DNA of 64,000 bases from positions 1,364,001-1,428,000 of the forward strand of contig NZ_CP015910.2 in assembly GCF_001676785.2 (NCBI RefSeq). Reading direction: 5' to 3'. Below, one piece after another: positions 1 through 64,000 of the stretch. Position 1 is the stretch's first letter. Each line of letters opens with the position of its first letter. The DNA is from Brachyspira hyodysenteriae ATCC 27164 (GTDB lineage Bacteria; Spirochaetota; Brachyspiria; Brachyspirales; Brachyspiraceae). Under the pieces are notes generated by a model. The model was not told the origin of the DNA. It did not search any database and saw only the letters and a program-made list of their open reading frames with translations. A program made the position numbers and the translations under genes.

Positions 1-215
1 TAATAAAAATAGTAGATAGAGTAGGAGGCGGAGATAGTTTTGCTGCCGGACTTATATATTCACTTTTAAATGGTAAAGATGACAGAGAGGCATTAGAATT
101 TGCTTCTGCTGCCAGCTGTTTGAAACATTCTATTGATGGTGATTTTAATGTTGTTAGCGTTGATGAGGTTATGACTGTTTATAATGGAGATGCATCTGGA
201 AGAATACAAAGATAA
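1..215 (+). CDS. kdgK: 2-keto-3-deoxygluconate kinase, C-terminal part (truncated by window start)
   Basis: Only the last 71 codons are present, read in the frame whose codons start at base 3 and ending at TAA 213-215. The translation contains [14 protein letters not shown], the second PfkB-family signature with the catalytic base Asp and the anion-hole glycines, then AASCLKH and the terminal GDASGRIQR. That ending is characteristic of KDG kinases, which phosphorylate 2-keto-3-deoxygluconate to KDPG in the breakdown of uronic acids and related sugars (family knowledge). The sugar-binding half lies outside the window, so substrate assignment rests on the C-terminal pattern alone. The next + strand gene is a ROK sugar kinase with its own promoter. 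Confidence 0.8.
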
Positions 216-216
216 A

Positions 217-498
217 TTAACAAAGCTCAATAATTATTGACTTATCTAAATAATTAGAATTAATATTATTTATGTCTGTTGTGAAAAAATATAAATTATT
301 ATCTTTGTTTTTTATAGATGCATTTTGATAGCACATTTTTAAATTTTCATTATAAGTCTTATTATATAATTCCATAATATCTCCAAATTCTATCATTATA
401 TCTATATTGTATTTTGAGTTTATTGTGTCTTGATTAAGATCACAATATTTGAAATTTTTTAATTTGGTATTTATTTCTGATATTAATTTTTTTATCAT
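217..498 (-). CDS. hypothetical protein, 93 aa
   Basis: I do not recognise this protein. It is short, rich in Asn, Ile and Lys, has no signal peptide or membrane segment, and carries three cysteines, one at the last residue. Support for a real gene is the strong ribosome binding site on the minus strand: GGAGG followed by TTAT and then the ATG at 498. The stop abuts the convergent kdgK stop with one base between them. It could be a small species-specific cytoplasmic protein. Because the region is very AT-rich, a fortuitous frame cannot be excluded. Confidence 0.5.
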   Translation of the reverse strand: MIKKLISEINTKLKNFKYCDLNQDTINSKYNIDIMIEFGDIMELYNKTYNENLKMCYQNASIKNKDNNLYFFTTDINNINSNYLDKSIIIELC

Positions 499-614
499 AT
501 AACCTCCATATGTTTCATATATTTAAAAGATAAGAATATTTTTTGTATTTACAATATGTAATTATCATATTTTTTATTATAAATTTTTATCTTATTAAAG
601 AATTATCTTTATTC

Positions 615-642
615 TTGACAATTTATATTATTGTACTAAAAT
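615..642 (+). promoter_or_regulatory. sigma-70-type promoter of the ROK kinase gene
   Basis: TTGACA at 615-620, a 16-base spacer and TAAAAT at 637-642, about 30 bases before the start codon at 673. AGGAG at 661-665 is the ribosome binding site, seven bases from the ATG. Confidence 0.6.
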
Positions 643-672
643 AGGATTATAAATATAATTAGGAGTATTAAA

Positions 673-1629
673 ATGAAAGAAGCAGTTATAGCTATAGATA
701 TTGGCGGTACCTCTATGAAAGGTGCTGTTATAGAGGAAAACGGCAATATTTTATATAAAGATAATTTTGATGTAAATCCTAGTCATACAACAGAAGAACA
801 TAAAAAGATTATTACAGAATTTGTAGAGAAATTGAAAAGTAATATGCCTGATGGTTATAAAGCAGTTGGTTTAGGAATAGACTGTCCTGGGGTTATGAAT
901 AGAGAAACACTTCATATGGGGGGAGCTGAAAATATACCTGGACTTAAAGGATTAAAATTTTCTGATATAGGTAATAAATTTAATATTCCTACAAAGACAG
1001 CTAATGATGCGAGTATGGCAGCTTTAGGTGAGGCAAAATATGGAAGCGGTAAAGAAAAAGATTATCAGTCTGTAATGTTTGTCACACTTGGAACAGGTGT
1101 TGGAGGCGGATTTGTACTTAATGGAAAATTATTTACTGGTTCTTTGGGAGGAGCCGGAGAGATTGGGCATGTATTTGTAGTGCCTGACGGTGATAAATGT
1201 AATTGCGGATCAAGCGGATGTATAGAAAGATATGCTTCAGCTACAGGTTTCATTGCTATGGCTAAGCAGAAAATACATAAAGGAGTTATTCCTACTACTT
1301 TAACTTATGAAGAATTAGATAAAGGTAAGGCTAAGGCTTTATTTGATGCTGCCAAAAAAGGCGATGCATTAGCTAAAGAAACTATAGCAGAATGTTCTTA
1401 TTATTTGGGAATGTCTATAGCACAGGCTTTGAATATGCTTGATTTGGATTTGGTTCTTATAGGAGGCGGACTCTGTAAAGATTTTGATATGATGATAGAG
1501 CATATTAATAGAGGCGTGAGAAATTATGGACTTAGAATGATGGTTAATAATCTTGAAATAAAGCCTGCTTCTTTAGGAAATGATGCCGGCGTTTTAGGCT
1601 GTGCTGCTTTATTTTTCAGAAATAATTAA
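673..1629 (+). CDS. glk: ROK-family sugar kinase, probable glucokinase
   Basis: The 318-residue protein is a full-length ROK kinase. The N-terminal phosphate-binding loop AIDIGGTSMKGAVI (residues 6-19), a central GTGVGGGFVLNG loop, and the ROK zinc motif CNCGSSGCIE with the upstream GEIGHVFV (the conserved EIGH) are all present. ROK glucokinases phosphorylate glucose in the cytoplasm with ATP; related members use N-acetylmannosamine, fructose or allose (family knowledge). It has its own promoter and stands as a single gene between kdgK and the rpsB leader. No helix-turn-helix domain precedes the kinase fold, so this is an enzyme and not a ROK repressor. Exact sugar specificity cannot be read from the sequence. 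Confidence 0.85.
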   Translation: MKEAVIAIDIGGTSMKGAVIEENGNILYKDNFDVNPSHTTEEHKKIITEFVEKLKSNMPDGYKAVGLGIDCPGVMNRETLHMGGAENIPGLKGLKFSDIGNKFNIPTKTANDASMAALGEAKYGSGKEKDYQSVMFVTLGTGVGGGFVLNGKLFTGSLGGAGEIGHVFVVPDGDKCNCGSSGCIERYASATGFIAMAKQKIHKGVIPTTLTYEELDKGKAKALFDAAKKGDALAKETIAECSYYLGMSIAQALNMLDLDLVLIGGGLCKDFDMMIEHINRGVRNYGLRMMVNNLEIKPASLGNDAGVLGCAALFFRNN

Positions 1630-1638
1630 TATTTATAA

Positions 1639-1666
1639 TTGACTTTTTTTCATATTATGTTATTAT
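1639..1666 (+). promoter_or_regulatory. probable rpsB promoter
   Basis: TTGACT at 1639-1644, a 16-base spacer and TATTAT at 1661-1666. It lies only ten bases after the ROK kinase stop and would give an rpsB transcript with a leader of nearly 200 bases. The same element pair (TTGACT-16-TATTAT) is found ahead of the chemoreceptor gene at 26127-26154. Confidence 0.45.
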
Positions 1667-1750
1667 AAATTAAACCGATTATATTGGTAAACTTTTCCAT
1701 AATAGCAAAATGTTCTTAATTATTCTTTTTAGAATATAGAAAAGACATTG

Positions 1751-1846
1751 TTACTAATTTAGTAATCAAAGCGTTATGATTTTTATAATACTAATGTTTA
1801 TATATGAAATTTATGGATAGGGTGCCTTAATCGGTACTCTATTTTT
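1751..1846 (+). promoter_or_regulatory. rpsB leader: 15-base palindrome and terminator-like hairpin
   Basis: The leader holds the perfect odd palindrome TTACTAA-T-TTAGTAA at 1751-1765. Just ahead of the gene is a stem-loop: a ten-pair stem 1817-1826 / 1833-1842 (two G-U pairs), a six-base loop, then a run of five T at 1842-1846. The ribosome binding site AAAGGA begins at 1852, six bases further. A terminator-like hairpin placed immediately before the start of rpsB suggests attenuation or S2 feedback control. That is an inference; leader autoregulation of rpsB operons is known in other bacteria. Confidence 0.45.
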
Positions 1847-1864
1847 ATTTTAAAGGATATGATT

Positions 1865-2680
1865 ATGTCATTACCAGTTATGAAAGACCTTTTAGAGGCA
1901 GGCGTACATTTCGGACACCCAACTAGAAAATGGGATCCTAGAATGAAACCTTTTATTTTCCAAGAGAGAAATGATATCTATATCATTGACCTTATGAAAA
2001 CTTTAACTTATGTTAAAAAAGCTCATGAAGCAGTAAAAGAAATGGCTAGAAACGGCGGAAATGTTCTTTTCGTTGGTACTAAAAAACAAGCATCTCAAAG
2101 CATAAAAGAAGCTGCTGAAAAATGCGATATGTACTATGTTAATAATCGCTGGTTAGGCGGTATGCTTACAAATTTTGCTACTATTAAAAAGAGTATTGCA
2201 AGACTCAAAAAGATAGAAAAAGAAGAAGTTGATGGTACTTTTGATAAACTTCCTAAAAAAGAGGTTATACTTCTTCTTAAAGAAAAAGAAAGATTAGAGA
2301 AAAACTTTGCAGGTATTAAAGATATGGAAAATTTACCTGATATGCTTTTCGTAATAGACCCAATGCAGGAAGCTATTGCTGTAAGCGAAGCTAGAAAATT
2401 AGGAATACCTGTTGTAGCAGTTGTTGATACTAACTGTAACCCTGAAGTTATAGATCACCCAATACCTGGTAACGATGATGCTATAAGAGCTATCAGCTTA
2501 TTTGCAGGTGTTGTTGCTTCTGCTGTTATAGAAGGACAAAATGAAGCAGGAAAAGAAACATTAGCTAAGCATGACAGTTCTTCTGATGAATCTTCTGAAG
2601 AAGTTTATGATAATAGTGCTACAGAAGCTGCTGAGGCTGTTGCTGAAAAATATGGTGTTTCTCAAGAAGATGATCAGTAA
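1865..2680 (+). CDS. rpsB: 30S ribosomal protein S2
   Basis: Clear S2: [19 protein letters not shown] near the N-terminus, [11 protein letters not shown], and the Asp/Asn-rich nucleotide-like signature [21 protein letters not shown]2 bridges head and body of the small subunit. I prefer the ATG at 1865 to the one at 1859, because AAAGGA at 1852-1857 is seven bases from the later codon and only one from the earlier. The length, about 271 residues, includes a Ser/Glu/Ala-rich acidic C-terminal tail longer than in many bacteria. It is followed 49 bases later by tsf, the usual rpsB-tsf pairing. Confidence 0.97.
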
Positions 2681-2729
2681 TTAATATAAATTGTTAATAA
2701 TAAAATATTTAATATAAAAGGAAAAATTA

Positions 2730-3584
2730 ATGGCAAATATTAGTATGGATACTATTAAAGAGCTTAGAGAACGTACAGGCGTAGGTATAATGGACTGTAA
2801 AAAAGCTCTTCAAGAAACTGACGGCGATATGGATAAAGCTATTCGCCTTCTTAAAGAAAAAGGTGCGGCTGTTGCTGCTAAAAAGAATGAACGTACTGTT
2901 AAAGAGGGTTCTATAGGTTTTTGCGTTAATGATGATAAAACAAAAGTTGCTTGTATAGAACTTCAGTGTGAAACTGACTTCGTTGCTAAAAATGAATTAT
3001 TCATCAATTTAGCTAAAGAAATTGCTAATACCGCTATGGGATTAGATGATGTTTCAGTAGAAACAGTTTTAAATGCTAAAGGTTCTAATGGCGATACTAT
3101 TCAAGGTATGATAAATGAAGGCATACAGAAATGGGGTGAGAAAACTGTACTTGCTGAGGCTAAAGTTGTAAAAACAGATGGTTTCTTCGGTACTTATGCA
3201 CACTTCAATAATAAACTTGTTGCTATAGTAGAATTTGATGTAAAACCTAAAGGTAAATGTCAGGAAATAGCAGATCAAATAGCTATGCATGTTGCTAGTG
3301 AAAGACCTTTGGCTTTGAATAGGGAAGGAATAGATCCTAATGCTGTAAAAGAGCAGAGAGAAATATTTGAAAAACAAGTTAGAGATGCTGGAAAACCTGA
3401 AAATATGATAGAAAAAATTGTTGAAGGTAAAATGAGCTCTTGGTACTCTGAATCTGTTCTTATAGATCAAAAATTATTTACTGATAACAAAATATCTATT
3501 AAAAGTTTAATAGATGAAGTTTCTAAAGAAGCAGGTTCTACTGCAACTATTAAAAACTTTGTAATTGTTTCATTAGGTTTATAA
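2730..3584 (+). CDS. tsf: translation elongation factor Ts
   Basis: The 284-residue protein carries the N-terminal UBA-like helix bundle (IKELRERTGVGIMDCKKAL) and the EF-Tu-contacting motif ETDFVAKNE, both diagnostic of EF-Ts, the GDP/GTP exchange factor of EF-Tu. AAAAGGAAAAATT precedes the ATG. It is the last gene of the rpsB-tsf unit, and a strong terminator follows. Length is normal for the family. Confidence 0.97.
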   Translation: MANISMDTIKELRERTGVGIMDCKKALQETDGDMDKAIRLLKEKGAAVAAKKNERTVKEGSIGFCVNDDKTKVACIELQCETDFVAKNELFINLAKEIANTAMGLDDVSVETVLNAKGSNGDTIQGMINEGIQKWGEKTVLAEAKVVKTDGFFGTYAHFNNKLVAIVEFDVKPKGKCQEIADQIAMHVASERPLALNREGIDPNAVKEQREIFEKQVRDAGKPENMIEKIVEGKMSSWYSESVLIDQKLFTDNKISIKSLIDEVSKEAGSTATIKNFVIVSLGL

Positions 3585-3611
3585 TTAAATAATTACTAAA
3601 AATAAAAAATT

Positions 3612-3650
3612 AAGCGGATTGTTATTTTTATAGCAGTCCGCTTTTATTTT
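3612..3650 (+). terminator. intrinsic terminator of rpsB-tsf
   Basis: Ten-pair stem AAGCGGATTG (3612-3621) with CAGTCCGCTT (3634-3643), one G-U pair, a 12-base loop, then a T-rich run to 3650. Confidence 0.8.
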
Positions 3651-3680
3651 ATATAATAATTAGTTTTAAACCAAAAATAA

Positions 3681-3712
3681 AAAAGGTTATGATAAAAATC
3701 ATAACCTTTTTT
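3681..3712. terminator. bidirectional terminator between tsf and the TPR gene
   Basis: Perfect 12-pair stem AAAAGGTTATGA (3681-3692) and TCATAACCTTTT (3699-3710) with a six-base loop and flanking A and T runs, so it can work on both strands. It separates the rpsB-tsf unit from the convergent three-gene operon. Confidence 0.8.
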
Positions 3713-3743
3713 AATAGAGTATAATAAATGAGTTATTAATTCA

Positions 3744-5105
3744 TTAATCGCTGAATGATATAACACCTTCAATAATAGCCTCAAATCTTTCAGGTTCGAT
3801 GATCATTACTGTATCATCTACTTTCAAGTTAGGTGCAAAGTCTCCTATACTTATTAAGAAAGAGTGAGCACTCTTATATTGTCTTGCATATTCCATAAAC
3901 TGATCAACAGTTTCCTGTCTCATAGGATATCCTGAAGTATCTAATGCAAATGTACTCTTATATGACTGACCTTCAGAACCAAATTTCTTAATTGTTACAA
4001 AGAATACTAATGTATCAGATTTTTTAGTATGATCTGTAACTACATATCCGTTCAATGTCAATATTCTATAGAAGTATTTTTCTAGATATTCTATAATATC
4101 CATTTCCAATGCAGTTCTGAATGCATTATTAGCAATAATAGAACTATATGTTTTTAACTTCTGATCAACATCTAAATATATATTTCTTATAGACTTAATT
4201 ATTTCCCATTGTTTAACGGCAGCTTCAAACTGTTTATTTTTTACCAAAGTTTCAGCATATCTATATCTTTCATCTACAACTTTTTCACTTGCTATATTTT
4301 CTTTAGTTAAAACTTGTCCGTAATATTCTCTAGCTTTACTATAATTGCCAAGTTCATAATAAGAATTAGCAAGATTCAAAGATATTGCATCTTTATCTGA
4401 TATTTCATTACTTTCATAAGCTATTTCCAATTCTTTTATTGCATTTTGGAAATCTCTGCTTGAAGATAATATTTCACCTAAAAGTAAATGGTATTCAGGG
4501 TTTGTATTATCCAAAGCTATAGCTTTTTCTATTTGCTGCTGAGCTGCATGATATGAACGAATCTTATAAAAACAAAAAGATAGCATATATAATAATTGAG
4601 GATTACTATCATTTTGTGCTACAGCTAATGAAAAATATTTTTGAGCTTGTACCCATTCTCCATAATTATAACATACAAGTCCAGCTTTATATAATGAATC
4701 ATAATCCTGATCTCTAATTTTAGTTATCATATCATATTCATCTATAGCTTTTTTACTGTTTCCTGTTTGTTCATATATTTTTGCTAAGAATTCTCTTACA
4801 GCTAATTCACTTAATTCTTTAGTAAAATAAGCCCCATCTATCATATTCTGCAATGCTGCCATAGCCAATATATATTGCTGCTGTTTATAATACATATTAG
4901 CAGTCATCCATAATATATTAGCATCTTTTTTATATTTAGGGTCTAAAGTATTAATCTCTCTCATGGCTACATCATAATTTTGTTCATTATAAGCCTGAAC
5001 GATTTTTTTCAGTTTAATAGGGTATGATCCGCTCTTAATAACATACTGAGTGGCAAAACCTAATAAAACAATTAAGACTAATATTACAATTAATGAAGCT
5101 TCCAC
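3744..5105 (-). CDS. membrane-anchored TPR protein with a decayed Mrr-like nuclease domain
   Basis: The 453-residue protein starts at GTG (5103-5105), with AGGGA seven to eight bases upstream. Residues about 4-22 form one membrane helix. Residues about 35-310 are a string of TPR-like helix pairs (for example AMREINTLDPKYKKDANILW and NLANSYYELGNYSKAREYYG). The last 115 residues resemble the Mrr/PD-(D/E)xK fold: LEKYFYRILTLNGYVV at the first helix, a central strand, an alternating helix, and FLISIGDFAP where Mrr has the TTSGFT-type strand. The catalytic Q/E-x-K is replaced by FALDTS, so it is probably not a nuclease. Function is unknown; a scaffold or nucleic-acid-sensing role is possible. It is the last gene of a three-gene operon, 14 bases from its neighbour. 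Confidence 0.75.
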   Translation of the reverse strand: MEASLIVILVLIVLLGFATQYVIKSGSYPIKLKKIVQAYNEQNYDVAMREINTLDPKYKKDANILWMTANMYYKQQQYILAMAALQNMIDGAYFTKELSELAVREFLAKIYEQTGNSKKAIDEYDMITKIRDQDYDSLYKAGLVCYNYGEWVQAQKYFSLAVAQNDSNPQLLYMLSFCFYKIRSYHAAQQQIEKAIALDNTNPEYHLLLGEILSSSRDFQNAIKELEIAYESNEISDKDAISLNLANSYYELGNYSKAREYYGQVLTKENIASEKVVDERYRYAETLVKNKQFEAAVKQWEIIKSIRNIYLDVDQKLKTYSSIIANNAFRTALEMDIIEYLEKYFYRILTLNGYVVTDHTKKSDTLVFFVTIKKFGSEGQSYKSTFALDTSGYPMRQETVDQFMEYARQYKSAHSFLISIGDFAPNLKVDDTVMIIEPERFEAIIEGVISFSD

Positions 5106-5119
5106 GGTTCTTATCCCTT

Positions 5120-6160
5120 TTATTCATAATATATAACTGGACTTCCAGTTTCTTCTGATTCATTTAAAGCATCTTTGATTTTCTTCATCATAGTGTCTTT
5201 TACAACAAATACAGATATTTTATTTGACATATTATTAGAAAAATCAAATCCGCTAACAGCCATAGATACGTTAATATCTACAGATTCATCATTGTATTCA
5301 AAATTATAATTTTTTAACGCTTTAAAATATCTTTTTGTAGCTTTCCAAGCCTCTTCTTCATTTGCAAAAATCACAGAATATATGATGCCTTCATAAAGTA
5401 AGCATTGATTTTCACCTATTCTGGCATTTTTCTTTATGGCTTTTATAAGTTCATCTTCTAATTTTTTATAAGCAGCATTTCCATATTCTTCTCTTATAGA
5501 ACTGCCGTTTGATATTTTAAAAGCTATTATTCCTATAGCATGTTTATATCTTTGTGAAAATGCTATTATATTTTTTATAGTGCTTGAAAATATTTCATAT
5601 TCTGATTTATTTATTCTAACAATTTCATTATCATTATTTTCATAATTATCATCATTATTTTCTTGTACTATATTATCCTCTATAGTATATCCTAAATTAT
5701 ATAATATAGTTTTATACATAAATATCATAAGTTTTTTTAAATTATATGATAATTGTATTGATATAAAGAATAATCCTATAGCTAATATACTGCTGTAAAA
5801 TGTATAATCTCTCTTGTATAATAATTTTTGTATTTCAGGAACATAGCTTAATGATAATATTAATATTATAGAAGTAACGGCAAAGAAAAGTAAATTTTCT
5901 ATTGTTCTAGAAACTCCGGTATAACTTTTAGTAGGCTGCATTAATACTATTATAAAAGCATATAATATAGAAATTCCAATCCATATCCATACCCAAACAT
6001 CAAGAGCATATAATAAATATACAAAGAAATTTTGAGTATTAGGAGATATCAATAATATGTATATAGGTATAATTACAGCACTATATATTAAAGTACATAT
6101 CATAGCAGCAAAGAAGCCGTATATATATGATTTAGATAAGTTTATTTGTTTATCTTCCAT
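5120..6160 (-). CDS. polytopic membrane protein with a degenerate GGDEF-like domain
   Basis: I choose the ATG at 6160 (MEDKQINLSK) because AGGA lies six bases upstream. An in-frame ATG at 6184 has no ribosome site and overlaps the preceding gene. Residues about 10-165 hold four or more hydrophobic segments, then an Asn/Asp-rich linker (ENNDDNYENNDNE). The C-terminal 170 residues follow the GGDEF (diguanylate cyclase) order: KHAIGIIAFKISNGSSIREE at the metal-binding strand and ARIGENQCLLYEGIIYSVIF at the catalytic hairpin. The GGDEF motif itself is missing there, so cyclic-di-GMP synthesis is unlikely. It may be a sensor or structural protein. It lies 8 bases after the ATP-grasp gene and 14 before the TPR gene. 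Confidence 0.65.
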   Translation of the reverse strand: MEDKQINLSKSYIYGFFAAMICTLIYSAVIIPIYILLISPNTQNFFVYLLYALDVWVWIWIGISILYAFIIVLMQPTKSYTGVSRTIENLLFFAVTSIILILSLSYVPEIQKLLYKRDYTFYSSILAIGLFFISIQLSYNLKKLMIFMYKTILYNLGYTIEDNIVQENNDDNYENNDNEIVRINKSEYEIFSSTIKNIIAFSQRYKHAIGIIAFKISNGSSIREEYGNAAYKKLEDELIKAIKKNARIGENQCLLYEGIIYSVIFANEEEAWKATKRYFKALKNYNFEYNDESVDINVSMAVSGFDFSNNMSNKISVFVVKDTMMKKIKDALNESEETGSPVIYYE

Positions 6161-6168
6161 AATAGTTC

Positions 6169-8340
6169 CTAATTTTTGCGCCATATTGCATTATTAAATT
6201 TAAGTTTTGGCTGTCCAAAAACTTTCATCATTTTCTCTAATTCTAATTTATTAGAATAGATAGCATATTCAAGTCCTTTTCTGCCTTTACTTATAGCTGC
6301 AATAAAACTTTCTTCTGTTATAGAAACGGCATTAGCTCCCAACATGAAATATTTAAACACATCTGTTCCATATCTAGGAGATTCTGCAAGCCATAATAAT
6401 TGCATTTTATGACTATTATGCAAATTACAAGCCACTCTGTTAATAGTATCGGCAACTTTTTCCATACCTTTTAATGCATACTTATTATTATTTGAAAAAT
6501 ATACAGCATTTGCATGGGCAGAATTAATATTATGTATATCATTTTCATTAGATATTCCTTTAATTATTATAGGTATATCTATTTCTTTTATCATTTTTGA
6601 TAATTCTTTTTCACTTCTTACATATATTTTGTCATTTGAATTTATATTATAGCAATATGAGAAATCTATTCCTACAGCACAAGCACCATTCTTTTCAGAT
6701 TCTCTTAATCTTTGAAGTATAATATCCTGACTATTATTACCATCAATCATGATAATACCTCTTTTTTTTCCTTTAACAGTTTTTACTGACAATTCAAATA
6801 ACTCCTCATTATTAAAGTCATTCAATATAGCTAATATTTCGCAATTAGAAGCACTATCCATTACTGTTTCATAATATTCTCTTATATCCATTATACCATC
6901 TATTACTTCTGATAAATTATGTATAGTGTCTATTATCACAGGCTGAGAAACATGCATGTTAAATAAAGTTGTTTCTAATTTTACTTCTTTTTCCTCATGT
7001 ATAATACTTGGATTAAATGAATAATTAGAAAGTCCTGTTTTTTCATCTATATTATCTTTGAATAGGTAATTGACATTATGTTTTGATGCTAATTTTTCCT
7101 GAGCTATTCTTTTTATTTCTTCTACAGTTATGCTTTTTTCATCTGTAAGTCTAAAATGAACTGCATTTATAGCTTTATTTGCTATTGCCACAGCCTCATC
7201 TCTTGTTTTTCCTACAGTTATAACATTACCAGCTTTCTCTAAATTGTTTGTAGGTGTTACTAATATATCTCCTGCTTTGGTTTTTATGAATACTTCTTTC
7301 ACACCTTCTATTTTTTTAGCATTTTCTACACCATCAATAGATTCTATTATTCCTATACCTGGAAGAAATGCTTTTTCAACAGAAACTTTATCCCATTTAG
7401 GTTTTAAATCACTTGGAGGATTACCTAATGCTATTTCTATAGCATTTTTTATTAGATTTACACCTGTAGCAAGAGGGTAGGTATAAGCACTCATAAATCC
7501 GCCTGATAATCTTGCCGCAATTTCTCCAACCATAGCACCATTTTTTGTTACTTTTATATCACCTTTAGCAGCACCTATTTTTAAATTTAATGCTTTTATA
7601 CCAGCTTTCATAACATTGATTGCATCATCTATCTTTTCTTTTTCTAATGCAGAAGGCATAATATGACCTGTTTCTATAAAAAATGGTGGAAATTCTATTA
7701 TTCTATCAGCAACTCCTGTAACATGTATTTCATCATTATATATAAGCATATCGATAGATAATTCAGGTCCATCCATAAACTCTTCCATTATTACTTCTCC
7801 TGAAGGCGAAGCACTTTTTGCCCTATTAAATGCACTTAATATGTCACTTTCATTAGACACTTTCATTACACCGCGGGCTCCCATATTATCAGCAGGTTTA
7901 ACAACAACAGGAGTATTTAAATGTTTATATGCTTCCATTGCTTCTTCATAATTCCATACAGGAAAGAAATTCGGCTGAGGCACATTATTTTTTTTGAATC
8001 TTTCACGCATTCTTATCTTGTTTGAAGCAGCATAAGCATCTTCAAATCTATTTCCAGGAAGTCCTAAGGCATTAGCTACAGCAGCTACAGTAGTAGAAGC
8101 ATCTGTACCTACCGTAATAACACCATGTATTTCCATTTTCTGACTTAAATCTCTCGCAGCTCTTACACTTCCATCAACATCTCTTGTGGATACTACCATA
8201 GGATAATCTGCTATTTTCATACCATGTGCATCTTTATTATAATCGAATACTATTGTATAAAGTCCCATTTCCTGAGCTATTTGTATTGCTGGTACTTGAA
8301 GAAGTCCTGCACCTATTATTATTATACGTTTGCCTTTCAT
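6169..8340 (-). CDS. ATP-grasp enzyme fused to a degenerate FMN alpha-hydroxyacid-oxidase-like barrel
   Basis: This is a 723-residue, two-domain protein. Residues 1-400 form a biotin-carboxylase/PurT-like ATP-grasp enzyme: dinucleotide-type start IIIIGAGLLQVPAI, lysine loop VVVKPADNMGARGVMKV, EVIMEEFMDGPELS, and the metal-binding GEIAARLSGGF. Residues about 430-723 track the FMN-dependent lactate/glycolate oxidase family: KLETTLFNMHVSQPVIID, then IIIKGISNENDI, YFSNNNKYAL and YGTDVFKYFMLGANAVSI. In that family the third block reads SNHGxRQ, with the catalytic His, and the FMN-phosphate site reads DGGxRRG; here both are lost. The ATP-grasp half may ligate an unknown acid and amine; the barrel is probably non-catalytic. 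First gene of the three-gene operon; AAGGC is a weak ribosome site. Confidence 0.75.
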   Translation of the reverse strand: MKGKRIIIIGAGLLQVPAIQIAQEMGLYTIVFDYNKDAHGMKIADYPMVVSTRDVDGSVRAARDLSQKMEIHGVITVGTDASTTVAAVANALGLPGNRFEDAYAASNKIRMRERFKKNNVPQPNFFPVWNYEEAMEAYKHLNTPVVVKPADNMGARGVMKVSNESDILSAFNRAKSASPSGEVIMEEFMDGPELSIDMLIYNDEIHVTGVADRIIEFPPFFIETGHIMPSALEKEKIDDAINVMKAGIKALNLKIGAAKGDIKVTKNGAMVGEIAARLSGGFMSAYTYPLATGVNLIKNAIEIALGNPPSDLKPKWDKVSVEKAFLPGIGIIESIDGVENAKKIEGVKEVFIKTKAGDILVTPTNNLEKAGNVITVGKTRDEAVAIANKAINAVHFRLTDEKSITVEEIKRIAQEKLASKHNVNYLFKDNIDEKTGLSNYSFNPSIIHEEKEVKLETTLFNMHVSQPVIIDTIHNLSEVIDGIMDIREYYETVMDSASNCEILAILNDFNNEELFELSVKTVKGKKRGIIMIDGNNSQDIILQRLRESEKNGACAVGIDFSYCYNINSNDKIYVRSEKELSKMIKEIDIPIIIKGISNENDIHNINSAHANAVYFSNNNKYALKGMEKVADTINRVACNLHNSHKMQLLWLAESPRYGTDVFKYFMLGANAVSITEESFIAAISKGRKGLEYAIYSNKLELEKMMKVFGQPKLKFNNAIWRKN

Positions 8341-8710
8341 ATCAATATTGCCTTTTATAATTAATTTAAAATATTCCTATATAGTGTTATTAGTATCGAA
8401 ATTTTAATACCAAACTAGAGGATTTTTAATTATATAATATAAATATTATTGAACTATATACAATTAATGATATAATTTTTTGAGGTCGTATTTTCAGCAA
8501 AGGCTGTTTTTATAATGATTAAAAAAATATATTATTATTTTATTTTCTTTGACAGTTTCATGTAATAATAAAATTACAAATCACTAGTTATTAATTATTT
8601 TATTTATAATAAATTAATACATTTTCTTATTAATTATACTTTATAATTAAAAAACTATATAATCATTAATGACATTATTCATTATAAAATAAAAATATTT
8701 GATAAAAAAA

Positions 8711-8739
8711 TTGACAATGAATTATTTATTTACTATACT
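8711..8739 (+). promoter_or_regulatory. promoter of the sulfatase-importer operon
   Basis: TTGACA at 8711-8716, a 17-base spacer and TATACT at 8734-8739. A second TATAAT overlaps at 8739-8744 but is spaced too far. Confidence 0.65.
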
Positions 8740-8751
8740 ATAATTATATAT

Positions 8752-8768
8752 GTTACAGTACACGCAAC
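8752..8768 (+). promoter_or_regulatory. candidate LacI-type operator
   Basis: Imperfect dyad GTTAC (8752-8756) and GCAAC (8764-8768), centred about 20 bases after the -10 element. It is one of the few G/C-containing stretches in the intergenic region. Its position fits a repressor site for the LacI-family gene at the end of the operon. This is inference. Confidence 0.3.
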
Positions 8769-8788
8769 TATAAAAGAGATTTAAATTT

Positions 8789-10213
8789 ATGAATAGTAAA
8801 AAACCAAATATAATATTAATCACAGCAGATCAAATGCGTGCTGATTCTATAGAATATATCAATGATGAGGTAAAGACTCCCGTATTAAATGAATTAGCAG
8901 AAAATGGAAGCGTATTTACCAATTCTTTTTGTACAAGTCCTGTATGTACTCCTTCAAGAGCTTCTATTTTTACAGGAAGATATCCCATGAATATAGGAGC
9001 TTGGAATATAGGAACAGAATTAAATGAAGATGAAGTAACTTTAGCAGACTATTTAAAAGAAGATAATTATTTCAATGTTGCTTCAGGTAAAATGCATTTC
9101 AGACCTCAGCTTAAAAATCTAAATTGGGAATTTGAGGATGTACCAAAAAGAGATAGAGTAAGAGAAAGAGATAAAACATATTATGGATTTGATATAACGC
9201 ATATAACAGAAGATGATAAGCAGGGAGAATATTTAGATTTTGCTAATAGTCATGGATGCAATTTAGAAATAGGTAAAGGAATAGATGGAATCAATCCTAT
9301 ACCAGAAGAATTGCATCAAACTTATTGGACAGCACAGAAAGCTATTGATGAGATAGATAATTTTAATTTTGATAAACCATTATTTATGTGGGTAAGTTTT
9401 GTAGATCCTCATCATCCATTTGATCCTATAAAGAAATATTATGATATTTATAAAGATATTAAACCAAAAGAACTTAATAGTAAATTAAAATTAGATAAAA
9501 AAAGACCAGAGCATTTGACTAAACAGGGTGATAGAGGATATTGGCCAGGAGGCGGAGAAGAACATCATTATAGTGAAGAAGAAATAAAAGAAATAAAAAA
9601 ACTTTATTATGGAATGATAAGTTTTATAGATTCTCAGATAGGAAGGATAATAGATAAATTAAAAGAGAAAAATGAATTTGATAATACAATAATAATATTT
9701 ACAAGTGATCATGGAGAATATTTAGGAGATTATGGTCTTTTGAAAAAGGGACCTTTTATGTATGATTGCTTGATAAAGGTACCATTATTATTTTATGGTA
9801 AAGGTATAGTAAAAAATAGAAGTGATGAAATAATAGAAAATATTGATATACTGCCAACAATATTAGATATGTTAGGAAAAGAAATTCCTTATGGTATACA
9901 AGGTCATAGCATAAAGAATATTTTAATAGGTGAAGATAAAAATAAAACATATAAAAAAGGTGCTGTAATTACTTATGATGCTCATGATAGGGGTATATTT
10001 ATAAAGACATACAGAACTAAACAATATAAACTTTCAATATTTTTAGATGAAGAATATGGAGAGTTTTATGATTTAGAAAAAGATCCTAATGAAGAAAATA
10101 ATTTATTTTTTAATAAAGAATATGATGAAATAAAGAATAAATTATTATTAGAGATGTGTCATAAGATGATAGAATGCAGCGATCCATTGAACAGAAGATA
10201 TGCTAGTTGGTAA
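8789..10213 (+). CDS. cytoplasmic sulfatase (alkaline phosphatase superfamily)
   Basis: 474 residues. The sulfatase signature CTPSRASIFTGR begins at Cys53, the residue converted to formylglycine in active sulfatases. The N-terminal metal site is ITADQMRAD, with Gln after Asp as in choline-sulfatase-like members. SDHGEYLGDYGLLKKG gives the C-terminal metal ligands and a conserved Lys. There is no signal peptide, so it should act in the cytoplasm, hydrolysing a sulfate ester after import. The ABC importer genes follow 44 bases downstream, which supports uptake of an intact sulfated compound. Phosphonate monoester hydrolases share this fold and also use formylglycine, so a phospho-ester substrate cannot be excluded. 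The maturation enzyme (anSME) is not in this window. Confidence 0.85.
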   Translation: MNSKKPNIILITADQMRADSIEYINDEVKTPVLNELAENGSVFTNSFCTSPVCTPSRASIFTGRYPMNIGAWNIGTELNEDEVTLADYLKEDNYFNVASGKMHFRPQLKNLNWEFEDVPKRDRVRERDKTYYGFDITHITEDDKQGEYLDFANSHGCNLEIGKGIDGINPIPEELHQTYWTAQKAIDEIDNFNFDKPLFMWVSFVDPHHPFDPIKKYYDIYKDIKPKELNSKLKLDKKRPEHLTKQGDRGYWPGGGEEHHYSEEEIKEIKKLYYGMISFIDSQIGRIIDKLKEKNEFDNTIIIFTSDHGEYLGDYGLLKKGPFMYDCLIKVPLLFYGKGIVKNRSDEIIENIDILPTILDMLGKEIPYGIQGHSIKNILIGEDKNKTYKKGAVITYDAHDRGIFIKTYRTKQYKLSIFLDEEYGEFYDLEKDPNEENNLFFNKEYDEIKNKLLLEMCHKMIECSDPLNRRYASW

Positions 10214-10257
10214 TTCTTTTATTTATAATAAATTAATAATTTTAAGGAGATATCAAA

Positions 10258-11298
10258 ATGAGAAAAACAGTGAAAATTATTACTTCATTAGTTTTAATTG
10301 CATGTTTGTTTTTATTAGCTTCATGTGCTAATAAGGGATCATCATCTTCTGGTGATGCAACAACATTGAAAGTGGCTGTAATGCCATTTTTAAACTCTGT
10401 ACCTATTGAGTATATGATTAATAACAAATTAGATGAAAAATATGGTTTTAAAATTGAAACTGTATATTTCCCATCAGGCGGTCCTATGAATGAAGCATTA
10501 GGTGCTGGTTTATGGGAAGTTGGTACATTAAGTGCTGCTTCTGTATATTCTTTGGCTAATTATAATGCTCATGTTGTAGCTGATATAGGACACTCTGAAG
10601 GCGGTATAGAAGTATTAGTTAATCCTGATTCTGATATATTAACAGTTAAGGGCGTTAATAAAGATTTTCCAGAAGTTTATGGAGATGCTGCTACTTTAAA
10701 AGGAAAAACTATAGCCGTACCTACTGGAACAATATCTCATTTAAATGTTATACATTGGCTTAGAGCTATAAATGTTGATCCTAATACAGTTAATATAGTT
10801 CATATGGAATTCCCTCAGGCATATCAAGCTTTAAAAGCTAAAAAAATAGATGCTGCTGCTTTGAATCCTCCAACTTCTTTCTCTGCTGAAGCTGATGGAA
10901 TGAAAATAGTTTCAAGTTTAACTACATTAAATATACCTCAGTACGATTCAATAATAGTATCTGATGAAGCTTTCAATAATAAAAAAGATACTATAGTGTT
11001 ATATATTAAAGCATTCTTAGAAGCATGCGATGCATTACAGGCTGATCCTAATATGGCTGCTCAAGAATTATTAAATTGGTATACAAAAAATGGATCTACT
11101 TCTACTTTAGAAGCTTGTCAGTCTGAAGTTCAAACTCGTCCTTTTGTTACAACAGAAGAAATCAAAAATATAAAAACAGGTGATTCTGTAAGAATAACAG
11201 CTGACTTCTTTGCAAGCCAGTCTTTAATAACAGAGGATAAATTAACTGTTGTTGACCAAAATGTAGATACTGAATTATTAGGTAAAGCATTAAATTGA
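10258..11298 (+). CDS. NitT/TauT-type ABC importer, substrate-binding lipoprotein
   Basis: 346 residues. The signal peptide ends in lipobox LASC (Cys23), so the protein is tethered to the outer face of the inner membrane. The mature part has the periplasmic-binding fold of the SsuA/TauA/ThiY class: VAVMPFLNSVPIEYMI, a glycine-rich GGPMNEALGAG loop and KGKTIAVPTGTISHLNVIHW. This class binds small anions or thiamin precursors such as sulfonates, nitrate or taurine (family knowledge). AAGGAG lies eight bases before the ATG. It is followed by two permease and two ATPase genes, making a complete importer. The ligand is probably the sulfated compound used by the upstream sulfatase; this is inference from gene order. 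Confidence 0.88.
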   Translation: MRKTVKIITSLVLIACLFLLASCANKGSSSSGDATTLKVAVMPFLNSVPIEYMINNKLDEKYGFKIETVYFPSGGPMNEALGAGLWEVGTLSAASVYSLANYNAHVVADIGHSEGGIEVLVNPDSDILTVKGVNKDFPEVYGDAATLKGKTIAVPTGTISHLNVIHWLRAINVDPNTVNIVHMEFPQAYQALKAKKIDAAALNPPTSFSAEADGMKIVSSLTTLNIPQYDSIIVSDEAFNNKKDTIVLYIKAFLEACDALQADPNMAAQELLNWYTKNGSTSTLEACQSEVQTRPFVTTEEIKNIKTGDSVRITADFFASQSLITEDKLTVVDQNVDTELLGKALN

Positions 11299-11340
11299 AC
11301 AATAATTACTTAAATTAATTAATAAAAAAGGACTATGTAT

Positions 11341-12171
11341 ATGGAAGAGAATATAGAAAATATTTCATTAAAAGAAAAAGAAAAAATCGTCATAGCCAAT
11401 AAAAAGAAAGAGAAAAGCAAATTTTTTATTATATCTGTAATATCTGTTGTAGTATTTCTTATAATATGGCAGTTAATAACAGATGTATTTAAATTATTTC
11501 CTTCATATTCTCTTCCAAGTCCTTATACAGTTTTTAAATCTTTTATTTATAAACTTACAAATAAAGCACCTGATAATGGTACATTGTTTCAGCATATATT
11601 AGCATCTTTGCAAGTGGCATTAACCGGTTATTTTTTAGGAGCTGCTATAGGAATACCTCTTGGAATATGTATGGCTTGGTTCAAAAAATTTAATTTAGTA
11701 GCAACTCCATTATTCGACCTTATAAGACCAATACCAACTATAGCATGGATACCTATGATGATATTATGGTTTGGAATAGGATTAGGAGCAAAATCAGCAA
11801 TAGTATTTATGTCAGCATTTGTACCTTGTGTAATTAATACTTATAGCGGAATAAAAGCAACTACTCAAGTACATTTATGGGTAGCACAAACTTTTGGAGC
11901 TTCAAGAAGACAAATGCTTAAAGAAGTTGCCATACCAACAGCTTTACCTTATATATTTACAGGACTTAGAGTATCTCTAGGTTCTTCTTGGACTTCTTTA
12001 TGTGCAGCTGAAATGCTTGCAGCAAGCAGAGGTTTAGGTTTTATGATACAGTTAAACAGACAGTTAGCAAGAGCAGATTTAATAATAGTGGGTATGCTTA
12101 CAATAGGAGCTGTAGGAGCAATTTTATCTGTTGGATTAGGCTATTTAGAAAAAAAATATGTTAAAAGATAA
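11341..12171 (+). CDS. ABC importer permease 1 (SsuC/TauC type)
   Basis: About 276 residues, with a charged Lys/Glu-rich cytoplasmic N-terminus and then about six membrane helices. The EAA loop that contacts the ATPase reads AQTFGASRRQMLKEVAIPTALPYIFTGL with the family's conserved Gly and Pro. I choose the second ATG (11341), because AGGA at 11329-11332 is eight bases from it and only two from the ATG at 11335. RPIPTIAWIPMMILWFG is typical of the SsuC/TauC/NrtB permeases. It is a distinct paralogue of the following permease, so a heterodimeric membrane domain is likely. Confidence 0.88.
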   Translation: MEENIENISLKEKEKIVIANKKKEKSKFFIISVISVVVFLIIWQLITDVFKLFPSYSLPSPYTVFKSFIYKLTNKAPDNGTLFQHILASLQVALTGYFLGAAIGIPLGICMAWFKKFNLVATPLFDLIRPIPTIAWIPMMILWFGIGLGAKSAIVFMSAFVPCVINTYSGIKATTQVHLWVAQTFGASRRQMLKEVAIPTALPYIFTGLRVSLGSSWTSLCAAEMLAASRGLGFMIQLNRQLARADLIIVGMLTIGAVGAILSVGLGYLEKKYVKR

Positions 12172-12184
12172 TTAGGGGTAATTT

Positions 12185-12985
12185 ATGAAAAATAAAGAAA
12201 AAAAGAGATTAAAATTATCTGATTTTGAAAAAACTATTTGGGCTGTTATATCTATAATAGGATTTTTAATTGTATGGCAATTATTAACAACTTATACTCC
12301 TATAAAAATTACCACACCTAAACCATTAGAGGTATTTAAATTTTTAGTATGGAGTTTAACTCATAATATAGGTCAGCAAACTATATTGGGACATATATTA
12401 ATAAGTATATTCAGAGTATTAACAGGTTTTGCTATAGGTGCTGTAACAGGTATAATATTAGGAATATCTATGGGTGTTAATAAATATGCAAGAGCAATAA
12501 TAAGACCATTCTTTGAAGTGTTCAGACAAATTCCTCCTATAGCTTGGATACCTATGGCTATACTTTGGTTTGGAATAGGCGAAGTACCTAAAGTATTTAT
12601 AATATTTATTGGTACTTTTGTTAATGTTACTTTGAATGCTTATGCAGGAAGTTCTCAGGTTAATCCTACTTTAATAGGAGCTGCTAAAATGCTTGGCTCT
12701 AATGAGAGAGATATATTTTTGCATGTTATACTTCCGGCTTCTGTACCTCAAATATTCAATGGTATGCAGGTAGGTTTTTCAGTAAGCTGGATGGGTGTAT
12801 TAGCAGCTGAAATGGTTAGTTCTTTTGCTGGTGTAGGTTGGGTTATAATAAGAGGTTCTGATACGGCAAATATACCTCAAGTTTTAGCTGGTATGATAGC
12901 TATAGGTATAGTTGGTTTATTATTATCTTCTTTAATGAGATATATAGAAAAGAGATTAACTATTTGGAATTCTACTGGTATATAA
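12185..12985 (+). CDS. ABC importer permease 2 (SsuC/TauC type)
   Basis: 266 residues with about six membrane helices. It has the same FRQIPPIAWIPMAILWFG and EAA-loop (GAAKMLGSNERDIFLHVILP) patterns as the preceding permease, with clearly different residues elsewhere. AGGGG precedes the ATG, 13 bases after the previous stop. Two different permeases side by side suggest a pseudo-dimeric channel. This matches the two different ATPases downstream. Confidence 0.88.
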   Translation: MKNKEKKRLKLSDFEKTIWAVISIIGFLIVWQLLTTYTPIKITTPKPLEVFKFLVWSLTHNIGQQTILGHILISIFRVLTGFAIGAVTGIILGISMGVNKYARAIIRPFFEVFRQIPPIAWIPMAILWFGIGEVPKVFIIFIGTFVNVTLNAYAGSSQVNPTLIGAAKMLGSNERDIFLHVILPASVPQIFNGMQVGFSVSWMGVLAAEMVSSFAGVGWVIIRGSDTANIPQVLAGMIAIGIVGLLLSSLMRYIEKRLTIWNSTGI

Positions 12986-13006
12986 TAATTAATTTGAGGC
13001 GTCAAT

Positions 13007-13765
13007 ATGGAAAATAAAACTATTATAAAAATGAATCATGTTAATAAAGTCTTTTTCAGTGAGCATGGATATAAAGAAGTTATAAAAGATATAAGTCTTG
13101 AAGTGAAGGAAAATGAATTTGTTGTATTATTCGGACCTGGTCAATGCGGAAAGACAACATTGATAAATTTAATAGCAGGACTTGAAACAGCAGAAAATTC
13201 TGATATAGAAGTTAATGGTAAAAAGGTAACTGAACCTCATCCGGAAAGGGGAGTTGTATATCAAACTACTGCTTTATTTCCTTTTTTGACTGTTATGGAA
13301 AATGTAGAGTTTGGGCCTAGAGCAAGGGGAATACCAAAGAAAGAGAGAAGAGATAAAGCAAAATATTATATAGATTTAGTAGGACTTAATGGATTTGAAA
13401 ATAGTTATCCGAATCAATTATCCGGAGGTATGAGGCAGAGGGTAGGAATAGCCAGAGCTTATTGCAATGAACCTGTTGTTATGCTTCTTGATGAGCCTTT
13501 CGGACATTTGGATGCACAAACTAGGTATATGATGGAAGAAGAAATTGAAAAGATTTGGCAGAAAGAAAAAAGAACTGTTGTATTTGTTACTAACAATATA
13601 GAAGAAGCTGTTTATTTGGGTGACAGAATAATACTTCTTACAAACTGTCCTACGGTTGTAAAAAAAGAATATATTATAGATTTGCCTAGACCTAGAAGAT
13701 TAACTGATCCTAATTTCCTTAAAATTAGAAATGAAATAAATGATAATATGGATATAACTTTATAA
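13007..13765 (+). CDS. ABC importer ATPase 1 (canonical signature, H-loop lost)
   Basis: 252 residues, SsuB/TauB/NrtD class. Walker A is GPGQCGKTT, Walker B is VVMLLDEP with the catalytic Glu, and the signature is canonical LSGGMRQR. The switch (H-loop) histidine is replaced by Asn: FVTNNIEEAV where the family has TH(D/N). This subunit can supply a good signature to its partner but has an impaired site of its own. The ribosome site is GAGG. It lies 18 bases before the second ATPase gene. Confidence 0.9.
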   Translation: MENKTIIKMNHVNKVFFSEHGYKEVIKDISLEVKENEFVVLFGPGQCGKTTLINLIAGLETAENSDIEVNGKKVTEPHPERGVVYQTTALFPFLTVMENVEFGPRARGIPKKERRDKAKYYIDLVGLNGFENSYPNQLSGGMRQRVGIARAYCNEPVVMLLDEPFGHLDAQTRYMMEEEIEKIWQKEKRTVVFVTNNIEEAVYLGDRIILLTNCPTVVKKEYIIDLPRPRRLTDPNFLKIRNEINDNMDITL

Positions 13766-13783
13766 CATAAAAAGGATATATTT

Positions 13784-14536
13784 ATGACAAATGATACTAG
13801 AGAAGTAAAAGTAAAAGTTTCAAGATTAACAAAAAAATTCGGTGATTTATTGGTTTTAAATGATATATCATTTAATGTTATGAAAGGTGAGTTTTTATGC
13901 ATAGTAGGACCTACTGGCTGCGGTAAAACTACATTTTTAAATAGCCTTACAAAGTTATACAAACCAACTTACGGAGCCATACAGATAGACGGCGAACATG
14001 TTGACTTAAAAAAACATGATATAGCATATATATTTCAGGAATATTCCACTATGCCTTGGCTTAAAGTAGAGGAGAATGTTAAGTTCGGATTAAAAATAAA
14101 AAAACTTCCTCAAGATGTTATCGAAGAGAGGGCAGACAGAGTAATAAAAATGGTTGGGCTTGAGAAGTTTAAAAACTTTTATCCAAGCGAGCTTTCTGCT
14201 AGTATGCTTCAAAGGGTAGTTATAGCTAAGGCATTTGCTGTGGAGCCTGAATTGCTTTTGATGGATGAACCTTATGGGCAATTAGATGTTTCTTTGAGAT
14301 TTAAATTAGAAGATGAGCTTTTAAATATATGGAAAACTTTGGGTACTACAATTATATTTATTACTCATAATATAGAAGAAGCTGTTTATTTAGGTGAAAG
14401 AGTTTTAGTGTTGACTAATAAGCCAACTTCTATAAAAAAAGAAATACATATAGATTTGGAACATCCTAGAAATATAGCAGATCCTAAATTTGTTGAATAT
14501 AGAGAAGAAATAACAGAACTTATAAAATGGTGGTAA
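13784..14536 (+). CDS. ABC importer ATPase 2 (degenerate signature, H-loop intact)
   Basis: 250 residues of the same class. Walker A GPTGCGKTT, Walker B LLLMDEP and the switch histidine FITHNIEEAV are intact. The signature is degenerate: LSASMLQR instead of LSGGQ/MxQR. It mirrors ATPase 1, so a heterodimer would have one complete ATP site (this Walker A and His with the partner's LSGGM) and one crippled site. Last gene of the operon. A weak hairpin follows, and the convergent LacI-type regulator begins 67 bases beyond the stop. Confidence 0.9.
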   Translation: MTNDTREVKVKVSRLTKKFGDLLVLNDISFNVMKGEFLCIVGPTGCGKTTFLNSLTKLYKPTYGAIQIDGEHVDLKKHDIAYIFQEYSTMPWLKVEENVKFGLKIKKLPQDVIEERADRVIKMVGLEKFKNFYPSELSASMLQRVVIAKAFAVEPELLLMDEPYGQLDVSLRFKLEDELLNIWKTLGTTIIFITHNIEEAVYLGERVLVLTNKPTSIKKEIHIDLEHPRNIADPKFVEYREEITELIKWW

Positions 14537-14539
14537 TAC

Positions 14540-14565
14540 AGATAAATTTCATTATAAATTTATCT
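14540..14565 (+). terminator. weak hairpin after the importer operon
   Basis: Perfect ten-pair stem AGATAAATTT (14540-14549) / AAATTTATCT (14556-14565), six-base loop. It is AT-only apart from two pairs and has no real T-run, so termination strength is doubtful. Confidence 0.4.
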
Positions 14566-14603
14566 AATTAAATAATAAAATTGAAAAATAGAGTAGGGTA
14601 GAG

Positions 14604-15638
14604 TTACAATAAATTTTCTCTAAATATTACTTGTGTTTCTATATAGGTATATCTTTTATCAGGTATAGTTTTTGTAAGTAAATATTCAAATAAAACTTTT
14701 ATTGCTCTGTATCCTTGCTCTTTTGGATTTTGTGTTATTGAAGCAACTATACCTCTGTCTAAAAGTCCTTCTTTTACAACATCTGAACAGTCATAAGTTA
14801 TGATTTTTATTTTATTATATAAACCTAATTCTTTAATAGCATTAATAACATATTTACTAGTTTCTGCACCAGGGCATATAACAACATCGGTATCCATATG
14901 TTTTAATAAGTTATTTTTACTTTTATCAAAATTAAGATTATTATCTTTTTCCATTTCTATTATTGATTGTACATTTACATTTTTATAATCAGAATTAAGT
15001 CTGCTTACTAAACTGTCAACACGCTTTTTATTTCCAAGCATTTTATTGAAATTATTAGAAAAAACTAGTAAATTAATGTTGTTTCCATTTGATATAATAT
15101 TTAAAAGTGAAGCGGCTATTTCTCCGGCTAGATCATAATTGCATCCTACATAAGCTATGCAGTCTTTACTATCAACAAAAGAATTTAAAAGCACTATTGG
15201 AAAATTATTATTATAAAGTTCAGATATTTTATTTTTTACTCTCTCATCATTTATGGCAACTATAGCCATAGCATTAGCTCCTTCATTAATAGCTTCTTCA
15301 ATGAGTTCTAATTGATTATCAGCATCAAAGTCTTTACATCTTTTTATAATAATAGACATTCCAAATTCTTCTATCTCTTTTCCAGCTATTTCTATACCTC
15401 TAATGACATCTTCAAAAAATAAATTATTATAAGTATTAAGAACTGCAGCTATTTTAAATTTCTTCTTTCTAATGGCTAATGATTTGGCTATTTTATCTGG
15501 TTTATAATTTAATGACTTGGCAATATCCAATATTTTTTGCTCTACGTCATGATCTATGCGTCCTCTGTTATTTAAAGCTCTGTCAACTGTTCCTATTGAA
15601 ACTCCTGCTAATTTTGCTATTTCTCTTATGGTAGCCAT
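14604..15638 (-). CDS. LacI-family transcriptional regulator
   Basis: 344 residues. The N-terminal helix-turn-helix is classical (IREIAKLAGVSIGTVDRALN, then the hinge DIAKSLNYKPDKIAKSLA). The remaining 280 residues are a periplasmic-binding-type sensor domain (FKIAAVLNTYNNLFFEDVIR at its start). AAGGA is seven bases from the ATG. It is convergent with, and adjacent to, the sulfatase-importer operon and is therefore its most likely regulator. The sensor domain suggests the inducer is a sugar or sugar derivative, which hints that the imported sulfated compound may be a sulfated sugar (inference). Confidence 0.88.
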   Translation of the reverse strand: MATIREIAKLAGVSIGTVDRALNNRGRIDHDVEQKILDIAKSLNYKPDKIAKSLAIRKKKFKIAAVLNTYNNLFFEDVIRGIEIAGKEIEEFGMSIIIKRCKDFDADNQLELIEEAINEGANAMAIVAINDERVKNKISELYNNNFPIVLLNSFVDSKDCIAYVGCNYDLAGEIAASLLNIISNGNNINLLVFSNNFNKMLGNKKRVDSLVSRLNSDYKNVNVQSIIEMEKDNNLNFDKSKNNLLKHMDTDVVICPGAETSKYVINAIKELGLYNKIKIITYDCSDVVKEGLLDRGIVASITQNPKEQGYRAIKVLFEYLLTKTIPDKRYTYIETQVIFRENLL

Positions 15639-15717
15639 TTAAATTCCTTTTTATTGTATAATAAAATAATAAATATTTTTATTTTATATGTCAAATATTT
15701 TATTAAAAAAATAATTG

Positions 15718-15746
15718 TTGTAAGTATAATATTTTTATAGTATATT
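15718..15746 (+). promoter_or_regulatory. possible promoter of the type I restriction locus
   Basis: TTGTAA at 15718-15723, a 17-base spacer and TATATT at 15741-15746, about 35 bases before hsdM. The match is moderate in a very AT-rich background. Confidence 0.35.
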
Positions 15747-15781
15747 ATATATTATAAATAGATAATTCGGAGTTATAAAAA

Positions 15782-17284
15782 ATGCTTGCTTCAGAAAATG
15801 ATAAGGATATAAAAAAAGAATTATGGGCTGCTTCTGATAAATTAAGAGGTAATATAGACGCTTCGGAATATAAGTATGTAATACTTGGACTTGTATTTTT
15901 GAAATATATATCTGATAAATTTGAAATAAGATATAATGAGCTTGTAAAAGAAGGCTTTGATATGCAAGATGAAATAGCAGCATACAGAGAAAAAAATATA
16001 TTCTATTTGCCTGAGGAGTCAAGATTCAATTATATATCATCACATGCACGTTCTGATGAGATAGGTGCTATTATAGATGAGGCTATGCTTAAAATTGAAG
16101 AAAATAATACAAAATTGAAAGGCATACTTCCCAAAAATTACAGCCGTCCTGAACTTGATAAAAGAAGGCTAGGGGAGATAATAGATTTATTTTCTAATAT
16201 AAAAATAGCCAATAAAAATAAAAAAGATATATTGGGAAATGTGTATGAATATTTTTTATCGCAATTTGCAACTGCCGAAGGAAAAAGAGGCGGAGAGTTC
16301 TATACGCCATCGCCAATAGTTAAACTTTTAGTTGAAATATTAGAACCATATAAAGGTAGAATATATGACCCTTGCTGCGGAAGCGGAGGAATGTTCGTAC
16401 AGAGTGCAAAGTTTTTGGAGGCACATTCTGAAAGCGTAAATAATATATCAGTATACGGACAGGAAAGCAACCCTACAACTTGGAAGCTATGTAATATGAA
16501 TGTAGCAATACATGGAATAGACGGCAATTTGGGAAGGAATAATGCGGATACTTTTTTTGAAGATTTGCATAAAAATTTGAAAGCGGATTATATATTAGCG
16601 AATCCTCCTTTTAATATGTCAGATTGGGGAGCAGATGCTTTAAAAGATGATTATCGCTGGAAATGGGGCATTCCTCCAAATGGAAATGCGAATTACGGCT
16701 GGCTTTCTCATATAGCGTCAAAATTATCAGAAAGCGGTAAAGCTGGTGTGGTATTAGCAAACGGCTCTCTTTCTACTCAAACATCAGGCGAGGGTTTAAT
16801 AAGACAGAATATGATAAAAGATGATTTGATAGAATGCATAATATCTCTTCCTACTCAATTATTTATATCAACTCAAATACCTGTTTCATTATGGTTTTTG
16901 AATAAGGATAAAAAGCAGAAAGGACATATACTTTTTATAGATGCAAGAAATTACGGTAGAATGGAGAGCAGGGTTCAGAGGGTTTTAGATGATGATGATA
17001 TAGAAGCAATAGCAAAAACTGTTCATAGCTGGCAGAAAGGCAAAGGCTATAAAGATATAAAAGGATACTGCAAAAGTGCTTCTTTGGAAGAGATATCAAA
17101 AGAAGATTATATACTTACAACAGGCAGATATGTAGGGCTTGAAGAAGAGGATAATAAGGAAGAAGATTTTGATGCGAAGATGAAAGTTTTAACAGAAGAA
17201 TTGGGCGAATGTTTTAAAGAAAGCAGGAAATTGGAAAAGATAATAAAGGATAATTTAGAGGAAATAGGCTATAGTATTAAATAA
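15782..17284 (+). CDS. hsdM: type I restriction-modification DNA methyltransferase subunit
   Basis: 500 residues, full length. It has an N-terminal HsdM helical domain (LWAASDKLRGNIDASEYKYV), then the S-adenosylmethionine loop DPCCGSGGMFV at about residue 196 and the N6-adenine methyltransferase catalytic motif ILANPPFNM at about residue 274. FGGEFYTP-type sequence (RGGEFYTPSPIV) precedes the methylase fold. It acts with HsdS to methylate adenine in the recognition sequence. CGGAG lies about nine bases before the ATG. It is the first gene of the locus; a toxin-antitoxin pair separates it from hsdS. Confidence 0.95.
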   Translation: MLASENDKDIKKELWAASDKLRGNIDASEYKYVILGLVFLKYISDKFEIRYNELVKEGFDMQDEIAAYREKNIFYLPEESRFNYISSHARSDEIGAIIDEAMLKIEENNTKLKGILPKNYSRPELDKRRLGEIIDLFSNIKIANKNKKDILGNVYEYFLSQFATAEGKRGGEFYTPSPIVKLLVEILEPYKGRIYDPCCGSGGMFVQSAKFLEAHSESVNNISVYGQESNPTTWKLCNMNVAIHGIDGNLGRNNADTFFEDLHKNLKADYILANPPFNMSDWGADALKDDYRWKWGIPPNGNANYGWLSHIASKLSESGKAGVVLANGSLSTQTSGEGLIRQNMIKDDLIECIISLPTQLFISTQIPVSLWFLNKDKKQKGHILFIDARNYGRMESRVQRVLDDDDIEAIAKTVHSWQKGKGYKDIKGYCKSASLEEISKEDYILTTGRYVGLEEEDNKEEDFDAKMKVLTEELGECFKESRKLEKIIKDNLEEIGYSIK

Positions 17285-17316
17285 TTTATAGCAGTTATAT
17301 GAATATAGGATTTATT

Positions 17317-17730
17317 ATGCCATTAAATGTTGAAACTTTAGAAAAATCTATAAAAGCATTAGAAAAATCTATTAATGTATATTACAGCTATAAAGAAGAT
17401 GAAAATAAAGATTTGATAGATACAATATCGTTAGGAGTAATACATAATTTTAAAATAGCTTATGAGAACAGCTGGAAATTAATGGCTAGATGGCTTGATG
17501 AAAATATTTCAGCTGATACATCACATAAAACTACAAAAAAGGGATTATTCAGCCTTGCAGGCGAATATTTTTTAATAGATGATGTAAATATGTGGATAGA
17601 ATTTCATAATGCTAGAAATAATACATCGCATAGATATTATGGGATTTTATCTCATGAAGTTTTAGAGTATGCATTAAAATTTCCAAGTTATGCAGAATAT
17701 CTTTTAAATAATTTAAAGGAAAAAGTATAA
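17317..17730 (+). CDS. hepT: HepT-like HEPN ribonuclease toxin (HI0074 family)
   Basis: About 137 residues from the ATG at 17317, chosen because TAGGA lies seven bases upstream. The upstream in-frame ATG at 17299 has no ribosome site. It is an all-helical HEPN protein with the RX4HXY motif RNNTSHRY near residue 107, the RNase active site and the tyrosine that antitoxin MntA adenylylates in characterised HepT/MntA pairs (family knowledge). It overlaps the partner gene by one base (TAATG), so the two are translationally coupled. It lies inside the type I restriction locus. Confidence 0.8.
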   Translation: MPLNVETLEKSIKALEKSINVYYSYKEDENKDLIDTISLGVIHNFKIAYENSWKLMARWLDENISADTSHKTTKKGLFSLAGEYFLIDDVNMWIEFHNARNNTSHRYYGILSHEVLEYALKFPSYAEYLLNNLKEKV

Positions 17731-18038
17731 TGCTATCAATACCATATAATGATATAGAAATAATAAATAAAATTTTATCTTATAATATAAAGTCTGGTAA
17801 AGTTTATGCTTTTGGTTCGAGATATAAGTGTACTAATAGAAAATTTTCGGATTTGGATTTAGCTATTGATTTAAATAGGAAGATGAGTATAAATGAAATA
17901 GAGAATTTGAAATATGATTTTGAAGAAAGCGATTTAAGTTATAGGGTAGATATTATAGACTATAATAATATAAGCGAAGAGTTTAAGCAAATAATAGACT
18001 CAGGCAGCGAAATAATTTATAGCAGGAGTTTTTTATAA
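17730..18038 (+). CDS. mntA: MntA-like nucleotidyltransferase antitoxin (HI0073 family)
   Basis: 102 residues, a minimal nucleotidyltransferase. The catalytic GSX10DXD motif is complete: FGSRYKCTNRKFSDLDLAI gives GS, ten residues, then DLD. A third acidic residue is in YRVDIID. In the HepT/MntA system this enzyme transfers AMP to the toxin tyrosine and silences it (family knowledge). The start codon overlaps the hepT stop. hsdS begins two bases after its stop. Confidence 0.82.
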   Translation: MLSIPYNDIEIINKILSYNIKSGKVYAFGSRYKCTNRKFSDLDLAIDLNRKMSINEIENLKYDFEESDLSYRVDIIDYNNISEEFKQIIDSGSEIIYSRSFL

Positions 18039-18040
18039 TA

Positions 18041-19261
18041 ATGAAAGAATTAAAAGAAGATTGGCAGGAAGTCAGGCTAGGTGATTTGGGTGAGATTGTA
18101 ACAGGTAATACTCCACCAACAAAGAATACAGAATATTTTGGAAACGATTATAATTTTGTAACACCAAGTGATTATAAAAATTTAAATAAATATATTTCTC
18201 ATACTGAAAGAGGAATTTCAAAATTAGGGGAAAATAAATTTAAAAATAAAATGCTTCCACCTAATTCAATAATGGTAACTTGTATCGGTTCAGATATGGG
18301 GAGAATATTAATTAATAAAAATAGAGTATTAACTAATCAGCAAATAAATTCTATTATTGTTAATCCTGATAAATATTTTTATGATTTTATATATTATATG
18401 TTGGTTAATAATTCTAGTATTATTAAAGCTTCTGTAAGTGGAACTGCTGTACCAATTTTAAATAAATCTGATTTTTCAAATTTAGAATTTAAAATACCTA
18501 ATTTAGAAAAACAGAAGAAAATCGCCTCTATACTCTCATCGCTTGACGATAAAATAGAACTCAATAATCGTATGAATAAAATACTAGAAGAAACGGCACA
18601 GACTATTTTTAAGGAATGGTTTATTAATTTCAATTTTCCTAATGAAGAAGGTAAACCCTATAAAAAGAGCGGCGGCAAGATGATAGAAAGCGAGCTAGGG
18701 GAGATACCGGAGGGTTGGGAGGTTACTACATTAGAAAATATATTAAAAGTAATAAAAGGCAAAAAACCAAAGGAAACTCATATAAAAAAAACTGACTTAT
18801 TAAATTCTCAATATCTTACAATAGATTGTTATAATAATTCAAATATAGAATATACTGAATATGTAGAAAAAATGTATGTTGATAAATTGGATATAATAAT
18901 GGTAATGGATGGTGCAAGTTCAGGAAAATTATTTTATGGTAAAAATGGTATATTATCGTCTACAATGGCTAAATTTTATGTTGAAAATAAAAATATTAAT
19001 GAAATTGTTTTTTTCTTTCTAAAAAAAATTGAAAATGAAATAATGTATCATACAACAGGTTCAGCAATACCTCATGCTAATAAACAGTTTATATTGAATA
19101 AAAAAATAGTTTTACCTCCAAAACAACTATTGAATCTAACAAATTATATTAAAACAATAAGAGAAAAAATCATTAGTAATATAGAAGAAAACAAAAAACT
19201 TGCCTCTATTCGTGATAGTATTCTGCCTAAACTTATGAGCGGGGAAATTCGTATAAAATAG
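18041..19261 (+). CDS. hsdS: type I restriction-modification specificity subunit
   Basis: 406 residues. Two target-recognition domains begin with WQEVRLGDLGEIVTGNTPP (residue 8) and GWEVTTLENILKVIKGKKP (about residue 226). Each is followed by a conserved coiled-coil spacer (KKIASILSSLDDKIELNNRM and ENKKLASIRDSILPKLMSGE). HsdS chooses the DNA sequence methylated and cut by HsdM and HsdR. AGGAG is present but about 12 bases from the ATG, rather far. It directly follows mntA, consistent with one transcript. Confidence 0.93.
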   Translation: MKELKEDWQEVRLGDLGEIVTGNTPPTKNTEYFGNDYNFVTPSDYKNLNKYISHTERGISKLGENKFKNKMLPPNSIMVTCIGSDMGRILINKNRVLTNQQINSIIVNPDKYFYDFIYYMLVNNSSIIKASVSGTAVPILNKSDFSNLEFKIPNLEKQKKIASILSSLDDKIELNNRMNKILEETAQTIFKEWFINFNFPNEEGKPYKKSGGKMIESELGEIPEGWEVTTLENILKVIKGKKPKETHIKKTDLLNSQYLTIDCYNNSNIEYTEYVEKMYVDKLDIIMVMDGASSGKLFYGKNGILSSTMAKFYVENKNINEIVFFFLKKIENEIMYHTTGSAIPHANKQFILNKKIVLPPKQLLNLTNYIKTIREKIISNIEENKKLASIRDSILPKLMSGEIRIK

Positions 19262-19409
19262 GAACTTTATTTTACATAAAATGCTATAATTATTTGACTT
19301 TATACAAAATAAATATACACTATATAATATAGCTGTTAAAAAATTATTTTGAATATAAAAAATCTGCTAATATTATACTGCCTTTTAGTATAAAAATGCA
19401 GTCTTTTTG

Positions 19410-19455
19410 CTTCTTTGGGACACCAAAAGAAGTGGGGGGCGGGGCAAAGCCCTGC
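19410..19455. repeat. GC-rich double hairpin between hsdS and hsdR
   Basis: Two adjacent stem-loops. The first (19410-19432) pairs CTTCTTTGG with CCAAAAGAAG with one bulged A. The second (19439-19455) pairs GCGGGGC with GCCCTGC around AAA, one G-T pair. The run GTGGGGGGCGGGG between them is out of keeping with the AT-rich surroundings. It looks like a dispersed palindromic repeat or a small non-autonomous element, not a simple terminator. Confidence 0.5.
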
Positions 19456-19524
19456 AATTATACCAAATTTAAAAAATTACTTTTTATAAATTAAATAATT
19501 TTCAGCATATATCGGAGTTTATTT

Positions 19525-22500
19525 ATGAAGTATATATATGAGTCGGATTTTGAAGAAAATATTATAGACATGATTAAAAATCTTGGCTTTGAATATTATT
19601 CAGGCAGTGAGATACGAGAACAATTCCAATCTATGAATAGCAATAGAAATGTTGTTATTACCGAAATTTTATATAAAGCCCTTAGAAAAATTAATACTAA
19701 AGCTAATGATAAAGCCATTGATGAGGCTGTGAAATCTATTCTCGATCTTAAGGAATTAAATTATATAGATAAAAATAAAACCTTTCAAAAATATCTTTCT
19801 TTCGGAATTGAAGTTAATTATTTTGATAATGAAAATAAATCCACTTATATAAAATTAGTTGACTATAAAAATATAGATAATAATTATTTTTGGGTTGTAA
19901 ATCAGCTTTCTATTAAAGATGTTGAAGATAAAAGACCTGATGTGATAATATATTTGAATGGGCTTCCTGTTGTGTTTATGGAGCTTAAAAATCCTGTGAA
20001 AGATGATGAAACTATAGATGAGGCATATACTCAAATAAAAAATTATATGGAGAATTGGATATCTAATCTTTTCTATTATAATGCTTTTTGTGTTATCACT
20101 GACGGAGTGCATGCTGAAGTGGGTACTATAACGGCAGATAAAACAAGGTTTATAGCTTGGAAAAGAGAAAGCGAAGATATTGATGTTATAAAGAAAAATT
20201 CAGATATAAATCAGCAGTATAAAACCTTAATAAATGGAATGCTTCAAAAGGAAAGATTTTTGAATATTCTTCATTATTTTGTTTTTTATATAGAGAGCAA
20301 TGAAAAAGCAAAAATAAAAATATTAGCAGCTTATCATCAGTATTTCGCTGTTAATAAAGCAGTTGAAAAGATAAAAGAAGCTTATAATAAAAAGTCAAGG
20401 AAAGCTGGTATAGTTTGGCATACTACAGGCTCTGGAAAATCTTTTACTATGCTTATGGCAGCAAAGGTTATATCTCAAAATTTGGACAATCCTACGATAG
20501 TTATAATTACAGACAGAACAGATTTGGACGATCAATTATTTTTAACATTTTCAAGTGCTAGAAGTACATATTTAAATAATACACCTGAAAAAATAGAATC
20601 GAGACAAGATTTAATAAAAAGATTAAAGGGTATTAATTCAGGCGGTATAATATTTACAACACTTCAAAAATTTGAGCAGTATGACGAGGCATTATCCGAG
20701 AGAAGCAATATTGTATTGATGGTAGATGAGGCACATCGCTCGCATGACCTTGAAAAGTCCAAAATAAAAGACGGACAAATAAAATACAATATGTCTAAAT
20801 ATATTAATGATGCTTTCCCAAATGCTATAAAAATAGGCTTTACAGGAACTCCTATAGAATCAGATGACAGAAACACAAAAGATGTATTCGGTGATTATAT
20901 AGATTGTTATGATATGACGCAGGCGGTTGAAGATGATGTTACAGTGCCTATATATTATGAGGGTAGGGTGAATCATTTAAAACTTGATGAAGAGATGTTA
21001 AAAAAAGCTGATGAAGAATACACGATGATGCTTGAAAATAATGAAGCCACTGAGGAGGCTATAGAAAAATCCAAAAAAGAACTTTCAAAAATGGATGCTA
21101 TACTCGGTGCTGATGATGTTATAGATTCTTTATGCAAGGATATAATAGCACATTATGAAAAAAGGAAAAATGTTTTAATAGGAAAGGCATTTATTGTGGC
21201 ATATTCTCGTCCTATAGGAATAAAAATATATAAAAAGATATTAGAACTTAAACCTGATTGGGAGAATATGATAAAGCCTGTAATGACAACATCAAATAAA
21301 GATCCAGTAGAGTGGGGGAAAATGCTCGGAAGTAAATCGCATAGGGATAATTTAGCAAAAGAGTTTAAAGATAAAACTTCAAACTTTAAAATAGCTGTTG
21401 TTGTTAGTATGTGGCTTACAGGTTTTGATGTTCCGCCGCTTGACACGATGTACATATACAAGCCTATAGCAAATCATGATCTTATGCAGACAATTTCTAG
21501 AGTTAATAGAGTTTGTAAGGATAAAGATGCAGGACTTTTAGTTGATTATATTGGTATAGCTGATAATCTTAAAAAAGCTATGAAAGATTATACTAAAAGA
21601 GATATAGATAATTACGGTGATATGGATATAGCCAAAATGGCATTGCCTAAGTTTAAAGAAGCTCTTGAGTATATAAGAAACATTTTCAAAGATATAGATT
21701 ATTCCAGCTTTTATACTTGTTCAAGCAGCGAAAGAATGGATATTATACTAAAATTATCTGATCATATATCATCACTTGAAGAAGCAGGAAAGAATGATTT
21801 TTTTGATAAGGCTGTACAATTAATGAAGGCTGAAAAATTATGCAGAAGTATAATAACAAGAGAAGAATCTGTTGAAACGGCATTATATGAGTCTGTTAAA
21901 GTTATAATAAATAAAATTGAAAATCATCAAAAACTATCAATAAAAGATATTAATCAAAGAATAAATAAAATACTTGAAAACAGCATACAAAGCGAAGGTA
22001 TTATGAATATATTTGAAGGCAATGAAGATTCTAAAGAGTTTTCATTGTTTGATAAAAAATATTTAAAATCAATAGCAAACATGAAGTATAAAAATATAGC
22101 ATTGGAAGTATTGAATAAATTATTGAATGATAAAATAAAGGCCACTTTAAAAGTAAACATAATACAATCCGGAATATTTTCTGACAGAATTAAAAAGATA
22201 ATGGAAAGATACAATAATAATGCTATAGATAATATTGAGGTAATAGATGAGCTTTTGAATCTTTCTGATGATTTGGATAATATAGAAAAAGAGGCAAATG
22301 ATTTAGGGCTTACAAATGAAGAAAAGGCTATATATGATGCTATGCTTATTCCTATAAATTCTGATTATAATAAGGAAGAAATTAAAACAATGGCTAAAGA
22401 ATTGGCTGTTATAATAGAAAAGAACTCTGAAGATATAGATTGGCAAAGCAAGGAATCCACAAGATCCAAAATGAAAATGGATATAAAGAGATTTTTGAAA

Positions 22501-22590
22501 ATGCATAAATATCCTAAGGAGTTTGAAAATACAGCCTTAGATAATATATTAAGACAGGCAGAGAATTACGAGATATTAAAGTATAGCTAA
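19525..22590 (+). CDS. hsdR: type I restriction enzyme, endonuclease/translocase subunit
   Basis: 1021 residues, typical for HsdR. The N-terminal nuclease domain has the PD-(D/E)xK residues in RPDVIIYLNGLPVVFMELKN (Asp near 138, Glu and Lys near 153-155). The SF2 motor follows: Walker A HTTGSGKSF at about residue 300, DEAH box VDEAHRSH near 400, and GFTGTPI for motif III. A helical C-terminal domain binds the methylase complex. GGAG is eight bases before the ATG. It is separated from hsdS by 263 bases and may have its own promoter. All three subunits look intact. Confidence 0.95.
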   Translation: MKYIYESDFEENIIDMIKNLGFEYYSGSEIREQFQSMNSNRNVVITEILYKALRKINTKANDKAIDEAVKSILDLKELNYIDKNKTFQKYLSFGIEVNYFDNENKSTYIKLVDYKNIDNNYFWVVNQLSIKDVEDKRPDVIIYLNGLPVVFMELKNPVKDDETIDEAYTQIKNYMENWISNLFYYNAFCVITDGVHAEVGTITADKTRFIAWKRESEDIDVIKKNSDINQQYKTLINGMLQKERFLNILHYFVFYIESNEKAKIKILAAYHQYFAVNKAVEKIKEAYNKKSRKAGIVWHTTGSGKSFTMLMAAKVISQNLDNPTIVIITDRTDLDDQLFLTFSSARSTYLNNTPEKIESRQDLIKRLKGINSGGIIFTTLQKFEQYDEALSERSNIVLMVDEAHRSHDLEKSKIKDGQIKYNMSKYINDAFPNAIKIGFTGTPIESDDRNTKDVFGDYIDCYDMTQAVEDDVTVPIYYEGRVNHLKLDEEMLKKADEEYTMMLENNEATEEAIEKSKKELSKMDAILGADDVIDSLCKDIIAHYEKRKNVLIGKAFIVAYSRPIGIKIYKKILELKPDWENMIKPVMTTSNKDPVEWGKMLGSKSHRDNLAKEFKDKTSNFKIAVVVSMWLTGFDVPPLDTMYIYKPIANHDLMQTISRVNRVCKDKDAGLLVDYIGIADNLKKAMKDYTKRDIDNYGDMDIAKMALPKFKEALEYIRNIFKDIDYSSFYTCSSSERMDIILKLSDHISSLEEAGKNDFFDKAVQLMKAEKLCRSIITREESVETALYESVKVIINKIENHQKLSIKDINQRINKILENSIQSEGIMNIFEGNEDSKEFSLFDKKYLKSIANMKYKNIALEVLNKLLNDKIKATLKVNIIQSGIFSDRIKKIMERYNNNAIDNIEVIDELLNLSDDLDNIEKEANDLGLTNEEKAIYDAMLIPINSDYNKEEIKTMAKELAVIIEKNSEDIDWQSKESTRSKMKMDIKRFLKMHKYPKEFENTALDNILRQAENYEILKYS

Positions 22591-22772
22591 TAAGGTATAG
22601 TATTATGGGTAAATTTCAATAATTAAAAAGCATATATAAATGTATCCAAAAATAGTAAAAATACTGTTAATTTACAAGCTATAATATATAAGAACTATAA
22701 TATATATAATTATTATATGATTTTGATTATAAATTAAAACTTATAAGTATATGAATATTATTGGTATTATTT

Positions 22773-22800
22773 TTGACAGAGTTTTTATATAGAATATAAT
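22773..22800 (+). promoter_or_regulatory. consensus promoter without an obvious gene
   Basis: TTGACA at 22773-22778, a 16-base spacer and TATAAT at 22795-22800, both elements matching the sigma-70 consensus exactly. The next gene starts more than 440 bases downstream and has its own promoter. Confidence 0.55.
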
Positions 22801-22806
22801 AGATTT

Positions 22807-22905
22807 GATTTTTAGTGTGTATAGCTTAATATGCATGGTTTAAATAGTTTAATTAATAATAAGTTTATAATATAGAGCTATTATTATATATACTAATAAT
22901 AGCGC
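22807..22905 (+). ncRNA. candidate small RNA
   Basis: A transcript from the consensus promoter would begin near 22807 and run into a perfect ten-pair stem GCTATTATTA (22877-22886) / TAATAATAGC (22894-22903), seven-base loop. There is no T-run after the stem, so the 3' end is uncertain. It is proposed only from promoter quality and the absence of a reading frame. Confidence 0.25.
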
Positions 22906-23179
22906 ATAGAATAGTAATATAGTTATAATGTAATAGTATAACTTATCAAAATAATCAAAAATTATATATCTAATAATAAATACCCCGGAAAAACAATAAA
23001 TTTATATTCCGATAATGTGTATTATGTTAACTTATATATATTATTTTTTTATTGTATATGATAATACATTATATACCAAATATATATACGTTTATATGAG
23101 ATATTAATATTATTGATGTATGGTAAATTTTAGTTTGACATAGCTCATATATTTTGATAATAATTTTATTAGTAATAAA

Positions 23180-23208
23180 TTGAAGTTTTTTATTTTTTAT
23201 AGTATAAT
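23180..23208 (+). promoter_or_regulatory. promoter of the small lipoprotein gene
   Basis: TTGAAG at 23180-23185, 17-base spacer, TATAAT at 23203-23208, about 40 bases before the start codon. Confidence 0.6.
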
Positions 23209-23248
23209 CTAGCATTAATATATAAAATAATAATACGGATATGTACTA

Positions 23249-23776
23249 ATGAAGAAAATAATACTTTTTTTAATATTAAGTTTAATGATTATATCATGCA
23301 AGAATGACGGCGGTTCTATATATGCTATGGAACAAAGATATAGAAATTTTTTGAATATACTTCCTGATGATGTAAAGAATGATTATACTTTAAACTCCGA
23401 CAAATACGGTAACATGTATAAAGAATGGATTAATGAGTTTAATACTTGGACTGATAATATACTTAATGAAGAAGCTAAAAGAGAACAAGAAATATCAGCA
23501 AGAATAACACCTGATAAAATAGAATATGCTCTTGAAACTTTAACTAGTAAAGACTATGAAAGAAATTTACCTGTAGATCTTATGGCTAAAGTAAAAGCTC
23601 ATACAGATCAATTATCTTTGAAAATAGACGAATTACAAAAAGATGAGGCTTTCTCAAATTCTATGATTAAATTAAAAAAAGATGAAGCTGTAGAGAATTT
23701 TACAACAGAAGATACTATATTCTATTATGTTTGGAATTATTTAATAACAATAGAAAGACCAAGACGATTTCAGTAA
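23249..23776 (+). CDS. small helical lipoprotein, function unknown
   Basis: 175 residues. The signal peptide ends with lipobox MIISC (Cys17), so the protein is lipid-anchored. The mature part is charged and mainly helical, with many Lys, Asp and Glu, and ends ITIERPRRFQ. I do not recognise a family. It has its own promoter and is monocistronic; the next gene is convergent. The ribosome site is weak (CGGAT). Confidence 0.7.
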   Translation: MKKIILFLILSLMIISCKNDGGSIYAMEQRYRNFLNILPDDVKNDYTLNSDKYGNMYKEWINEFNTWTDNILNEEAKREQEISARITPDKIEYALETLTSKDYERNLPVDLMAKVKAHTDQLSLKIDELQKDEAFSNSMIKLKKDEAVENFTTEDTIFYYVWNYLITIERPRRFQ

Positions 23777-24009
23777 TTATTATTTATTTTTATTTTCTTC
23801 TATAATATGCAGTATTTATATTAGTCTGAATACTTACTTTATTATTTAAAATAAATTTATCAAATTTAGTTAGAATGAATATTATATATTGATTAAATAT
23901 TTTATAATTTTTATTTCCTAATAGGAATTCTAATTTTACTTTATATATAAAAAATCTAAAAAATTTTGTCTGCCCTAGCCTATTTTTATTATATAGATAA
24001 TAAGTAATA

Positions 24010-24705
24010 TTAAGAATATCCTAAAAAGCTGCTTCCAATTCTTATCATATTAGATCCATGTTTTATTGCAAGTTCATAATCAGATGACATTCCCATAGAA
24101 AGTATTGATAAAGGATTATTATATTGATTATTAATAGATTTATATATAGTATTTAGCTTTTCAAATTCTTCTTCAATAAGTAGTGAATTCTCACTATCTT
24201 TGCCTATACCCATTAATCCTTTAATAGATATATTAGACATTTTTATAATATTTTTATATACATCTAAATAATCGTTCAAATTAAATCCGCCTTTCTGATC
24301 TTCATCACTTATATTAAATTGTAATAATATATCCTGAATCTTATTATTTTTTAATGCTTCTTTATTTATACATTCAGCTATTTCAATAGAATCTACACTC
24401 TGTATTAAATCAGCGTATCTTACTATATATTTTACTTTATTTGATTGTATTCGTCCTATAAAATGCCATTTAACATTATTTTTAAATTGGGCAATCTCCC
24501 CTGCTCTATCTCTCAAGCTTTGAGCCTTACTTTCTCCAAGCGGTAAATCTATATCTAATGATAAAAATTCTTTTATGGTGTCAATAGAAGAATATTTACT
24601 AACAGCTATTATATTTATATCATATTCTATATTATATTTTTGCTTCGCTATATTAATATTATTTGATATTTGATTGTATCTTTCTAAAATTTCATTTCTA
24701 TTCAT
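24010..24705 (-). CDS. yggS: YggS/PLPBP-family pyridoxal phosphate homeostasis protein
   Basis: 231 residues, normal family length. The PLP lysine lies in IIAVSKYSS near residue 37. WHFIGRIQSNKVKYIV and the C-terminal LSMGMSSDYELAIKHGSNMIRIG with GSSFLG, the PLP-phosphate site, are diagnostic. The protein binds PLP without a known reaction and balances vitamin B6 and amino-acid pools (family knowledge). AGGA lies eight bases before the ATG. It is a single gene, convergent with the lipoprotein gene. The 233-base gap between them holds the small palindrome TTCCTA-A-TAGGAA at 23915-23927. Confidence 0.92.
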   Translation of the reverse strand: MNRNEILERYNQISNNINIAKQKYNIEYDINIIAVSKYSSIDTIKEFLSLDIDLPLGESKAQSLRDRAGEIAQFKNNVKWHFIGRIQSNKVKYIVRYADLIQSVDSIEIAECINKEALKNNKIQDILLQFNISDEDQKGGFNLNDYLDVYKNIIKMSNISIKGLMGIGKDSENSLLIEEEFEKLNTIYKSINNQYNNPLSILSMGMSSDYELAIKHGSNMIRIGSSFLGYS

Positions 24706-24851
24706 AGTTACTTCCTTAAAGTCTTATTATATTATAAAACTTTTAATTTTTTTTTCAATTAATCGACTGAAAAGGAAAAATAAAGTAATAAAGTAAAATA
24801 GTAAAAATACGATTTATTATATGTTGTATATATTGAAATTTTATCTGATTC

Positions 24852-24866
24852 ATGTTAAGTTAACAT
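24852..24866. promoter_or_regulatory. palindromic operator candidate ahead of the YaaR gene
   Basis: Perfect dyad ATGTTAA-G-TTAACAT. It runs into TAATATATTAAC, giving TTAACATAATATA, which also occurs exactly in the promoter of the giant gene (from 38134). A possible -35 TTGAAA is at 24833-24838. It looks like a regulator site; the regulator is unknown. Confidence 0.4.
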
Positions 24867-24902
24867 AATATATTAACAAAAATAAATTATGGAGAAAAAA
24901 TA

Positions 24903-25358
24903 ATGAGAGTTCAGGAAAGAAGAAATAGAGAAATGAATTTAAACAGTCTATTAATGACATCTCAGGATGCTTCTATGAAGGTAGCTGTTTCATCGTCTCC
25001 ATTTGCTGCAATGCTCGAAGAAGAAAAGGAAATTAAAAGATATTCTTATGAATTAGATGAATTAAAAAGACAGATATATGATGCCGGAAATATGCTTGAA
25101 AAAAGTGCAAATATGAAAGATTTCCAGAAATTTAGAGATTTAATAAGATCATTAACAGATAAATTAGTAAAAGATGCCTACAGAATAAGAATTGTATCTT
25201 CATACATGAGAAGAGGACGTGAATATCAAGTGGTTTCTAAGATAAATGAAGAACTTGATTCATTGTATAGATTAATAATGTCAGAACAAAAAAACCATAT
25301 AGCTATAGCAAATAAGGTTATGAGACTTAAAGGTTTAGTATTAGATTTAATGTCATGA
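24903..25358 (+). CDS. YaaR family (DUF327) protein
   Basis: 151 residues. It matches the YaaR/DUF327 pattern: a flexible N-terminus, then a helical bundle including YDAGNMLEKSANMKDFQKFR and SLTDKLVKDAYRIR, and a C-terminal helix pair IAIANKVMRLKGLVLDLMS. Members are small cytoplasmic proteins of unclear function found in Firmicutes and spirochaetes (family knowledge). GGAG lies eight bases before the ATG. The stop overlaps the tsaB start (ATGA), so the two are translationally coupled. Confidence 0.75.
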   Translation: MRVQERRNREMNLNSLLMTSQDASMKVAVSSSPFAAMLEEEKEIKRYSYELDELKRQIYDAGNMLEKSANMKDFQKFRDLIRSLTDKLVKDAYRIRIVSSYMRRGREYQVVSKINEELDSLYRLIMSEQKNHIAIANKVMRLKGLVLDLMS

Positions 25359-26053
25359 ATATATTAGCATTTGATACAGTATCCAGCAGTTTTTCAATAG
25401 CCTTGCAAAAAGATGATAATTCTATTATTGAATACAATAAAGAAGATGTAAGAAATCATAATGAGGAAATACTTCCTGTCTTAAATAACTTTCTAAAAGA
25501 AAATAATATCTCACTTAATAAAATTGATTATATAGTACTAGGAATTGGTCCTGGATCTTTCACAGCATTAAGAATAGCATTTGCAACGGTAAAAACCATT
25601 TGTTATGCTAAAAATATACCAATTATAGGAATTTCAAGTTTAGATACACTGTATGAAAATATAAAAGATTATGATGGAATAAAGGCTAGTATGATAGATG
25701 CCAGAAAAGGAAGTATTTATACAGACATATATTCTGGAAATAAAAAAATAAAAGAAAATTTAGATTTAACTTATGATGAATTTATAAATATAATTAATTC
25801 TATAGAAAATGATAATAAAATTCTTACTTTATGCGGTGACGGATTTTATAAAAATAGAGATTATTTTTTAGATAAATTAATAAATTATAAAATAAATGAT
25901 TTAGATAAATCTTTTAATATAATAAAAGCTTCCAACAGTATAAAATTATCAATTCCCAAAATAAAATCAAATAATTTTGATAATATTTTCAATTTATTGC
26001 CTCTTTATTTGAGAAATAGTGAAGCTGAAAATAAAAAAATAAATGAAAAGTAA
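25355..26053 (+). CDS. tsaB: tRNA threonylcarbamoyladenosine biosynthesis protein TsaB
   Basis: 232 residues. The ASKHA-fold start NILAFDTVSSSFSIAL and the signature GIGPGSFTALRIAFATVKTI define TsaB. It is the partner that supports TsaD in making t6A37 in ANN-decoding tRNAs (family knowledge). It overlaps the YaaR gene by four bases. TsaC, TsaD and TsaE are not in this window. The C-terminal third is Asn/Lys-rich and diverged, as is usual for this family. Confidence 0.9.
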   Translation: MNILAFDTVSSSFSIALQKDDNSIIEYNKEDVRNHNEEILPVLNNFLKENNISLNKIDYIVLGIGPGSFTALRIAFATVKTICYAKNIPIIGISSLDTLYENIKDYDGIKASMIDARKGSIYTDIYSGNKKIKENLDLTYDEFINIINSIENDNKILTLCGDGFYKNRDYFLDKLINYKINDLDKSFNIIKASNSIKLSIPKIKSNNFDNIFNLLPLYLRNSEAENKKINEK

Positions 26054-26126
26054 TATAAAAATTATCTAATTATTAAAAATATATAAAAAATATCCGATAA
26101 TTATTAAGATATATGAAAAATATATC

Positions 26127-26154
26127 TTGACTTCATAAAAAATATTGTTATTAT
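26127..26154 (+). promoter_or_regulatory. probable promoter of the chemoreceptor gene
   Basis: TTGACT at 26127-26132, 16-base spacer, TATTAT at 26149-26154, about 45 bases before the GTG start. Confidence 0.45.
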
Positions 26155-26201
26155 ATATATGAATTATAATATATTTGTAAAATAATTGTTGGAGTTTGAA
26201 A

Positions 26202-28313
26202 GTGAGAAAATTGCAATCCTTGAAAGTTAAAATCCCGTTCTTTGTAATGCTGCTTGTTACTATTATGACAATAATATTAGTAACATTAATAATCAATATA
26301 GGCTCTCAAGGAATAAGAAGTTCAGCTATATTTGGCTTTGAATCTACTACAAAAGTTTATTCAAGAATGATTAATGTATGGTTAGCACAAAACATATATC
26401 TTTCTGAATCAATAGCTGGAAGTTTCCCAGAATTTAGAAATTATATAGTATCAAGAACACCTGAAAATAAAGCTATAGTTGATGCCACATTAGTAAATGT
26501 TGTTAATAATAACCCTAGCATTGAAGGTATGGTATTATTAGACGGACAGGGTAATGTTATAGCTGATAGCTTAGGCGGTCAGATAATGAGTGTAGCTAGA
26601 AATTTCAGCGGAACAGAGTTATGGCAGAAAATTATGGCAGGAGAATCTTCAATGCATTATACAGTAGATCAGTCTCCAGCAGATTCTACTAAATGGGTTA
26701 TTAAAATATTCTCTCCTTTAAAAGATGGAACAGGAAATATTATTGGTGCTTTATCAATTATGGTTGATTGGCTTAAGTTTATAGATAAAGAATTAAATTT
26801 GGTTAAATTAGGAAATACAGGGCACCCATTCATCGTAGATAAAGACAGATGGGTAATTGCTGACCCTATTCCTTCACATGTTAGAAGTGAAGTTTTAAGA
26901 AATGCTGATTATATTAAATATGCTGTAGAAAATGAATCGGGATATTATGAATTTAAATCTCCTTTTAATGATAAGGATTCAATAGCTACTTTCTATAAAG
27001 AGCCTATATCCGGCTGGTCTGTTGTTATGAGTATAGAATCAGCAGAATTATTTGCCCATATTACTTCAATGAAAAGATATGCTATTATTGGAACTATTGT
27101 TATATTAATAGTAGCTTCATTCTTTATAACTTTCTATATAGGCAGAATAACAAAAATATTGCATTTGTTAGCTGTTGATTTGAGCAGATTATCAACAGGA
27201 GATTTGACAATAAGTGCTCCTCCTGGATTTGAAAAGAGAAAAGATGAATGGGGTGAAATTGCAATAGCCATAAATGAAATTACTGATCAATTAAATGAAA
27301 AAGTAAGAATAGTATATGACGGAGCTTATACAGTAAAAGCATCTGCTAATGAGGTTGCTCAAGGTAATATAGACTTATCAAATAGAACAGAAAATCAGGC
27401 TTCAGGACTTGAAGAAACTGCTTCTTCTATGGAAGAGATTGCTTCTACAATTAAATCATCTGCTGAACATACTTTAGAAGGTAATAATATGATGATTAAT
27501 TCTAAAAAAGCTATTGAAGAAGCTGGAAGAATCATAGAAGAAAGTACTCAAAATATTGAAGCTGTATATGAATCAAGTTCTAAAATTAGCGCCATAACTA
27601 AAATAATTGAAGATATAGCATTCCAAACTAATATACTTGCTCTCAATGCTGCAGTTGAAGCTGCACGTGCCGGAGAACAAGGAAGAGGTTTTGCAGTTGT
27701 TGCTTCTGAGGTTAGAAATCTAGCTCAAACAACTCAGACTTCTGTTAAAGATATTACTACTTTGGTAGCAGATTCTGAAGAAAAAATTGCAGCTGCTACA
27801 GAAACTGCAAGAGAATCTAAAGAAATATTCCAAAATTTAAGAGTTCAAATAGAAGAAACTGCAAAAATTATGCAGGATTTAAGTTCTACTGCTATGGAAC
27901 AGCAGGCAGGAGTTGATCAAGTTAATATTGCTATTACTCAAATGGATATGACTACTCAGCAAAATGCTGCTTTAGTAGAAGAAGCTACAGCTGCTTCTGA
28001 AGCTTTATTCTCTCAAGCTGAAGAATTATTATCTGCTATGGAATTCTTCAAATTAAGAGGTTCTAATTATAAAAAGAATATAGCTAAAGTTGAAAGAAAA
28101 AAAGCTTCACCTACTACAGATTCAAAAGCAGTTCAAGAAAATAAACCTGCTACAAAATCTGAATTCAAAAAACCAGAATTAAAAAGTCCTATAAAAAAAC
28201 ATCATGAAGAAAAAATGCCTGCTCCAACTCCAGCTAAAACAGTAAAAGATAATGAGTTTGGCAACACATTTGATACTTCTAAAGATACTTCAGATGGTTT
28301 TGAATCATTTTAA
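26202..28313 (+). CDS. methyl-accepting chemotaxis protein
   Basis: About 703 residues. I place the start at GTG 26202 because GGAG (26191-26194) is seven bases upstream; the in-frame TTG at 26196 is only one base away. Residues about 12-35 form the first membrane helix, followed by a 240-residue periplasmic Cache-type sensor (IEGMVLLDGQGNVIADSLGG, GHPFIVDKDRWVIADP). A second helix is near 290-312, then HAMP and the long helical signalling domain with the hairpin tip EDIAFQTNILALNAAVEAAR. A Lys/Pro-rich tail of 80 residues ends DGFESF; there is no CheR-binding NWETF-like pentapeptide. It signals ligand changes to CheA. Confidence 0.95.
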   Translation: MRKLQSLKVKIPFFVMLLVTIMTIILVTLIINIGSQGIRSSAIFGFESTTKVYSRMINVWLAQNIYLSESIAGSFPEFRNYIVSRTPENKAIVDATLVNVVNNNPSIEGMVLLDGQGNVIADSLGGQIMSVARNFSGTELWQKIMAGESSMHYTVDQSPADSTKWVIKIFSPLKDGTGNIIGALSIMVDWLKFIDKELNLVKLGNTGHPFIVDKDRWVIADPIPSHVRSEVLRNADYIKYAVENESGYYEFKSPFNDKDSIATFYKEPISGWSVVMSIESAELFAHITSMKRYAIIGTIVILIVASFFITFYIGRITKILHLLAVDLSRLSTGDLTISAPPGFEKRKDEWGEIAIAINEITDQLNEKVRIVYDGAYTVKASANEVAQGNIDLSNRTENQASGLEETASSMEEIASTIKSSAEHTLEGNNMMINSKKAIEEAGRIIEESTQNIEAVYESSSKISAITKIIEDIAFQTNILALNAAVEAARAGEQGRGFAVVASEVRNLAQTTQTSVKDITTLVADSEEKIAAATETARESKEIFQNLRVQIEETAKIMQDLSSTAMEQQAGVDQVNIAITQMDMTTQQNAALVEEATAASEALFSQAEELLSAMEFFKLRGSNYKKNIAKVERKKASPTTDSKAVQENKPATKSEFKKPELKSPIKKHHEEKMPAPTPAKTVKDNEFGNTFDTSKDTSDGFESF

Positions 28314-28332
28314 TCTTTATTAAATAATAAAT

Positions 28333-28369
28333 AAAAAAGCGATAGAGTTTATTCTCTATCGCTTTTTTT
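28333..28369. terminator. bidirectional terminator between the chemoreceptor gene and mnmH
   Basis: Nine-pair stem GCGATAGAG (28339-28347) / CTCTATCGC (28354-28362), six-base loop, preceded by six A and followed by seven T. It serves both convergent genes. Confidence 0.88.
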
Positions 28370-28387
28370 ATTTGCACTATATCATTT

Positions 28388-29416
28388 TTATATTTCTCTT
28401 ATAATAGATTGAACTATGTTATCAAAATTATTATCTGTACATTTAATTGATACTAATTTATTTTCATTGATACTGAGTTTATATGCCTTATCATAATAGT
28501 AAAGCATATTAAGCACACATTCATATATATTTCCATTATCAAGTAATTCTAAAGATTCTTTTAATCTTTCTCCGCCTAAACGTTTTTTTATTTTTAGAAT
28601 AGATTCTTTCAAATCATCAATACTATATTTTCCATATGTATTAACAATATATTCTGCTCTGCATTCTTTAGGAATGTCTAAATATATAATTTTTTCTGCT
28701 TCCCTCATTTTATTAAATAAAGATTTAGGTATTGCCCTTCTTCCTATAAGCAAGCTTTCATCTTCAAACCAAAGAGTAGAATCAATATCATATTTTAATA
28801 GTTCATAAGATAGATTATTTTCGAATTGCTCTTGAGAAGGCTGTTCTCCTTCATTTATCCAGCCAAAAGCAGAGCCTTTATGTTTAGCTATTTGTTCTAA
28901 ATCTATTACATTATATCCTATAGATTTTAATTTATTTAATATTAATGTTTTTCCGCTTCCTGTTCTGCCTGTAAGTAAATATATTTTATAATCTCTTTCA
29001 AATGAATCTAATACATAATTCCTATATCTTTTATACCCGCCTTTTAATACATAAACTTCATATCCATAACTTGAACAAAGCCAAGCTGTTGATTCGCTGC
29101 GCATTCCGCCTCTAAAACAATGCATGAGTATTTTATTAGTAGAATTATATTTCTTAGCTATTTCATCAATAGTTTTTAATATACTAGTCATTCTAACAGA
29201 TACATATTCTAATCCTTTTAATATCGCTTCTTTCCTTCCTATTTGTTTGTATATGGTGCCTACATCTTTTCTTTCTTCATCATTGAATAAATATACATTA
29301 TGAGCATTTGGAATATGGGCATGATTATATTCTATTGGAGAGCGTACATCTATTATTGGTAATTCATCATAATTTGCAAATTTCAAAAATTCTTCTATAT
29401 CAATAACTTTAACCAT
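28388..29416 (-). CDS. mnmH: tRNA 2-selenouridine synthase
   Basis: 342 residues (also called SelU/YbbB). The N-terminal rhodanese domain has LPIIDVRSPIEYNHAHIPNA and the active-site loop CFRGGMRS. The C-terminal P-loop domain starts with LLTGRTGSGKT and continues VIDLEQIAKHKGSAFGWI. The enzyme uses geranyl and selenophosphate chemistry to convert 2-thiouridine to 2-selenouridine at the wobble base of Lys, Glu and Gln tRNAs (family knowledge). The gene implies a selenium pathway (selD) elsewhere in the genome. GAGG lies a few bases before the ATG. It ends at the shared terminator with the chemoreceptor gene. Confidence 0.93.
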   Translation of the reverse strand: MVKVIDIEEFLKFANYDELPIIDVRSPIEYNHAHIPNAHNVYLFNDEERKDVGTIYKQIGRKEAILKGLEYVSVRMTSILKTIDEIAKKYNSTNKILMHCFRGGMRSESTAWLCSSYGYEVYVLKGGYKRYRNYVLDSFERDYKIYLLTGRTGSGKTLILNKLKSIGYNVIDLEQIAKHKGSAFGWINEGEQPSQEQFENNLSYELLKYDIDSTLWFEDESLLIGRRAIPKSLFNKMREAEKIIYLDIPKECRAEYIVNTYGKYSIDDLKESILKIKKRLGGERLKESLELLDNGNIYECVLNMLYYYDKAYKLSINENKLVSIKCTDNNFDNIVQSIIREI

Positions 29417-29476
29417 AATAACCTCTTATATAATTATGATAAATATAATATAGAAAAACTTAAAAAAGTAAAGACA

Positions 29477-30151
29477 TTAATTTATAACATAGCTATATAA
29501 AAACCAATAATGGCAAAAAGATCCCATCAATACAAATATATGGAAAATATCATGAGTGAATTGCTTAGTTTTATCATTGCATTTTTTACCTAAAGCATAT
29601 AAGAAAGCACCTATAGTATAAAATATTCCTCCCCATATAAGCCAATTTAAATGCAAAATATCGAATCTATTCATTAATGGTTCGAAGGCAAATATGATTA
29701 TCCAGCCCATTAATATATATAAAACCAGTCTTAAAACTATATTTTTATATTTCATTACTGTATTAGATAATATTCCTATTAAAGCACATGACCATATAAC
29801 TGATAGTATTAATATTCCTACATTTCTAGGAAGTGAAAATATACAAACAGGAGTATATGTTGCGGCTATGAATATGTATATTCCTATATGATCAAATTTT
29901 CTAAATATCTGTTTGACTTTACCATCAGGAAAGAAATGATATAAAGAGCTAAATGTATATAAAAATATTATACCAAGACCATAAATAATTATAGGTATAG
30001 AATTAACTTTTGTCTTTACAAGCATAAGAACAAGTCCTGCAATACCAAGTAAAGCTCCTATGCCATGGGATATTGCTGAGTATAGCTCCCCTATCTTTTT
30101 TGATTTATTAGATTTGTTTTGTATATCTATATAAAAAGCACTTTTCTCCAT
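29477..30151 (-). CDS. TrhA/hemolysin III-family membrane protein
   Basis: 224 residues with about seven membrane helices. The PAQR-like metal residues are present: ELYSAISHGIG in helix 1, FRKFDHIGIYIFIAATYTP, and HDIFHIFVLMGSFCHYW at the end. AGGAG precedes the ATG by seven bases. Family members are linked to membrane-lipid homeostasis; the hemolysin name comes from heterologous expression (family knowledge). It should not be read as evidence of virulence. mnmH follows 60 bases downstream on the same strand. Confidence 0.9.
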   Translation of the reverse strand: MEKSAFYIDIQNKSNKSKKIGELYSAISHGIGALLGIAGLVLMLVKTKVNSIPIIIYGLGIIFLYTFSSLYHFFPDGKVKQIFRKFDHIGIYIFIAATYTPVCIFSLPRNVGILILSVIWSCALIGILSNTVMKYKNIVLRLVLYILMGWIIIFAFEPLMNRFDILHLNWLIWGGIFYTIGAFLYALGKKCNDKTKQFTHDIFHIFVLMGSFCHYWFLYSYVIN

Positions 30152-30283
30152 TTATATTCTCCTATACTTATAATATTAATCAATAAATAAAAAATATGAA
30201 TGGAAAAAAATAACTATATTATTATATTATTAATAGCATATTATAACTATATAATAAAATTAATAATACATTTATTACATGTC

Positions 30284-30895
30284 TTAGAATAATTTTCCTA
30301 TAATTTCTAACTCATTCCAATCGATTTCATGTTCTGTAGGTACAGGGTAAGAATTCCAATCTACATTTATGGCTGGTATCCATTCTTTGCCTGTGCCATA
30401 GCCATTTTTTCTAAGCCAATGCGATAATCTATCTTTATAATCTTCTCCATAGGTTTTTGCTATATATAAATTACCGTCTTTAAATGCCAAACCTATAGGA
30501 AGATAAATACTTGTATCAGAGAAAGTAGTTCTATTAAAATAATTATTCATATATAATGTAGAATAATCTTTTTTGTTTAAAGCATCTTCGTATAAATTAA
30601 ATGAAGGTAAGCTTTCTATAATATAAGTTTTCAATGTAACATTTTTGTAATAAAATGCTTCATTAGATTCTTTCATTAAGAATAATTTATATTTTATTTT
30701 AGATTTATAACCATAAACAATATAATCCATATCTGCATTTTTATCAAATCTATAAATGTTTTGATAAATATCAGATGCTGATTTATTGGCTACATACTCT
30801 CTCCAATATATTACATTATTATTTAAATAAATTTCTGGTACAGTTAAACATGATAACATAAAAAAAAATAATGGAGACAATAAAAATAATTTCAT
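30284..30895 (-). CDS. lipoprotein, function unknown
   Basis: About 203 residues from the ATG at 30895; an in-frame TTG four codons upstream is less likely. The signal peptide MKLFLLSPLFFFMLSC has a clear lipobox. The mature domain is Tyr/Asn/Trp-rich, as in small beta-rich periplasmic domains, and ends GKEWIPAINVDWNSYP before a short tail. I do not recognise a family. No strong ribosome site is visible. It stands between trhA and the divergent PSP1 gene. Confidence 0.7.
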   Translation of the reverse strand: MKLFLLSPLFFFMLSCLTVPEIYLNNNVIYWREYVANKSASDIYQNIYRFDKNADMDYIVYGYKSKIKYKLFLMKESNEAFYYKNVTLKTYIIESLPSFNLYEDALNKKDYSTLYMNNYFNRTTFSDTSIYLPIGLAFKDGNLYIAKTYGEDYKDRLSHWLRKNGYGTGKEWIPAINVDWNSYPVPTEHEIDWNELEIIGKLF

Positions 30896-31099
30896 AATCA
30901 ACTGCAAATATTACATTATTAAGATATTATATGATATACTATATGAAATATTTATCAACTAATTTTATAATTTAATAATACATATTTTTTTTATGTCATT
31001 TTATTAAAAATAATACTTGCAATAATATCAACTTAAAAATAAAATATAGTAACTTTAATTATTATAATAATTTATCAGTAATGAAGCGGAGAGTATATA

Positions 31100-32089
31100 A
31101 TGATAAAAAATATAGCTCATATAAAGTTCAGGGGATCTAATATTGGAAAATTTGAACATTTACATATAGAAAATATTAAAATAAAGGATGCTTGCGTTAT
31201 AGAAACAGATGAAGGTATAGAAATAGGACATGTACTTAATTTTGAAGATATAGATGTAGATTTATTGGAAGAAGATAATAATAATTCAAATTCTGAAAGT
31301 ACTGCAGAAAATAATGATGATATACAAGAAGATAATGAAGCTATTAATGAAGAGGAAATATCTGAAGAATTAAAAGACATTGCTGCAGAAGAAGAAAATA
31401 ACAATATAAAAACTAAGAATAATAAAAATAAAATATTTAATATCCTAAGAATAGCAGATGATAAAGATTTAGAGCAGTACAAAACTAATATGGAAGATGC
31501 TGCTGAAGCTTTTAAGATATGTAAGGAAAAAGTAAATAATCATAATTTGGATTTAAAATTAATAAGTTCTTATTATTTTTTGGACAGAGCCAAACTTTTA
31601 TTTGAATTTATAGCTGAGGAAAGAATAGATTTTAGGGAATTAGTTAAAGATTTAGCAGCACATTTCAAAACTAGAATAGAATTAAGACAGATAGGTGTAA
31701 GAGATGAAGCAAGATCTATAGGCGGATGCGGAATATGCGGAAGAGAATTATGCTGTAAAGTAATAAAGGGTAAATTTGAGACTATAACAATAAAAATGGC
31801 AAAAGAACAAGGTATGCTTTTAAACACAATGAAAATATCTGGACAATGCGGAAGACTTATGTGCTGTCTTGCTCATGAATATAAAGCTTATTGTGCTCTT
31901 AAAAAAGATTTGCCTAAAGTTGGTACAAAATTAGTATTTAACAATGTACCAGCTGTAATAAAAGAATTGAATCCTTTAAATAAAAAGCTGTTAATAGAAA
32001 CAGAGGATAAAAGGCTTATATATATTAGTGTAAGCGATTTAAAAACAAATGAGGAAGGTTTTTTAATAGCTAATATAAAAGCAGAATAA
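31100..32089 (+). CDS. PSP1-domain protein (RicT-like) with an acidic insertion
   Basis: 329 residues. The N-terminal 50 residues match the usual start (HIKFRGSNIGKFEH, VIETDEGIEIGHVL). Residues about 55-110 are an acidic, Asn/Glu-rich segment absent from typical RicT. The conserved core then follows: RELVKDLAAHFKTRIELRQI, GVRDEARSIGGCGICGRELC and KISGQCGRLMCCLAHEY, with the cysteines that bind an iron-sulfur cluster in the Bacillus Ric complex (family knowledge). GGAG precedes the ATG. A possible promoter is TTGCAA (31018-31023) with TAAAAT (31040-31045). The partners RicA and RicF are not seen nearby, so the role here is open. Confidence 0.85.
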   Translation: MIKNIAHIKFRGSNIGKFEHLHIENIKIKDACVIETDEGIEIGHVLNFEDIDVDLLEEDNNNSNSESTAENNDDIQEDNEAINEEEISEELKDIAAEEENNNIKTKNNKNKIFNILRIADDKDLEQYKTNMEDAAEAFKICKEKVNNHNLDLKLISSYYFLDRAKLLFEFIAEERIDFRELVKDLAAHFKTRIELRQIGVRDEARSIGGCGICGRELCCKVIKGKFETITIKMAKEQGMLLNTMKISGQCGRLMCCLAHEYKAYCALKKDLPKVGTKLVFNNVPAVIKELNPLNKKLLIETEDKRLIYISVSDLKTNEEGFLIANIKAE

Positions 32090-32193
32090 ATATTAGAGTA
32101 TTTAGAATTTTGATTATATATAGGCATTGATTTTAATTTATTAATTCAAGCCTGAATATAGCAATAATGAAAAAAATTAAATGGAGCTAAAAT

Positions 32194-33192
32194 ATGTCAA
32201 AAAAAGTTATGTTAAGCGGAATACAGCCAACTGGTTCTCTTCATATTGGGAATTATCTTGGAGCTTTGAAGAATTGGGCTGATATACTTAATGATTATTA
32301 TGGATTTTTTTGTATTGTTGATTATCATGCTATAACTGTTGAATATGATGTTACTCAAATGCAAAAAAGAATAATGGATGCAGCAGTTGAATATTTAGCA
32401 TGCGGTTTAGATCCTAATAAATGTTCTATATTTGTTCAGTCAGATGTTAGAGCACATACAGAATTAGCTTGGATATTTAATTCTATTATACCTGTAGCTG
32501 AACTTGAAAGAATGACTCAGTACAAAGACAAATCAAGAAAGAATGTTGAAAATATTAATGCAGCACTTCTAACCTACCCTTCTTTAATGGCTGCTGATAT
32601 TTTACTTTATCATCCTGATATAGTGCCTGTAGGAGAAGATCAGGAGCAGCATGTAGAGCTTACAAGAATGATAGTAAGAAAGTTTAATAATAGATATGGA
32701 GAATATTTCAAAGAACCAGATACTTATCATGGAAAAGTTTTGAGAATATTAGGTTTGGACGGACAAAATAAAATGAGTAAGTCTTTGAATAACCATATAG
32801 CATTATCTTTAACTGCTGAAGAAACAGAAAAATTAATAATGCAAAAGGCTATGACAGATACGAATAGAAAACTTAAAACAGATCCTGGTAATCCTGATAT
32901 ATGTAATGTTTATAGCTATCATAAAATATTTTCAAGTGAAGATGAGCAGAAAGAAGTTTGCGAGGGCTGTAAAAATGCTTCTATAGGATGCGTACAATGT
33001 AAGAGAATGCTTGCAAAAAATATCAATAATGAATTGGCACCTATAAGAGAAAATATCAATAAATACTCTAATGATAAAGATTATGTTTATGATGTACTTA
33101 AAGAAGGTGCAAAAAAAGCTTCTGAAGTAGCTGAAAAAACATTATATGAAGTAAGAAATTTAATGGGTTTAGTTGATTATAAAAGAAAATAA
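32194..33192 (+). CDS. trpS: tryptophanyl-tRNA synthetase
   Basis: 332 residues, normal length. The class I HIGH motif is in SGIQPTGSLHIGNYLGALKN and the KMSKS loop in DGQNKMSKSLNNH. Tryptophan-pocket sequence is in FCIVDYHAIT and VGEDQEQHVELTR. GGAG lies seven bases before the ATG. The C-terminal region contains four cysteines in CEGCKNASIGCVQCKRML, a possible metal knuckle also seen in some bacterial TrpS. An intrinsic terminator follows. Confidence 0.96.
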   Translation: MSKKVMLSGIQPTGSLHIGNYLGALKNWADILNDYYGFFCIVDYHAITVEYDVTQMQKRIMDAAVEYLACGLDPNKCSIFVQSDVRAHTELAWIFNSIIPVAELERMTQYKDKSRKNVENINAALLTYPSLMAADILLYHPDIVPVGEDQEQHVELTRMIVRKFNNRYGEYFKEPDTYHGKVLRILGLDGQNKMSKSLNNHIALSLTAEETEKLIMQKAMTDTNRKLKTDPGNPDICNVYSYHKIFSSEDEQKEVCEGCKNASIGCVQCKRMLAKNINNELAPIRENINKYSNDKDYVYDVLKEGAKKASEVAEKTLYEVRNLMGLVDYKRK

Positions 33193-33202
33193 ATAAAAAT
33201 GT

Positions 33203-33228
33203 AGGGGGTTATATAAAGCCCCTTTTTA
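33203..33228 (+). terminator. intrinsic terminator of trpS
   Basis: AGGGG (33203-33207) pairs with CCCCT (33219-33223), with TT-AA continuing inside after one mismatch, followed by TTTTT. Confidence 0.7.
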
Positions 33229-33269
33229 TAAACTTAATTATTAATTTTGTATTATCTAATTACTATCAA

Positions 33270-34277
33270 TTATTTTTTGAAAATATATCTATTAATATTT
33301 TCCACATGTTCTTCGTAAGTAACAGAAAATGCATGTTTTCCTGTTCCGTCTGCCACAAAGAAAATATAATCAGTATCTGCAGGGTTCAACGCTGCTTCTA
33401 TAGCCTTAGCACCAGATGAACATATAGGTCCTGGAGGAAGTCCTGTGTTTTTATATGTATTATAAGGGTGTTCCATTCTTAAATCAGCATATTTTAGATT
33501 TGGTTTTTCTATATAATCACCTTTTACCAAAGTCATGGCATATATTGTTGTAGGATCAGCCTCCAATCTTTTATCTATTTTCAAACGATTATAATAAGCA
33601 GATGATATTAATCTAGGATCATCAAGAGGTCCCATCTCTTTTTCTACTATTGAAGCCATAGTAAGTATTTCATGTACATTTCTTCCCATTTTTTTAGCTC
33701 TTTCCTCTAAATCAGGAAATTGCTTAAAAAGTGAGTCTATCATATGCATAACTAATACTTTAGTTGGATTGCCTTTAACTATATAATAAGTGGAAGGGAA
33801 TATATAACCTTCTATACTATCAGAAGGAATATTATATTTTTTTAATATCTCTTTATCATGACAAACTTCTAAGAACTCTTTTTTAGTAGTAAAGCCTTGA
33901 GATTCTAAATAAGTACCTATCTCATAAATATTTTTTCCTTCAGCAATAGTAAGTCTTACCATAGCCTGTTTTCCGCTATTAAGATGCTTCATGATATCTA
34001 TCATATTCATGTTTCTGCTGACTTCATAATATCCGCTTAAAAGTTTTCTATCATATTTTAAATATTTAGCAAAAACAAGAAAGATTTTAGAATTTCTTAT
34101 TAATCCTTGAAGTTCTAATTTTTTTGCTATACTGGAAGCACCTTCGCCTTGTTTTATTTCAAAGTATACTTTTTCATTATCTCCCCCAACAGGGCTAATC
34201 ATATACTGAATGAATGCCACAGATGAAGCAGACACTATAGCAGCAAGGATAATTAATATAATAAATAGTTTTTTCAT
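33270..34277 (-). CDS. mltG: endolytic murein transglycosylase MltG
   Basis: 335 residues. One N-terminal membrane helix (residues about 3-26) is followed by a LysM-like segment (EIKQGEGASSIAKKLELQGL) and the YceG/MltG catalytic domain: ILTMASIVEKEMG with the catalytic Glu, RLEADPTTIYAM, NTYKNTGLPPGPICSSGAKA and YIFFVADGTGKHAFS. It cuts nascent glycan strands at the inner membrane and so sets strand length (family knowledge). It lies 78 bases after hisS on the same strand. Confidence 0.95.
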   Translation of the reverse strand: MKKLFIILIILAAIVSASSVAFIQYMISPVGGDNEKVYFEIKQGEGASSIAKKLELQGLIRNSKIFLVFAKYLKYDRKLLSGYYEVSRNMNMIDIMKHLNSGKQAMVRLTIAEGKNIYEIGTYLESQGFTTKKEFLEVCHDKEILKKYNIPSDSIEGYIFPSTYYIVKGNPTKVLVMHMIDSLFKQFPDLEERAKKMGRNVHEILTMASIVEKEMGPLDDPRLISSAYYNRLKIDKRLEADPTTIYAMTLVKGDYIEKPNLKYADLRMEHPYNTYKNTGLPPGPICSSGAKAIEAALNPADTDYIFFVADGTGKHAFSVTYEEHVENINRYIFKK

Positions 34278-34355
34278 AATTTTCTCATTTTCTATTATGT
34301 AATTGTTTTTAGATAAAACAAATGATAATACAATATGTAATAATTTTTGACATAA

Positions 34356-35606
34356 TTATTTTTCTATATTTTTATGTATATCATTTATAGATATTTCTTT
34401 TTCTTCTCCGCTGTCCATGTTTTTTAATTTGCACATACCTCTTTTGAATTCATCTTCTCCAAGTACAACGGCATATTTAGCATTTCTCTTATTAGCAGAT
34501 TTAAATTGACTCTTAATTGATTTTACAGCAAAATCATAATCACAGCTTATATTATTAGCTCTTAAAGTCTGCATTATTTTTAACACTTCATTTTCAGTTT
34601 CTTTAAATGCTACAATAAAGGCATCAAGTCTATCATTTATTATATTGTTCTGATTTTCTAGTACAAGAAGCAGTCTTTCAATACCCATAGCACTTCCAAC
34701 AGCAGGTACATCTTTTCCATTATTGAAGATTCCGATCAAATTATCATATCTTCCGCCTCCAAGTATGGCACTTTGAGCTCCTAAAGCATTTGTCTGAACT
34801 TCAAAAGCAGTTTTTGTATAATAATCTAATCCCCTAACAAGCATAGGATCAACAGTGAAATTCTGTCCTATTCTTGTAAGCTCTTCACATAATCTATCAA
34901 AATGCTCTTTACATTCATCGCATACATAATCATAGAATTTTGGTATGTCTTTTATAGTTTCTTTACATTTTTCATTTTTACAGTCTAATATTCTAAGTAT
35001 ATTACCCTCATATCTTTTCTGACATGTTTCGCAAAGTTCTTCTTTTCTGCTTCCAATAGCCTCTTTTAAAGCATTATTATAAGAAGGCTTACATTTAGAG
35101 CATCCTACAGTATTTATTAGCAGATTAACATTGTCAATACCAAATTCCTTTAATACATTTATATTTAGAAGTATGATTTCAGCATCTATCAAAGGAGATG
35201 AATTTCCTATACATTCAACCCCAAACTGATTAAATTCTCTATATCTTCCCTTTTGAGGACGTTCTGCCCTATACATAGTACCCAAATAAAATAACTTATT
35301 TATAGCAAACTCATTTTGCATAGAGTTTTCAACATAAGCACGAGCCACAGAAGCAGTACCTTCAGGTCTTAAAGTAAGAGATCTTCCGCCTCTATCCTCA
35401 AAAGTGAACATCTCTTTTCCTACTATATCAGTACCCTCTCCTATTCCTCTAGTAAAAAGGTCTGTATACTCAAATAAAGGCGTTCTTATTCTGCCATATC
35501 CATAAAGTTTTACTATATTTTTTATTTTATTTTCTATATATTCGAGTCTTTTTGAAGAATCATAGAAAAAATCATTTGTACCTCTAGGTTTTTTGATATC
35601 CAACAT
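34356..35606 (-). CDS. hisS: histidyl-tRNA synthetase
   Basis: 416 residues. Class II motifs are clear: motif 1 YGYGRIRTPLFEYTDLF, motif 2 LTLRPEGTASVARAYVEN and YRAERPQKGRYREFNQFGVE, the histidine-binding GLDYYTKTAFEV, and motif 3 GGGRYDNLIG. A C-terminal anticodon domain ends the protein. AGGA lies nine bases before the ATG. Unusually, residues about 168-245 contain a cluster of Cys pairs (CSKCKPSYNN, CETCQKR, CKNEKC, CDECKE), a likely metal-binding insert that also occurs in some bacterial HisRS. Confidence 0.96.
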   Translation of the reverse strand: MLDIKKPRGTNDFFYDSSKRLEYIENKIKNIVKLYGYGRIRTPLFEYTDLFTRGIGEGTDIVGKEMFTFEDRGGRSLTLRPEGTASVARAYVENSMQNEFAINKLFYLGTMYRAERPQKGRYREFNQFGVECIGNSSPLIDAEIILLNINVLKEFGIDNVNLLINTVGCSKCKPSYNNALKEAIGSRKEELCETCQKRYEGNILRILDCKNEKCKETIKDIPKFYDYVCDECKEHFDRLCEELTRIGQNFTVDPMLVRGLDYYTKTAFEVQTNALGAQSAILGGGRYDNLIGIFNNGKDVPAVGSAMGIERLLLVLENQNNIINDRLDAFIVAFKETENEVLKIMQTLRANNISCDYDFAVKSIKSQFKSANKRNAKYAVVLGEDEFKRGMCKLKNMDSGEEKEISINDIHKNIEK

Positions 35607-35633
35607 ATTTACTAGTCCTAATTATTTAATTTT

Positions 35634-37664
35634 TTAATTTAAAACTTCTTGAGTTTTGCTGCTTCCTGCCTTAGATGTACTCTTTGGAGGATCATATATA
35701 GGTTTTGAGTTTTTTACAGCTCTAATACCTGTTATTTTTTCTTCATAAGAAGGCATAGCTGATAAATCTTTAAACATCGTAGAAGAATAATCTAATATTT
35801 GAGTATTTCCTGCCTTTGATGAAAGTGTTTTTGAGAATTCATCTAATTTAGCAGTATCTGCTACTCCTATTCTGCTTCTCCAATAAAGAACAGTAGGATA
35901 ATATCTATGATCTTCAGCTAAAGATGCTCCAACCTCAGCGAACATCTTATCTGCCTCATATAAATCATTATAAGCAAATAGGTTGACAGCACCTAAATAA
36001 AGTCTTGTTCTCATCAAAAGGTTAGAATTATCTTTCTTATTATAAGCAAATGTTAAATCTGATTTAGCCTGAGCTGCGAATTCTGATGACTTTCTTCCCT
36101 CATTTAAAAATCTTGAATAATATGAAACTCCTCTGTAATATGTATATTCTTCTACGGATATTCCCATATATTCATTATAAGGATTTGTATTAAACCATTC
36201 TGTTGCCACTTTTGAAGGTCTTGATAATACATCTCTTATTATATTTCTAGTATTTTCTGCATTTCCATCATATTTATTAGCAGGAACATTTTCTTTTCCT
36301 ACTGTTAATGAAACATCTTCTTTTTTTTCTTCATTATCCAATAAATCTTCTTCTATAGGTTCTATATTTTCTACTGTTTCATTTGTAGGAGCAGTTTGAT
36401 CCTGTATTATTATAGAAAATAGATTATATTTGTCTTTTTCAACCTTTACAGCATTAGTATACAGTTTGTCTCCGAAAGATATATAAGCTTCATACATTCC
36501 TTCAGAAACTTCTATAACAAAATTGGTAGAAACTTCTGTATTAAATGAATAATCCTCTATATCTACTCCTATAGGTCCGTTATTAGGATTTTTATCTATT
36601 AATATTGTTAATGGATATAAAGGTTTATCTTCTATTTCTGTCTCTATATTTGTAGGCTGAGGTATATCTTTCTGTTCCTTTGTACCTCTTAATATATTTG
36701 TTTTATATTCAATAGTTTTAGGGTCATCTATAACTATTTCATCAACTATTTCTTTTTCTATAGAAGGTATTCTTCTATTTGAAACATTTTCAGGAGTTTT
36801 TTCTCTTTTAGCTATATTCTGAAGCTCATCTAATTCTTCTTTTTCTTCAGGTGCTATTTCTGTATTTACTAAATCTTCATCTTTTTCTATTTCTTCTTCT
36901 ATTTCATCTATTTTTTTAGTAGGAGAATATCTTTCAAAAGTATCAAATTTTTGTGCTGTAAACACAGAAAGTCCGTCTTCTTCTGGAAGTATAGGAATAG
37001 AATTTGTTATTAATGTATAAACGTCCATATTGGAAGTAGTCCATTCATAAACTTTCTGAGTCATATTTTCAGGAGATTTCAATTTTTTCATCATTTCATT
37101 TATAGTTTTATTTTCACCTGTAAAATAATCATATATTTTATTATTAGGATTCTTTGATAAAATATTCAAAGTTTCATAGTAACTTTCATAAACCATAGGA
37201 GTAATATAACTTAAATACATACTCCAATATATTGCTGTAGGATAATTAGGGTTTGAAGTTTTACAATTATCAGCATAATATTTAAATATTCTTGCTGGAA
37301 GTTCCTTATCTCCTGGTAATATTGTAAGTATTCCGCCCAAATATAGGAAAGCTCTATCATTGTAAGAATATACAGGGTCATTAGGAAGTTCTAAAGCTTT
37401 TCTAAAATCACTTGCTGCCCTATTAACTTCTGTTCTAGCACTTCCAAATTTAACAAATGATAAATATCTGCTTACTCCTCTGTAAAAATCAAATACATAT
37501 TCATTTACACCATATTCATCAGAATATGAATTTTTCTTAAACCAATCTATAGATTTTTTAGGAGATTTGTTTTGTAAATCTTCTATATAATCTGGAAATG
37601 TTATGCTATTTTGAGAAAATAAAGGGAAATATAGTAGCAATATAAATGCAATAACTTTTTTCAT
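35634..37664 (-). CDS. exported protein with duplicated helical domain and central beta domain
   Basis: 676 residues. The signal peptide is about 18 residues (MKKVIAFILLLYFPLFSQNS), without a lipobox. Residues about 25-190 and 475-625 are clearly related to each other: IDWFKKNSYSDEYGVNEYVF with YRGVSRY against TEWFNTNPYNEYMGISVEEY with YRGVSYY, then matching YLGG/YLGA and YPTAIYW/YPTVLYW blocks. Between them are an acidic Glu/Pro/Thr linker and a PEGA-like beta segment (PLTILIDKNPNNGPIGVDIE to LFSIII). It is a TPR-like periplasmic scaffold of unknown role. GGAG precedes the ATG. It lies 27 bases upstream of hisS. Confidence 0.75.
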   Translation of the reverse strand: MKKVIAFILLLYFPLFSQNSITFPDYIEDLQNKSPKKSIDWFKKNSYSDEYGVNEYVFDFYRGVSRYLSFVKFGSARTEVNRAASDFRKALELPNDPVYSYNDRAFLYLGGILTILPGDKELPARIFKYYADNCKTSNPNYPTAIYWSMYLSYITPMVYESYYETLNILSKNPNNKIYDYFTGENKTINEMMKKLKSPENMTQKVYEWTTSNMDVYTLITNSIPILPEEDGLSVFTAQKFDTFERYSPTKKIDEIEEEIEKDEDLVNTEIAPEEKEELDELQNIAKREKTPENVSNRRIPSIEKEIVDEIVIDDPKTIEYKTNILRGTKEQKDIPQPTNIETEIEDKPLYPLTILIDKNPNNGPIGVDIEDYSFNTEVSTNFVIEVSEGMYEAYISFGDKLYTNAVKVEKDKYNLFSIIIQDQTAPTNETVENIEPIEEDLLDNEEKKEDVSLTVGKENVPANKYDGNAENTRNIIRDVLSRPSKVATEWFNTNPYNEYMGISVEEYTYYRGVSYYSRFLNEGRKSSEFAAQAKSDLTFAYNKKDNSNLLMRTRLYLGAVNLFAYNDLYEADKMFAEVGASLAEDHRYYPTVLYWRSRIGVADTAKLDEFSKTLSSKAGNTQILDYSSTMFKDLSAMPSYEEKITGIRAVKNSKPIYDPPKSTSKAGSSKTQEVLN

Positions 37665-38121
37665 TGTTATCTCCGAATATTTTTTAACTATTCTTTAAAA
37701 TATCGACATCTGTTAAAAAACTTAACTTATTTTACTATAAAAAAATATAATATCAAGTATAATAAAATATTTTTGTGTGCTATTAAATTAAATATTATTA
37801 ATTGTTGTTATTATCAATAAACTGCTAAAAAATAGCTGATAACTTTCTTTTTTTACTGTTAACTGCTAGTTTATGGATTTAAAAAATTAATTATATTATT
37901 AAATAGTATCAAAACATTTTTAATGTATATAATTATATATTCTAATATTTTATCATATATTTGCAATATTCATTAGTTTTATAATTGTTAATATTATGTA
38001 TATATTATAAAAAATTAATGGAATTTTGTAGTTTACATAAGAAAATATTATGATAATATATAAAAAATCTGAATTTTAAGAGAATTTTACCATCCTGAGA
38101 AATTAAAACATTTAAATACTA

Positions 38122-38150
38122 TTGACATATACATTAACATAATATAGAAT
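38122..38150 (+). promoter_or_regulatory. promoter of the giant coiled-coil gene
   Basis: TTGACA at 38122-38127, 17-base spacer, TAGAAT at 38145-38150. GGAG is eight bases before the ATG at 38184. Confidence 0.7.
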
Positions 38151-38159
38151 TATGTTAAT
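38133..38159. promoter_or_regulatory. inverted repeat over the giant-gene promoter
   Basis: Perfect 11-base arms ATTAACATAAT (38133-38143) and ATTATGTTAAT (38149-38159) with five bases between. The dyad covers the spacer and the -10 element, so a protein bound here would block RNA polymerase. The arm is shared with the palindrome at 24852. Confidence 0.55.
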
Positions 38160-38183
38160 ATACTATATTTACGGAGTTTTTTT

Positions 38184-41100
38184 ATGACCCCTGTTCTTCA
38201 ATTAATACTAACATTCGTTGTTCCTCTATTACTTATCGGTATATACGGCGTAATCAATAGAAAAAAAAATTACGGCAATAATGATTTTAATGAAATGTTT
38301 GCTGAAGAAAAAGCTGTTTTGGAAGGTATTGTAGAAGAAAAGATTTCTGAAGTTAGAGATAATGCTATAGATCTGGAAATAGCTGTTAAGAAAGCTGGAT
38401 TTATAAGCAAGTCTATGGAAGAGGATCTGGCTAAATTAAATAAAAGGATTGAGTCATATAAAGACTATAAAGCTGCAGTATCGCAATATCAAGAGCAGGT
38501 TGATTCTCTTGAGGAAGCTTATTTGGAAATACTAAATAAAGTGGATACTGTATTAAAAGAACGTAATACTATAGAAAAGACTTATAAAAGAATATCCGAT
38601 GTTAAGGCTAAAATGACAGAATTGGAAAAGAATGTCGGATCTATACAGGATAAATTGATAGAATCTTATAATTCTAAATTAAATGAGTTTGAAAGCGAGC
38701 TTTATAAGAGATTTGATGCTCTTACAACTAATCTTTTAGCCCGTGATGCTCATTACAGCACTATGGCAGAACAGGAAAAAGAGAAAATATCTGCTCTTAC
38801 TGAAGAATTCAAACTTCATGTTGCTAAAAAAGAAGAATTATTTACAAATCAGCTTACTCAGCTTGCTGAAAGAACAGCCCGTCATAATATAGAACAATTG
38901 GCTGAACTATTTGAGAAAGGCAGAGATGAGCTTATAAACAAATATTCATCATTCGCTGATGAGATAGATGTTAAATCTAAAGATATAGAAAATCGTTATG
39001 AGACTTTAAGTCAATCTAAAGATGGACTTGAAACAGAATTAAATAATTTAAGAGATACTATACATGACAGACTTAATTCTATAACTGAATCAAGCGTATT
39101 AGAGTTCAAAGATGAAATGGAAAAAACTAAAGAGATGCTCTACTCTACTCTTAAAGAAGGACTTGAGAAAATAAGTCAGGATAAAGAGGAGTTTTTAGAT
39201 TCTATAGAGCAGAAAGCACATTCTTTAGAGAAGTCTATAGATGATATAAAAGATAAAGCAGATTATATAAGCAAAGATTATGCAGAAAAAGCACATCAAT
39301 TAGAAAGCGAGTTCTCTGTATTAAAAGATGATATAAATAACAGATTTATAGCTGAAGTAGAAAATTTCTCTAATCATATCAAGAATGTACTTGAAAATGA
39401 AGATGACGGAGTAATAACTCTTTACAGAAATAAAACTAAAGAACTTAATGATTTAATCATATCTATAGATGGTATGAGTGAAGAAACTATGCTTAAAGCT
39501 GAAAGCAGATTTGAGGATATAGTTAATGATATAGATAAGTTGAAAGATGATATATTAACTAGAGCTCAAGATGATATGGAGTACTCTATAGATAAAGCAA
39601 GAAGTTCTTTAATAGCTGAAATCAATGAGCTTAGAAATGATGTTGAAACTGAAACTAATCTATTAAAAGACAAAATAGATGAAACTCATTATCAAACTTC
39701 TGAGATAATATCTATACTTAATAATAAGCAGGAAGAAATACTTGATTCTTTAAACTTACAAAAAGAATATTTATATAAAGATTTAGAAACTCAAGCTAAT
39801 GAAAGAGTTAATGAAATAGAAAAATTATTCTCTTCTGTAAAAAGTGAATTAGAACAGAATATTGATTCATATATTAAAAACACTTCTTCTGATTTGACTG
39901 CTATTGATGAGAAGTTGTCTAATTTAAAAGAACAGTATGATAAAGCTTCTTCTGATATAGATACTCTAAGTAAAGATACAGAATACAATATAAAAGAAAA
40001 TTTAGAAAAACGTTTAGAGATATTAGAAAAATCTTCTGTTGAGATTAATGGATTAGTAAGCAGAGCTAATGAAAAATTGGATACAGGAATAAAAGATACT
40101 GAAGAAAAAATAGATGATATAAAGAAAGAAATTTCTAGTTATAGTGATGCTTATATAGAAAGCTTAAAATCTCACTTGAAAAATGTTTTAGATGATTATG
40201 AACAAACAAAAATGAAAGCTATAACAGACAGTATTGATTCTGTTATAAATCAGGTTGATGAAAGCGAAAAAAGACATGATGAATTAATAAGCAATATAGA
40301 AAATTCTATTGATGATTTCAAAAATAAAATGGATTTGGCTATAAATGAAAATGTCAAATTCAATGAAGAAAGCAAGAAAGAAGTTGTTGATATGCTTCAT
40401 AACGAACTTCGTCAGGCTACAGATGCATTCGATACTCTTTTGAATGAAAAAAGAGATAGCATGAACAAGATAAAAGATGAAATTGAAGATATAATGCATA
40501 GAGTAGAAAACGGCAGAGATACTTTTGAGCGCACTATAAATAAAGTATATGAGAATGCTGAAGATAAAGAAAAAGCATTAATGTCTGATATAGAAGATAA
40601 ATATAACTCATTAGATAAGAAAATAGATGGCGTATTAGATGAGAGAAGAGCTGATTTGAATGCTATCAGTGCTGAATACAATGCTATGCTTGAAAAGTAT
40701 TCTAATAACTTAAAAGATGACTATGAGGAATTAAAACACCATGCATCTTTAATGAGCGATGAATATAAAATCCGCATAGAGAATTTAGGTGAAAGAATTA
40801 ATGAGATAATAGATAATGCTAATAATATGCAGTCTATCATTGATTCTAAAGCTTCAGAAATAGATTCTTATATAGTTTCTAAAAAAGAAGAAATAGATAG
40901 AAAGAGCGGTGATATATTTGCTGGTGTAGAAGAAAATGCATCTAAAAAATTAGATGAGCTTAGAGAATTAATAGATAATGCTATAAACAGATATCAAGAT
41001 GAAATAAAAGAAATAGAAACATACAGACTTGATGAAAAACAGAATATCATTGAGGATATAGAAAATATTGGAATTAACATAAGAAAAGATTATGAGGAAT

Positions 41101-44100
41101 ATACTAATCTTCTTGAAGACTTCTATAATAAAGAAAAAGATTCATTGAATGATTATGCCAATAGCTTAAAAGATGAAATAGAAAAAGCTAGAGAAGAATC
41201 TGAAGCTAAACATCTTACTAATGAAGCTAATTATATAGATGAATATTTGAATAAAACATCTTCAAAAATAGATGAAGAAGTTAATCGTTTGAATGAAGAA
41301 TTGAATAGTTCATTTAATACTTTATATAGCGGATTTTCTAAAATATTAGCTAAAATAAGAAAATCTAACACTAAAAAATTATTGCAGTATATTGCTAAAA
41401 TCAAAAGACATGCTAATAAAGTTATATCTAATACAGCAGCAGAAGTTAGAGATAGTCTTGGCTTAACATTGGAAGATTTGAGAAATGAGTTTATATCATT
41501 GAAAGACAATGTTGATGAGAGATTAAGAGAAGAAGCTGATAAATTAATTTCTAATAATGAAAATGTACTTGCTATATTAGATGATCATAACAATAGATTA
41601 GAACAGATTAATGATTTAAGCAATACTATAGAAAATATTAAAGAAACTTTATTAGAGCAGATTAATGACTTAAATTCTCATTTGTCTGACACTAATGAAA
41701 ACTTCAATAATATAATAGACAATATAAAATCTTCTATAATAGACAGAGATGAATTGATTGAACTTCAGAACAGTGAAAAAGAGTTCTTGAAAAATCAAAT
41801 AGATGATATTAAAGAAGAATTTGAACTTTTCAAAGATCAAATGTTAAGAACTAATGAAGTAGAAATACCTGCATTATTCGATGAAGAAAAAGAAAGAATA
41901 GAGAATATGTTTGATGAGTTCAGCAAAAATTTACTTATGAGACTCACAGACAATGAAAGTGATATACATTATATAAAAGATGTTTTATCTGAAGAGAGAA
42001 GTCATTTAATATCTCAAATAGAAATTTTAAGAAAAGATGTTGATGATATTAAAGATGATAATAGAGTTACAGTTTTATCAGAAGAAAAGGCTGTACTTGA
42101 AAATTCATTAACTGCTTTAAGAGATGACTTTGATAAAATAATCGATTTAGAAAATGATTTCGTTACTCTTAAAAATAGAATGGAAGGAATAGACAGCGGA
42201 TTAAAAGACGATGTTAAAGACTTATCAGATAAATTAAGAGATTTGAAAAATAATTTAGAGGAAAAAATAGAAAAAGACTCTAATGGATTATATAGAGACT
42301 TAGAATCTCTTAATAATGATTTTGAAACTGTAAGAAAGAATATGTCTTCATTCTTTAATAAAGATGAAATAGAAGAAATGCTTAATAATGAAAAAAGCAG
42401 ATTAGATTCTATATTCGAAAGCTTAACTTCTAATAACGAAAACTTTAAAGATAGATTAGAAAAACGTATAGCTTATTTTGAAGATATGTGGTCTGATAAT
42501 ACAAGAATAAAAGCTATATATGCTTCTGATATAAGAGAAGAAGTTGAAAATATAAGAAAAGAAGCTGATATTAAATATGACAATCATATTGCTGACTTGA
42601 AACAAAAAATGCAGTTAATAGAACAAGATATATATGATTGGAAGAACGGCAATTTAAATACTTTACTTGCTCAGTTAGATGAAGCTAAAAAAGGAATAGA
42701 AGAATTTATCAATACTTCAGAAGGAAAGAAAAATCAATTCCTTATTGATATGGTTAATGATATAGAGAAGAAAGAAAATGAAATTTATTCACGCATAGAT
42801 AATAAAATTTTAGAAGCTGAAAATAAACTTTCTTCTATAGATGAAAAACTAAACAAAGCTATAGGAAATAGTTTAGAAGAGATACATAATAGAATAAATG
42901 AGTCTGTTGCAAAATATGATGAAGAAATCAAAAGAATTGAACATCATAGAGAAACTGAAACTGAAAATATAATATCTGATATGGAAGATTTAGGCAACAG
43001 CATAAGAGAAGATTATGAAGAATATTCTATTATGATAGATAAGATATATGAAGATGCTGTGTCTGAATTAGAAATACATCTTGATAATATTAAGAAAGAG
43101 ATAGAAAGAGCAAGAGCCGAATCTGAAGAAAAACATCTAAGTAATGAGAAAAATTATATAGATGATTATTTATTAGATTATTCAGAAAAAATTGAATCAA
43201 AAGTTAATGATAAGTTGAATATATTAACAGAAAGCAAGGCTCAATTAGATGATATGGTAAAAGAGTCTTTCAATGCTCTTAACACTAACTTGAATGATGT
43301 TATAAATAGATTCAATGAAGAAGCTAATAATCAAATACATTCTGTTATAGATAGATTAGAGCAAGAAGCTGCAGAAAGATTGCATAATGAACAGAAGTAT
43401 ATAGCTGAATTGGAAGAACAGTTGAGAGCTATTAGTGTTAAAATAGATAATGAGCTTTACAATATTTCTTCAAAATTAGATAATGAAATATCTGATGTTA
43501 AAACAAAATATAAAGATTTGAGTAATGATTTTGATGAAGCATTAGATACTATAAAAGCTTCTATATTTGATAGAGATGAGCTTATAGAATTACAGAATTC
43601 AGAAAAAGAGATGTTAGCTGAGCAAATTGAAACTTTGAAAACAGAATTTGATTCTTTCAAAGATGAACTTTTGAAAGCTAATGAGGAAGATATACCTGCT
43701 CTATTTGAAGAAGAAAAACAAAAGATAGAAAAAGCATTTGAAGATTTTACATCTAATGTTTTAGAGAGAATGAATAATTCTGAAAATGATATGAATTATG
43801 TTAAGGATGTTATAGTTGAAAATAGAAATACATTCTTAGAAAAGATTGATAATATAAAAAGAGATATAGAATCTATCAAAGAGGATAATACTATAGCACA
43901 ATTAGCTTTAGATAAACAGTCATTAGAAGATTCTTTCAATACTATCAAAGATGATTTTGGTAAATTAGCTGATTTAGAAAATGCTTTGTCTCAATTGAGA
44001 GATAATGTTGAAGATATAGATTTGAATTTCAAAGATGATATAAAAATCTTATCTGAAAGATTTGAAGAATTTGAGAATAAAGCTGTAACTGATGAGAGAT

Positions 44101-47100
44101 TTGATAATTTATCTTATAATATAGATGAAATTAGAGATAATTTAAAAGATTCTATAAATAAATCTTCTGAATTAGAAAATAAATTCTCATCTATAAAAGA
44201 AAATCTTTTGAATGCATTAACTAAAAATGAGAATATAGAAAATCTATTTGCTGATGAAGTAAAAAAATTAGATTCTTTATTTAATAATATAAAAACAGAT
44301 AATGCAGAGTTTAGAGAGAGATTAGAAAAACGTATCGACTATTTTGAAGATACTTGGTCTGACAGCGGAAGAATTAGAAGTCTTTATGCTGCTGATTTGA
44401 GAGATGAATTAGAAATAATAAAATCAGAAACAGATATAAAATTAGAAAATTATGTTAATGATTTAAAATCTCAAATAGAGGCTGTTAATAATGATGCTTC
44501 TGCTTGGAGAGATGAGTATATTAATAACTTAAAAGAGAAAATCGATTCTATGGATAAAGATATATCCAGTTGGAAAGATGAACGTATCAATGAGTTATTG
44601 GATCAATTATCTAATGCTAAAGAAAGTATAAAAGATTATTTAGAATCTTCTGAAGGTAAAAAAGAAGAATTCCTTTCTGATATACTTGCAAAAATAGAGG
44701 ATAAAGAAAATTCTATATATAACAAAATAGATGCTAAAATAGAAGATATAGAAAGCAGATTATCTGCTATTGACGGAAAAGTATCTGATGATATATCAAG
44801 AGGTTTAGAAGAAGTAGAAAATATAGTAAATAAAGCTATAAATAAATATGATGAAGAGATAAAAAATATTGAACATCATAGAGCTGAAGAAAGCAGTAAA
44901 TTATTAGATGATATACAATCAGGATATGATTATTATTCTAAACTTATAAATACTACATATAAAGATTCATTATCATCTTTAGCAGATTATACTAATAGAA
45001 TAAAAGCTGATATAGAAAAAGCTAGAAAAGAGGCTGAAAATAAACATTTAAATAATGAGAAAAATTATATAGATCAGTATTTGAAAGAGTATTCTGCTAA
45101 AATAGATGATAGAGTTAATGAAAAAATTAATGTATTAAATGACAGCAAAAATAAATTAGATGATATGATAAAAGAGTCATTCAATACTCTTAATGTTAAT
45201 TTAAATGATGCTATAGCAAGATTCAATGAGGAAGCTGATTCAAAAATCAATAGCACTATTGAAAAATTAGAAAAAGATGCATCTGAAAGATTCTTTAGTT
45301 ACAAAAATTATCTATCTGAATTAGAAGATAATTTAAGAGCCATCAATGCAAAAATAGATAATGAAATATATAATGTATCTTCAAAATTTGATAATGATAT
45401 ATCTGATTTGAAAAACAAATATAAAGAATTAAATATAGATTTTGAAGAATCATTAGATATGATAAAAAGTTCTATACTTGACAGAGATGAACTTATAGAG
45501 CTTCAGACTTCTGAAAAAGAGCTTTTAGTAGAAAGAATAGATGAGCTTAAAAATGATTTTGAAAGCTTCAAAGATGAGGTATTAGCAGCAAACAGAGATG
45601 ATATACCTACTCTATTCGATGAAGAAAAAGAAAGAATAGAAAAAGCATTTGAAGAGCTTACTAATACTTTATTGGATAGAATGAATGATTCTGAAAGAGA
45701 TGTCAATTATATTAAGGATGTAATTTCTGAAGATAAGCTTACTTTATTAGAAAAAATAGATAATTTGAAATCAGAGATTAATGCTTTAAAAGAAGATGAT
45801 ACTATAACTCAATTAGCTTTAGAGAAACAGGCTTTAGAGGATTCATTCAATTCTATAAAAAATGATTTCTCAAGATTAGAAGAATTGGAGAATCATTTAT
45901 CTCAATTGAAAAATAGCATGAATAATGTTGATTTAGATTTAAAAGATGAAGTTAAAAGTTTAGCTAATAAATTTGATTCTTTTGAAAATAAAATCAGAGA
46001 AAATGTGAACAATATAAACGATAATATTGGAGATTTAAATTCTGATATTAATGTAATTAGAAATGCTATAAATGATTCTATAAATAAATCATCTCAATTA
46101 GAAAATTCTATATTAAGAGATAAAGAAGCATTAGAAAATAGATTGTCTTCTATAAAAGAAAATTTGATGTCAATATCATCTGATAATAAAGTTTCAGATA
46201 CTTTATTTAATGATGAAGTGAAAAAGTTAGAAAATCTATTTAATAATTTCAAAAATGACAGTATAGAATTCAGAGACAGATTAGTTAAGCGTATAGAGTA
46301 TTTTGAGGATACTTGGTCAGATAATGCTAAAATCAGAAGTTTATATGCTGCTGAGATGAGAAATGAATTAGAAGAAGTTAAGAAAGAAACAGAATTAAAA
46401 TTTGAAAATTATCTAAATGACTTACTTAATAGAATAGAAACTATTGATGAAAATATTTCTAGCTGGAAAGACGGCAGAATTAATGAACTTCTTTCAGAGT
46501 TGGAATTAGCTAAAAATAATATATCAAGTTATTTAGAATCAACAGAGGATAGAAAAGAAGAATTAATTTCTGGTGTTCTTTCTAAAATAGAAGAAAAAGA
46601 GAATGCTATATATAATAAAATAGATTCTAAAATATCAGATATAGAAAATAAATTATCAGTTTTAGATGATAAAGTATCTAATGACACAGCTAATAAATTA
46701 GAAGAAGTAAAAGAAATAGTAGATAATGCTATAAATAAATATAATGATGATATTAAAAATATTGAGCATTATAGAACTGAAGAAGGAAATAAACTTTTAG
46801 AAGATATAAAATCAGGATATGATTATTATTCTAAATTGATAAATTCCGTTTATAAAGATTCTTTAGCTTCTTTGGCAGAGTATACAAATAGAATAAAAAC
46901 TGAAATAGAAGATGCTAGAAAAGAAACAGTATATGGCAGCAATATAGATAAAAACTATATAGATGAGTATTTGAAGGATTATTCTGATAAATTAGAAAGC
47001 CAGATTGCAGATAAAATAAATATATTAAATGAAAGCAAGAATCAATTAGATGATATGATGAGAGATTCATTTGCTACATTGAACAGCAATTTGAATGATG

Positions 47101-50100
47101 CTATAGCTAGAATAAATGAAAATGCTGACAACAAAGTAAATGCTGTAATAAGAAAACTAGAATCAGAAACATCAGAAAGATTGCTTGATTACAAAGAATA
47201 TATTGAAGAATTGGAGAATCATTTAGCTTCAATAAATAGCAAAATAGATAATGAAATATATAATGTATCTTCTAAATTAGACAGTGAAATATCAGATCTA
47301 AAAAACAAGTACGATGCTTTGAATGTGGATTTTGAAGAAACATTAGATTTGATTAAGAGTTCTATTTTAGATAGAGATGAGCTTATAGAACTTCATAATT
47401 CTGAAAAAGAACTTCTAGCAAATAGAATATATGAACTTAAAGAAGAATTTGATAATTTCAAAAAAGAAGCTTTGAATGCTAATAAAGAGGATATCCCTGC
47501 TCTATTTGAAGAAGAAAAACAAAGAATTGAAAATGCATTTGAAGAGTTTACAAATAATCTATTAGAGAGAGTAAATATTTCAGAAAGCGATATAAACTAT
47601 ATAAAAGATGTTATTTCTGAAGATAAAATTACTTTATTAGAACAAATAGATAATTTGAAAGCTGATATAGATTCATTAAAAGAAGATGATGTATTCACTC
47701 AATTAAGTTTAGAAAAAGAAGCATTAGAACAGTCATTTAATTCTATAAAAAATGATTTTGCAAAATTAGAGGATTTGGAAAAGCATTTATATGAATTAAG
47801 AGATAATATGGAAGATGCTGATGTTAATTTAAAAGATGAAGTATCTAGCTTGTCTTCTAAATTTGAAGATTTAGAAAATGCCATAAAAGAAGATAGAGAA
47901 AATATAGAAAAAGAATTTACTTCAAGCTTAAATAATGTTAATGCTGATATAGATAATATTAAGAATGATATAATTAATTCTATAAATAAATCATCAGAAT
48001 TAGAAAGCACTATATTGAAAGACAAAGAGGAATTAGAAAATAAATTATCTGCTATAAAAGATAATTTACTTTCAATGACTGGAAGAAGCGAAACTATAGA
48101 AACATTGTTTAATGAGGAAGTTTCTAAATTAGAAGAATTATTTGATAAAGTTCATAATGGAAATATAGAGTTCAGAGACAGATTAGAGAAACGTATAACT
48201 TATTTTGAAGATACTTGGTCAGATAGTACAAAGATAAGAAGTTTATATGCTTCTGAAATGAGAAATGAGTTAGAGGAAATTAAGAAAGAAACTGAAATCA
48301 AGTTTGAAAATTATCTAAATGATTTGAATAATAAGATAGATGCTATAAATGATGATATATCTATCTGGAAGGAAAATAATATTAATGATCTATTAGCACA
48401 ATTAGAAAGTGCCAAAGAAGATATTTCTGCTTATTTGGATACAACAGAAGATAAGAAGAATAAACTTATCACAGCAGTTTTATCAAAAATTGAAGAAAGA
48501 GAAAATGCTGTTTACAGTAAATTAGATGAAAAAATAGCAGAAATAGAAAATAGATTATCAGAAACAAATTCAAAACTTAATGATGATATAGCAGTAAACT
48601 TGGATAATCTTAATAATATGATTAATGATGCTATGGCTAAATATAATGAAGAGATAAAGAATATAGAAAATTATAGAGCTATAGAATCTGATAAATTATT
48701 AGAAGATTCCAAAAAACTCATTGAGGATATAAAAAATGGTTATGAGCATTATTCTAATTTAATAAATGAAGCTTATAATAATTCTGTTAATTCTTTGACA
48801 GATTACTCTAATTCAGTTAAAGCTGAAATAGAAAAATCAAGAGAAGAATCAGAATCTAAACATTTAGCTAATGAGAAAAATTATATAGATGAGTATTTGA
48901 AGAACTATTCTGACAAATTAGATAGCAAAGTATCAGAAAAAATTGATAGCTTCAATACTGCTAAAGATAGTTTGGATAGATTAATAAGAAAATCATTCCA
49001 TAAGTTAGAATCAAATGTTCAAGATGCTATATCTAAATTTGAAAAAGAATCTAATAGCAAAGTTTTAGAAGTTATTAAGAGATTAGAAAAAGATGCTAAA
49101 ACAGTTGTATTTGATAAAAATGAATATAGCGTTTATCTAACAGAACAATTAGGTATCATATACAAAAAGATAGAAGATGAAGTATCTAAAATCAATGAAA
49201 AAATAGACAGTAATTTGTCAACTGTTACAGAAAAGTTTGATTCTAATATAGTTTCATTGAATAATTCTATTTATGATGATATTAATTCTATAATTGAGAA
49301 ATATGAATCTTTGAGTAAAGATTTTGATTCTTCATTAGAAGTATTAAAAGACTCAATATTAGATAGAAATGAATTATTAGAAACACAGTCTTCAGAGAAA
49401 GAGCTTTTAGTTTCAAAAGTAGATGAAATTAAAAAAGAATTTGAAAGCTTCAAAGAAGATATACTAAATACTAATAAAGAATCTATTCCTGCTCTATTCG
49501 ATGAAGAGAAGCAGAAAATTGAAAATGCTTTTGAAGAGTTTAGTGAAGCATTATTAGACAGAGTAAACAATTCAGAAAGCGATATCAATTATATTAAAGA
49601 TATAATATACGAAGATAAGTCTTACATCTTAGATAGAATAGACAATTTGAAAAAGGAATTATATTCTTTAAGAGATGATGATACTATCAATAGATTGACT
49701 TTAGAAAAGAATGCTTTAGAAGAATCATTTAATTCTATAAAAGATAATTTCTCTAAATTAGAGGATCTTGAAAATAATTTATATCAATTAAGAGATGATA
49801 TGGCAGATGTTGATATAAACTTAAAAGATGAAGTTAAAAATTTAGTTTCAAAGGTAGAAGAACTTGATTCTAAAATAAGAGAGGATGTTTCAAGAGATTT
49901 AGAAGATTATTCAAATGATTTGAGTATGCTTAATACTAATGTAAGCACATTAAATGATTATATAGAATCTATCAAATCTAATATGCAGGATTCTTTGAAT
50001 AGAGCTTCTGAGATAGAAAATAGTATATTGAAAGATAAAGAAGAATTAGAAAATAAATTATCTGCTATAAAAGATAATTTACTTTCTGTATCTGGAAAGA

Positions 50101-53100
50101 ATGATAGTATAGAATCATTATTTAATGATGAGCTTCAAAAGCTAGAAGGTCTTTTTGATAAAGTAAGAAACGATAATATAGAGTTTAGAGAAAGACTTGA
50201 AAAGCGTATAGAATATTTTGAAGATTCTTGGTCTGACAGTGCTAGAATAAGAGGATTATTCTCTTCTGATATAAGAGATGAAATAGAGAATGTTAAGTCA
50301 TACACAGAATTAAAATTTGAAAATTCTATTAATGAATTAAAAGAAAAAATGGATTCTATGAATGACGACATCGCTGTTTGGAAAGATGAACATATTAATG
50401 ATATGAATGCTAAGATGGAATCTATAAATGCTGACTTGGCTTCATTTAAAGATGAATATTTGAATGAGCTTAAATCAAAAATAGATTCTATGGATAGCGA
50501 TATATTAAGCTGGAAAGATGGAAGAATCAATGAATTATTAGCTCAGTTAGAAGAGGCTAAAAATAACATTGAAAATTATATAGATAATTCAAATGTTAAA
50601 GCTGAAAAATTATTATCTGATATTTTATCAAAAATAGAAGAGAAAGAATCTCATATCTATAATAAATTAGATGAAAAGATATCTGATATAGAAAGCAGAC
50701 TATCTGATACAGATTCAAAACTTAATAATGAAATAAGCAGTAATTTAAATAATCTATATAATACTCTAAATGAGGCTAAAGCAAAATATGATGAAGAAAT
50801 AAAGAATATAGAAAATTACAGAACAGATGAAAACAGTAAATTATTGGAAGATTATCAAAAGCTTATTGATGAGATAAAATCAGGTTATGAGCATTATTCT
50901 AATTTGATAAATGAAACTTATAATAATTCTTTGAATTCTTTGACAGACTACTCTAATTTGGTAAAAGAAGAGATAGAAAAAGCTAGAGAAGAATCAGAAT
51001 CTAAGCATTTGAATAATGAGAAAAACTATATAGATAATTATCTAAAAGAATATTCTGATAAATTAAATAATGAAATATCAGAAAAGATCAATATGCTCAC
51101 AGAAGCTAAAGAACAATTAGATAATATGGTAAAAGAATCTTTTGATAATTTAGAAAATAGCTTTAATGATGCTGTAATTAGATTTGAAGAAGAAACAAGC
51201 AATAAAGTTCTAGAAGCTATTGATAAATTAGAGCAAGAGACAGAAGCTGTACTATTCAAAAAATATATGTCAGCTTTAGATGAGAAGATACATTCTGTAA
51301 ATGAAAAATTAGATAATGAAACTTCTAATTTAAAAGAAAAATATGAAGCTTTAAGCTCTGATTTTGATGATGCTGTTGATATTATAAAGAATTCTATAAT
51401 AGACAGAGATGAATTGATATCATTACATAATGAAGAAAGAAATGCTATCATAGAAAAATTCGAAAATCTTAAAAATGATTTTGAATCTTTCAAAGAATCA
51501 TCATTAAAATTTGATAATGAAGATGTACCTGCTTTATTTGAGAATAAGAAAAAAGAGATAGAGCATATATTTGAAGAGTTTACAAGTGCTGTAGTTGAGA
51601 GAGTTGATATAACTGATGATGAAGTTAATAAATTAAAAGATGCTATTGTTTCTGATAAATTAGATTTATTAGAAAAGATGGATAATTTAGAAGTTGAAAT
51701 AGAATCAGTTAAGAAAGATAATACAGTAGAACAGTTAGCTTTAGAAAAGAAAGCTTTGGAAGATTCTTTCAATGCTATAAAAGCAGATTTTGCTAAACTA
51801 GAAAATTTAGAAAATAACTTGTATCAATTAAAAGAAAATATGTCAGATGTTGATGTATTGTTAAAAGATGAAGTTAAAGCTCTATCAAGCAGATTATCAG
51901 ATTTTGAAGAGAGAATAAAAGATGATATAGTAAGAGATTTAGATGAATATTCTATAGAATTAAATAATCTTACTGATAATGTAGGAAAATTAAATTCAAG
52001 AATAGATGATGTTAAATCACAAATAGAAGATAGCATTAATAAATCTTCTGAATTGGAAACTCTTATTTCTAGTGAAAAAGAAGAATTAGATAATAAACTA
52101 TCTACTATTAAGGATGAGTTAGTATCTAAGTCTGAAAATGATGATACTATAGAGAAATTATTCACTCAAGAAAAAGAAAAATTAAATGAACTTTTCAATC
52201 AAATAAAAGATGATAATAAAGAGTTCAGATATAGATTAGAGAAACGTGTTGCTTATTTTGAGGACACTTGGTCAGACAGCAGCAGATTGAAAAATATTTT
52301 CTCAACTGATATAAGAGAACAATTGGATAATATCAGAAATGATAATGAGATTAAATTTGAAAATTCTATAAATTATTTGAAAGATAAAGTAGAATCTATA
52401 GATAATGATATATCTAATTGGAAAGAAAACACTGTTGATGAATTAGTTAAACAATTAGGTGAAGCTAGAGAAAGCATATCTAATTATTTGAATGATTCAG
52501 AGATAAAAGGAAAAGAATTAGTAGATAATCTTTTATCTAAAATAGATGAAAAAGAAAATAGCATGTATCAGACTTTAGAAGATAAAGAGAAAAACATGTA
52601 TCAAACTTTAGATGATAAAGAAAAGAGTATGTATCAAACTCTAGATGATAGAGCAAGAAACATGTATAAATCTTTAGATGAAAAAGAAAAGTCTATATAT
52701 GAAATCTTAGATAATAAAGTACAGGAAATAGAAAGCAGATTATCTCTTATTGATTCTAAATTGAATGATGATATAACTTCTAACTTAGAAAATCTATATG
52801 ATATGCTAAATGAAGCAGTAGCTAAATATGATGAAGAGATAAAAAATATTGAGCATTATAGATTAGATGAGAATAATAAGATTTTAGATGATATTGATAA
52901 TGTAGGAAAAGAAATAAGATCTTCTTATGAAAATTATTCTAAGCTTATAGAAGAGGTTTATAATAATTCTCTTAATTCATTAAAAGATTATTCTAATTCT
53001 ATTAAAGATGAGATAGAAAAATCAAGAGAAGAAACAGAAGAAAGACACTTGTCTAGTGAGAGAGAATATATTGATGAGTATTTGAAAGGATATTCAGAAA

Positions 53101-56100
53101 AATTAGAATCTCAAGTATCTGATAAGATAAATATATTGAATAATGCTAAAACTGATTTAGATAATATGTTAAAATCTTCTTTTGATGATTTAGAAGCAAG
53201 ATTTAATGAATCTATGACTAAGTTTGAAGAATCTTCAAATAACAGAGTATTCAAAACTTTACAAGATATAGAGAAAAAAGCTGATGATGTAATTTATGGA
53301 AACAATTATATCTACAAGATAGAAGATAAAGTAAAAGACTTCTATGGTAAAATAGATACTAAACTACTTCATTTTGCTGATAGATATGATACTTTAGAGA
53401 AAAAGATATATGATTTAGAGAGCAATCAAAATTATATATTCAGACTCGAAGATAAAATTAGAGATTTGAATGAAAAGCTAGATGATAGAATAACAAATGT
53501 TAATGAAAGATATGATAATTTAAGAAAATCTTTTGATGATAAATTTGTTCATATAGAAAGTGCTGTATTGAATAATGAGCAAGTTCAGAAATTGAGAGAT
53601 GATTTCATTATTTTCAAAGATGATGTATTGAAAGCTAATAGAGATAATATACCAGAGCTATTCAATAAAGAAAAAGAAAAATTTGAAGAGTTATTTAATT
53701 CGTTCGCTAATGATATAATATCTAAATTAGATACTTCTAATGCTAATATAGAAGAGTTCAAAAATACTATGTATGATGAAAAGAATTCTATATTAGAAAA
53801 TATGGAATCATTTAGATATGAGTTAGATGAATTAAAGAACAATGATTCTATTGAAGCTTTAGAAGCTGAGAAAGCTAGATTAGAAGATACTTTCAATTCT
53901 TTCAGAGAAGAATTTGAAAGACTTTATGATTTGGAAAGTGAAGTTTATAATTTGAAAAGTAATTTAGATGGTGTTGATTCTAATTTAAGAAGCGATGTTG
54001 ATAAATTATTTGATGAAGTTTCTGAGTTTAAATATGCTTTAGAAGAAAAAATAGATATTTTAGAAGATAATACAGTTTCTAGAGATTTATTTGATGATGA
54101 CAGAGAAAAATTATATTCTTTATATGATGAACTTGAAGCAGGAAATAAAGACTTTAAAGATTTAATGGATAAGAGAATAAGTTATTTTGAAGATACTTGG
54201 TCTGATCCTAATAAGGCTTTAAAACTTTATGAAAATGCTTTAACACCTGAAGTAGATAATTTGAAATCTGAAATACTTTCTAATGTAAAAGATCAAGTAA
54301 ATGAAATAGAAAAGAACTTATCTGTTTGGAAAGATGATAATTTGTCTCTTCTTTTAGAGCAATTAAAAGAGGCTAAAGAAAATATCGATAACTTTATAGA
54401 AAGTTCTAAAGACAAGAAGAATGGTATTATTGCCAAAATGATATCTTCTATAAAAGAGGAAATATTAGGCAAAGAAAGTGAGATAAATACTCGTCTTGAA
54501 GAAAAACTTTCTTCTGTTAATGAAAGAATTGCTGATTTAGAAAATAGATTAACTTCTGATGTTAGCAGATTTAATAATATGATATCTGAAGCAGTTGATA
54601 AATATGAAGATGAGCTTAAGAATATAGAATCTTATAGATTAGAAGAAAATGAATCTATAATGAGAAATTTGGAAGATATTGGAAGAAATATAATTTCAAA
54701 TTATGATAATTATTCTAAAATGCTAGATTCTGTTTATGAGAATAATAAAAATGCTTTAGATGAGTATTCAAACAGCTTAAGAATAGAAATAGAAAAAGCT
54801 AGAGTTGATACTAATAAAGGTTATATAGATGAATATTTGAGTGAATATTCTTCTAAAGTAGAGGCTGATATAAAAGAAAGACTAGAAGAGCTTGAGAAAA
54901 ATAAATATAATTTAGATGTTATGATAAATGATTCATTTAATAATTTGAATCAAAGTATTAATAATGCAGTATCTAAAATGATAGAAGATTCTGATTCTAA
55001 ATTAAGAGATGTTATAGATAATTTAGAAGTTCAGATAAATGATCTTATAGCTAATAAAGAAGAAGAAATAGTTAGCAGAATATCAGCTTATGAAACAGAT
55101 CTAAAAAATGAACAGTATTCTTCACTTGAAGATATTAAAAATGAGTTATTAGGTCTTTATAATGAGTTTAAAGAGAATGTTAATTATGATAATTTGAAAG
55201 ATATATCTGAAAAATTAGATAGTATAGAAACTTCATTGTTAGAAGTTAATACTCAATTAGAAAATAAAGCTAAAGATATTTCTGATAGAATAGATTTAGA
55301 AAAAGAAGAATTATATGCTTCTGTTAATAAATTGTCTTCAGAATTTGAAGATTTCAAATCAAATATAGATGACAGATTCAAAACTCAAGTAAGCGATTTT
55401 GTATCTAATAATGAGCATATATTATCACTCTTTGGTGAATATAGTGAGAAAATTTCTTCTGTAACTAATATATTGGAAGACATAGAAAATGTTAAAGTAT
55501 CTTTAATTGAAGAAATAAATAAAGTAAAAGAAGAAATAGATAATAAATATTCAAGTCTTACTAAAGATTTTGATAAATCAATAGATGATATAAAAGATGC
55601 TGTATTAGATAAGAATAATATACTTCAATATTATATAAATGAAAAAGAATTGTTATGGAAAGAGATTGATGCTTTGAAAGCTACTTTTGCTTCAATGAAA
55701 GATAATATATTGAATGCTAATGAAGCAGTTGCTAAATATGCTCCTTCTATCATTGATAGTGAGAAAGTTCGTATACAGTCTGTTATAGACGATGTATTTG
55801 AAACTTTAAGTGCTAAAATAAATAATAATGAAGACAGTATTTCTAATTTAGAATCTTCTTTCTCTGAATATAAATCTCTTATATCAGATGCTATAGACGG
55901 ATTTAAAGATGAAATTTCTTCTATAAGAAATAGTAATAACTATGATGATTTAATTGAAGAGAGAAATAGATTGGAAGAATCATTTAATTCTCTTAAAGAT
56001 GATTTCTCAAAAATAGAAGATTTGGAAAAAGATTTACATCTTGTTAAAGCTAAGTTAAAAGGTGATGACAGCAGCTTGATTGATGAAGTTATGAGACTTT

Positions 56101-59100
56101 CTGATGAGCTTGAAATCTTGAAAGATAATGTATCAAATATGAATAATACAGATAATAATGTAAATGATAATAATGATATTGATGCTATTTATGAAGATTT
56201 CAAACAGTTAAATGAAAGTTTAGAATCATTCAAAGAAACTGTTATTCCTCAATTATCTACTTTTAGTAAATTGGAAGATAAGATATCAGAAAATAGAGAG
56301 GAAATCTATAAATATATCAATAGTATAATGTATTCTTTACCTGAAGCTTATATAAGCAGAGAAGAGATATCTAATTTAGAAAATAAATTATATGATATAT
56401 TTAATAACTTCAATGACGGCATAGTATCTATAAAGAATGATTTAGTCTCTAATATAGAGAAAGACACTAAAGATTTCAAAGATAGAATAGAAAAGAGAAT
56501 AGAGTTCTTTGAAGATGCATGGTCTAGTGAAGAAAAATTAGTAGAATTATACGGCAATATAATAGCTGATAATTTTGATGTATTAAAACAAGGTTTAGAA
56601 TCACAATTCAATGATTCATTTGCTGAGTTCAAAGACAAAATAGATAATATGCAAAATGATTTGAATAGCTGGAAGTCTTCTAATCTTGATGCTATAACAG
56701 AGACATTGGATAATGCTAAAGATATAGCTGCTGACAATACTGATTATTCTGAAATCAAGTCTATGATAGAAACATTGAAAGAGGATATATATAATAAACA
56801 ATTAGAGTTAGAAAATGACTTTAATACTAAATTAGAAGAAGGTATTTCAAATATAGAATTACAGATAAATACATTCGATGATAGAATTAAAGATTTAGAG
56901 TATAGTCAGGATACATTAGGTTCTGATTTAGCTCTATACAAAGAAAAATTGGATTCTATATTAAATGATTATGAGGACAAAGTAAAATCTAAAGTTATTA
57001 ATCTTCAAAATAGTTTGAAAACAGAAGAGAAAAATACTATAGATTATATAGAAAATAATATAAGTTCTATAAAAGATGATATTAACAGTTCTAGCAAAGG
57101 AGTAGAATTAAAAATAAAAGCTTTAGAATCTTATATAAGTAAAATAAATAATGATCTTAATACTAATACATTGAAACTTTCTAATGAATTAGCTAAGGAT
57201 AAAAAAGATCTGCTTGATACTATAGATGGTTTGAGAAAAGAGGTTTATAATAAAATAACCGAGGAAGTATCAAATAAAGATTCAGAGCTTTTGAAAGACT
57301 TCGAAGAGTTTAAAAATGAAATAATAAATGCAGTTCCTAATATGGATGAGCTTGCAGAACTTTTCGTATCTGAAAAAGAAGATATAACAAATGAGTTTGA
57401 GGAGTTAAAAAATGAGCTTCTCAGCACTCAATCTGACAATAAAAATTTTGCTCAAATGTTTGAAGAAGAAAAAGCAAAATTGATAGATGAGCTTGATCAT
57501 TTCAAATCAGCTGTAAGAGTTGAGTATATATCTGCTGAGGAAAGATTCGAAGCACTTAAGAAAGATTATATGAATAACTTGAATAATCTTTTAGATGTTG
57601 AAAAAGCAGATTTGGAATCTTCATTTGAAGAGATAAGAAAAGAACTTAATAATATAAAAGACAGTTCTTTATCAAAAGAAGAAATAGAGAAACTTATAGA
57701 TAGCTATAAGAATGAAATAAGTTCTTCTATTAATAATAAAAAAGTTGAAGTTTCTGAAAATGTAGAAGCTGGAAATGTTGATACTTCTTATGTAGAAAAA
57801 TTGATAGAAGATGAAAGAGCTAGAATAAATGAAACATTAGAATCATTTAGAAAAAATATAGAGGAAAACTACTCTACTGTTGAAGCAGTTGCTGAAGTTC
57901 TTTCTAAAGAGCAGGATGCTGTTGAAGCTAAGTTATTGGGTATGAAAGAAGATATACTTAGCGAAATGCCTACTTTAGAAAATATAAGTCAGATATTTGT
58001 AGATGAGAAAGAGAATCTAAAAGAAGAACTTAGAGATGAATTTGTATCTTTAAGAGATGAAATATTAGGTTCTGTTCCTACTAATAATGATTTAGCTAAT
58101 ATGGCTCAGCAGTACGGTGCTAAAATTAGAGATGACTTCCAAATATTAGAGCAGGATTTCTCTGAAAGCATAAAAAGATACAAAGAAAATTTATCTAATG
58201 AAATGCTTGGATTTAGAAATGAGTTTAATGACAGAATAGCTAATATCAGAGATTTGGCAGAGGCTTTACAGGCTGAAAGAGATAGATTGATGGCTGAAAT
58301 AGATGATATTAAACTTAAATATGAAAGCGGAAGCATATATTCTAGTGAGGCTTTAAATAACATAGAGGGCGACAGAGATAGACTTGTAAATGAATTTATA
58401 AACTTTAGAAAATCCATAGTTGAACTTATCAAAGAACAAGATGAAACTATGTCTATGTTTAATAAAGAGAAAATTAATATCATTGACAGTATAGAAGCTT
58501 TGAAAAATCAAATTTCATTTGATACTATAAGCAGAGATGATGTTGCTGCTATGATTGAAGAAGAAAGAAGACAGGTTACTGAAATGTTTGAAAGCATACA
58601 AAATGATTCTATAGATACTGATTTGAGATATCTTACAGATTCATTCAGAGATGATATCATAAAAGTATTTGAAGAATCTAATGATGAGTTCAGAAAACGT
58701 GTAGAAGCTAGAATAGTTCATTTTGAAGATGCTTATGCTTCACCTGATAGAATAAAAGAATTCTATAAAGATGCTATACTTTCTGAAGTAGACAGCTTGA
58801 GAAGTGATGCAGAACAGATACTTATAGATTTAAATGATAAGGTAGAAAATGCAAAAGAACAGATAAATGTATTAGAAAATGATAGAGTAAAAGACATAAT
58901 CAATAAAATAGATGAAGCAGAAAATGATATTAATTCTTTAATAAATACTATAAAAGCTAATATTAAAGAACAAGAAAATGAGCTTAGAATGTTGAGCCAA
59001 TCTCAGAAACATATATCTCAGGAAGTAGAGACTGTTCGCAGAGAGAGAGAAGCTCTTATGGATATGGTTAAAAACTCTGATATAAACATAAGAAACAAGC

Positions 59101-61682
59101 TCGACAGTTTAACAAGTGCTGTAGCAGAAGCAGCAGAGATTGCTTCATCTAAGATAGCTGAAAAAGAAGCAGCATTCAGCAGTAAAGTAAAAGAAGCTGA
59201 AGAATATATTAATTCATTGTCTGATAAAATTACATTAGAAAATAACAGTGCTTTAGATAAAGCTAGAGAAGATATTAATAATTTAGTTGCTTCTTTCAAT
59301 GAATCAGTTATAAAAGAGACTAATGATTTGGCACCTCATATAACTAATACAGTTCAGAATTTCATTAATAATGAAATGAAAAAATTTGATAAATTCTCAG
59401 ATGTTAGAAGTGCTATAGAAGGCATTGAGAATGATATTAATAACAAGATAACTGAAGCATTCAATAATATGAACAAAGAACTTGAAGATAATATTGTTGA
59501 ATTTAGAAAGAAAATAGATACATATCAGGAAGAGTTTATCAGTGAATTAAAGATGTCTGTAAATGTAGAGGGTGAAAAAGCTGTTGATGAAATTAAGTCT
59601 TTACATAATGATGAAGTTGCTAAATTAAAAGAGATGTATTTAACTACTGAAAAATTCTATACAGATAGACAAGAGAAAAACCATGAAGACTTCTCAAAAT
59701 TATTTGAAGAAACTTATAAAGACTATAATGAAAAAATAGAATCATTATATGCTCAATTAGATGATACTAAACTTCAAATAAGTACTTCTGTTGAAGATGT
59801 TGTTGCTGATTTGAAACAGGCTTTAAGCATAAAAGATGAGTTCTTAACTTCAGTTGAAAATAATAAAGAAAAACTTGAAGCTGTTGAAGAGCAAATGAAT
59901 AATTTACAGAATGAATTTGCTCCTTCAGTAGAAAAATTGAAAGACATAATAGAAGAAAAGGCATTAGAATTACAAGAGAAAATCAATGAATACTCTCAAG
60001 ATATAGAACTTCAAGGAGATAAGTTCAATTCTAGATTGGAAGAGTTATCTAATAATGCTAAATCTACTATAGAAGATAAGGTAACTGAATTTGATTCTAT
60101 AATAGAAAATATTTCTAATAAAATGGATACTTTATTAGAAGAAAAGAATTCAGAGTTCGATGCATTAAAAGCACATTATGAAGGACTTTCAGAATCATTG
60201 ACAGCATTGAAAGATACTATATCAGAAGCAGTTAATGAAAGAATAGAAGAAGCAAATAGCATTATAGAGGAAAATGTTCAGACTATAGAAGAATCAGCTA
60301 ATGAAAAATATGAAAAATACATAGCAAGACTTAATTCTAATTTAGAACAAACATTGTCTCTTTTAATGAACGATGCTAAAGAACATATACAGAAAGCTAA
60401 AGATGAAATAATTAAAGCTCATACTGATAATTTAGATGAGTATGATCAGAGAATTACAAATATGAAAGATATTGTTTCAGCTTTAGAAGAAGATATAACT
60501 AAATATTCTTCTGAGATAGATGCAAGACTTGAAAGTATTAATTTAAGCTATGATGAAAAAACAAATGTTATACTTAAAGATTTTGAAAATAGAACTGATG
60601 ATTTGAAATTGAAATTAAATGATGCATCTGAATCTATTGACAAAATGCTTGATTTAAAAACTAATGATATTTCTTTAGAGTATGAGGCTATGAAATCAAA
60701 AATAGATGATATAGCTAAAGATATAGAAAAATACATGAATACTGTTAAAGTATTTGATAATGCTAAAGAAATGGCAGATTCTATAAGAGATGATGTTTCT
60801 AAGTTGAATGCTTTGGTTGAGGATACTAAAGCTACAACAATTGAAATGAATAAGACTATGTCCGAATTTGACAGTTTAAAGAAAATGCATCAGGAAATAT
60901 TAGGATATGCAGAAAGTCTTAGAAAGGAAAAAGACAGCTTGAAAGATACTCAGGAAAAAGTAAATATGTTAATGGAAATGTCTGGTGAAATTCAAGAGAG
61001 ATTCGTTAATATAGCAGAAAATAATGCTATGATAGAGCATGCTGAGGAAGGAATACAGGTTGTTATAGATATAGCATCTCAAATAGAAAATAAACTTTCA
61101 TTCATTAAGGATAAGGAAGAGTATGCAGATGATATATTACAGCAAATAAGAAAAGCTGAAGTAGAAACCGAAACTATTTTAGAAAGAGTAGATAGTATAA
61201 AAGAAGCTATGGTTGAAGTTGAAGATACTAGAAAGAACTTTATGGATAAGATTTATTCTTTAGAAAGAGATATGGCTAAAATAGATAAGAATGATAAAAA
61301 AGTTCAGTTGTTTATTTCTAAATTAGAAGAGATAAATGATATAATAGATGCCATACAGGATCAAAGAGAAAATCTTGTTCGTATGAAGAATCAGTATGAT
61401 GATTATGATAAGAACATAGTTAAGAATTTGGAAAGAGCTGAATATTTTGTAAGATATTTAGAGACTTTACTAGATAATGCTGATAAATATATGTCTGATA
61501 AAGGTTCTAAGACTTCTAAAAAAGGAACAGCTGCTAAAATAGATAGTAAGAAAGAAGAGTTTATAATTAGAATGTATAAAGAAGGTTGGAAACCAGATGA
61601 GATAGTTAAAAATAGTTCATATTCAAGAGATGAAGTTGAAAGAACTATAAAAGCATGGAAAGATAAGCAATCCAGAGGATAA
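38184..61682 (+). CDS. giant membrane-anchored coiled-coil protein, 7832 aa
   Basis: One uninterrupted frame of 23.5 kb. Residues about 4-24 form the only membrane helix; the basic NRKKNYG after it implies the rest is cytoplasmic. Everything from about residue 40 to 7780 is charged heptad/hendecad coiled coil rich in Glu, Lys, Asp, Asn, Ser, Leu and Ile; I noticed no cysteine. Residues about 900-6900 are long repeats (separate entry). Prolines are rare and concentrated at one IPALF block per unit. The last 45 residues form a basic, helix-turn-helix-like tail (MYKEGWKPDEIVK, YSRDEVERTIKAW). As one helix it would be about 1.2 micrometres long. It has its own promoter and terminator. A cytoskeletal filament, tether or length ruler is plausible; no function is established. 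Confidence 0.93.
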   Translation: MTPVLQLILTFVVPLLLIGIYGVINRKKNYGNNDFNEMFAEEKAVLEGIVEEKISEVRDNAIDLEIAVKKAGFISKSMEEDLAKLNKRIESYKDYKAAVSQYQEQVDSLEEAYLEILNKVDTVLKERNTIEKTYKRISDVKAKMTELEKNVGSIQDKLIESYNSKLNEFESELYKRFDALTTNLLARDAHYSTMAEQEKEKISALTEEFKLHVAKKEELFTNQLTQLAERTARHNIEQLAELFEKGRDELINKYSSFADEIDVKSKDIENRYETLSQSKDGLETELNNLRDTIHDRLNSITESSVLEFKDEMEKTKEMLYSTLKEGLEKISQDKEEFLDSIEQKAHSLEKSIDDIKDKADYISKDYAEKAHQLESEFSVLKDDINNRFIAEVENFSNHIKNVLENEDDGVITLYRNKTKELNDLIISIDGMSEETMLKAESRFEDIVNDIDKLKDDILTRAQDDMEYSIDKARSSLIAEINELRNDVETETNLLKDKIDETHYQTSEIISILNNKQEEILDSLNLQKEYLYKDLETQANERVNEIEKLFSSVKSELEQNIDSYIKNTSSDLTAIDEKLSNLKEQYDKASSDIDTLSKDTEYNIKENLEKRLEILEKSSVEINGLVSRANEKLDTGIKDTEEKIDDIKKEISSYSDAYIESLKSHLKNVLDDYEQTKMKAITDSIDSVINQVDESEKRHDELISNIENSIDDFKNKMDLAINENVKFNEESKKEVVDMLHNELRQATDAFDTLLNEKRDSMNKIKDEIEDIMHRVENGRDTFERTINKVYENAEDKEKALMSDIEDKYNSLDKKIDGVLDERRADLNAISAEYNAMLEKYSNNLKDDYEELKHHASLMSDEYKIRIENLGERINEIIDNANNMQSIIDSKASEIDSYIVSKKEEIDRKSGDIFAGVEENASKKLDELRELIDNAINRYQDEIKEIETYRLDEKQNIIEDIENIGINIRKDYEEYTNLLEDFYNKEKDSLNDYANSLKDEIEKAREESEAKHLTNEANYIDEYLNKTSSKIDEEVNRLNEELNSSFNTLYSGFSKILAKIRKSNTKKLLQYIAKIKRHANKVISNTAAEVRDSLGLTLEDLRNEFISLKDNVDERLREEADKLISNNENVLAILDDHNNRLEQINDLSNTIENIKETLLEQINDLNSHLSDTNENFNNIIDNIKSSIIDRDELIELQNSEKEFLKNQIDDIKEEFELFKDQMLRTNEVEIPALFDEEKERIENMFDEFSKNLLMRLTDNESDIHYIKDVLSEERSHLISQIEILRKDVDDIKDDNRVTVLSEEKAVLENSLTALRDDFDKIIDLENDFVTLKNRMEGIDSGLKDDVKDLSDKLRDLKNNLEEKIEKDSNGLYRDLESLNNDFETVRKNMSSFFNKDEIEEMLNNEKSRLDSIFESLTSNNENFKDRLEKRIAYFEDMWSDNTRIKAIYASDIREEVENIRKEADIKYDNHIADLKQKMQLIEQDIYDWKNGNLNTLLAQLDEAKKGIEEFINTSEGKKNQFLIDMVNDIEKKENEIYSRIDNKILEAENKLSSIDEKLNKAIGNSLEEIHNRINESVAKYDEEIKRIEHHRETETENIISDMEDLGNSIREDYEEYSIMIDKIYEDAVSELEIHLDNIKKEIERARAESEEKHLSNEKNYIDDYLLDYSEKIESKVNDKLNILTESKAQLDDMVKESFNALNTNLNDVINRFNEEANNQIHSVIDRLEQEAAERLHNEQKYIAELEEQLRAISVKIDNELYNISSKLDNEISDVKTKYKDLSNDFDEALDTIKASIFDRDELIELQNSEKEMLAEQIETLKTEFDSFKDELLKANEEDIPALFEEEKQKIEKAFEDFTSNVLERMNNSENDMNYVKDVIVENRNTFLEKIDNIKRDIESIKEDNTIAQLALDKQSLEDSFNTIKDDFGKLADLENALSQLRDNVEDIDLNFKDDIKILSERFEEFENKAVTDERFDNLSYNIDEIRDNLKDSINKSSELENKFSSIKENLLNALTKNENIENLFADEVKKLDSLFNNIKTDNAEFRERLEKRIDYFEDTWSDSGRIRSLYAADLRDELEIIKSETDIKLENYVNDLKSQIEAVNNDASAWRDEYINNLKEKIDSMDKDISSWKDERINELLDQLSNAKESIKDYLESSEGKKEEFLSDILAKIEDKENSIYNKIDAKIEDIESRLSAIDGKVSDDISRGLEEVENIVNKAINKYDEEIKNIEHHRAEESSKLLDDIQSGYDYYSKLINTTYKDSLSSLADYTNRIKADIEKARKEAENKHLNNEKNYIDQYLKEYSAKIDDRVNEKINVLNDSKNKLDDMIKESFNTLNVNLNDAIARFNEEADSKINSTIEKLEKDASERFFSYKNYLSELEDNLRAINAKIDNEIYNVSSKFDNDISDLKNKYKELNIDFEESLDMIKSSILDRDELIELQTSEKELLVERIDELKNDFESFKDEVLAANRDDIPTLFDEEKERIEKAFEELTNTLLDRMNDSERDVNYIKDVISEDKLTLLEKIDNLKSEINALKEDDTITQLALEKQALEDSFNSIKNDFSRLEELENHLSQLKNSMNNVDLDLKDEVKSLANKFDSFENKIRENVNNINDNIGDLNSDINVIRNAINDSINKSSQLENSILRDKEALENRLSSIKENLMSISSDNKVSDTLFNDEVKKLENLFNNFKNDSIEFRDRLVKRIEYFEDTWSDNAKIRSLYAAEMRNELEEVKKETELKFENYLNDLLNRIETIDENISSWKDGRINELLSELELAKNNISSYLESTEDRKEELISGVLSKIEEKENAIYNKIDSKISDIENKLSVLDDKVSNDTANKLEEVKEIVDNAINKYNDDIKNIEHYRTEEGNKLLEDIKSGYDYYSKLINSVYKDSLASLAEYTNRIKTEIEDARKETVYGSNIDKNYIDEYLKDYSDKLESQIADKINILNESKNQLDDMMRDSFATLNSNLNDAIARINENADNKVNAVIRKLESETSERLLDYKEYIEELENHLASINSKIDNEIYNVSSKLDSEISDLKNKYDALNVDFEETLDLIKSSILDRDELIELHNSEKELLANRIYELKEEFDNFKKEALNANKEDIPALFEEEKQRIENAFEEFTNNLLERVNISESDINYIKDVISEDKITLLEQIDNLKADIDSLKEDDVFTQLSLEKEALEQSFNSIKNDFAKLEDLEKHLYELRDNMEDADVNLKDEVSSLSSKFEDLENAIKEDRENIEKEFTSSLNNVNADIDNIKNDIINSINKSSELESTILKDKEELENKLSAIKDNLLSMTGRSETIETLFNEEVSKLEELFDKVHNGNIEFRDRLEKRITYFEDTWSDSTKIRSLYASEMRNELEEIKKETEIKFENYLNDLNNKIDAINDDISIWKENNINDLLAQLESAKEDISAYLDTTEDKKNKLITAVLSKIEERENAVYSKLDEKIAEIENRLSETNSKLNDDIAVNLDNLNNMINDAMAKYNEEIKNIENYRAIESDKLLEDSKKLIEDIKNGYEHYSNLINEAYNNSVNSLTDYSNSVKAEIEKSREESESKHLANEKNYIDEYLKNYSDKLDSKVSEKIDSFNTAKDSLDRLIRKSFHKLESNVQDAISKFEKESNSKVLEVIKRLEKDAKTVVFDKNEYSVYLTEQLGIIYKKIEDEVSKINEKIDSNLSTVTEKFDSNIVSLNNSIYDDINSIIEKYESLSKDFDSSLEVLKDSILDRNELLETQSSEKELLVSKVDEIKKEFESFKEDILNTNKESIPALFDEEKQKIENAFEEFSEALLDRVNNSESDINYIKDIIYEDKSYILDRIDNLKKELYSLRDDDTINRLTLEKNALEESFNSIKDNFSKLEDLENNLYQLRDDMADVDINLKDEVKNLVSKVEELDSKIREDVSRDLEDYSNDLSMLNTNVSTLNDYIESIKSNMQDSLNRASEIENSILKDKEELENKLSAIKDNLLSVSGKNDSIESLFNDELQKLEGLFDKVRNDNIEFRERLEKRIEYFEDSWSDSARIRGLFSSDIRDEIENVKSYTELKFENSINELKEKMDSMNDDIAVWKDEHINDMNAKMESINADLASFKDEYLNELKSKIDSMDSDILSWKDGRINELLAQLEEAKNNIENYIDNSNVKAEKLLSDILSKIEEKESHIYNKLDEKISDIESRLSDTDSKLNNEISSNLNNLYNTLNEAKAKYDEEIKNIENYRTDENSKLLEDYQKLIDEIKSGYEHYSNLINETYNNSLNSLTDYSNLVKEEIEKAREESESKHLNNEKNYIDNYLKEYSDKLNNEISEKINMLTEAKEQLDNMVKESFDNLENSFNDAVIRFEEETSNKVLEAIDKLEQETEAVLFKKYMSALDEKIHSVNEKLDNETSNLKEKYEALSSDFDDAVDIIKNSIIDRDELISLHNEERNAIIEKFENLKNDFESFKESSLKFDNEDVPALFENKKKEIEHIFEEFTSAVVERVDITDDEVNKLKDAIVSDKLDLLEKMDNLEVEIESVKKDNTVEQLALEKKALEDSFNAIKADFAKLENLENNLYQLKENMSDVDVLLKDEVKALSSRLSDFEERIKDDIVRDLDEYSIELNNLTDNVGKLNSRIDDVKSQIEDSINKSSELETLISSEKEELDNKLSTIKDELVSKSENDDTIEKLFTQEKEKLNELFNQIKDDNKEFRYRLEKRVAYFEDTWSDSSRLKNIFSTDIREQLDNIRNDNEIKFENSINYLKDKVESIDNDISNWKENTVDELVKQLGEARESISNYLNDSEIKGKELVDNLLSKIDEKENSMYQTLEDKEKNMYQTLDDKEKSMYQTLDDRARNMYKSLDEKEKSIYEILDNKVQEIESRLSLIDSKLNDDITSNLENLYDMLNEAVAKYDEEIKNIEHYRLDENNKILDDIDNVGKEIRSSYENYSKLIEEVYNNSLNSLKDYSNSIKDEIEKSREETEERHLSSEREYIDEYLKGYSEKLESQVSDKINILNNAKTDLDNMLKSSFDDLEARFNESMTKFEESSNNRVFKTLQDIEKKADDVIYGNNYIYKIEDKVKDFYGKIDTKLLHFADRYDTLEKKIYDLESNQNYIFRLEDKIRDLNEKLDDRITNVNERYDNLRKSFDDKFVHIESAVLNNEQVQKLRDDFIIFKDDVLKANRDNIPELFNKEKEKFEELFNSFANDIISKLDTSNANIEEFKNTMYDEKNSILENMESFRYELDELKNNDSIEALEAEKARLEDTFNSFREEFERLYDLESEVYNLKSNLDGVDSNLRSDVDKLFDEVSEFKYALEEKIDILEDNTVSRDLFDDDREKLYSLYDELEAGNKDFKDLMDKRISYFEDTWSDPNKALKLYENALTPEVDNLKSEILSNVKDQVNEIEKNLSVWKDDNLSLLLEQLKEAKENIDNFIESSKDKKNGIIAKMISSIKEEILGKESEINTRLEEKLSSVNERIADLENRLTSDVSRFNNMISEAVDKYEDELKNIESYRLEENESIMRNLEDIGRNIISNYDNYSKMLDSVYENNKNALDEYSNSLRIEIEKARVDTNKGYIDEYLSEYSSKVEADIKERLEELEKNKYNLDVMINDSFNNLNQSINNAVSKMIEDSDSKLRDVIDNLEVQINDLIANKEEEIVSRISAYETDLKNEQYSSLEDIKNELLGLYNEFKENVNYDNLKDISEKLDSIETSLLEVNTQLENKAKDISDRIDLEKEELYASVNKLSSEFEDFKSNIDDRFKTQVSDFVSNNEHILSLFGEYSEKISSVTNILEDIENVKVSLIEEINKVKEEIDNKYSSLTKDFDKSIDDIKDAVLDKNNILQYYINEKELLWKEIDALKATFASMKDNILNANEAVAKYAPSIIDSEKVRIQSVIDDVFETLSAKINNNEDSISNLESSFSEYKSLISDAIDGFKDEISSIRNSNNYDDLIEERNRLEESFNSLKDDFSKIEDLEKDLHLVKAKLKGDDSSLIDEVMRLSDELEILKDNVSNMNNTDNNVNDNNDIDAIYEDFKQLNESLESFKETVIPQLSTFSKLEDKISENREEIYKYINSIMYSLPEAYISREEISNLENKLYDIFNNFNDGIVSIKNDLVSNIEKDTKDFKDRIEKRIEFFEDAWSSEEKLVELYGNIIADNFDVLKQGLESQFNDSFAEFKDKIDNMQNDLNSWKSSNLDAITETLDNAKDIAADNTDYSEIKSMIETLKEDIYNKQLELENDFNTKLEEGISNIELQINTFDDRIKDLEYSQDTLGSDLALYKEKLDSILNDYEDKVKSKVINLQNSLKTEEKNTIDYIENNISSIKDDINSSSKGVELKIKALESYISKINNDLNTNTLKLSNELAKDKKDLLDTIDGLRKEVYNKITEEVSNKDSELLKDFEEFKNEIINAVPNMDELAELFVSEKEDITNEFEELKNELLSTQSDNKNFAQMFEEEKAKLIDELDHFKSAVRVEYISAEERFEALKKDYMNNLNNLLDVEKADLESSFEEIRKELNNIKDSSLSKEEIEKLIDSYKNEISSSINNKKVEVSENVEAGNVDTSYVEKLIEDERARINETLESFRKNIEENYSTVEAVAEVLSKEQDAVEAKLLGMKEDILSEMPTLENISQIFVDEKENLKEELRDEFVSLRDEILGSVPTNNDLANMAQQYGAKIRDDFQILEQDFSESIKRYKENLSNEMLGFRNEFNDRIANIRDLAEALQAERDRLMAEIDDIKLKYESGSIYSSEALNNIEGDRDRLVNEFINFRKSIVELIKEQDETMSMFNKEKINIIDSIEALKNQISFDTISRDDVAAMIEEERRQVTEMFESIQNDSIDTDLRYLTDSFRDDIIKVFEESNDEFRKRVEARIVHFEDAYASPDRIKEFYKDAILSEVDSLRSDAEQILIDLNDKVENAKEQINVLENDRVKDIINKIDEAENDINSLINTIKANIKEQENELRMLSQSQKHISQEVETVRREREALMDMVKNSDINIRNKLDSLTSAVAEAAEIASSKIAEKEAAFSSKVKEAEEYINSLSDKITLENNSALDKAREDINNLVASFNESVIKETNDLAPHITNTVQNFINNEMKKFDKFSDVRSAIEGIENDINNKITEAFNNMNKELEDNIVEFRKKIDTYQEEFISELKMSVNVEGEKAVDEIKSLHNDEVAKLKEMYLTTEKFYTDRQEKNHEDFSKLFEETYKDYNEKIESLYAQLDDTKLQISTSVEDVVADLKQALSIKDEFLTSVENNKEKLEAVEEQMNNLQNEFAPSVEKLKDIIEEKALELQEKINEYSQDIELQGDKFNSRLEELSNNAKSTIEDKVTEFDSIIENISNKMDTLLEEKNSEFDALKAHYEGLSESLTALKDTISEAVNERIEEANSIIEENVQTIEESANEKYEKYIARLNSNLEQTLSLLMNDAKEHIQKAKDEIIKAHTDNLDEYDQRITNMKDIVSALEEDITKYSSEIDARLESINLSYDEKTNVILKDFENRTDDLKLKLNDASESIDKMLDLKTNDISLEYEAMKSKIDDIAKDIEKYMNTVKVFDNAKEMADSIRDDVSKLNALVEDTKATTIEMNKTMSEFDSLKKMHQEILGYAESLRKEKDSLKDTQEKVNMLMEMSGEIQERFVNIAENNAMIEHAEEGIQVVIDIASQIENKLSFIKDKEEYADDILQQIRKAEVETETILERVDSIKEAMVEVEDTRKNFMDKIYSLERDMAKIDKNDKKVQLFISKLEEINDIIDAIQDQRENLVRMKNQYDDYDKNIVKNLERAEYFVRYLETLLDNADKYMSDKGSKTSKKGTAAKIDSKKEEFIIRMYKEGWKPDEIVKNSSYSRDEVERTIKAWKDKQSRG
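44460..44591 (+). repeat. two 22-residue (66-base) units in the SWKD block
   Basis: Residues 2093-2136: two consecutive 22-residue units ending RDEYIN and KDERIN. Other repeats of the gene mostly carry a single copy. Confidence 0.7.
50334..50531 (+). repeat. three 22-residue (66-base) units in the SWKD block
   Basis: Three exact-length units ending VWKDEHIN, SFKDEYLN and SWKDGRIN, each starting (E/D)(L/M)xxK(M/I)(D/E)S. In the middle unit Phe replaces the conserved Trp. The copies differ at many bases, so the expansion is not very recent. Confidence 0.75.
52545..52709 (+). repeat. five tandem 33-base (11-residue) units
   Basis: Five in-frame hendecads of the form (D/E)(D/E)KEKxMYQTL at residues 4788-4842. 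The second and third units are nearly identical in DNA. Eleven residues are three helical turns, so gain or loss of a unit keeps the coiled-coil phase. Confidence 0.85.
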
Positions 61683-61716
61683 TTTTAAATGGTTTGATTG
61701 TTCTCCTTCTAAAAAT

Positions 61717-61752
61717 TAGAGTCTATAGGTTATTACTTATAGACTCTATTTT
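61717..61752. terminator. bidirectional terminator after the giant gene
   Basis: Perfect 11-pair stem TAGAGTCTATA (61717-61727) / TATAGACTCTA (61738-61748), ten-base loop, followed by T-rich sequence on + and by ATTTTTAG on the minus strand. Confidence 0.8.
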
Positions 61753-61879
61753 GTATATTATTATAAAATATAAACTTTATATATTTATATTTTAATTTAT
61801 GATATGATTAATAATAATTTTTTTAGACTATATAAGATTATAAAAGATATATAATACTAGTTAGTAAATTAAGAATTAA

Positions 61880-62620
61880 TTATATTCCCCACCACTTGGA
61901 AGCATCTGCTTGATATGCCCATTGATAAGAATTGCCTGATCTAATCCAAATTTTTGCTAATCCATTTCCGCCTGTTTGTTTAAATATATAAAGTCCATTA
62001 ACAGAATATACGGCTTCAGTATCAAATGAAGCATCTGTATAATTTGTAACCACTACTACAGCATTAAAATTAGTTTGATATCCAAAATATTGAACGCCCC
62101 ACCCTCCTGCTGCAGTAACTTTTCCACCAGCAACATTTCCTACAGTTGCTGTATCAGCTGTTAATGTTGTTCCATTTCCATTTCCTTCAGGTCTTGGTAC
62201 AACAGGCAATGCTGAATAAATTTTAGTTTCTATATATTTTTTATCAACTAAATCGTTAGTACCATACGCAGTAACAGCTACATAGTATAATGTACCATTA
62301 TTAAATGTGTAATTTGGAATTTCTATTACATAATTTGTTCTTGTGTGGTTAGATCCTGCTACTGTTGGATATGCTCCAGAAGAATTTTTTATAGCATTAT
62401 CAGGCTGAGTAAAACTAGCAGAATTACCAGCATATATATTGAATCCTGCAAAATCAGAAGCTATTACCCCTGACCAGAAGCTTATACTTACTTTATTATT
62501 ACCAGGTATGGCAGAAACACTGTATGGAGAATTATATTCATCCACTATAGTGATAAGTTCTTCATTACAAGAAATAAATAAAAAAATTGCTATTATATTA
62601 AATATAAATATTTTTTTCAT
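61880..62620 (-). CDS. lipoprotein with fibronectin-III-like domain (paralogue 1)
   Basis: 246 residues. The signal peptide ends in lipobox FISC (Cys18). Residues about 30-140 look like a fibronectin type III fold (SVSAIPGNNKVSISFWSG, FAGFNIYAGNS, LYYVAVTAYGTND). A PRPEG hinge and a second beta-rich, Gly/Thr-rich domain follow, ending WAYQADASKWWGI. It follows its paralogue with two bases between stop and start and no ribosome site of its own, so translation is probably coupled. Surface exposure is likely but not proven. Function unknown. Confidence 0.75.
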   Translation of the reverse strand: MKKIFIFNIIAIFLFISCNEELITIVDEYNSPYSVSAIPGNNKVSISFWSGVIASDFAGFNIYAGNSASFTQPDNAIKNSSGAYPTVAGSNHTRTNYVIEIPNYTFNNGTLYYVAVTAYGTNDLVDKKYIETKIYSALPVVPRPEGNGNGTTLTADTATVGNVAGGKVTAAGGWGVQYFGYQTNFNAVVVVTNYTDASFDTEAVYSVNGLYIFKQTGGNGLAKIWIRSGNSYQWAYQADASKWWGI

Positions 62621-62622
62621 AA

Positions 62623-63444
62623 TTAGTAACTTAGTATGTTGGCACTAGTTTGTCTGCAATAATCAACTGTTATACTGCTAGTACCATTTACACTCCTTAC
62701 ATATATTTTACCATAATAGGCATTATTTCCGTCTGTTATTTTTATCAAATAAAGTCTGTTGGCTTTTACTTGTAAATCAACGTTTCCATATCCATTTTCA
62801 GGGGGAATAACAACATCATTCAAAGAATTACCAGATACTGCCATCATACTTGTACCACCAACATTTTGAAAATATAAATTTCCGCCGCTAACAATTAATC
62901 TGGCTAAATCTCTACCTTCCATACTTATATTATTATTTGGGGTAACTGTTTGATTTAATGCTTCAGGTCTAGGTGTACCCATCTTAACAAAATTATCATA
63001 GTAATAGTAGCTTTCTAATTGAGGAGTTATTTGATAAGCTGATACCCAAACATATACTGGTATTCCGTTGTTTAGATCAGATTCTTTTAATGTATATACA
63101 TCTGTACCATTGGTTGAAAAATATGAACCTACTTTAATGGTAAATGAATATTTTTTTATAACAGTAGATGTTTTATCTGATATTGTAGGCAATGCTTTTT
63201 GCTGATTATACAATCTGTATTTTCTAGGATCTGTACTGTCTCCAAAATATATATTATATCCGCTGAATGAAGGTTCATTGTTTTGAGCTTCAAATTCAAC
63301 AGTTAATTGATTATTTCCTGGTATAACTTTTGTTATATAAGGCTGATTTAATTCAAGAGTTATACCTGTAACATCTGGAAGTCCGCATGAAATTATTGGA
63401 AATGATAATAATATAGTAAATAAAAATAATTTTAATATATTCAT
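62623..63444 (-). CDS. lipoprotein with fibronectin-III-like domain (paralogue 2)
   Basis: 273 residues. The lipobox is IISC (Cys20). It has the same layout as its downstream neighbour: TKVIPGNNQLTVEFEAQ, FSGYNIYFGDS, PVYVWVSAYQ, a PRPEA hinge, then a beta-rich C-terminal domain with LYLIKITDGNNAYYGKIYVR. The shared PGNN, GxNIYxG and PRPE words show tandem duplication followed by strong divergence. No ribosome site is evident before the ATG. dut lies 46 bases upstream on the same strand. Confidence 0.75.
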   Translation of the reverse strand: MNILKLFLFTILLSFPIISCGLPDVTGITLELNQPYITKVIPGNNQLTVEFEAQNNEPSFSGYNIYFGDSTDPRKYRLYNQQKALPTISDKTSTVIKKYSFTIKVGSYFSTNGTDVYTLKESDLNNGIPVYVWVSAYQITPQLESYYYYDNFVKMGTPRPEALNQTVTPNNNISMEGRDLARLIVSGGNLYFQNVGGTSMMAVSGNSLNDVVIPPENGYGNVDLQVKANRLYLIKITDGNNAYYGKIYVRSVNGTSSITVDYCRQTSANILSY

Positions 63445-63490
63445 TTATACATTATACACTAAAATATAAATTATATCAATATTTGTTTGC

Positions 63491-63925
63491 TTATTTATTT
63501 GTACTTCCAAATCCGCCTTCACCTCTTTGAGTATCAGAAAGAGAATCTACTTCTTCAAAAGATACTTTCTCAACTTTAGCAAAAACCATTTGAGCTATTC
63601 TGTCACCATGATTTATTGTAAATGGAATATCAGTTAAAGATGCTAATATTATTTTTAATTCTCCCCTATAATCGCTGTCTATTGTTGCTGGTGAGTTTAA
63701 ACAAAATATGCCGTTTTTTAATGCCAAAGAACTTCTGCTTCTAATTTGTGCTTCATAACCTTCTGGTATTTCTATGAAAAGTCCTGTTGGTACTAATACT
63801 ATATCATTTTTATTTAAAGTAATTGGATTATCTATATTCGCATGTAAATCAAGCCCAGATGAACCAACTGTTTGATACTTAGGCAAAGGGTTTGATGATT
63901 TATTAATAATTTTTATTTTAAGCAT
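63491..63925 (-). CDS. dut: dUTP diphosphatase
   Basis: About 144 residues, the trimeric dUTPase length. All five motifs are present: GSSGLDLHAN, PTGLFIEIPEGYEAQIRSRS, GIFCLNSPATIDSDYRGELK (uracil pocket and catalytic Asp), HGDRIAQMVF, and the C-terminal P-loop-like RGEGGFGST. It converts dUTP to dUMP and pyrophosphate, preventing uracil incorporation. I take the ATG at 63925, with GGAG six bases upstream, over the in-frame TTG at 63937. The remaining 75 bases to the window end hold only its upstream region. Confidence 0.96.
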   Translation of the reverse strand: MLKIKIINKSSNPLPKYQTVGSSGLDLHANIDNPITLNKNDIVLVPTGLFIEIPEGYEAQIRSRSSLALKNGIFCLNSPATIDSDYRGELKIILASLTDIPFTINHGDRIAQMVFAKVEKVSFEEVDSLSDTQRGEGGFGSTNK

Positions 63926-64000
63926 AATTTTCTCCAAAATGATCTAAATTAGAAATGGCTTATTATAATATTATTATCTGAACAAAAAAGCAAGTATCAT

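Follow-up and report, generated by a model that had tools for sequence, protein, structure and literature searches.

Three adjacent genes of a Brachyspira spirochaete, here called A, B and C, each encode a protein carrying a recognisable enzyme fold without its catalytic residues, and these folds died at different times: those of B and C became inactive much earlier, and the flavin half of A followed later, in this lineage only. The genes lie on the minus strand of the window, by which we mean the whole 64,000-nucleotide stretch of DNA analysed, in a genome of 3.07 Mb. Together they encode an ATP-grasp ligase-type protein, a membrane protein with a pseudo-cyclase domain and a TPR protein. In the reading we prefer, tentatively and at a probability of about 0.4, the pseudo-cyclase would sense c-di-GMP, and the ligase would be tethered to it and to the TPR protein as a scaffold. 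The features are as follows, with residues of B numbered on its 354-aa open reading frame.

6169..8340, minus strand: gene A, 723 aa, ATP-grasp ligase plus pseudo FMN-dependent dehydrogenase barrel (LAL_C2 2e-18, FMN_dh 1.6e-16)
7141..8340, minus strand: ligase half of A, residues 1-400 (ATP-grasp/LAL_C2), with intact motifs
6472..6498, minus strand: catalytic SNHGGR site of A changed to SNNNKY (residues 616-621), from the alignment
6361..6390, minus strand: FMN phosphate loop DGGxRSG of A changed to AESPRYG (residues 652-658), from the alignment
5120..6160, minus strand: gene B, 346 aa from ATG 6160, membrane segment plus GGDEF fold
5411..5422, minus strand: R255-I-G-E258 of B at the position of the RxxD primary I-site, invariant in ten B-like proteins
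5378..5392, minus strand: EGIIY of B (residues 265-269) replacing GGDEF/GGEEF, from the alignment
5330..5332, minus strand: R285 of B at the position of the second I-site Arg, 90% conserved in ten B-like proteins
3744..5105, minus strand: gene C, 453 aa with a GTG start, hydrophobic helix, TPRs and Mrr_cat-like domain
3678..3713, minus strand: terminator-like hairpin 3' of gene C, 16 pairs followed by a T-rich run

The intergenic gaps are 8 bases between A and B and 14 bases between B and C when the start of B is taken as ATG 6160. This start is preceded by AGGA and has the same position in the closest homologue; the mechanically called open reading frame of B begins at 6184, yields 354 aa and overlaps A by 16 bases. 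Since the terminator-like hairpin lies 3' of C, we regard A-B-C as the transcription unit. Elsewhere in the window, the stretch 8789-14536 reads by sequence as a sulfatase-like gene followed by an ABC transporter set of the nitrate/taurine type: one gene for a substrate-binding protein, two for permeases and two for ATPases.

The three genes were kept together in 25 of the 26 genomes of the genus, 20 loci being read directly and the others judged by coordinates; in the 26th genome a contig end truncates A. Such genus-wide conservation excludes chance. The A-B-C order was also kept in both sister genera and in one sister family of the order. All three genes, in the order A-B-C and with a short A, were present in a genome from a distant family (G035), and B-C was found at a contig start in genome G066. 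The original prediction of an operon of three genes with these gaps thus held, and so did the conservation of the trio across species, which it had proposed to check.

The N-terminal half of A matches ATP-grasp_4 at 3.4e-14 (53.2 bits, cut-off 27) and LAL_C2 at 2e-18 (66.8 bits, cut-off 29.4) in Pfam. At the 14 ligase motif positions that were checked, which cover the conserved Lys, Glu and E-x-x-x-R residues, 122-123 of the 124 aligned rows carry the same residue, the window protein included; the remaining rows had gaps there, so that no substitution was seen at any of them. With its motifs intact, this half is seemingly a working ligase. Matches to A at 1e-60 or better occurred in 222 of the 296 genomes of the phylum. 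Further ATP-grasp genes were observed in the genus: one genome carries four in a row (G011:C90), and another lies on a small contig of the window's own genome (G000:C2:25589-26527).

The C-terminal half of A forms a barrel at about residues 440-715 and matches FMN_dh at 1.6e-16 over residues 578-714 (60.8 bits, cut-off 24.9). Besides the loss of the catalytic site listed above, the five checked positions of the phosphate loop read AESRG and TE stands in place of the closing GR; the Lys of the I-K-G motif was retained across the genus. Orthologues elsewhere present a different picture. Among 101 A proteins whose flavin half was aligned, 69 had the active His (SNHGGR or SSHGGR) and 77 a Cys4 cluster (CxxCxxC...C, placed between the halves); some loci were entered twice in this set, two genome collections overlapping. 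A typical intact orthologue matches FMN_dh at 7.6e-70. The fused A was also found in bins labelled Coatesbacteria, Nitrospinota and Lindowbacteria, and Treponema-like genomes carry a short-form A with another terminal domain of about 130 residues in place of the flavin half. ATP-grasp, Cys4 cluster and flavin oxidase together make up what is apparently an undescribed spirochaete enzyme family. In a literature search with most subscription journals outside reach, we found nothing on point for ATP-grasp/FMN fusions, for spiro-SPASM or for Brachyspira with ATP-grasp, and almost nothing for Brachyspira with c-di-GMP.

Three stages of loss can be followed among loci from the taxonomic order to which the window belongs. 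Locus L145 (genome G150) kept His, loops and Cys4 cluster throughout and matches FMN_dh at 3.8e-61. Loci L030 (G162) and L028 (G146) have SNKGGR, with the Cys4 cluster and the remaining motifs intact. In both Brachyspiraceae genera checked the site reads SNNNKY or similar and the Cys4 cluster is absent. The series in A accordingly runs from an intact enzyme, through a change of His to Lys with the rest kept, to the loss of all motifs. A tree of the flavin half joins the window clade to L028, their stem measuring 1.26 changes per column. A second clade of A (L032, L033, L035 and L046) has SNRGGR for SNHGGR and kept its Cys4 cluster and FMN loops; the three members placed in the tree have a common stem of 1.18. 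The separate position of this clade on its own stem means that His was lost at least twice.

In the structure model, B has four long N-terminal helices, read as a membrane segment, followed by a GGDEF fold at about residues 190-354. Pfam gave no match for B itself, and the match to the NCBIfam GGDEF model (5e-4) was below that model's cut-off. In a fold search the predicted structure of B aligned with PleD at Z 19.4 (rmsd 1.9-2.4 Å over 154-156 residues), the alignment from which it was modelled containing true GGDEF rows that possibly favoured this fold. The signature motif is replaced by EGIIY and the metal-binding DxD of GGDEF domains by KxS, and cyclase activity of B is therefore unexpected.

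Gene C consists of an N-terminal hydrophobic helix, a TPR superhelix at about residues 28-325 and an alpha/beta domain at about 327-453. Searched with the whole model, the fold library returned only TPR proteins (Z up to 23), the last domain not being represented; in Pfam, likewise, the TPRs were matched and the terminal domain of the window protein was not. Homologues of this domain matched Mrr_cat at 3e-16 (L138), 1.9e-8 (L141), 7.7e-8 (L152) and 0.0028 (L030). The catalytic D...[QE]xK was absent from C and from all aligned homologues. We rejected C as a collar protein of the FlaC/FlcA type, the FlcA_CTERM match spanning the TPRs only. The C gene of L028 (G146:C29:14658-15095), from a metagenome-derived genome, contains one in-frame TAG. 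After the C homologue of L138 lie a SpoIIE phosphatase gene and a STAS gene.

Because the domain of C lacks Q/E-x-K in every homologue aligned, its inactivation long predates that of the flavin half in A. A simultaneous decay of the three enzymes was ruled out, since L145 pairs an inactive B and C with an intact flavin half. The anatomy given in the original prediction was confirmed on each count: an FMN-oxidase-like barrel without His and FMN loop, a GGDEF-like domain without GGDEF, an Mrr-like domain without Q/E-x-K, and an intact ATP-grasp half. Its grouping of three decayed folds into one complex fared less well. It had held that orthologues with intact active sites would speak against it, and for A such orthologues exist, among them that of L145; all three folds are dead in the window, but the losses came stepwise, with B and C first.

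Within the genus, dN/dS of the flavin half was mostly about 0.06-0.28, reaching 0.44 in the most distant comparisons, and that of the ligase half was 0.03-0.08 within most of the genus. The ratio (1-C)/(1-N) was 2.7-4.7 in Brachyspira A versus 1.2-2.5 in intact orthologues; relative to the ligase half, the flavin half evolved 2-4 times faster than in intact orthologues. No frameshift or stop was found in the fully covered genus copies of A, and length was constant in all. These data demonstrate that constraint on the Brachyspira flavin half is relaxed and not absent, and that the half is under purifying selection. In six genus genomes (L015-L020) the flavin half of A is about 70% identical to that of the window and the ligase half about 96%; in four of these B is about 92% identical to the window's. 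Either local fast divergence or recombination would produce this pattern.

The alternative that survives best, which we consider unlikely yet a serious contender, is that the Brachyspira flavin half is vestigial: its reaction would have been taken over or become needless, the barrel would be retained for folding of the ligase, and B and C would be ordinary accessories. The accelerated evolution of the half, the existence of a short-form A wholly without it and the independent loss of His in the SNRGGR clade all agree with this, as does a stand-alone FMN_dh protein in the same genome (L153:6548-7600; G000 C1:769548-770600), which has an intact SNHGGR and a Cys-rich N-terminus. A merely vestigial half is harder to reconcile with the open reading frames and constant length of the genus copies and with dN/dS values well below 1.

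For B, the question is what an inactive cyclase fold may do. PleD carries an inhibitory (I) site, and R285 of B aligns with what we take to be R390 of PleD. Five columns, F199, G218, N226, R255 and E258, are invariant across ten divergent B-like proteins. At the position of the I-site B reads RxxE for RxxD, in a loop longer by one residue and with E258 near the place of the Asp. Given this substitution and the longer loop, c-di-GMP binding by B is not assured. Three GGDEF domains and one PilZ domain score over cut-off in the window's genome, whereas a search there for EAL domains gave none; from this we conclude that c-di-GMP is likely made. Judged from these residues, B is most likely a candidate c-di-GMP receptor. 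The further proposal of the original prediction, that the dead folds serve as binding modules, is on the same grounds plausible for B only, where I-site residues survive.

It is rather unlikely that the GGDEF fold of B is instead a platform for dimerisation or partners, or a binder of another nucleotide, with Arg, Glu and Arg in structural roles. The Glu for Asp, the extra loop residue and the position of the invariant F199, G218 and N226 outside the I-site would fit such a platform. The residues that were kept are nevertheless those expected of an I-site, with the active-site residues lost, and degenerate GGDEF receptors sense in this way, PelD being an I-site-based receptor of c-di-GMP (PMC7112168). 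That the domain calls are wrong, and A, B and C unrelated to FMN_dh, GGDEF and Mrr, is very improbable: B and the last domain of the window's C have no Pfam match, but FMN_dh is matched at high significance by A and far more strongly by its same-order orthologue L145, the predicted fold of B is of the PleD type, and a homologue of C matches Mrr_cat at 3e-16.

A clue to the pathway of A was sought in gene neighbourhoods. The short-form A genes of Treponema-like genomes (L068, L070, L073, L075 and L079) lie in an operon of fixed order, possibly for flagellar modification: spiroSPASM, a 310-residue protein, a cytidylyltransferase, a PseG-like/methyltransferase fusion, A, an amidase, a small protein and FlaA. 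Across the phylum, 214 genomes contained both A and spiroSPASM, 8 contained A only (all incomplete drafts), 26 spiroSPASM only and 48 neither (Fisher p = 6.5e-28, kinship ignored). The window's genome has a spiroSPASM gene, away from other pathway genes, and an SpsF-like cytidylyltransferase. A sugar pathway of the PseG type was rejected for this genome, the sole match being MurG. With no PseG-like gene and with spiroSPASM apart, the pathway link for Brachyspira is indirect. Long-form A genes have varied neighbourhoods; in Brevinematales-type genomes (L063-L067) A adjoins genes for STAS, TPR and SpoIIE-type phosphatase proteins. Flagellar or envelope modification is thus a lead to the pathway of A, and by analogy with the short-form operon of other spirochaetes, with its spiro-SPASM, cytidylyltransferase and FlaA genes, the substrate of A may be related to the envelope or the flagellum.

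Under the preferred reading of a tethered ligase, the products of A-B-C would form a small module associated with the membrane. At its centre A, as an active ATP-grasp ligase, would make an ATP-dependent amide-type bond on its substrate. The C-half of ancestral A would have been an enzyme of the flavin alpha-hydroxy-acid oxidase type with a Cys4 cluster; in Brachyspira and the sister genus this barrel would no longer be catalytic and would be retained for a structural or regulatory role. B would be an inner-membrane protein whose cytoplasmic GGDEF fold senses c-di-GMP and does not synthesise it. C would act as a TPR scaffold, anchored in the membrane and carrying a dead nuclease fold, that connects B either with A or with some other partner. 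Gene order alone suggests that the three proteins are in physical contact. A more specific version, in which c-di-GMP acts through the pseudo-cyclase to control a tethered ligase that modifies a component of the envelope or flagellum, the dead flavin barrel of the ligase serving as regulatory domain and the output being particular to spirochaetes, strikes us as doubtful.

In this operon the successive losses within a single fused enzyme can be dated, the gene still being under selection and its partners constant. The comparison of close relatives provides an approach to what a pseudoenzyme domain does. It also supplies a candidate c-di-GMP receptor in Brachyspira, a genus of gut pathogens.

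Compared with known systems, the terminal domain of C is part of a family in spirochaetes with other members that match the Mrr-type restriction endonucleases (PF04471, Mrr_cat). It differs from these in lacking Q/E-x-K and in its placement behind a membrane anchor and TPRs, and its gene does not adjoin restriction genes. B resembles PelD in combining a membrane segment with a GGDEF fold that has no active site and retains the Arg, the acidic residue and the second Arg of the I-site. It differs from PelD in having RxxE instead of RxxD; no GAF domain was seen between its membrane segment and GGDEF fold, and its gene is not within a polysaccharide operon. The C-half of A is homologous to the FMN-dependent alpha-hydroxy-acid dehydrogenases (PF01070): A orthologues from other spirochaetes and from a few further phyla retain all motifs of that family, whereas the catalytic His, FMN phosphate loop and Cys4 cluster are gone in Brachyspira and the sister genus. 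The N-half is built like the L-amino acid ligases (PF13535 plus PF18603), with ATP-grasp and LAL_C2 both over cut-off; A scores far below the cut-offs of the named ligase equivalogs in NCBIfam. The E-x-x-x-R motif and the Lys residues of these ligases are retained in all A orthologues. From the L-amino acid ligases A is set apart by its additional C-terminal half of the flavin type.
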